20,831 bases of DNA from a virus, in the IMG/VR virus record IMGVR_UViG_3300048694_000248, positions 1 to 20,831 of that record; one strand, given 5' to 3'. Made by a program: the position numbers and the translations under genes. How positions within the stretch are numbered: position 1 is the stretch's first letter; each line of letters begins with the position of its first letter. The notes beneath the pieces were generated by a model. That model did no database searches. It was given only the letters and a program-made list of their open reading frames with translations, and was not told the origin of the DNA. Of this stretch, positions 1-20,831 are shown piece by piece.

Positions 1-317
1 TACTCAAGTGCTTTGATTTGTGTTAATTTGTCTGCCATTTCTTGTTTCATTAAAGTTTTATAAGCCTCCAATACTGCATCCGGATGGTAAGGGTTATATG
101 CTACCAATTTACGGGTGATGCATCCGCATGAATAGGGTATTTTATAAATATTACGACTGCCAGCACCATATTGCACAACCTTAATATTGCCACATTCACA
201 CAAACACTCAACCATACGCCTTAAGCCCCACTTATCACGTTGGCGGGGTAGCTCTCTGACTACTGTTAATATGCCAACTTTATAACCCGTTGGGATTGGT
301 TCTGCTAAAGCGGTCAT
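1..317 (-). CDS. Cys-rich phage protein, possible zinc-binding, cut by window edge
   Basis: I translated this by hand from an ATG at 317-315. It overlaps the stop of the 73-residue gene by ATGA, so the two are probably translationally coupled. About 105 residues are visible. Five cysteines form two clusters, CLCEC (residues 38-42) and SCGC (63-66). That spacing, with a following basic stretch, resembles the small Cys4 zinc-ribbon-like module found near the N-terminus of many phage DNA-binding proteins (AP2 or HNH types), where it reads roughly CxCxCGN...SCGC. No HNH or AP2 core is visible. The last two bases of the window are TA in this frame, so the next codon could be a stop and the protein nearly complete, or it could continue. 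A nucleic-acid-binding role is inference only. Confidence 0.6.
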   Translation of the reverse strand, partial: MTALAEPIPTGYKVGILTVVRELPRQRDKWGLRRMVECLCECGNIKVVQYGAGSRNIYKIPYSCGCITRKLVAYNPYHPDAVLEAYKTLMKQEMADKLTQIKALE

Positions 318-535
318 TGGTTCAATATGTCCTCCAAACATTCTGATTCTAAGTCTGCCCAATCAAAGTTGGACTTGGTTAATAGCTGGCTGATGTCAGT
401 GCCTTTGTAAGTGACGGCAATGATATTAAATGATGGCCTTTCTGGTGGGTTGATTTCGCTGCCTGGATAACCTTTGATAAATTCACCATGTACCTCAATC
501 TCAAGCTCTAATGGTATTGTTTTGGTTAGTTTCAT
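314..535 (-). CDS. Hypothetical protein, 73 aa
   Basis: This is a short acidic, soluble protein that I do not recognise. It has no signal peptide, no membrane segment and no clear motif. The start ATG (535-533) overlaps the stop of the octapeptide-repeat gene by ATGA, and its own stop overlaps the next start in the same way. The middle reads like a beta-rich fold (SFNIIAVTYKGTDIS) and the C-terminus is acidic. The two precise overlaps are the main reason to call it real. It lies in the early/DNA-metabolism block downstream of the RecT-like gene, but nothing in the sequence says what it does. Confidence 0.65.
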   Translation of the reverse strand: MKLTKTIPLELEIEVHGEFIKGYPGSEINPPERPSFNIIAVTYKGTDISQLLTKSNFDWADLESECLEDILNQ

Positions 536-1092
536 AAAATTACTACATTAAATTTATCCTCAATAAAATACAAATTTCCAGTTGAACGCTCTCTAATTAC
601 TGACGAATCATTTAATATTGATTTATCCTTTAACTCATAAACAGATGAATAGCTTGAATCGTAGTGTTCCGATGTGCTTGAACCGTAGTGTTCCGATGTG
701 CTTGAATCGTAGTGTCTCGATGTGCTTGAACCGTAGTGTTCCGATGTGCTTGAACCGTAGTGTCTCGATGTGCTTGAATCGTAGTGTCTCGATGTGCTTG
801 AACCGTAGTGTTCCGATGTGCTTGAATAGTAGACACAAAAATTTTCTTTTTGAATAATGCCTTTTTTATTTACATAAATACCAGCCAAGACAAGTTCTTC
901 ATCTGGGACTTCTAATATTGTTTCTGTATTAATTATATTAGTACGATATATCCAATTAGAATAATTTTTAACTACTAATAATAATTCATTATATGTAGTT
1001 GTATTTATGGCTGCGCTTAATCCATCATAACAAGCATTATTTAATTTGGCTTGTTCAATTATCCATGTTTTAAATTCTTGAAATGTTTTCAT
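532..1092 (-). CDS. Octapeptide-repeat protein, probable beta-solenoid
   Basis: This 186-residue protein has three parts. Residues 1-88 are a non-repetitive domain, residues 90-145 are seven copies of an 8-residue repeat followed by one degenerate copy to 153, and about 33 C-terminal residues contain RERSTGNLYFIED. The repeat consensus is SSTS[E/R]HY[G/D]. The pattern matches octapeptide repeats that I recall from Bacteroidota and their phages (DNSTVEAY type), which are expected to stack as a narrow beta-solenoid; the resemblance is from memory. Only two positions vary, each with two states (Glu or Arg; Gly or Asp). There is no signal peptide or membrane helix, so it is probably cytoplasmic. 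It starts 12 bases after the 66-residue gene, with an A-rich leader and no Shine-Dalgarno. Function is unknown. Confidence 0.8.
   Translation of the reverse strand: MKTFQEFKTWIIEQAKLNNACYDGLSAAINTTTYNELLLVVKNYSNWIYRTNIINTETILEVPDEELVLAGIYVNKKGIIQKENFCVYYSSTSEHYGSSTSRHYDSSTSRHYGSSTSEHYGSSTSRHYDSSTSEHYGSSTSEHYDSSYSSVYELKDKSILNDSSVIRERSTGNLYFIEDKFNVVIL
634..825 (-). repeat. 24-bp in-frame tandem repeat, seven copies plus one degenerate
   Basis: The repeat unit is 24 bases and encodes the octapeptide SSTS[E/R]HY[G/D]. Seven near-identical copies run from 825 down to 658, and a diverged eighth reaches 634. The variable codons are GAA or AGA, and GGT or GAT; the remaining bases are almost invariant. 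Because the period is a multiple of three and the unit lacks stops in several frames, long shadow ORFs appear in the other frames and on the plus strand here. Such a tract is prone to copy-number change by slippage or recombination. Confidence 0.95.
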
Positions 1093-1104
1093 GTTGTTTA
1101 GTTT

Positions 1105-1305
1105 TTAAATATTATGTCGTTTTTTAAATTCATACTCTTTTAATTCCTTATATGCCTTAATGGACTTGGTTCTCAACTGCTGATACACCTCGTCATTTTT
1201 GAACATGTCATCTTTCACTTCCACCGCCTTATATTCAACATACGTGAATAATTGGCGGTGTTTAGTGAACTCGTCTGCACTGAGTATGAGGGTTATTAGT
1301 TCCAT
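1105..1305 (-). CDS. Hypothetical protein, 66 aa
   Basis: A small basic protein, rich in Lys and Glu and likely mostly helical (KSIKAYKELKEYEFKKRHNI at the C-terminus). The ATG at 1305 overlaps the last codons of the RecT-like gene by 10 bases, so it is probably translated with it. I do not recognise a family. Its position directly after a single-strand annealing protein is where small recombination accessory proteins are often encoded, but that is context and not a motif. It is followed by 12 non-coding bases and then the octapeptide-repeat gene. Confidence 0.65.
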   Translation of the reverse strand: MELITLILSADEFTKHRQLFTYVEYKAVEVKDDMFKNDEVYQQLRTKSIKAYKELKEYEFKKRHNI

Positions 1306-1967
1306 TCTGAGGCCTTAAGTTTAGATGCTGCAATTACACTCTCCAATGTACGTACAGATTGGCTTAAGGCTCTGTATAAGGCCGTTAGTTGATCTTTAGA
1401 CTTACACTCTGATATGGCTGCAATGGCCTCTGATTCGGTCATAAATGCCTCGGGTAATTCCTCTACCACTTCAGCCGTGGTATCAACATTCATCTCTTCC
1501 GGCACATACACTGGGCCGCTAAAAATATCAGGAGTAAACCACTTAACACCGTTTGACATTGCACGGGCAAATAGCATGTTTCGTGGAAATTTCTCTAAGT
1601 TTTTAGTTCCAGCTTTCTTAGCATCATCAAGGGTAAATGTAGAATTGCCAATTTTGATGTTACCCTGATAAAAGTCTATTGAACAAATTTTATCAGTTTG
1701 CTCAATAATTGAATAGTCATATTTGCCAGAACCTTTGACACGTGATGCCATAATGCCCGCCCCGATTGTTGGTTTGCCTTGAATAATATGTATGCCAGTC
1801 ATGGCAGCAAATGGAGGAATACCTATCTCTTGCCCAGCTTGTATTTTAACAATGGCTTGGGCTGCTGATTTTGTGTCTAAAAACATGCCTGATTCGGCAA
1901 ATGCCTTGCCAATAGACATTATCTCTGTAATTGGCAGTTGTTGTGTTGGTTTTAACTCTGATTTCAT
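1296..1967 (-). CDS. RecT-like single-strand annealing protein
   Basis: This 223-residue protein resembles a phage family commonly labelled RecT-like recombinase or single-strand annealing protein. Such proteins bind ssDNA and pair complementary strands during phage replication and recombination. Key features are the early block AIVKIQAGQEIGIPPFAAM (about residues 38-56), IIQGKPTIGAGIMASR (61-76), a middle strand pair with STFTLDDAKKAG, and the most diagnostic block FPRNMLFARAMSNGVKWFTP (127-146) followed by DIFSGPVYVPEEM. The C-terminal third, after about 160, is variable and acidic before a helical tail. The ATG at 1967 has an A-rich leader (AACCAAACAAC) and no Shine-Dalgarno. No partner exonuclease or SSB is in the window; it could lie beyond the left edge. 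The family call is from memory of conserved blocks. Confidence 0.75.
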   Translation of the reverse strand: MKSELKPTQQLPITEIMSIGKAFAESGMFLDTKSAAQAIVKIQAGQEIGIPPFAAMTGIHIIQGKPTIGAGIMASRVKGSGKYDYSIIEQTDKICSIDFYQGNIKIGNSTFTLDDAKKAGTKNLEKFPRNMLFARAMSNGVKWFTPDIFSGPVYVPEEMNVDTTAEVVEELPEAFMTESEAIAAISECKSKDQLTALYRALSQSVRTLESVIAASKLKASEWN

Positions 1968-1985
1968 GTTGTTTGGTTTATTTGG

Positions 1986-2177
1986 TTAATATAAATACAT
2001 CATAAGTTTCTCATAAACAAAGTCCTTATCTTCGTTTAGCTCTTCGATTTGCTCTTCGGTTAGCGCAACACTATTGTGAGAGGCACTAACTATATAAGCA
2101 TCGCAATAATCAGGATGGTCTGCATGGTCTATGCCACCAAATTCAATATTGGTAATTTCTGTATAATCTATATTCAT
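1986..2177 (-). CDS. Hypothetical protein, 63 aa
   Basis: A small, strongly acidic protein with no recognised family (for example QIEELNEDKDFVYEKLMMYLY at the C-terminus, in part). The start at 2177 overlaps the stop of the 109-residue gene by ATGA, and the stop lies 18 bases before the RecT-like start. There is no membrane segment or signal. The high acid content is common among small phage proteins, including some DNA mimics, but nothing here supports that role specifically. Confidence 0.6.
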   Translation of the reverse strand: MNIDYTEITNIEFGGIDHADHPDYCDAYIVSASHNSVALTEEQIEELNEDKDFVYEKLMMYLY

Positions 2178-2503
2178 AATACTTGTTTAAAAACTATACC
2201 ATTCATTTCTTTAGCCACTTCATTAGCGTGTTGCTCATTATCGCAGTCATACACGTGTAAGCCTTTAATCACAACGCAGCGTGGTTCTTGCTCTTGCTCT
2301 GCCATAAATAGGTCTAAATTATGCTCATTATTACCCATGTAACTGCCGTCTTCATAGTATGTTAGCATTGTGCCATTTACTATTAATACTATTTTACAGT
2401 CGGCTTGTGCCTTTTCAAAGTAGGTTATACATTCTGCTTTCCGACCATCTCTGGTCTGTACTGGTTTGCCGCTTAGGGCTTCTGTTAGGTTAAATGGTTT
2501 CAT
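2174..2503 (-). CDS. Hypothetical protein, 109 aa
   Basis: I do not recognise this protein. The N-terminus reads MKPFNLTEALSGKPVQTRDG, a pattern I recall from small phage and Bacteroidota proteins that open with 'F(N/D)LEAAKAGKPVxTRDGRxA' and carry a short SH3-like beta barrel. That fits the alternating strands that follow (AECITYF, CKIVLIVNG). The C-terminal third is mixed helix and strand. It starts at 2503, seven bases after the stop of a 28-residue membrane ORF, with the A-rich leader AATAACAAACC. Its stop overlaps the next start by ATGA. No function can be given. Confidence 0.7.
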   Translation of the reverse strand: MKPFNLTEALSGKPVQTRDGRKAECITYFEKAQADCKIVLIVNGTMLTYYEDGSYMGNNEHNLDLFMAEQEQEPRCVVIKGLHVYDCDNEQHANEVAKEMNGIVFKQVL

Positions 2504-2509
2504 GGTTTG

Positions 2510-2596
2510 TTATTTTTTGGCTTGTTTATATACATCGTATGCTGCCTCTGCCACTACGAGCAGAAATGCTGCTATTATTATTATTGTTGTTGTCAT
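2510..2596 (-). CDS. Putative 28-aa single-TM miniprotein
   Basis: I read this by eye. ATG at 2596-2594 opens a frame of MTTTIIIIAAFLLVV followed by AEAAYDVYKQAKK and TAA at 2512-2510. It would be one short hydrophobic helix with a charged C-terminal tail, the usual form of phage membrane miniproteins. Support is its position (first possible gene after a 100-base non-coding gap, and just upstream of a gene with the same orientation) and the leader AACCAAACAATTAAACCAC, which matches leaders of nearby genes. Against it is the short length and the run of repeated ATA and ACA codons, which can arise by chance. Confidence 0.4.
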   Translation of the reverse strand: MTTTIIIIAAFLLVVAEAAYDVYKQAKK

Positions 2597-2700
2597 GTGG
2601 TTTAATTGTTTGGTTAGACAAATGTAATACATTTATTCACACACTGTACATGCCAATATGTTAAAATATGTTAAATTTTTAAGATTATGCCCAAAATAGG
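2597..2700 (-). promoter_or_regulatory. Non-coding gap with candidate promoter and 10-bp direct repeat
   Basis: This is the longest non-coding stretch in the window. On the minus strand TACATTTG at 2626-2619 fits the Bacteroidota -7 box TAnnTTTG and would start a transcript just before the 28-residue ORF. I do not see a good -33 TTTG at the usual distance, so the promoter call is weak. Upstream of it, on the plus strand, AATATGTTAA occurs twice in perfect tandem (2655-2664 and 2665-2674), a spacing of one helical turn, as an operator might have. No terminator-like stem with a T-run is present. Confidence 0.3.
2655..2674. repeat. Perfect 10-bp tandem duplicate AATATGTTAA
   Basis: Two adjacent identical 10-mers lie in the gap upstream of the accessory/RecT block. 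The core AATATGTT recurs in the other long gap (4570-4577, with an inverted copy at 4557-4563). It also occurs inside coding sequence (for example near 12410 and 14167), so it is not exclusive to gaps. Confidence 0.6.
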
Positions 2701-3051
2701 CTATTCATCATGTTCAGATTGCTGAATTGGTGGTAGATTATTGATATAATCAACCAATTTGGCATAAACAGAGTCAGGTGTGCCCTCAGCATAAACCACA
2801 TCACCGGACTTTAGGACTACCTCTGTATAGTATTTTTTGCGAACTTTGCCGTTAGGAATGAAACACTTTGGAATCAAATGCACAATAGTGTCCTCAGCTA
2901 AGTTTAGAACTGCCGTTCCTTTCTCAAAATCCTCAAATATACCCTCATTTGCTAATTGTATGCGTTTGACATCGTCAATCTCACCTTGTTCGGTTAAACC
3001 TACGTTAATTGGGTATAAACAGTCAATTTTAAACCAGTTTAGTGATTCCAT
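2701..3051 (-). CDS. Hypothetical protein, 116 aa
   Basis: A soluble, mildly acidic protein without signal peptide or membrane helix. Strand-rich segments (TAVLNLAEDTIVHLIPKC, and YYTEVVLKSGDVVYAEGTP) followed by a short helix (SVYAKLVDYINNLPP) suggest a small alpha/beta fold. The last part looks like the 'SGxxxxxxGTPxxVxxKLxxx' ends of small phage proteins of unknown function. The start at 3051 is one base after the metallophosphoesterase stop, and the non-coding gap follows its stop, so it closes this transcription segment. I do not recognise a family. Confidence 0.65.
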   Translation of the reverse strand: MESLNWFKIDCLYPINVGLTEQGEIDDVKRIQLANEGIFEDFEKGTAVLNLAEDTIVHLIPKCFIPNGKVRKKYYTEVVLKSGDVVYAEGTPDSVYAKLVDYINNLPPIQQSEHDE

Positions 3052-3052
3052 G

Positions 3053-4045
3053 TTAGTAAACCTTGCCTTTGATAATTACGTGGTTATGTAGCATATATTC
3101 GCCAGTCGTAATGTCGTGTTCAACATGCACAAAGCCGTGCTGCCACTTATTCACTGGCATGTAATACGGATTCATTCCGCACAAACATCCCATTGATTGC
3201 ACACTAATCACATTGCCTCCCATTGTTGTTTCATCGTGTGATGACCGCTTGTGGTAATGACCTACCAAAACACTATCTAACGTCTTTAAAAACGTGGCAC
3301 GAGCTGGATTAACACCACCAGATCCACCCGCCAATTCATGGCCGTGCAAAACGGTTAGTTTACCAATCTTTATTGGTTTTTTGTTTTTTACAATCTCAAT
3401 TCCCAGCTCACCCAACTGCAACCTTGCTTCGAGTGTAAACTCAGGGTCACCAAATAACTCAGGGGCTTTAACAAATAACCATTTCTCCCAACGTTCATCG
3501 TGATTGCCCTCTTTAAACACTATTCTTGCGTTTGGGAATGCCTTTCTGATGGCTTTTAATATGGTTCTTGCCGATTCAAATTCCTCGTGTGGCTTGCGTT
3601 GTCTCCAATCTTTCTCATGTCGGCTAATCATGGCAAAATCTAATAAATCACCGTTTATCAAAACAAAATTACATTTTTTTTGCTGACCGTATTTGATTGC
3701 TTGTGTAATTGAATCAACGTGGTGATAAGGCACGTGTAAATCAGATATAATCAAACCATTTGACTGGCTAATTACAAACGGGTTAAAGTCATCTGCATAA
3801 GATTCAGGTAAGTTAAATGGGTTATTGCTACCAGGCTCAGTGTATAGTGATTTGTCCTTTGTGTTTTGTCGGTGATAATTACCTTTTTGACCTTTCAAAC
3901 CACGTATAAATGTACGAACAGTATCAACGCTTGTAAATACTTCCTTATTTTCGTTATAAATAAGTTTTGCAATGGTTAAATTAGGGTGTTTTGGGTACTT
4001 TTTAAGGTAGTCTTTTATTAACTCACTTTTATACGTTTTGCTCAT
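3053..4045 (-). CDS. Calcineurin-like metallophosphoesterase with N-terminal helical domain
   Basis: This 330-residue protein has all the metal-binding motifs of the calcineurin-like phosphoesterase superfamily: DLH (D102, H104), GDLLD (D133), EGNHDE (N181, H182), LHGHE (H234/H236) and GHYH (H263, H265). The complete set implies an active two-metal phosphodiesterase or phosphatase. Substrates of phage members range from nucleic acid ends to nucleotides and cannot be read from the sequence. Residues 1-60 form a separate helical, basic domain (NLTIAKLIYNENK...DTVRTFIRGLKG) that looks like a helix-turn-helix, suggesting DNA binding. The start at 4045 overlaps the spanin-like gene by ATGA. It marks the transition from lysis to DNA-metabolism genes. 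A known precedent is lambda phosphatase, which is also phage-encoded. Confidence 0.88.
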   Translation of the reverse strand: MSKTYKSELIKDYLKKYPKHPNLTIAKLIYNENKEVFTSVDTVRTFIRGLKGQKGNYHRQNTKDKSLYTEPGSNNPFNLPESYADDFNPFVISQSNGLIISDLHVPYHHVDSITQAIKYGQQKKCNFVLINGDLLDFAMISRHEKDWRQRKPHEEFESARTILKAIRKAFPNARIVFKEGNHDERWEKWLFVKAPELFGDPEFTLEARLQLGELGIEIVKNKKPIKIGKLTVLHGHELAGGSGGVNPARATFLKTLDSVLVGHYHKRSSHDETTMGGNVISVQSMGCLCGMNPYYMPVNKWQHGFVHVEHDITTGEYMLHNHVIIKGKVY

Positions 4046-4488
4046 TTAGATTTGATTAGTTTGTACAATCCAACTGCACACATAATCGCCACTAATAATT
4101 TGAATATATTGAGTAATATAGGCCATACACTCTCCTTTATTTCCGTTGTATTTACCACTGTTGGCACATTTTTGACAATAAATACGGTGTCACACTTGCC
4201 ACTTAAATATACGGTTGAATCGTGGGTGTTATAAAAATACTTCATTGTTAGCCTACCCTCACGCACAACAACAGTATCGTGCTGAAAATAATTAAATACG
4301 GTGTCTTTAGTCACTTCGTGAATGTACGTGGTGTCCTTACGCCACACGGTGTCTGATTTGGTGGTATATCCGCATTTTAGCTTAGCCTTACGCATATAAT
4401 AATCACATGAGCATGAGTTTAGTGCAAACAATACAATAATTGCAAATAAGTAAGCCATTATTAATAGCCAAATCGGTGATGGTTTCAT
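4042..4488 (-). CDS. Probable unimolecular spanin (u-spanin)
   Basis: The predicted protein has a lipoprotein-like N-terminus and a C-terminal membrane helix, the defining architecture of u-spanins, which fuse inner and outer membranes at the end of lysis. From the ATG at 4488 it has 148 residues: a hydrophobic signal (WLLIMAYLFAIIVLFA) ending in a lipobox-like LNSC (Cys26), a strand-rich periplasmic region with repeated DTV units (DTVWRKDTTYI, KDTVFN, HDTVVV, CDTVFI) and a hydrophobic segment at about 121-144 ending KLIKSK. Beta-rich rather than coiled-coil middles are typical of u-spanins. An upstream ATG at 4521 would add 11 polar residues before the signal; I prefer 4488. It lies just after the holin-like gene and overlaps the phosphoesterase by ATGA. 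An ordinary membrane protein is the alternative. Confidence 0.65.
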   Translation of the reverse strand: MKPSPIWLLIMAYLFAIIVLFALNSCSCDYYMRKAKLKCGYTTKSDTVWRKDTTYIHEVTKDTVFNYFQHDTVVVREGRLTMKYFYNTHDSTVYLSGKCDTVFIVKNVPTVVNTTEIKESVWPILLNIFKLLVAIMCAVGLYKLIKSK

Positions 4489-4525
4489 GGGACTTGGCGA
4501 TGTTAATGTTTGGTGAGTCATTTTG

Positions 4526-4533
4526 CAAATATA
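4526..4533 (-). promoter_or_regulatory. Candidate -7 box TATATTTG upstream of spanin gene
   Basis: On the minus strand the octamer TATATTTG matches the Bacteroidota -7 consensus TAnnTTTG. A transcript starting a few bases downstream would begin near 4520, which suits a start codon at 4488 better than one at 4521. I see no convincing -33 element, so this is a weak call. Confidence 0.25.
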
Positions 4534-4556
4534 CGTTTAAATTATCACATATTTTA

Positions 4557-4577
4557 AACATATCTATTAAATATGTT
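4557..4577. repeat. Inverted repeat AACATAT-7-ATATGTT
   Basis: Two perfect 7-base arms (4557-4563 and 4571-4577) flank a 7-base centre in the 72-base gap between the holin-like and spanin-like genes. It has no G+C-rich stem and no T-run, so it is not a terminator. It looks more like a protein-binding dyad. The right half, AATATGTT, is shared with the tandem repeat at 2655-2674. Confidence 0.45.
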
Positions 4578-4593
4578 CATTTGTGCAACATGT

Positions 4594-4842
4594 CTATTGT
4601 GTTGGCGGTGTCGGTGGAGTTCCTTTCAACTTCAACACTTGCTCAGCAGTCACCAATCCTAAACAAAGCATCACGCCACTAAGGTCTATAATCATAGCCT
4701 CGATGCAATTATCCTTGTCAATGTACTTATAATGGATATAGCATACTAATAGTACCAACACCATCGCAGTTAGCTTGCGACCTGAAAATCCAGCCTTAGA
4801 ATTGTCTAACGAGGATATTAGTTTATTTATAAAATTTTTCAT
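4594..4842 (-). CDS. Holin-like small membrane protein, 82 aa
   Basis: An 82-residue protein with a basic amphipathic N-terminus, then two hydrophobic segments: about 25-40 (LTAMVLVLLVCYIHYKYI) and 50-66 (AMIIDLSGVMLCLGLVTAEQ in part), separated by a short charged loop (DKDNC), and a polar tail ending in a PPTPPTQ motif. Size, two TM helices and position between an endolysin and a spanin fit a class II holin, which would control the timing of membrane permeabilisation. The SGRKLTAMVLV stretch is like small membrane proteins that I recall from Bacteroidota phages. I cannot tell a holin from an antiholin or accessory membrane protein by sequence. The ATG at 4842 follows an A-rich leader. Confidence 0.6.
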   Translation of the reverse strand: MKNFINKLISSLDNSKAGFSGRKLTAMVLVLLVCYIHYKYIDKDNCIEAMIIDLSGVMLCLGLVTAEQVLKLKGTPPTPPTQ

Positions 4843-4875
4843 ATATTTGCAGTGTTTGGTAGTTTGGTTTCAGTT

Positions 4876-4901
4876 ACCCCGTTAGCGTTCTGCTGCGGGG
4901 T
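4876..4901. other. Stem-loop between endolysin and holin-like genes
   Basis: ACCCCG (4876-4881) pairs with CGGGGT (4896-4901), with an extra inner AGC/GCT pairing. The stem starts three bases after the endolysin stop. In the direction of transcription (minus) it is followed by AACTGAAACC rather than a T-run; a T-rich stretch (TTTCTT) follows only on the plus strand. It may be an RNA-stabilising or partial-termination element for the lysis mRNA. Confidence 0.55.
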
Positions 4902-4904
4902 TTC

Positions 4905-5309
4905 TTACTTAATAACCTTTAACGTACATGTAAGGCTTGCGGGATTGTAAGCTATATGGATCCACGAATATGAGTACTCGTTGATTAGTTCAGTAAATTT
5001 TAAATTTTTAGCGCACCAGTCGTGTAGTTTCTTATTCTCCTCCTTGCTACCAGCACTCATATCAATAGCCATGCCAAGTCTGTGATAGCTTGTGTCTTTA
5101 CTTCCAACGGCATCATTTAAAGCCTTGCACCTAAAAAATGAGTTTACCTTGATAGGCTTGCCATACCACTTGCGTAATGGCTCAAAGCATTTCTCAGCTA
5201 CCAGCTGCATGTTTTTTAACTCTTGCTCTGTCGGCTTGTTATTTATGCCTAATCTCAGTGCGGTAGGACTTAGCGTTGCCTCATTATATGTGATGTGTTC
5301 ACTTATCAT
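4905..5309 (-). CDS. M15-family peptidase endolysin
   Basis: This 134-residue protein has the zinc peptidase signature of the M15 (VanY/L-alanyl-D-glutamate or D-Ala-D-Ala peptidase) family. The residues are SYHRLGMAID, giving ligands H76 and D83, and NEYSYSWIHIAY, giving probable catalytic E111 and ligand H118. It also has the family's SFFRCKALNDAVGG-like segment (VNSFFRCKALNDAVG) before the first ligand. Length and single-domain layout match minimal phage M15_3 endolysins, which cleave peptidoglycan peptides. There is no signal peptide, so export would need the holin. The start overlaps the stop of the coiled-coil membrane protein by ATGA, placing it in the lysis cassette. Confidence 0.9.
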   Translation of the reverse strand: MISEHITYNEATLSPTALRLGINNKPTEQELKNMQLVAEKCFEPLRKWYGKPIKVNSFFRCKALNDAVGSKDTSYHRLGMAIDMSAGSKEENKKLHDWCAKNLKFTELINEYSYSWIHIAYNPASLTCTLKVIK

Positions 5310-5557
5310 TTAGTCTCCTTAGCACCAGTCTTAATACGACCTAACATCAATAGATGGGTGTTGTTTTCAACCTTGATTAGAATGTCTTTAAGGTCTGAAA
5401 GTTGTTTTTTGAGTTCCTTATTCTCGGAATCCAACTCTGACACTTTTTTGCTCATTGACTCTACTTTAAAATAAAGTTTAATAAAAAACCAAACTACGGC
5501 AGCGGTCTGTGTTGCAAAGAATATAATGATTTGATAAGGGATAGATGTTAAGTTCAT
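5306..5557 (-). CDS. TM plus coiled-coil membrane protein of the lysis cassette
   Basis: This 83-residue protein has one N-terminal membrane helix (about residues 8-29, IIIFFATQTAAVVWFFIKLY) and then a heptad-like charged helix (SKKVSELDSENKELKKQLSD) continuing to about residue 65. It resembles holin-associated XhlA-type proteins, and also i-spanins, which have an N-terminal inner-membrane anchor and a periplasmic coiled coil. Because a u-spanin candidate lies nearby, I favour a holin-accessory or anchoring role. The ATG at 5557 overlaps the stop of the 49-residue membrane ORF by ATGA, and its own stop overlaps the endolysin start. These tight junctions suggest the lysis proteins are made together. 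Confidence 0.65.
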   Translation of the reverse strand: MNLTSIPYQIIIFFATQTAAVVWFFIKLYFKVESMSKKVSELDSENKELKKQLSDLKDILIKVENNTHLLMLGRIKTGAKETK

Positions 5558-5703
5558 TTCTTAGGTTTATTAATAATCCACATAATTACACCACCAAATG
5601 TCAAAGGTGAAACAACAAACAAATACCATTTATTTGCACCATAATTAACCAAATAAGCAATATTGATGCATAAGGCAATAATGGTGTAAATGATTAGTTT
5701 CAC
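5554..5703 (-). CDS. Small two-TM membrane protein, 49 aa
   Basis: I found this by reading the gap. A GTG at 5703-5701 overlaps the previous stop as GTGA, and the frame runs to TGA at 5556-5554, which overlaps the next ATG as ATGA. The product is KLIIYTIIALCINIAYLV (first helix), NYGANKWY, then LFVVSPLTFGGVIMWII (second helix) and NKPKK. Two helices, a short loop and a basic C-terminal tail fit a small holin or antiholin-type protein at the head of the lysis cassette. Use of GTG and the two exact overlaps make this more likely a gene than chance. Confidence 0.7.
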   Translation of the reverse strand: MKLIIYTIIALCINIAYLVNYGANKWYLFVVSPLTFGGVIMWIINKPKK

Positions 5704-5921
5704 AATTTAATTGGTTTAAAGTCAATTTTATCAACAGTCGGCAATTTAGTAAAATTTAATTTTTTAAACTGCTCTGTATCTTTTAATAAATCATACATCT
5801 CTTGACTTACATAATAGTTATCATAACCATCGTTGATGTATGGGTCAAATACTTGATTTGGTGCGTATTCAAAACGCCCTAATGTATCTGCTTGTTGTTT
5901 TGTTAGTTTATAAAAATTCAT
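5700..5921 (-). CDS. Hypothetical protein, about 73 aa
   Basis: A small soluble protein that I do not recognise, rich in Asp, Asn and Tyr (DPYINDGYDNYYVSQEMYDL). I prefer the ATG at 5921 because it overlaps the preceding stop as ATGA; an ATG at 5930 would add MGS. The N-terminus NFYKLTKQQADTLGRFEY and the C-terminal lysine-rich strand segment have no family I can name. It lies between a probable structural protein and the lysis genes. It could be a virion accessory protein or a small chaperone, but neither is shown. Confidence 0.65.
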   Translation of the reverse strand: MNFYKLTKQQADTLGRFEYAPNQVFDPYINDGYDNYYVSQEMYDLLKDTEQFKKLNFTKLPTVDKIDFKPIKL

Positions 5922-6718
5922 ACTGCCCATCCTAATGTTGTTCCTAATGCTTGTAATGCTGTATAGAATGTTGACGGATTAACTGCGCCTGAGCTGAATC
6001 CGCTTGCACTAATTTTCCTTGCTGAAAATAAATCCGCTGTTCCGTTGTTATTTCTTGCGTTTAAAAAATAACTTTGATTTAATAGTGCTTGCGATGGTTG
6101 ACTAATTGTCTTAACCAAAACACCACGTTTATATAGTGCATAATTACTTGAATCTGTACGCAAAACCTGAAACAGACTTAATGAATCAGCAACAGCATTA
6201 TTAGTATCGTTGTTTGAGTTCAACGAAAATACAGCTGCGTTTGATGAAGACTTAGATAAAATATAAGAAAAATTTAATCCGCTTTGGTTTCCAATCTCAC
6301 ATATATCAACAGCGGAATTAGTTAATGAATAAGTGAATATACCCGCACTATTTCGCGTATATTTAACTCCACTTGTAGATGGGTTAAAGTTTGTATTTTT
6401 GTATGAACCAACAGAACCATTAAACCCCTGCGATGCCGTCCATGTAGGACTATTAACCTCTGTAAGTGGAGTAGATGTCGGGTTAACAAATGATGTGCGT
6501 GCAGCAATACGATTACTCAATCCATGTATCCAAAGTCGGTCAAACTCTGCCATATCTGCGCCCATGCTTGTCTCAAACAAAGTCAAAGCAGATAATTCAG
6601 ATGGTGTAAGGCTACCACCAGCAGCCAATACTTGTGTATTAAATGCGGTGGTATATGCGCCATACGACACACTTCCACCACCTCTTTTAAACAACGGTGA
6701 TAAACCTATTCCAATCAT
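5918..6718 (-). CDS. Probable structural/fibre-like protein, 266 aa
   Basis: The composition (rich in Ser, Asn, Thr, Ala, Gly; almost no Lys) is that of a virion surface protein. The N-terminus MIGIGLSPLFKRGGG is Gly-rich. Residues about 20-85 form a helical region (SELSALTLFETSMGADMAEF), and the rest looks like a beta sandwich of the lectin/LamG type seen in Bacteroidota phage fibre proteins (SYKNTNFNPST, LYKRGVLVKTISQPSQ, LFSARKISASGFSSG). A final helix matches 'FYTALQALGTTLG'. It starts at 6718 in a TAATG overlap with the preceding gene. A receptor-binding or appendage role is inference; a capsid-surface protein is also possible. Confidence 0.6.
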   Translation of the reverse strand: MIGIGLSPLFKRGGGSVSYGAYTTAFNTQVLAAGGSLTPSELSALTLFETSMGADMAEFDRLWIHGLSNRIAARTSFVNPTSTPLTEVNSPTWTASQGFNGSVGSYKNTNFNPSTSGVKYTRNSAGIFTYSLTNSAVDICEIGNQSGLNFSYILSKSSSNAAVFSLNSNNDTNNAVADSLSLFQVLRTDSSNYALYKRGVLVKTISQPSQALLNQSYFLNARNNNGTADLFSARKISASGFSSGAVNPSTFYTALQALGTTLGWAV

Positions 6719-7005
6719 TATTTGTAAGCTATAATTGAACCTGATGTTAACTTGATAGTCTGAATAGTCTCTCCTTTAGGGCAAAGAAACAAAGCACCTT
6801 GCTTTAAAGTCTTGCCACTAATGCCAAATTCAGTTACAAAGTCAACCTCTGCGGGTGAGGCAATAACCTCAGTAGTTCCGCCTTGTGCGGTAGCTATAAC
6901 GGTGTCTTCTTGCACAATGAATGCATAGATGGCTTGGGATGTTCTTGTGGTGGTGTCTGCAATCAATACAGAGCCAGCACCAGCGGTTAGTCTTTCGTGA
7001 TACAT
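6718..7005 (-). CDS. Small beta-rich protein, 95 aa, possible virion protein
   Basis: This 95-residue protein is nearly all predicted strand (SVLIADTTTRTSQAIYAFIV, TVIATAQGGTTEVIASP), with a Cys near the C-terminus and no membrane segment. The pattern is like small decoration or trimeric spike-type virion proteins, but I know no family for it. The start at 7005 lies one base after the connector stop, and its own stop overlaps the next start (TAATG). It sits between the head-tail connector and a fibre-like protein, which also suggests the virion. Confidence 0.6.
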   Translation of the reverse strand: MYHERLTAGAGSVLIADTTTRTSQAIYAFIVQEDTVIATAQGGTTEVIASPAEVDFVTEFGISGKTLKQGALFLCPKGETIQTIKLTSGSIIAYK

Positions 7006-7006
7006 G

Positions 7007-7567
7007 TTATTTTCTTGGTATAAATCTTAAAATATTATCTAATTGTCTTTTTTCTCTTGGTATTGCAATGTCTGAACTATTACTTACGTTAGGATTTGGA
7101 TATAAATCAGACCATGAATATGGGCCACGATATTCTGTGTATAAGTGACTATTTGAACACAAGTAATCTTGCAATCTACGTAAATAAAAATCCGCTTTGT
7201 CCTTGATTTGCTTGCGTAAATACTCCATCTCACTTTGTGCAACCACTTCCATATTGTCACCACCTTGCTTAACTACGCCAATATTGCGCACTCGTGCCCA
7301 AATAAACGGCAAAGCATCGTAGCATGTAAAGTAAACCATACAATCACGAATCTTGCGTAATAATACAGTCTCATTTACAGTAATGTTTTGAGGTGATGCC
7401 GATAAACCAGCAATCAACCTATCATATAGCGGTGAACCAATAGCCTCCTGGATATAAACATCCTCAGCACTGCGAGCATAGGAATAAATTTCCTTAATAT
7501 CCAAATTTTCACTCAATGGTGAGTTATCTTTTAGATAGCGTTCTGATATAAAGTATGCGTATGCCAT
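7007..7567 (-). CDS. Head-tail connector-like protein
   Basis: This 186-residue, mainly helical protein directly follows the portal gene (TAATG overlap), the usual place for the adaptor that binds the portal ring. It reads like a family I recall from Bacteroidota phages (DUF6712-like): a first block FISERYLKDNSPLSENLD, then IQEAIGSPLYDRLIAGL, a middle helix pair DCMVYFTCYDALPFIWARV, and a helical stretch AQSEMEYLRKQIKDKADFY before LRRLQDYLCSN. The layout (N-terminal strand-like start, four or more helices) parallels gp6/gp15-type connectors. The C-terminus is polar and ends IPREKRQLDNILRFIPRK, as is common. The family name is from memory and needs a profile search. Confidence 0.65.
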   Translation of the reverse strand: MAYAYFISERYLKDNSPLSENLDIKEIYSYARSAEDVYIQEAIGSPLYDRLIAGLSASPQNITVNETVLLRKIRDCMVYFTCYDALPFIWARVRNIGVVKQGGDNMEVVAQSEMEYLRKQIKDKADFYLRRLQDYLCSNSHLYTEYRGPYSWSDLYPNPNVSNSSDIAIPREKRQLDNILRFIPRK

Positions 7568-8772
7568 TATTGTGGTCTCACTTTAAATGGATTAAATGGA
7601 TTAATCTCAACCGTCACATTTGGCACGTTTAATCCATAAATAAACTGTAAATCTTTGTCAAGCATGTTTCTATCTGAACCCATGATGACATTGTCAAATA
7701 TTTGATAAGCAATTTGTAACTCAGTATTACCGCCAAGTTGACCGGACACTGAAATACCAACCAATAATGGTGATGTTAGCTGATGCCCTGATAAAATCTT
7801 CTTATCACACAACTCAGCCAATGTAATCAACTGCTTGTCAAGGTTAGATGTTTCAATGGCTTTAATGTCGGGTGCTAATTCCTTGCCATTTGAGAATGTT
7901 GTAATAAAACGACCAGCTTGCTGAGCACCCATGTATGTACGTTGCAAGTCCTCCAAGATACGTTCTTTGTCATCTTCGCTTGATGGCAGTTTATAAAACG
8001 AGAAATGCATGCCTGGATTCATGCCATTTGTGATGTTTGACAAGTGGAACAAACCCATTTGAAAGTCTGTCTGAATCCAAGTTAAAGCACCTGAGTAACT
8101 TGGCTCACCATAGTACTCTAAATCTCCAATCTTGCGAAACACCAACTGCTCGTAATTCTCCTTGTCATTCTTATCGTAGGCAAATATTACACTTGGCTCA
8201 AATCCTTGTTTTTTCTCTTGTGTCCAATCCTCGTGAAAGTAGTATTTTTTTATTCTACCGTCTTCTTTTTTAGCCGCACGAATTTTAAATACTGGATAAT
8301 ATTTTATTTTGTATTGTTTTGTAAAGTCATTATTATACACACGGGAGTAAGCATAGCAACCATAGGTCTGTAAATCATTAGCAAGGTTGCGCATAATCTC
8401 ATCTAATGACATGTCACCTTGCTCGTTTTTAGTCACATAATCAAATGCCGCCTTAGTTTTTACATCTAATGCTTGGTAATTTGCTTTGCTTGTTTGTTCG
8501 TTGGTTGCACCGTTAATCAATAAACCATCACCAGCCGTTAGTTTAGTTTTAGTCTTAACAATAGCGTTGTGAATGGCTGAGGCGGTCTTCATATCCTTTA
8601 ATTTTAGTGGATATAAATTATCTTCACCCCAATAAACCCAATCTTTGTTCTTTTTTTCAATGATTTTAGGTACTTCAGAAATATTATAAGCAGAACCAAA
8701 GCTAAAAGTCTCTGATTTTTTCTCCTTTAATTTTGCCCCTAATAAAGCCCTTATTTCGTCAAGTTTACCCAT
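7567..8772 (-). CDS. Portal protein
   Basis: This 401-residue protein has the size and layout of a siphophage portal, the dodecameric ring at one capsid vertex through which DNA enters and the tail attaches. The N-terminus has VYWGEDNLYPLKL and then ASAIHNAIVKTKTKLTAGDG, a typical opening for Bacteroidota phage portals. The middle has strand-rich wing segments (YSRVYNNDFTKQYKIKYYPV) and the C-terminal half has the long helix region (ILEDLQRTYMGAQQAGR) and LQIAYQIFDNVIMGSDRNML. The start at 8772 overlaps the end of the upstream gene by 8 bases and the stop overlaps the connector ATG. Unusually, the gene follows the capsid and tail-tube genes instead of lying next to terminase. Confidence 0.75.
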   Translation of the reverse strand: MGKLDEIRALLGAKLKEKKSETFSFGSAYNISEVPKIIEKKNKDWVYWGEDNLYPLKLKDMKTASAIHNAIVKTKTKLTAGDGLLINGATNEQTSKANYQALDVKTKAAFDYVTKNEQGDMSLDEIMRNLANDLQTYGCYAYSRVYNNDFTKQYKIKYYPVFKIRAAKKEDGRIKKYYFHEDWTQEKKQGFEPSVIFAYDKNDKENYEQLVFRKIGDLEYYGEPSYSGALTWIQTDFQMGLFHLSNITNGMNPGMHFSFYKLPSSEDDKERILEDLQRTYMGAQQAGRFITTFSNGKELAPDIKAIETSNLDKQLITLAELCDKKILSGHQLTSPLLVGISVSGQLGGNTELQIAYQIFDNVIMGSDRNMLDKDLQFIYGLNVPNVTVEINPFNPFKVRPQ

Positions 8773-9166
8773 TAAATGTACTGTTGTTTTTATCCTCGTC
8801 AGTATTGAAAGTGCTTATAGAACTCTCTATATCTTTAACGATTAAAATGCCTGTTTCTAAAATAGCAACAGACTGTGAAATGTCTAATATTTTTGGTGAT
8901 GCTTGTGGCACTTCATAAATTTCATAAGTCCACATGCCTGATGGATTTAAACTTACAACCGCATTGATAGGATCTGGTGTATTATTCTCAGCAATGTAGA
9001 ATATATTAATCCTATCCGGATATAACGACACATCCTGAGATGTACATGTAACTGATTTACCAGTCATGTCGTTAGTGAACTTAAATACAAAGTCAGACAA
9101 AGTAAGCGTTTGTTTCTCTTTCAACGTTACTCCTATCTTATTATTTTGTCCTTTGTAAATAATCAT
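8765..9166 (-). CDS. Beta-rich structural protein, 133 aa, possibly baseplate/appendage
   Basis: The product from the ATG at 9166 (MIIYKGQNNKIG) is almost entirely beta strand: LKEKQTLTLSDFVFKFTND, then DRINIFYIAENNTPDPINA and GMWTYEIYEVPQAS. This pattern (an 'IYKGQNN-V-LT-E' opening, F-F-ND, and a 'GxWxYEIYE' strand) is like a small domain I recall from Bacteroidota phage virions and from the N-terminal module of lactococcal baseplate BppU. A TTG upstream at 9184 would lie inside the terminator loop-tail, so I reject it. It is preceded by an intrinsic terminator and overlaps the portal by 8 bases. Role is inferred as structural only. Confidence 0.6.
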   Translation of the reverse strand: MIIYKGQNNKIGVTLKEKQTLTLSDFVFKFTNDMTGKSVTCTSQDVSLYPDRINIFYIAENNTPDPINAVVSLNPSGMWTYEIYEVPQASPKILDISQSVAILETGILIVKDIESSISTFNTDEDKNNSTFNG

Positions 9167-9170
9167 TTTA

Positions 9171-9204
9171 ATAAAAAGGGGCAAACCATTATATAGCTTG
9201 CCCC
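9171..9204 (-). terminator. Intrinsic terminator after tail tube gene
   Basis: On the minus strand GGGGCAA (9204-9198) pairs perfectly with TTGCCCC (9184-9178), with a 13-base loop, followed at once by TTTTTAT. A 7-bp G+C-rich stem plus T-run is a standard rho-independent terminator. It lies 20 bases after the tail tube stop and would separate the highly expressed capsid/tube genes from the portal segment, at least partially. Confidence 0.8.
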
Positions 9205-9223
9205 ATTTAAAATTCAGTTAAAA

Positions 9224-9748
9224 TTAAGCTACAATGCCAGAGATAACAGATGAGGCAACCTCTGTGGCTAAGATAGGCTCTTCGCCAACCAAAGTCAATG
9301 TGTAGTTATTAGAATCAGTTTTAGAAACACCAGTAGCAGAGTTGATTTCAGTCAAGTTCATGCCATTAGTCAAACCAACAAAGAAATATAAGTCGTTTGA
9401 ATCTTTGATAATTACCGCTAAATCTTTAAAGTTACCCAACAACTTAATTTTGTTGTATTTGGTTTGCTCTCTGCGGTTGAATTTCAAAGTAATGGTTTGT
9501 GTTACCAATTCAGTTCCATTTTGCTGATTATTGGCTTGCACCTCAGTGAATGAACTTGTATTTTTATTGAATTGGTATTCGTAGAACTTAGCACCAACTG
9601 CCATTGTGATGGCACTGATGTGGCTGCCTGGACTTGCTAATGTGTAACTGTCAACATTTTCTAACTCAGTAATGTAAATTGTTTTAAGACCACCAACGTT
9701 GTTTGAGCAGTCTTTTGTTATTCCTGATGATATGAAGGTACACGACAT
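9224..9748 (-). CDS. Major tail tube protein
   Basis: This 174-residue beta-rich protein fits a siphophage major tail protein, the hexameric subunit that stacks to form the tube. The N-terminus has DCSNNVGGLKTIYITELENV. Later strands are KFYEYQFNKNTSSFTEV, LVTQTITLKFNRREQTKYN, KLLGNFKDLAVIIKDSN and YFFVGLTNGMNLT. The last part (NYTLTLVGEEPILATEV) matches the end of Bacteroidota phage tail proteins as I recall them. It follows the capsid gene with a 64-base spacer containing a strong stem-loop, and precedes an intrinsic terminator, so a short abundant mRNA is likely. A capsid decoration protein is the alternative, but the length and EEP-type C-terminus favour tail. Confidence 0.7.
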   Translation of the reverse strand: MSCTFISSGITKDCSNNVGGLKTIYITELENVDSYTLASPGSHISAITMAVGAKFYEYQFNKNTSSFTEVQANNQQNGTELVTQTITLKFNRREQTKYNKIKLLGNFKDLAVIIKDSNDLYFFVGLTNGMNLTEINSATGVSKTDSNNYTLTLVGEEPILATEVASSVISGIVA

Positions 9749-9774
9749 GTTTTTATTGTTTTTTAGTGGGTAAT

Positions 9775-9798
9775 GCGGATGGCTTTTACACCATCCGC
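9775..9798. other. Stem-loop between capsid and tail tube genes
   Basis: GCGGATGG (9775-9782) and CCATCCGC (9791-9798) form a perfect 8-bp stem with an 8-base loop. On the minus strand the stem is extended by GGG/CCC and AAT/ATT pairs with small bulges. There is no T-run after it in the transcribed direction, so it is more likely an mRNA-stabilising or processing element than a full terminator. Confidence 0.65.
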
Positions 9799-9812
9799 TT
9801 TATTCCCGTTAA

Positions 9813-10724
9813 TTATGAACCAGTACCGTAAAGTACAACTTCTGAACCGTTACCATACTCAACACCAAATTTGAATGAGGTGATGATACGGGCAGTTTTT
9901 TGACCTGTGATTTCACGGTCGTTAATGATTTTTAATTCATTCTCTTCATCCATTACATCGCAACCAAACCACAAGTTCATTGGGTCACAAGCTACCATTG
10001 TGCTGGCTGGCATACCGTTAGATACAACCAAAGAATAACCCATGAACTTACCAGTTAAATCAGCGTTGTTGTACGCATAGATAGCTGGTGCAGAAGACAA
10101 CAATGCTAATTCATAGAATTGTGATGCCTCAGGACTAATGAAGATTTTAGTCTTGGTTTTGTCACGCATTGTGGTAGGGATTTTTTTAATCACCTTAGTC
10201 AATTCAGCTACAATGTTTGATTCACTCAAAGTGGTTGGTGAGCTAACATCCAATACTGCTGCATCGGCTAAAAATTTCTTAATTAAACCATCACACAATG
10301 TTGCTGGTGAACCAGCCGTGTTACCAGCCCAGAATAAAGCCTCAGTTTGTTTGCTGATAGTTTCAGCAACCAAGAACATCAAATAACCCATAAAGTCTTG
10401 TGGGAAATTGTCAGGAACGTTTGAGCCTGGCTTTAATTTGGTTGATAAATAGTTGGTTTCATAGTCCTTCATACACAAAGGCACGTTGATAGCGAAATCG
10501 CAAACTTCAAGTGTTTTTTGTGCTAAGGTGTATGTTCCTGATTCAGACACATCGCATGAATCGGCTTGCAAAATGTTTCCTAAGTTCAAAGAACCTAATT
10601 TTACTTTGCTTTTTACGTTGGGTACTTGGCGTACCAACGATTTAGTGTTACCAGTCAGTAACGCTACTGAGTAAAAACCATCTAAGTCTTTACCAGTGTA
10701 GGTTGTTGAGTCAACTAATCCCAT
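9813..10724 (-). CDS. Major capsid protein (HK97-fold, probable)
   Basis: This 303-residue protein follows the protease/scaffold gene by five bases, the standard place of the major capsid protein. Features that fit are an N-terminal region that would be cut or form the N-arm, a helical spine region (FMGYLMFLVAETISKQTEALF), a central segment with TMRDKTKTKIFISPEASQFYE, which resembles the A-domain strand of HK97-type capsids, then a strand-rich part (YSLVVSNGMPASTMVACDP) and the ending ARIITSFKFGVEYGNGSEVVLYGTG, typical of Bacteroidota phage capsid proteins. The size is at the usual low end (about 300). I call the family from context and pattern together. The spacer that follows has a strong stem-loop. 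Confidence 0.8.
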   Translation of the reverse strand: MGLVDSTTYTGKDLDGFYSVALLTGNTKSLVRQVPNVKSKVKLGSLNLGNILQADSCDVSESGTYTLAQKTLEVCDFAINVPLCMKDYETNYLSTKLKPGSNVPDNFPQDFMGYLMFLVAETISKQTEALFWAGNTAGSPATLCDGLIKKFLADAAVLDVSSPTTLSESNIVAELTKVIKKIPTTMRDKTKTKIFISPEASQFYELALLSSAPAIYAYNNADLTGKFMGYSLVVSNGMPASTMVACDPMNLWFGCDVMDEENELKIINDREITGQKTARIITSFKFGVEYGNGSEVVLYGTGS

Positions 10725-10729
10725 TGTTT

Positions 10730-11665
10730 TTATTTTTGTTTTTTAATTTTTGATAAAGCCTCACGAACTAACTCAACAGCAGAGGGCTTCAATTCTGGTT
10801 GTGGAGCTGGTGCAGGTGCTGGTGCAGCCTGATTTTCAAATTTTACTTCAAGTTCGGCTAACTTAGCATTAATCGGCTCTAATAATTTTGAAAAGATTTT
10901 TGATAATGAGGCCATTTCCTCAGGTGTTAAGTCTTCTGATGGTGCTGAAATTTCAGTAATTTTACCAGAAACAACCTGAATAATAGTTCCATTTTCTAAT
11001 TCATATTCCCCGTCTGCTACCGGAACTTCTTTTCCGTCAACAGTCTCGGTTAATTCAACATCAACGGCCAATATCTCGGCGGTTGAGTTCAACGTTTTAC
11101 CGTCTTTAGTTTTTATTTGCATCGCTTTTATTTTATAAAATTCCATGTCAAAAAATCCCTCGATTGAGAATCCTTTAACTGTCTTTGTTTTAATTTGCTC
11201 TTGCCAAAACTTATCATTGTTTACCTTAACAGACATCATCCAAGAGCCTACTGGTACATCAAATCCAAGTTGTTTAGCCTTATTATCGCCCTCATTTACA
11301 ATCCAATTCTCAACCAAAACAACAGAATCAACTTGTGAGTTATCTTCGTGCATGTAGTTGAAATTCAAAGTGCGTTGCTCAGACATAAACTTCTCGTTCA
11401 ATGCCTTAATTGTTGGCTTTTCAAACATCACATAAAATTCACCACGTTGCATGTCGCTGCGGTAAATTGGCATGTCTGGTATCATTACTGGACCAGTTAC
11501 GATTCGTTGTTCTGCATTAAATTGATAGCGATTTGATGAGTTAAAGGCCATGAAATCCTTTTCAATGGCTGGATAATCAACAAAAGATACAAACTCAACA
11601 CCTTTAGTGCCTTTGCTTGCATCAATCGTTAATTTATAAACCTTAAGGCCTTTGATAGTACTCAT
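10730..11665 (-). CDS. XkdF-like prohead protease with C-terminal scaffold-like region
   Basis: Residues up to about 175 match the XkdF-type putative phage serine protease: GPVMIPDMPIYR, EFYVMFEKPTIKALNEKFM, the His block NYMHEDN (His near 106) and the Ser block VKGFSIEGFF (Ser near 167), with ENWIV and VGSWMMSVKVNND in between. His and Ser would be the catalytic pair. The rest, from about 180, is a separate part: a short beta domain (YELENGTIIQVVSGKITEIS), a coiled helix (IFSKLLEPINAKLAELEVKF), an Ala-Pro linker and a final basic helix. This suggests a fused scaffold that is digested as the capsid matures. The gene precedes the capsid gene by five bases. I use ATG 11665 over TTG 11668. Confidence 0.85.
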   Translation of the reverse strand: MSTIKGLKVYKLTIDASKGTKGVEFVSFVDYPAIEKDFMAFNSSNRYQFNAEQRIVTGPVMIPDMPIYRSDMQRGEFYVMFEKPTIKALNEKFMSEQRTLNFNYMHEDNSQVDSVVLVENWIVNEGDNKAKQLGFDVPVGSWMMSVKVNNDKFWQEQIKTKTVKGFSIEGFFDMEFYKIKAMQIKTKDGKTLNSTAEILAVDVELTETVDGKEVPVADGEYELENGTIIQVVSGKITEISAPSEDLTPEEMASLSKIFSKLLEPINAKLAELEVKFENQAAPAPAPAPQPELKPSAVELVREALSKIKKQK

Positions 11666-11706
11666 CAAATACTATAACGAAAAAAAGTATGTTTTGTGCA
11701 TGGAAA

Positions 11707-12156
11707 TTATTGCAAACCCCAATATGTGTCATTTACGGCATCATAATGGATAATTACTTTGTCTTTTTTTGCAATTAAATCACTTACTTCAATAATAGAA
11801 CTGCCCGTTGAGCTAAATGTTACTTTATTTGCCACACTTATTTTTATAATAGTAATCTCAATGCCAATATTATCAAGTGTGCAATCCACATCACCAAGTG
11901 TGGTGTCCACAAAATAGACGTCTTTAGACTGAACAACAGTAAAATTGCCACTTTCATTGGATGCACGTTCCATCAATGGCAGTGATGTTGGCACATTAGA
12001 CACTATTTCCGTGTCTTTAATTACAAGTGCATCACCCTTAATCCTAACGCTATCCGAGTGCGATTCATCAAATACTTGGTCGTTACAACCAATGGCATGT
12101 AAATTGGTTACATTTTTTTCTATTCTGTTGTTGTCACCGCTTATAAAATTGCTCAT
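11707..12156 (-). CDS. Small tail-tip/fibre-like protein, 149 aa
   Basis: The start overlaps the stop of the 786-residue tail protein by ATGA. The N-terminus FISGDNNRIEKNVTNLHAIG is a 'GDNN-I...N' repeat like beta-helical fibre segments, and continues the 'FGDGNTV' pattern that ends the upstream protein. The rest is strand-rich (SVRIKGDALVIKDTEIVSN), then KVTFSSTGSSIIEVSDLI and a C-terminal strand with DAVNDTYWGLQ. It is rich in Asp, Ser and Val, with one Cys pair, and has no signal peptide. It looks like a trimeric tail appendage that docks to the tip. A chaperone role is less likely given the composition. Function is inferred. Confidence 0.6.
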   Translation of the reverse strand: MSNFISGDNNRIEKNVTNLHAIGCNDQVFDESHSDSVRIKGDALVIKDTEIVSNVPTSLPLMERASNESGNFTVVQSKDVYFVDTTLGDVDCTLDNIGIEITIIKISVANKVTFSSTGSSIIEVSDLIAKKDKVIIHYDAVNDTYWGLQ

Positions 12157-14513
12157 GGGCTTACTGTGTTACCATCACCAAACACAAATGTATCTTGTGA
12201 ATAATTAATATTATTAGTGCCAAACGAGTTAATACCGTAATTGGCAGAATAGCTAAATCTTGAGCCTCCATTTGGCACATAATTGCCGCCTAAACCGACC
12301 AAAACTTGAGATTCTGGCACATGAACACGGCCTAACTTCCTTTTCAATAACGTAACCTTACACGGTTTTTCAAATTGTGGATCATAATCCTCAATCTTGT
12401 TAACTATGTAATATGTTCCATCAATCAATACTAACTTTGAAAAATCAAACTTTTTAATGTCAATCTCATTTAAGTAAACATAGGTTATTACAACCTTTGA
12501 ATCACGGTCTGTTATCTCTTCAATGAATTTTTTATATCTGACGTTGTATCTGTTGTTATTTGTATATGATTGTCCAGGCAATGCCCAAAAAATCTTACGT
12601 GGTGTGCCAAAACAAAGGTCTATTGTTGGTGTTGTAGGGTCATCTACATGCCCACAAAAGTAATTTACCGCACCCGTGGCAGTGTTTGATGAGCCATTAT
12701 AATACATTATTTGAAAATTAGTATTAGTGTTGCCATAATACAACCGCCTAATGTTTACTTTGATGTTTGACTTTGTGTTATTCGAGTCATAATCATAAAA
12801 TCTTGGGGCAGTAATTATATTACCATCTTCGCCATTTACTGTCGGTGTGGCTGAGAATATTACCTCAATAGTTTTATCTGAGGTATTAAAATCATTTACC
12901 ACATCAACACGCTGAGTGCCATAAGGTTCTTTAAACTCGTTTTGGTACAATTTATTAAAATAATCTGAATCCGTTTTATACTTCCAATAATATGTGCGAG
13001 CATCCAAATCACCCATTGGCCTAATCTCAACCGTTTGTGATAAATCTTGTTTTTTAGTCCAATCTATCGCATTTGTGATGTCAATAAAATCCTCTCTTGG
13101 CTCAATAATATAGTCTTTTTGAATGTCCTTATTTAAGTCCATGTAAAGATTCTCACATTTGATTATTGAGGTAATAAAATCAATTTGTCTCACTTCCTCA
13201 GGCACAGTGTCATTCATCACTACTGTATTATTGTATTGCAAGTCTGAACTTGCCAATAATGCTACAAGCAAGCTACCAGACTTAGCAACCAATCCAGCAG
13301 AAGACACCCCAGATATTACGGGAAGACCACCACTATTATAAAAAGTCATTACAATGCTTGATGTAGCCTTAACACGCCATTGCGTTCCGGATGTAAACAA
13401 AGTTCCAGGAATGTTAACTGAGAAACTTGTGCTAAACGTTATTGATGTTACGCTTTGCGTGTTTGTGTTGCTTAAATAGTTAACCCAAGTTACACCACCA
13501 TCAACAGAACGCTGAATGATTAGATTTACATTGCTTGTTCCTGACATTGTAACCGTGCCCGTTGGCGGTGTAATTGTCAAACTATACGGCATCTCAGCAT
13601 AAAACGTATAATAACCGCTAATGGCTTGTGTAAAAATATACGTTGATGTGTTAAAATTATTGCCTGGATCATTATAAACACCGCTTGAATCATTATTCAA
13701 CGGCACGGTAAATGAATGAGCATAGTTCCAATGTCCTGATGAATAAGTACCTGATGAACCTGAGCTGCTTGCATCTGCTATTCTGCCGACATAAATCTGG
13801 TTATTTGTTAAGTCAGATTGACTTAATTGTAGCTTATTTTGCCGTACACACGGTATAAATATCTTAGAATAATACGATGAATCTAAAAAGTCGGATGTCC
13901 AAGTATATCCAGCATCGCTAAAAATCCTACGCAAATACTCCCGTTCAAATATAGCTGGCTTTAAATCGTGAAACCATACCAATGATGCTGGTGTTCCACC
14001 AATTCCAGTGTAACCATAACGCCCAAAACCATAATCAATGTTTGGATAAAAGTACTTCTGAGCTGGTGATGTGTAAAACGGGTCTACCTTTTGTTGAGAA
14101 TAAGCAAACGCATGGTCTAAATCGCTAAAGTCAATATCTGTAAGCAATTTATTATAAATTTCCATAAATATGTTAGCAGAATTGCCAATTAACTGACAAT
14201 CATACATTACGTGGTCTTGATTGCGCAAAACACTCATCAATCGTATTGAACCATCAAATATTACCACCTCATTAACGTAATATTTTGATGGTATTTTAAC
14301 AGATGGGTTAAATGAAGATGTCACTACATTTACCTCAAATGCATTCTCAAATATTTGGTTTACTTCCTTAGTGCCAGGTATTCTAATTGATTTGGTGTAT
14401 GAACTATCCCGTTTATCTGGCTCGTAAATATCCGCTATCGCATAATTGGTGCTAATAGGCAACAGTTGATTGTAACCAACGCTAATGCCATCTATCTCTA
14501 ATCTTGACTTCAT
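12153..14513 (-). CDS. Large tail-tip/baseplate protein with beta-sandwich insertion
   Basis: This 786-residue protein follows the Dit-like protein (ATGA overlap) and occupies the tail-tip hub (Tal) position. The N-terminal 240 residues (SRLEIDGISVGYNQLLPIS, YEPDKRDSSYTKSIRIPGT, LREYLRR-type helix) and residues about 430-740 read as the conserved hub scaffold that I recall for Bacteroidota phages; the late part has VLIDGTYYIVNKIEDYDP and CKVTLLKRKLG. Between about 265 and 395 lies a beta-sandwich-like insertion (FNTSTYIFTQAISGYYTFYA ... SVDGGVTWVNY), similar to C1q/TNF-like or carbohydrate-binding domains. The C-terminal 50 residues are rich in Gly, Asn and Ser, ending FGDGNTVSP. No peptidase motif is visible. 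The insertion is the likeliest receptor-contact part. Confidence 0.7.
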   Translation of the reverse strand: MKSRLEIDGISVGYNQLLPISTNYAIADIYEPDKRDSSYTKSIRIPGTKEVNQIFENAFEVNVVTSSFNPSVKIPSKYYVNEVVIFDGSIRLMSVLRNQDHVMYDCQLIGNSANIFMEIYNKLLTDIDFSDLDHAFAYSQQKVDPFYTSPAQKYFYPNIDYGFGRYGYTGIGGTPASLVWFHDLKPAIFEREYLRRIFSDAGYTWTSDFLDSSYYSKIFIPCVRQNKLQLSQSDLTNNQIYVGRIADASSSGSSGTYSSGHWNYAHSFTVPLNNDSSGVYNDPGNNFNTSTYIFTQAISGYYTFYAEMPYSLTITPPTGTVTMSGTSNVNLIIQRSVDGGVTWVNYLSNTNTQSVTSITFSTSFSVNIPGTLFTSGTQWRVKATSSIVMTFYNSGGLPVISGVSSAGLVAKSGSLLVALLASSDLQYNNTVVMNDTVPEEVRQIDFITSIIKCENLYMDLNKDIQKDYIIEPREDFIDITNAIDWTKKQDLSQTVEIRPMGDLDARTYYWKYKTDSDYFNKLYQNEFKEPYGTQRVDVVNDFNTSDKTIEVIFSATPTVNGEDGNIITAPRFYDYDSNNTKSNIKVNIRRLYYGNTNTNFQIMYYNGSSNTATGAVNYFCGHVDDPTTPTIDLCFGTPRKIFWALPGQSYTNNNRYNVRYKKFIEEITDRDSKVVITYVYLNEIDIKKFDFSKLVLIDGTYYIVNKIEDYDPQFEKPCKVTLLKRKLGRVHVPESQVLVGLGGNYVPNGGSRFSYSANYGINSFGTNNINYSQDTFVFGDGNTVSP

Positions 14514-15730
14514 CCTCGTTGTCTAAAGTTTTGTAAACTATATCTAAAATCCAGCTCTAAAGCAAACATCTTTTGGTTAGCTTTTTTAATTATACGGTAA
14601 CTATTTGATACGGGTATAACGCTAATATAATCAGTGCCACCATTATCCATGTAGCATGATGGTGATGTTACGATTTGCTTATACAATAGACACTCTGCCT
14701 CTGTTATCCAATCCGTTCTAAGTTTTATTTGCTTAGTTTCAGTCACACCCAACACACGTTCACTTGATGAGTGTGTGCTATATGTGTAGATATTACTTGT
14801 ATTTTCAAATGGTGTTTGTCTATATGTGGTAGAATCTTTGGTAATTGTTTCCTCAGATTGTTTGCTAAAATGGATACTTCTGTAATGTCCGTTTTGAAAT
14901 AACGCATGAATGGTGTACACGGTAAATTTGGGTTCGCATTCCAAATAATACCGCTTAAGTGTTGTTAGCGTTCCACCCTCCCAAAACAAAACATCATAGT
15001 ATTTCACGTTGTTATCAATAATTGGATAAGCACCAGTCACAAGACCTGAGCTAATGTTTGCAAGTCCCTTCAAACCGACATCAATACCAATATATTTTGA
15101 TTTATAATCGCTAATTGATGCGTACGGGTTAGCTATTACAGAAGATGAGTAATATGTGCCTCCAACCTCATTAGTTCCTATGACAATAGAACCAACATCC
15201 GTTGTATTTGCTGCTGATAATACATATAACAAATTAGACCTATTTGGGTAAACTTTCTCATTTACAGAATCAGTTAATGCAATCCTACGAATAGGACTTG
15301 CGGTTGAGTCGTAAATGAATGATGTATAGTTATAACTTGGAAATTCTAATGTATCAATTACTCCGTTCCAAGCATAAAAATTATATGTTGTTGTTGCTAT
15401 TGGCGTTGGCTCTGGATTAGCATCATTATACTCCGCCACGCTTACTTGAAATTTACGCACTGATGGTATTTTTTTCCATCCATAATTGTTTATTATACAA
15501 CTATGTGTCATGTAATTTTGAACGTATGGCGAGGCATCAAATATAAAGTAATAATCATCAAGTGGATTAAGCCTATATGATAGATTTGAACCAGAACCAG
15601 TAATCATGTCCTGAATTGTAATCTTATAATAATACCCTGGACTTGCCGATGCTGCACCAATACCCTGATATATTATTGGGTTATAAGCTGGCATGTATGC
15701 CTGAGGTTGTTGTGATAATACTATGCTCAT
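14510..15730 (-). CDS. Distal tail/tail-tip protein (Dit-like position)
   Basis: This 406-residue beta-rich protein starts directly after the tape measure stop (TAA then ATG) and ends in an ATGA overlap with the large tip protein, the place of Dit in siphophages. It is rich in Tyr, Ser, Thr and Asn (YNPIIYQGIGAASASPG, SYRLNPLDDYYFIFDASPYV), with alternating strands. The final third (TKQIKLRTDWITEAECLLYK, then SPSCYMD, VSNSYRIIKKANQKMFALEL and DFRYSLQNFRQRG) matches the end of a tail protein family that I recall from Bacteroidota phages. I see no lectin or enzyme motif. Confidence in a tail role is good; the exact Dit assignment rests on order. Confidence 0.65.
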   Translation of the reverse strand: MSIVLSQQPQAYMPAYNPIIYQGIGAASASPGYYYKITIQDMITGSGSNLSYRLNPLDDYYFIFDASPYVQNYMTHSCIINNYGWKKIPSVRKFQVSVAEYNDANPEPTPIATTTYNFYAWNGVIDTLEFPSYNYTSFIYDSTASPIRRIALTDSVNEKVYPNRSNLLYVLSAANTTDVGSIVIGTNEVGGTYYSSSVIANPYASISDYKSKYIGIDVGLKGLANISSGLVTGAYPIIDNNVKYYDVLFWEGGTLTTLKRYYLECEPKFTVYTIHALFQNGHYRSIHFSKQSEETITKDSTTYRQTPFENTSNIYTYSTHSSSERVLGVTETKQIKLRTDWITEAECLLYKQIVTSPSCYMDNGGTDYISVIPVSNSYRIIKKANQKMFALELDFRYSLQNFRQRG

Positions 15731-17341
15731 TTATCCAAATTTTGATGTACGTTTAATTCTTTCTACTATTTTTTGAGATTGTGATATTTCTGATTCAACA
15801 ACATACGCCCGAACTGTTAATTGTTGGTTGTTGATTGTCTGGTCGTTAGTACCACCATTTAGTGTTGTTTGGTTAAATTGTGGTGCTGCTGGCACGGATG
15901 CTGATGTGTTTGGTATTGCACCGCCACCACCAGTTGAGATTCCACCGCCTGAGGCATCACCGCCTGATGTGCCACCATCAAACTTGGTTGCTAAAATCTT
16001 GGCTACGTTTGCCGCTGCTAATCCAGCATTAACACCCGCAAGTATTTGACCGCCTGGAGGAGGAATAGTAAGTGCCGCTTGTACACTCCTGATTCCGTCT
16101 TGAATTGCACGTGCCACGTTAAAAGCCTTATCAACTTCAAACATCTGCTTGCGGATTCTTAGCTCTTCTTTGGCGTTGCCTTTAGCACCATTCAACTGAA
16201 ATGCAAAAAACGCAGCAGTAAGTGTAGCAGCAGCATTTAATCCTACTGTTACGGCTTGTTTTTTGGCATCTTCTGACTTCTTTTTGTCATCAACTGCTTT
16301 TTTATTCTTGGCAATCTCATCGTCTAAATCTTTTTGCCTTTGTTCTTTAGCTAAAGATGCAAATTCTTTGTCTAAATCTGCTTGCTTGTCTAAATATGCC
16401 TTTTCAGCCGCTAAACGTTCCTTTTCACGTTCTGCTGCTGCATCTTGTTCAGCCTTGCGTTCTGCGCCTATTTTGTTATAAAATAGTTTCTCTTCAAGTT
16501 CAAGTCGCTTAAGTGTTTCTTTTAATGATTCAGCATTTAACCTTTTGCGTTCCTCTAATAATTTTTGTTCCTCATCTTTAGCACGTTTATACGATGCAAC
16601 CTCAGCAATCTCCCATTCATCTTGTAATTTACGTCTTTGTTTTATTAAATCTTTTGATGATTCAGTGGCTTTGCCTTCTGCCGCATCTTTTAAATTTAAT
16701 GCGTGTATTTGTTCATCAAGTGTGGCAATTACTTCCTCCCGTTTGCGTTGTTCAAGTGCATATGTTTCAAGTCCAGCTGCTTTAGCTAATCCAATTTCCT
16801 TGTCATAATAGTCACTTGTTACCTCTGTAAGTTCTTTAGTCTTTTTTATGTTGTCATCCAAGACTTTAGTTGTAGCCTTATGAGTAATGCCAATGGCATC
16901 AGTCATTTTATAAAATGTATCAACTAAAGATTGAAGACCAGGTATAAATTCAAGTAATTTATCAAAGTTTTGAATTACTAACTGAATGCCCTCAATCAAC
17001 AAAAATATAGGAATAGCTTTAACTGCTTGACCTAAACCAGTCAATGCAACCTTACCCTTTTCTAAATCACCCGTTAAAAATCCCTCGCTTAATAAGTTAA
17101 AAGACTGTTGTAACCGTTCAACACCACTACCTTGAATTTTGGCAGTGTCTCCCAAGTCTTTTAATGATGTTTGGAGTTTAGATATATTGCCTTGTACACG
17201 CTTAAAATCTTCTGAGCCTTCCGCAAATTTCAACAACTCATCCTTAGCGTTTCTAATTTCTTTCTTTAGTCCGCTAAAAGTATCAACCGTCTTTTGAACA
17301 AGTTCATTATTTACCCGTGTGGTGATGACTACTTCTGCCAT
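15731..17341 (-). CDS. Tape measure protein
   Basis: This 536-residue protein sets tail length and, in other phages, passes into the host envelope during injection. Residues 1-100 are helical with the usual opening (ITTRVNNELVQKTVDTFSGL). A hydrophobic stretch lies at about 105-125 (GQAVKAIPIFLLIEGIQLVI). A long charged coiled coil rich in Lys, Glu and Ala runs from about 165 to 360, a second hydrophobic stretch follows (VGLNAAATLTAAFFAF), then a Gly-rich part (456-475) and a C-terminal AYVVESEISQSQKIVERIKR that is typical of Bacteroidota phage tape measures. It is short for its family; at about 1.5 angstroms per residue it would specify a tail near 80 nm. It follows the tail assembly chaperone and a 47-residue ORF. 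Confidence 0.88.
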   Translation of the reverse strand: MAEVVITTRVNNELVQKTVDTFSGLKKEIRNAKDELLKFAEGSEDFKRVQGNISKLQTSLKDLGDTAKIQGSGVERLQQSFNLLSEGFLTGDLEKGKVALTGLGQAVKAIPIFLLIEGIQLVIQNFDKLLEFIPGLQSLVDTFYKMTDAIGITHKATTKVLDDNIKKTKELTEVTSDYYDKEIGLAKAAGLETYALEQRKREEVIATLDEQIHALNLKDAAEGKATESSKDLIKQRRKLQDEWEIAEVASYKRAKDEEQKLLEERKRLNAESLKETLKRLELEEKLFYNKIGAERKAEQDAAAEREKERLAAEKAYLDKQADLDKEFASLAKEQRQKDLDDEIAKNKKAVDDKKKSEDAKKQAVTVGLNAAATLTAAFFAFQLNGAKGNAKEELRIRKQMFEVDKAFNVARAIQDGIRSVQAALTIPPPGGQILAGVNAGLAAANVAKILATKFDGGTSGGDASGGGISTGGGGAIPNTSASVPAAPQFNQTTLNGGTNDQTINNQQLTVRAYVVESEISQSQKIVERIKRTSKFG

Positions 17342-17472
17342 TTAGCAAGTCTTTTATATACGTTCTCTTCAGCAACTTCAATCCATTCTTTGCTATCAGT
17401 ACCTTTAATAAGTCCTTTTAATACGGCAAAGTTATAAAGCCTAAGTGCAAAATCTTGTTTTATTTTATTCAT
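17329..17472 (-). CDS. Small protein, 47 aa, between chaperone and tape measure
   Basis: I found this by reading the gap. ATG at 17472-17470 overlaps the stop (17471-17469) of the shifted chaperone frame as ATGA, and the frame ends with TAG at 17331-17329, inside the tape measure start region by 13 bases. The product, MNKIKQDFALRLYNFAVLKG then LIKGTDSKEWIEVAEENVYK and RLAKWQK, is a helical, basic protein. Small ORFs at this position are common in phage tail operons. Its exact overlap with the -1 frame stop is also evidence that this stop, and not the 0-frame stop at 17522, ends the chaperone cistron. Confidence 0.65.
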   Translation of the reverse strand: MNKIKQDFALRLYNFAVLKGLIKGTDSKEWIEVAEENVYKRLAKWQK

Positions 17473-18220
17473 TTTTTGTTAGCTATTTCGTAAGACAAAT
17501 GTGTGATAACAAACATAAAGTTTAGTTTAGTAATTGTTTCGATTTTAAGAATGTCTCCTTTTGCAAGTTTGTAGAGAAATCCATACCAAGCCCAGCTTTT
17601 ATCGATTCTTTCATCAGCCATTTTTTCATCCTCGTCTGGCTCTGTTTCTTCCAAATCTTCCGCATCTTCGATACCAGAACTAAATATACTTGGAAAGTCT
17701 TGGTGGATTCTTCCACGATGCTCGAAAAAAAAACTAAAGCACCATAACAATTATCAATCTTCATTGACTTTTGAAACACCTCAGAACGTTCAATCGCATT
17801 CTCAACATCGTATGGCGCAAGTGTTAAGTTTTCAGCAGTTCCACCAAGCACCTCGCGGTACATCAATGCAAATATCTTGTGTATATTGTTAATTGGCTCT
17901 TTTAAATACTCGTCTAAATCAATCCACTCCCCAACTGATAAGCTGGCAAACTTAATCAAACCGTATTTTTGACCGTCAATCTCAATTACTTGTCTAAAGT
18001 TAGCCGCTTGTGGCATCTCTTGTGTCCACTCGATAGCCTTTGCAATCTCATTAAATGAAACCTCATCGTATTGTCTTATCTCCTCAGGGTCTTTGTCAAT
18101 AAAAATAGAGATGGCATTTAAAACGGCATCTTTGTGTTCTAAGTCAATATTTGACAGTTCCTGAAACTGCCCAATCGTTACATCTTGCCACCCGTCTGGC
18201 ACGTTTAATTTTTCAATCAT
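17469..18220 (-). CDS. Tail assembly chaperone, made by -1 frameshift (G/GT-like)
   Basis: Two overlapping frames lie where siphophages encode tail assembly chaperones, between the neck gene and the tape measure. The 0-frame starts at ATG 18220 (ATGA overlap) and runs to 17522 (232 residues). Its first 165 residues look real (ISIFIDKDPEEIRQYDEVSF, MYREVLGG); the last 40 are basic and unnatural. The -1 frame, open from 17750 to 17469, gives an acidic linker (EDAEDLEETEPDEDE) and then a convincing SWAWYGFLYKLAKGDILK and TKLNFMF. The shift must occur in the 228-base overlap. The nine Ts at 17733-17725 contain T_TTT_TTT in the right phase (V163-F164-F165), giving a 250-residue fusion. A one-base error in this run in the data would mimic this. 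Confidence 0.75.
17725..17735 (-). other. Candidate -1 ribosomal slippery site (T9)
   Basis: In the direction of translation the bases are A-G-T9-C. The 0-frame reads GTT TTT TTT TCG, so the heptamer T_TTT_TTT lets both tRNAs re-pair fully one base back. The next -1 codon is TTC. The site is at codons 163-166 of the chaperone gene. It is the only canonical X_XXY_YYZ site that I see in the overlap. Confidence 0.6.
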
Positions 18221-18714
18221 ATCATTTTATCTAAATCCTGAGCCATAGCATTACCAACACCCGCCTCAAATTGTTTAGCTCTTCGTGTTGTTGGTATGGT
18301 AAAAAAGTTAGTCGGTGCAACCCCGTGTAAAAATATACTTCGTGCAATCGCAAACTTAATTCTATCTCTATTCAAAAATTTACCTTTCTTATCACGTGGT
18401 GCTAATCCTTTACGCAATATCCACTTATCAAACACCTTTGTCGGTGGCATCTTGTTAGTATATTTGTACGGGGTGTTGCCAGCCTTGTTAGTCTTGCTAC
18501 CCTTGACACCCTTGTCAACATACTTACCGTAATCTAACATGGTGAAATCCAAAGTAAAGTCTTTAGGTGTTTCTTTCATGATAAAACGGATTGATTCATA
18601 TAGCTTGCCACTTGCATACTTATCATGTCCTTTCAATCGTTTTTTAATCTCCGATTCAACAGACTTGCCGTATGTTTCAATGTATTTTCGTGTTATCGGA
18701 AATTTACTTTGCAT
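18217..18714 (-). CDS. HK97-gp10-like neck/head-tail connector protein
   Basis: This 165-residue protein fits the HK97 gp10-like neck (tail-completion/head-closure side) family. The typical blocks are GKLYESIRFIM, a middle LDYGKYVDKGVKG, and a C-terminal IARSIFLHGVAPTNFFTIPT, with many Lys and Arg. I use ATG 18714 rather than TTG 18720. Its stop overlaps the chaperone start by ATGA, and it overlaps the preceding small ORF by 11 bases. In siphophages this protein is often encoded just before the tail terminator and major tail protein; here it is followed directly by the chaperone because the tube gene lies 8.5 kb away. Confidence 0.78.
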   Translation of the reverse strand: MQSKFPITRKYIETYGKSVESEIKKRLKGHDKYASGKLYESIRFIMKETPKDFTLDFTMLDYGKYVDKGVKGSKTNKAGNTPYKYTNKMPPTKVFDKWILRKGLAPRDKKGKFLNRDRIKFAIARSIFLHGVAPTNFFTIPTTRRAKQFEAGVGNAMAQDLDKMI

Positions 18715-18859
18715 ATTCAATGCGTTCTTTTAGTTTTTTTAGCCTTTCAGCTAATTGAATATAAAACTCCTCACGGCAAGCCTCACGTGTTCTGAATTTA
18801 GGCTCACCATCTTTGCCTAACTTCCATAATCCAGTCTCTTTGTCTAAATACTCTCTCAT
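18704..18859 (-). CDS. Small basic protein, 51 aa
   Basis: I found this by reading the gap. ATG at 18859-18857 overlaps the stop of the upstream gene as ATGA and the frame runs to TAA at 18706-18704. The product has the opening MREYLDKETGLWKLGKDGEP, then KFRTREACREEFYIQLAERL and KKLKERIEYAK, a strand-like start and a long charged helix. I recognise no family. The exact overlap and the natural amino-acid make-up support a real gene. It would sit in the neck/head-completion block, and could be an assembly factor. Confidence 0.65.
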   Translation of the reverse strand: MREYLDKETGLWKLGKDGEPKFRTREACREEFYIQLAERLKKLKERIEYAK

Positions 18860-19290
18860 TTTGTCGGTGCGTCACACTGCCCGTTTGCAAAGTTTGTCTC
18901 AATGATTAGTTCACACTCCCAACCAGCACAAAAATCTCCAAAGTCCTCTTTAAATGGTGTCATTGATGGGTCACCAATTATACCGATGTCATCATTGTCA
19001 TATTTAAGGTACTTTACAAAGTCATGCACAATACTCTCGGTGTCCGATAGTATTTCGTTCTCGTTTGTCTTGTCTTTCTTAACCTGCCCAAAGCAGAATA
19101 CCCTAAATGTGCGTTGTATTGTATTTTCAAAAGTCTGCGAGCTAACCGGAACGGCAAAGAATATAGGGTATAATGTACCCGCCTTAATCGTACCGTTTAC
19201 TTCCCACTCTTCACCATTTCCAAACGTTTGTATTTGGAGATGGTTGTTTGCCCATGCCTCAATGTCGGCTAATATCTGATTGTATGTCAT
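18856..19290 (-). CDS. Probable tail-terminator/head-completion protein
   Basis: This 144-residue protein lies between the MuF-like and gp10-like genes and starts in an ATGA overlap. It has an N-terminal helix (YNQILADIEAWANNHL), a strand-rich middle (YPIFFAVPVSSQTFENTI, then RTFRVFCFGQVKKDK), a second helix (DTESIVHDFVKYLKYD) and a C-terminal strand (CAGWECELIIETNFANG) ending CDAP. The alpha/beta layout and size are those of the tail terminator (gpU/gp17.1-like) fold, and the 'GWExELxI' end is a pattern that I recall from Bacteroidota phage proteins at this position. The exact role is not shown by any motif. Confidence 0.55.
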   Translation of the reverse strand: MTYNQILADIEAWANNHLQIQTFGNGEEWEVNGTIKAGTLYPIFFAVPVSSQTFENTIQRTFRVFCFGQVKKDKTNENEILSDTESIVHDFVKYLKYDNDDIGIIGDPSMTPFKEDFGDFCAGWECELIIETNFANGQCDAPTK

Positions 19291-19691
19291 GATTCTATGC
19301 CGTTATTGATTAGTTTACGAATCTCACGCATTGTCGGTGGTGGTGTACTGATGCGCTTACCACGGAAACGCACCCATTTATGACGGCAATTATACGAACC
19401 TTTATATTTAAGCACATCGTAGTTCAGTTCCTCACCAATCTTGTCTATCTCTTCAGTGCTGAATACCTTGTCTATTTTGAGCATTAACTTGCAGAATGGG
19501 CGTGTTTTGTCATCGTCTGGTCCTGAATAATAGAAATAGTCCATTCCCTCTTCAGGTTTACGCCAGGCAAACTCACCTTTTACCTCTTCAATTAGCGATT
19601 TTTTAGTGCCAAATCCGTCACGGTTTAAGAGTTCAAACATTCGAATCTCCAAAGCCACTTGCCTTAGCCTATTTATATGTGATTCATTCAT
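19287..19691 (-). CDS. Minor head protein, MuF C-terminal domain-like
   Basis: The gene follows the large terminase by about 34 bases. From the ATG at 19691 the 134-residue product has a helical start, then YSGPDDDKTRPFCKLML (61-70), a strand-helix part and SYNCRHKWVRFRGKRIS (99-115). The D-x-x-R-x-F-C ... N-C-R-H pattern matches the C-terminal domain of MuF/SPP1-gp7-like minor head proteins (D-x-R-x-C ... P-H-x-N-C-R). Those proteins normally have 200 or more extra N-terminal residues and are encoded after the portal; here only the domain is present and the portal is 11 kb away. C67, C102 and H104 could bind a metal. A TTG at 19694 would add one residue. Confidence 0.55.
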   Translation of the reverse strand: MNESHINRLRQVALEIRMFELLNRDGFGTKKSLIEEVKGEFAWRKPEEGMDYFYYSGPDDDKTRPFCKLMLKIDKVFSTEEIDKIGEELNYDVLKYKGSYNCRHKWVRFRGKRISTPPPTMREIRKLINNGIES

Positions 19692-19725
19692 CAATATTAT
19701 AACGATTAGATGGCCTATTCTTTAA

Positions 19726-20831
19726 TTAAGCAAATGAATAATCAAACTCACCACTGCCTTTCAATTTGTTCAATGCCACGTACCTAATACCATCAATAGA
19801 GTGGTTTAGGTAATCCACTGGCTTGTTGATAGTTTTACCAGTGGCATCAATCTGCCATTTGTAGGACTTAATTTCCTTTTTTAACCCTACCGATGTATTG
19901 GTTATGTTTAGTTTGAACGGCTTTAAAGTGTCTATTGAGTTTATGATGCTATCTGGACCTTTGTTTGCGCCTGATATAAAATACCCAGCCCGTCTGATGT
20001 CCTCAATGCTTTTAGGTTCTGATGAATCGGCAATTATTTCGTCATTCGGGTGTATTGTCAGTTCTTTTAGCTTGTTTATGATGTCAGAATTGGTTAGTCC
20101 AGATGTGTAAATCTTCTCATCAATAAACAGTTCCCCGTTCATTTTGTACACGCTACCAAATGCCGTTGGATCATTAGTAAAACCCCAGTCAAGATAGTGG
20201 GCAATAAACTTGGCCTCTTTTGGTATTGCATCCACAAATCCAAAGTTTCTGAATATCAATCCCTCAATCTTTCCAGTCATCCCACGGGCATAGACCTTAA
20301 ACAGTTCCATGTCCTTGTTTTTTAGGTCTTCTAACTTCTCACGTATTTTTTCTGGTACAAACGGATTGTGCCTATGGTCTGAGATAAACAGTTTAACACC
20401 ACGTGTGCCGAGTAACTTCTCATGCACCCAAAATTCCTCATTCGGGTTGTAATCAACAAAACATTGGATTTTAGTCCGCATATAAAGCTCGTTGAATATT
20501 GCATAAGATATGCCTTGCGCCTCGTTTATAAACAGATAATCACGTTTACCTGACTTAGCATCTTGCGGAGTTAAATAGGACTTAAACTCCATAACAGAAC
20601 CACCATCAAACGTGAATATTCGTTCCGTTTTATTGTAATCCGTGACTAAAGACTTCAATACATCGCTTGAGTTTACTATCTCAATAGCATCACGCAGAGC
20701 ACCAGCCTTTAAGTTTGGGATTGATTCACCAACAACAGTAATTACAACACGTTCCTCAATCGCCTTAGTGAATAGTACTTGCAATATTGAATAAGTCTTG
20801 CCAGATGATGAGCCGCCTTGGTGTACTATAA
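19726..20831 (-). CDS. Terminase large subunit, N-terminus beyond window
   Basis: The frame is open to the right edge and 367 residues are visible, so the true start lies outside. At the edge it reads IVHQGGSSSGKTYSIL, a Walker A/P-loop. A Walker B-like DYLFINEAQ follows. The C-terminal nuclease has AHYLDWGFTNDPTAFGS (first Asp), IIADSSEP (second) and NHSIDGIRYV (third), the RNase-H-like set of phage terminases (Terminase_3/6C type). This is the motor that packages DNA and cuts the concatemer, acting at the portal. A small terminase subunit and the gene start should lie just to the right. No shift or stop interrupts the frame. A TTG at 20784 is inside the P-loop region and cannot be the start. 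Confidence 0.93.
   Translation of the reverse strand, partial: IVHQGGSSSGKTYSILQVLFTKAIEERVVITVVGESIPNLKAGALRDAIEIVNSSDVLKSLVTDYNKTERIFTFDGGSVMEFKSYLTPQDAKSGKRDYLFINEAQGISYAIFNELYMRTKIQCFVDYNPNEEFWVHEKLLGTRGVKLFISDHRHNPFVPEKIREKLEDLKNKDMELFKVYARGMTGKIEGLIFRNFGFVDAIPKEAKFIAHYLDWGFTNDPTAFGSVYKMNGELFIDEKIYTSGLTNSDIINKLKELTIHPNDEIIADSSEPKSIEDIRRAGYFISGANKGPDSIINSIDTLKPFKLNITNTSVGLKKEIKSYKWQIDATGKTINKPVDYLNHSIDGIRYVALNKLKGSGEFDYSFA

Follow-up and report, generated by a model that had tools for sequence, protein, structure and literature searches.

Among the known proteins closest to the repeat protein studied here are the mycobacteriophage proteins of PHROG 15773, which combine an octapeptide array with a DUF7666 domain and have no assigned function; ThetaBob gp59 and its homologue Che8 gp59 are examples. 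Like the protein of our window (20,831 bases, a whole IMG/VR virus record), they contain an octapeptide array and are encoded in a non-structural region; their units vary at codons 3, 5, 7, and 8, and copy number is variable. However, their N-terminal domain is a different one, and they end in DUF7666, which the window protein lacks; the similarity between the two reached only E = 0.0096. The needle of T4 gp5 (Pfam Gp5_trimer_C) resembles the family in its eight-residue period and its richness in β-structure, but it is a virion spike of three chains, whereas the window gene adjoins a RecT gene, and no Gp5_trimer_C match was found by Pfam in the window protein. The YdcK repeat (PF18836) is a β-solenoid matched above the cut-off by the array protein of one relative (L027), but its model is 17 residues long and has no match in the window protein. 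A search of the literature yielded no description of the octapeptide family.

The genes that could be assigned in the window, which comes from a Bacteroidota-type phage, all lie on the minus strand and encode a terminase, a tape measure protein, a capsid-like protein, a portal protein, an endolysin, a metallophosphoesterase, a RecT protein, and an HNH protein. The features relevant to the repeat gene are the following:

532..1092, minus strand: ORF of the octapeptide-repeat protein, 186 aa (ORF translation; N-terminal domain profile match)
826..1092, minus strand: N-terminal helical domain, residues 1-89 (held-out HMM and predicted helices)
658..825, minus strand: clean array of seven 24-bp units, SSTS[E/R]HY[G/D] (Tandem Repeats Finder, translation, codon comparison)
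634..657, minus strand: degenerate eighth unit, SSYSSVYE (translation and alignment)
535..633, minus strand: C-terminal cap, weakly similar to the family cap (HMM of nine caps)
1296..1967, minus strand: RecT-like ssDNA annealing protein, upstream of the repeat gene and in the same direction (PHROG 561, E = 8e-13)
3053..4045, minus strand: metallophosphoesterase; relative L012 has a homologue with 41% identity, some 0.9 kb upstream of its repeat gene

A separate 12-bp tandem repeat of 3 copies was observed at 2029-2064, inside a 63-aa ORF (1986-2177).

The original prediction described a 24-bp coding repeat at 634-825 in which only two codons vary (GAA/AGA and GGT/GAT). ORF translation and DNA comparison bear this out: in the minus-strand ORF at 532-1092, CVYY is followed by SSTSEHYG, SSTSRHYD, SSTSRHYG, SSTSEHYG, SSTSRHYD, SSTSEHYG, and SSTSEHYD, and then by SSYSSVYE, which reproduces the predicted order EG, RD, RG, EG, RD, EG, ED. 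The span needs adjustment, as the clean units cover 658-825 and positions 634-657 hold the degenerate eighth one, and the strand, which the original prediction left unstated, is the minus strand. The variable codons are codon 5 (GAA/AGA) and codon 8 (GGT/GAT); the other six, including codon 7, are identical at the DNA level in all seven units, with zero synonymous differences. All four combinations of E/R and G/D are present, so the four-gamete test is positive. Tandem Repeats Finder reported a span of 652-826 with a period of 24, 7.3 copies, and 91% matches, along with a second, higher-order period of 72 bp (97% matches); a test against all orders makes this 3-unit period no more than suggestive (P = 0.11).

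With the window protein as query, no match was found in Pfam, among named phages, or among viral contigs. When its units were swapped for SATVEAYG-like ones, the query retrieved a protein of Porphyromonas phage005b (XAW31785.1; E = 4e-9) with the same layout of N-domain, 16 octapeptides, and cap. The units of this protein are of essentially two DNA types, and a third differs at one codon. Relatives were assembled into a set of 29 viral loci carrying octapeptide arrays; two synthetic cap sequences were added to steer the scans for these relatives, and the sequences used as evidence are from real loci only. An HMM of the N-domain, built without the window, recovered the window ORF at E = 4.6e-15 (residues 1-76) among 8,353 ORFs, and gave no further confident match outside the family in that set.

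The phage005b protein and those of the IMG/VR contigs L008, L010-L016, L018, and L132 share with the window protein the N-domain, an array placed directly after it, and units with two-state codons 5 (E/R/K) and 8 (G/D); their cap is one to which that of the window is weakly similar. They differ in that their units follow the usual family pattern, [S/N]ATV[E/R/K]A[Y/W/C/S][G/D], whereas the window has only seven units, all of them with S4 and H6 in place of the family's V4 and A6. These sites are near-invariant in the set (V4 in 340 of 349 units, A6 in 341 of 349), and the seven S4 and seven H6 all come from the window. SSYSSVYE aligns with the [G/D][S/N]AY.. motif that closes arrays in the family, and the window cap matched the HMM of nine family caps at the expected place, with E = 0.46. 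On the ground of its N-domain, we treat the window protein as a divergent, rather than typical, member of an uncharacterized phage family, to which its gene, judged by these comparisons, belongs. The initial guess at an octapeptide-repeat family proved right for the relatives.

Arrays of the same kind also occur with other end domains, e.g., with DUF7666 in mycobacteriophages, in Dulem virus 38, and in ctHz2215. Two scans of genome contigs gave no confirmed relative, and no homologue of the repeat gene was found within up to 4 kb on either side of 80 RecT-relative loci. A contig 94% identical to the window (L038) ends before the repeat gene. PADLOC returned no meaningful match. Related repeats of about 44% identity, mostly in hypothetical proteins, were seen in 32 plasmid records, 30 of them from Rhodococcus or Prescottella.

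Across 34 arrays, the variation within arrays was found mainly at codons 5 (E/R/K), 7 (Y/W/C/S/T/G), and 8 (G/D). At the other positions, the units of one array mostly share the same DNA, but the synonymous codons used differ from phage to phage, which is the mark of concerted evolution. The ratio πN/πS was 6.3 at codons 5, 7, and 8 and 0.42 at the other codons (35-37 arrays for this and the four-gamete analysis). Because the search pattern had left codons 5 and 7 free, which could inflate πN, the arrays were re-delimited by DNA similarity, giving 3.5 at the three codons and 0.50 elsewhere. Taking whole units, 32 of the 35 arrays had πN above πS, and bootstrapping gave a 95% range of 1.6-4.6. 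The two-state sites, E/R(K) and G/D, recur in relatives, distant phages included. The units of an array thus remain almost the same in DNA, and their differences are mostly nonsynonymous and at codons 5, 7, and 8; since these codons keep a high πN/πS, the two-state positions are a family property that survives homogenization.

The arrays also differ in number and order of units between related phages, as the original prediction had anticipated. Two contigs that are 99.98% identical over 4.3 kb beside the array have 7 and 12 units (L010 and L011). The closest relatives of the window protein, encoded by L131 and L132, have 12 and 34 units, with 97.8% identity over 3.1 kb and the same cap; here, the same gene (from 2779 onward in L131 and from 2345 onward in L132) contains 26 consecutive EYD units in L132. 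Among named mycobacteriophages with similar flanking domains, the arrays have about 3 (Raymond7), 4 (BabeRuth), 10 (Che8), 12 (SkinnyPete), 14 (Frankie), and 21 units (Squirty). Over 1257 bp, BabeRuth matches Rebel at 99.84% identity, with a single changed unit, whose variable residues now equal those of its neighbor. These pairs indicate that family arrays change in length and order much faster than their flanking DNA, with the caveat that repeats can be miscounted in metagenome assemblies. Of 28 relative contigs, 11 end inside the array (L014, L017, L019, L020, L021/L037, L023, L024, L032, L033, L034, and L036), L021/L037 being a single contig with both ends within it, as expected where short-read assembly fails on a repeat. 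For the window phage itself no copy-number change was seen, since no close relative spanning the repeat gene was found.

Some repeat genes appear disrupted. In L015 (3986-4563), the array extends over two reading frames, which suggests a frameshift or an assembly error. In the mycobacteriophages EleanorGeorge, Nitzel, and Soul22 (L120, L123, and L126), the repeat gene no longer stays in frame, the break falling within the array or beyond it; these isolates therefore seem able to do without the gene.

A further part of the original prediction was that unit types had been shuffled by recombination. All four gametes were found in 24 of 37 arrays, the window included, which fits the prediction, although sites within one unit are linked. 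The order of adjacent units (lag 1) was mostly indistinguishable from a shuffle. Strict unit-to-unit alternation of charge was rejected at lag 1, and duplication of multi-unit blocks was rejected as a general pattern (significant in 3 of 30 arrays). The only regularity that stood out was at lag 2, where identical states were depleted at codon 8 (z = -3.4, Wilcoxon p = 0.001), codon 7 (z = -2.2), and codon 5 (z = -1.35), a signal that is strong at one of the three sites and comes from several tests on 29-32 arrays that are not fully independent. It persisted without most of the actinophage isolates, and no depletion was seen at lags 1 and 3. In the window array alone it was not clear. As two octapeptides per turn would make a 16-residue coil, we read the lag-2 depletion as possible avoidance of like-on-like stacking. 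The proposed tuning of charge along one face holds only in part: at codon 5, charge follows no pattern at lag 1 and alternates only weakly at lag 2.

Structures were predicted for a relative and for the window protein. The AlphaFold model of the L008 protein (mean pLDDT 86.5; array mostly about 90 or above) has a helical head and a β-solenoid with one strand per octapeptide, at codons 3-6, so that a β-solenoid is predicted for this relative. From strand alternation in this model, we infer that codons 5 and 7 would point outward and codons 4 and 6 inward. In the model of the window protein, residues 1-40 are predicted helices (pLDDT 82-87), and the strand positions of the array are similar to those of L008 at a low confidence (pLDDT about 45), which is consistent with its odd S4 and H6. 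The predicted solenoid thus holds for relatives; for the window protein itself it can be inferred, and given S4/H6 and the low-confidence model, its array may not be an ordinary solenoid. Foldseek gave no match below E = 0.001 in the PDB for either model, so no solved fold matches convincingly, and two matches below 0.001 in BFVD, both to uncharacterized phage proteins.

The repeat gene had been placed in a DNA-metabolism block, and this setting was upheld: it adjoins RecT, and the repeat genes of relatives lie near genes for RecT and an exonuclease; for Erf, exonuclease VIII, a DNA polymerase, a Gp2.5-like protein, and SSB; or for a replication initiator and a Holliday junction resolvase. Such neighbors argue for an early, non-virion role. 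The explanation we consider moderately probable is that of an early, probably non-virion phage protein, built as a helical head with a rod of octapeptide rungs and shaped by turnover and selection. Units would be gained, lost, and overwritten when repeats slip or anneal to homologous copies as the phage replicates, a moderately supported step in which the RecT-like annealing protein might, as a conjecture, move the repeats. With similar, moderate support, purifying selection would hold the buried V4 and A6, while a mixture (E/R, aromatic/small, G/D) would be maintained by selection at the exposed and turn positions. One reason for this would be that each octapeptide stacks on the next but one in a 16-residue coil, where identical charged or bulky residues on top of each other would be disfavored. 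The role of the protein is a best guess: an early binding rod, whose mixed-charge face of adjustable length might, soon after infection, bind a molecule of the host or of a rival element. Against this explanation stand the S4 and H6 of the window array, its invariant codon 7, and the run of 26 EYD units in L132, by which heterogeneity is not essential everywhere.

Other explanations account for parts of these data. The rod could be a recognition surface in an arms race, with order and number of units setting its specificity for a variable host or competitor molecule, comparable to variable leucine-rich-repeat receptors. The concentration of nonsynonymous variation at exposed or turn codons, the fast turnover on near-identical backbones, the early-gene setting, and the wider alphabets of mycobacteriophage arrays at codons 3, 5, and 7 all point this way, but most sites have two states, and so small an alphabet (E/R/K, G/D) is poor for open-ended recognition; we regard this as possible, though doubtful. 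Neutral turnover, in which slippage homogenizes the array and the two states are chance polymorphisms at unconstrained surface sites, would agree with the slippage-like copy-number changes and with the shuffled order at lag 1. Unconstrained sites should, however, give a πN/πS near 1 rather than 3.5-6.3, and the same E/R and G/D states recur in distant phages, so this reading is already disfavored and appears unlikely.

A trimeric β-helix like the C-terminal needle of T4 gp5, which is octapeptide-based too, is suggested by a sub-threshold similarity of the family to Gp5_trimer_C and by a match of the L027 array protein to gp5 chains (E about 2e-7). Such matches are inflated by repetitive sequence, though, and members with identified neighbors lie in DNA-metabolism blocks instead of tail modules; L008 is modeled with confidence as a monomer, and the stacking signal is at lag 2, while we would expect one at lags 1 or 3 from a three-chain helix. 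This makes a needle improbable. Finally, the window array could derive from canonical repeats whose reading frame has since shifted, as the +1 frame of 658-825 reads NTTVQAHR, restoring V4 and A6, and the unit DNA matches relatives best when rotated in the way that a +1 shift would require. This match is not significant (P about 0.017 before correction), the actual frame scores better (8.6 versus 2.6 bits), and in that frame the E/R and G/D sites of the family keep their register with the two flanks, leaving such an origin very improbable.

Returning to the early binding rod, we tentatively suggest, as a possibility that is still rather less than probable, that these early phage proteins form a class which is widespread but has not been described, and in which selection and the turnover of repeats together keep the exposed residues of a β-solenoid mixed, without identical residues stacked one coil apart, and provide a recombining, length-adjustable surface for binding host or competitor targets. 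If so, a simple scaffold of repeats would be common to phages of very different hosts, its surface reshuffled fast while its core stays unbroken, a natural counterpart of designed repeat proteins. The members, labeled merely hypothetical by annotation pipelines, would be candidates for interaction proteins of early infection, and the lag-2 rule would offer a testable prediction of coil length from sequence only.
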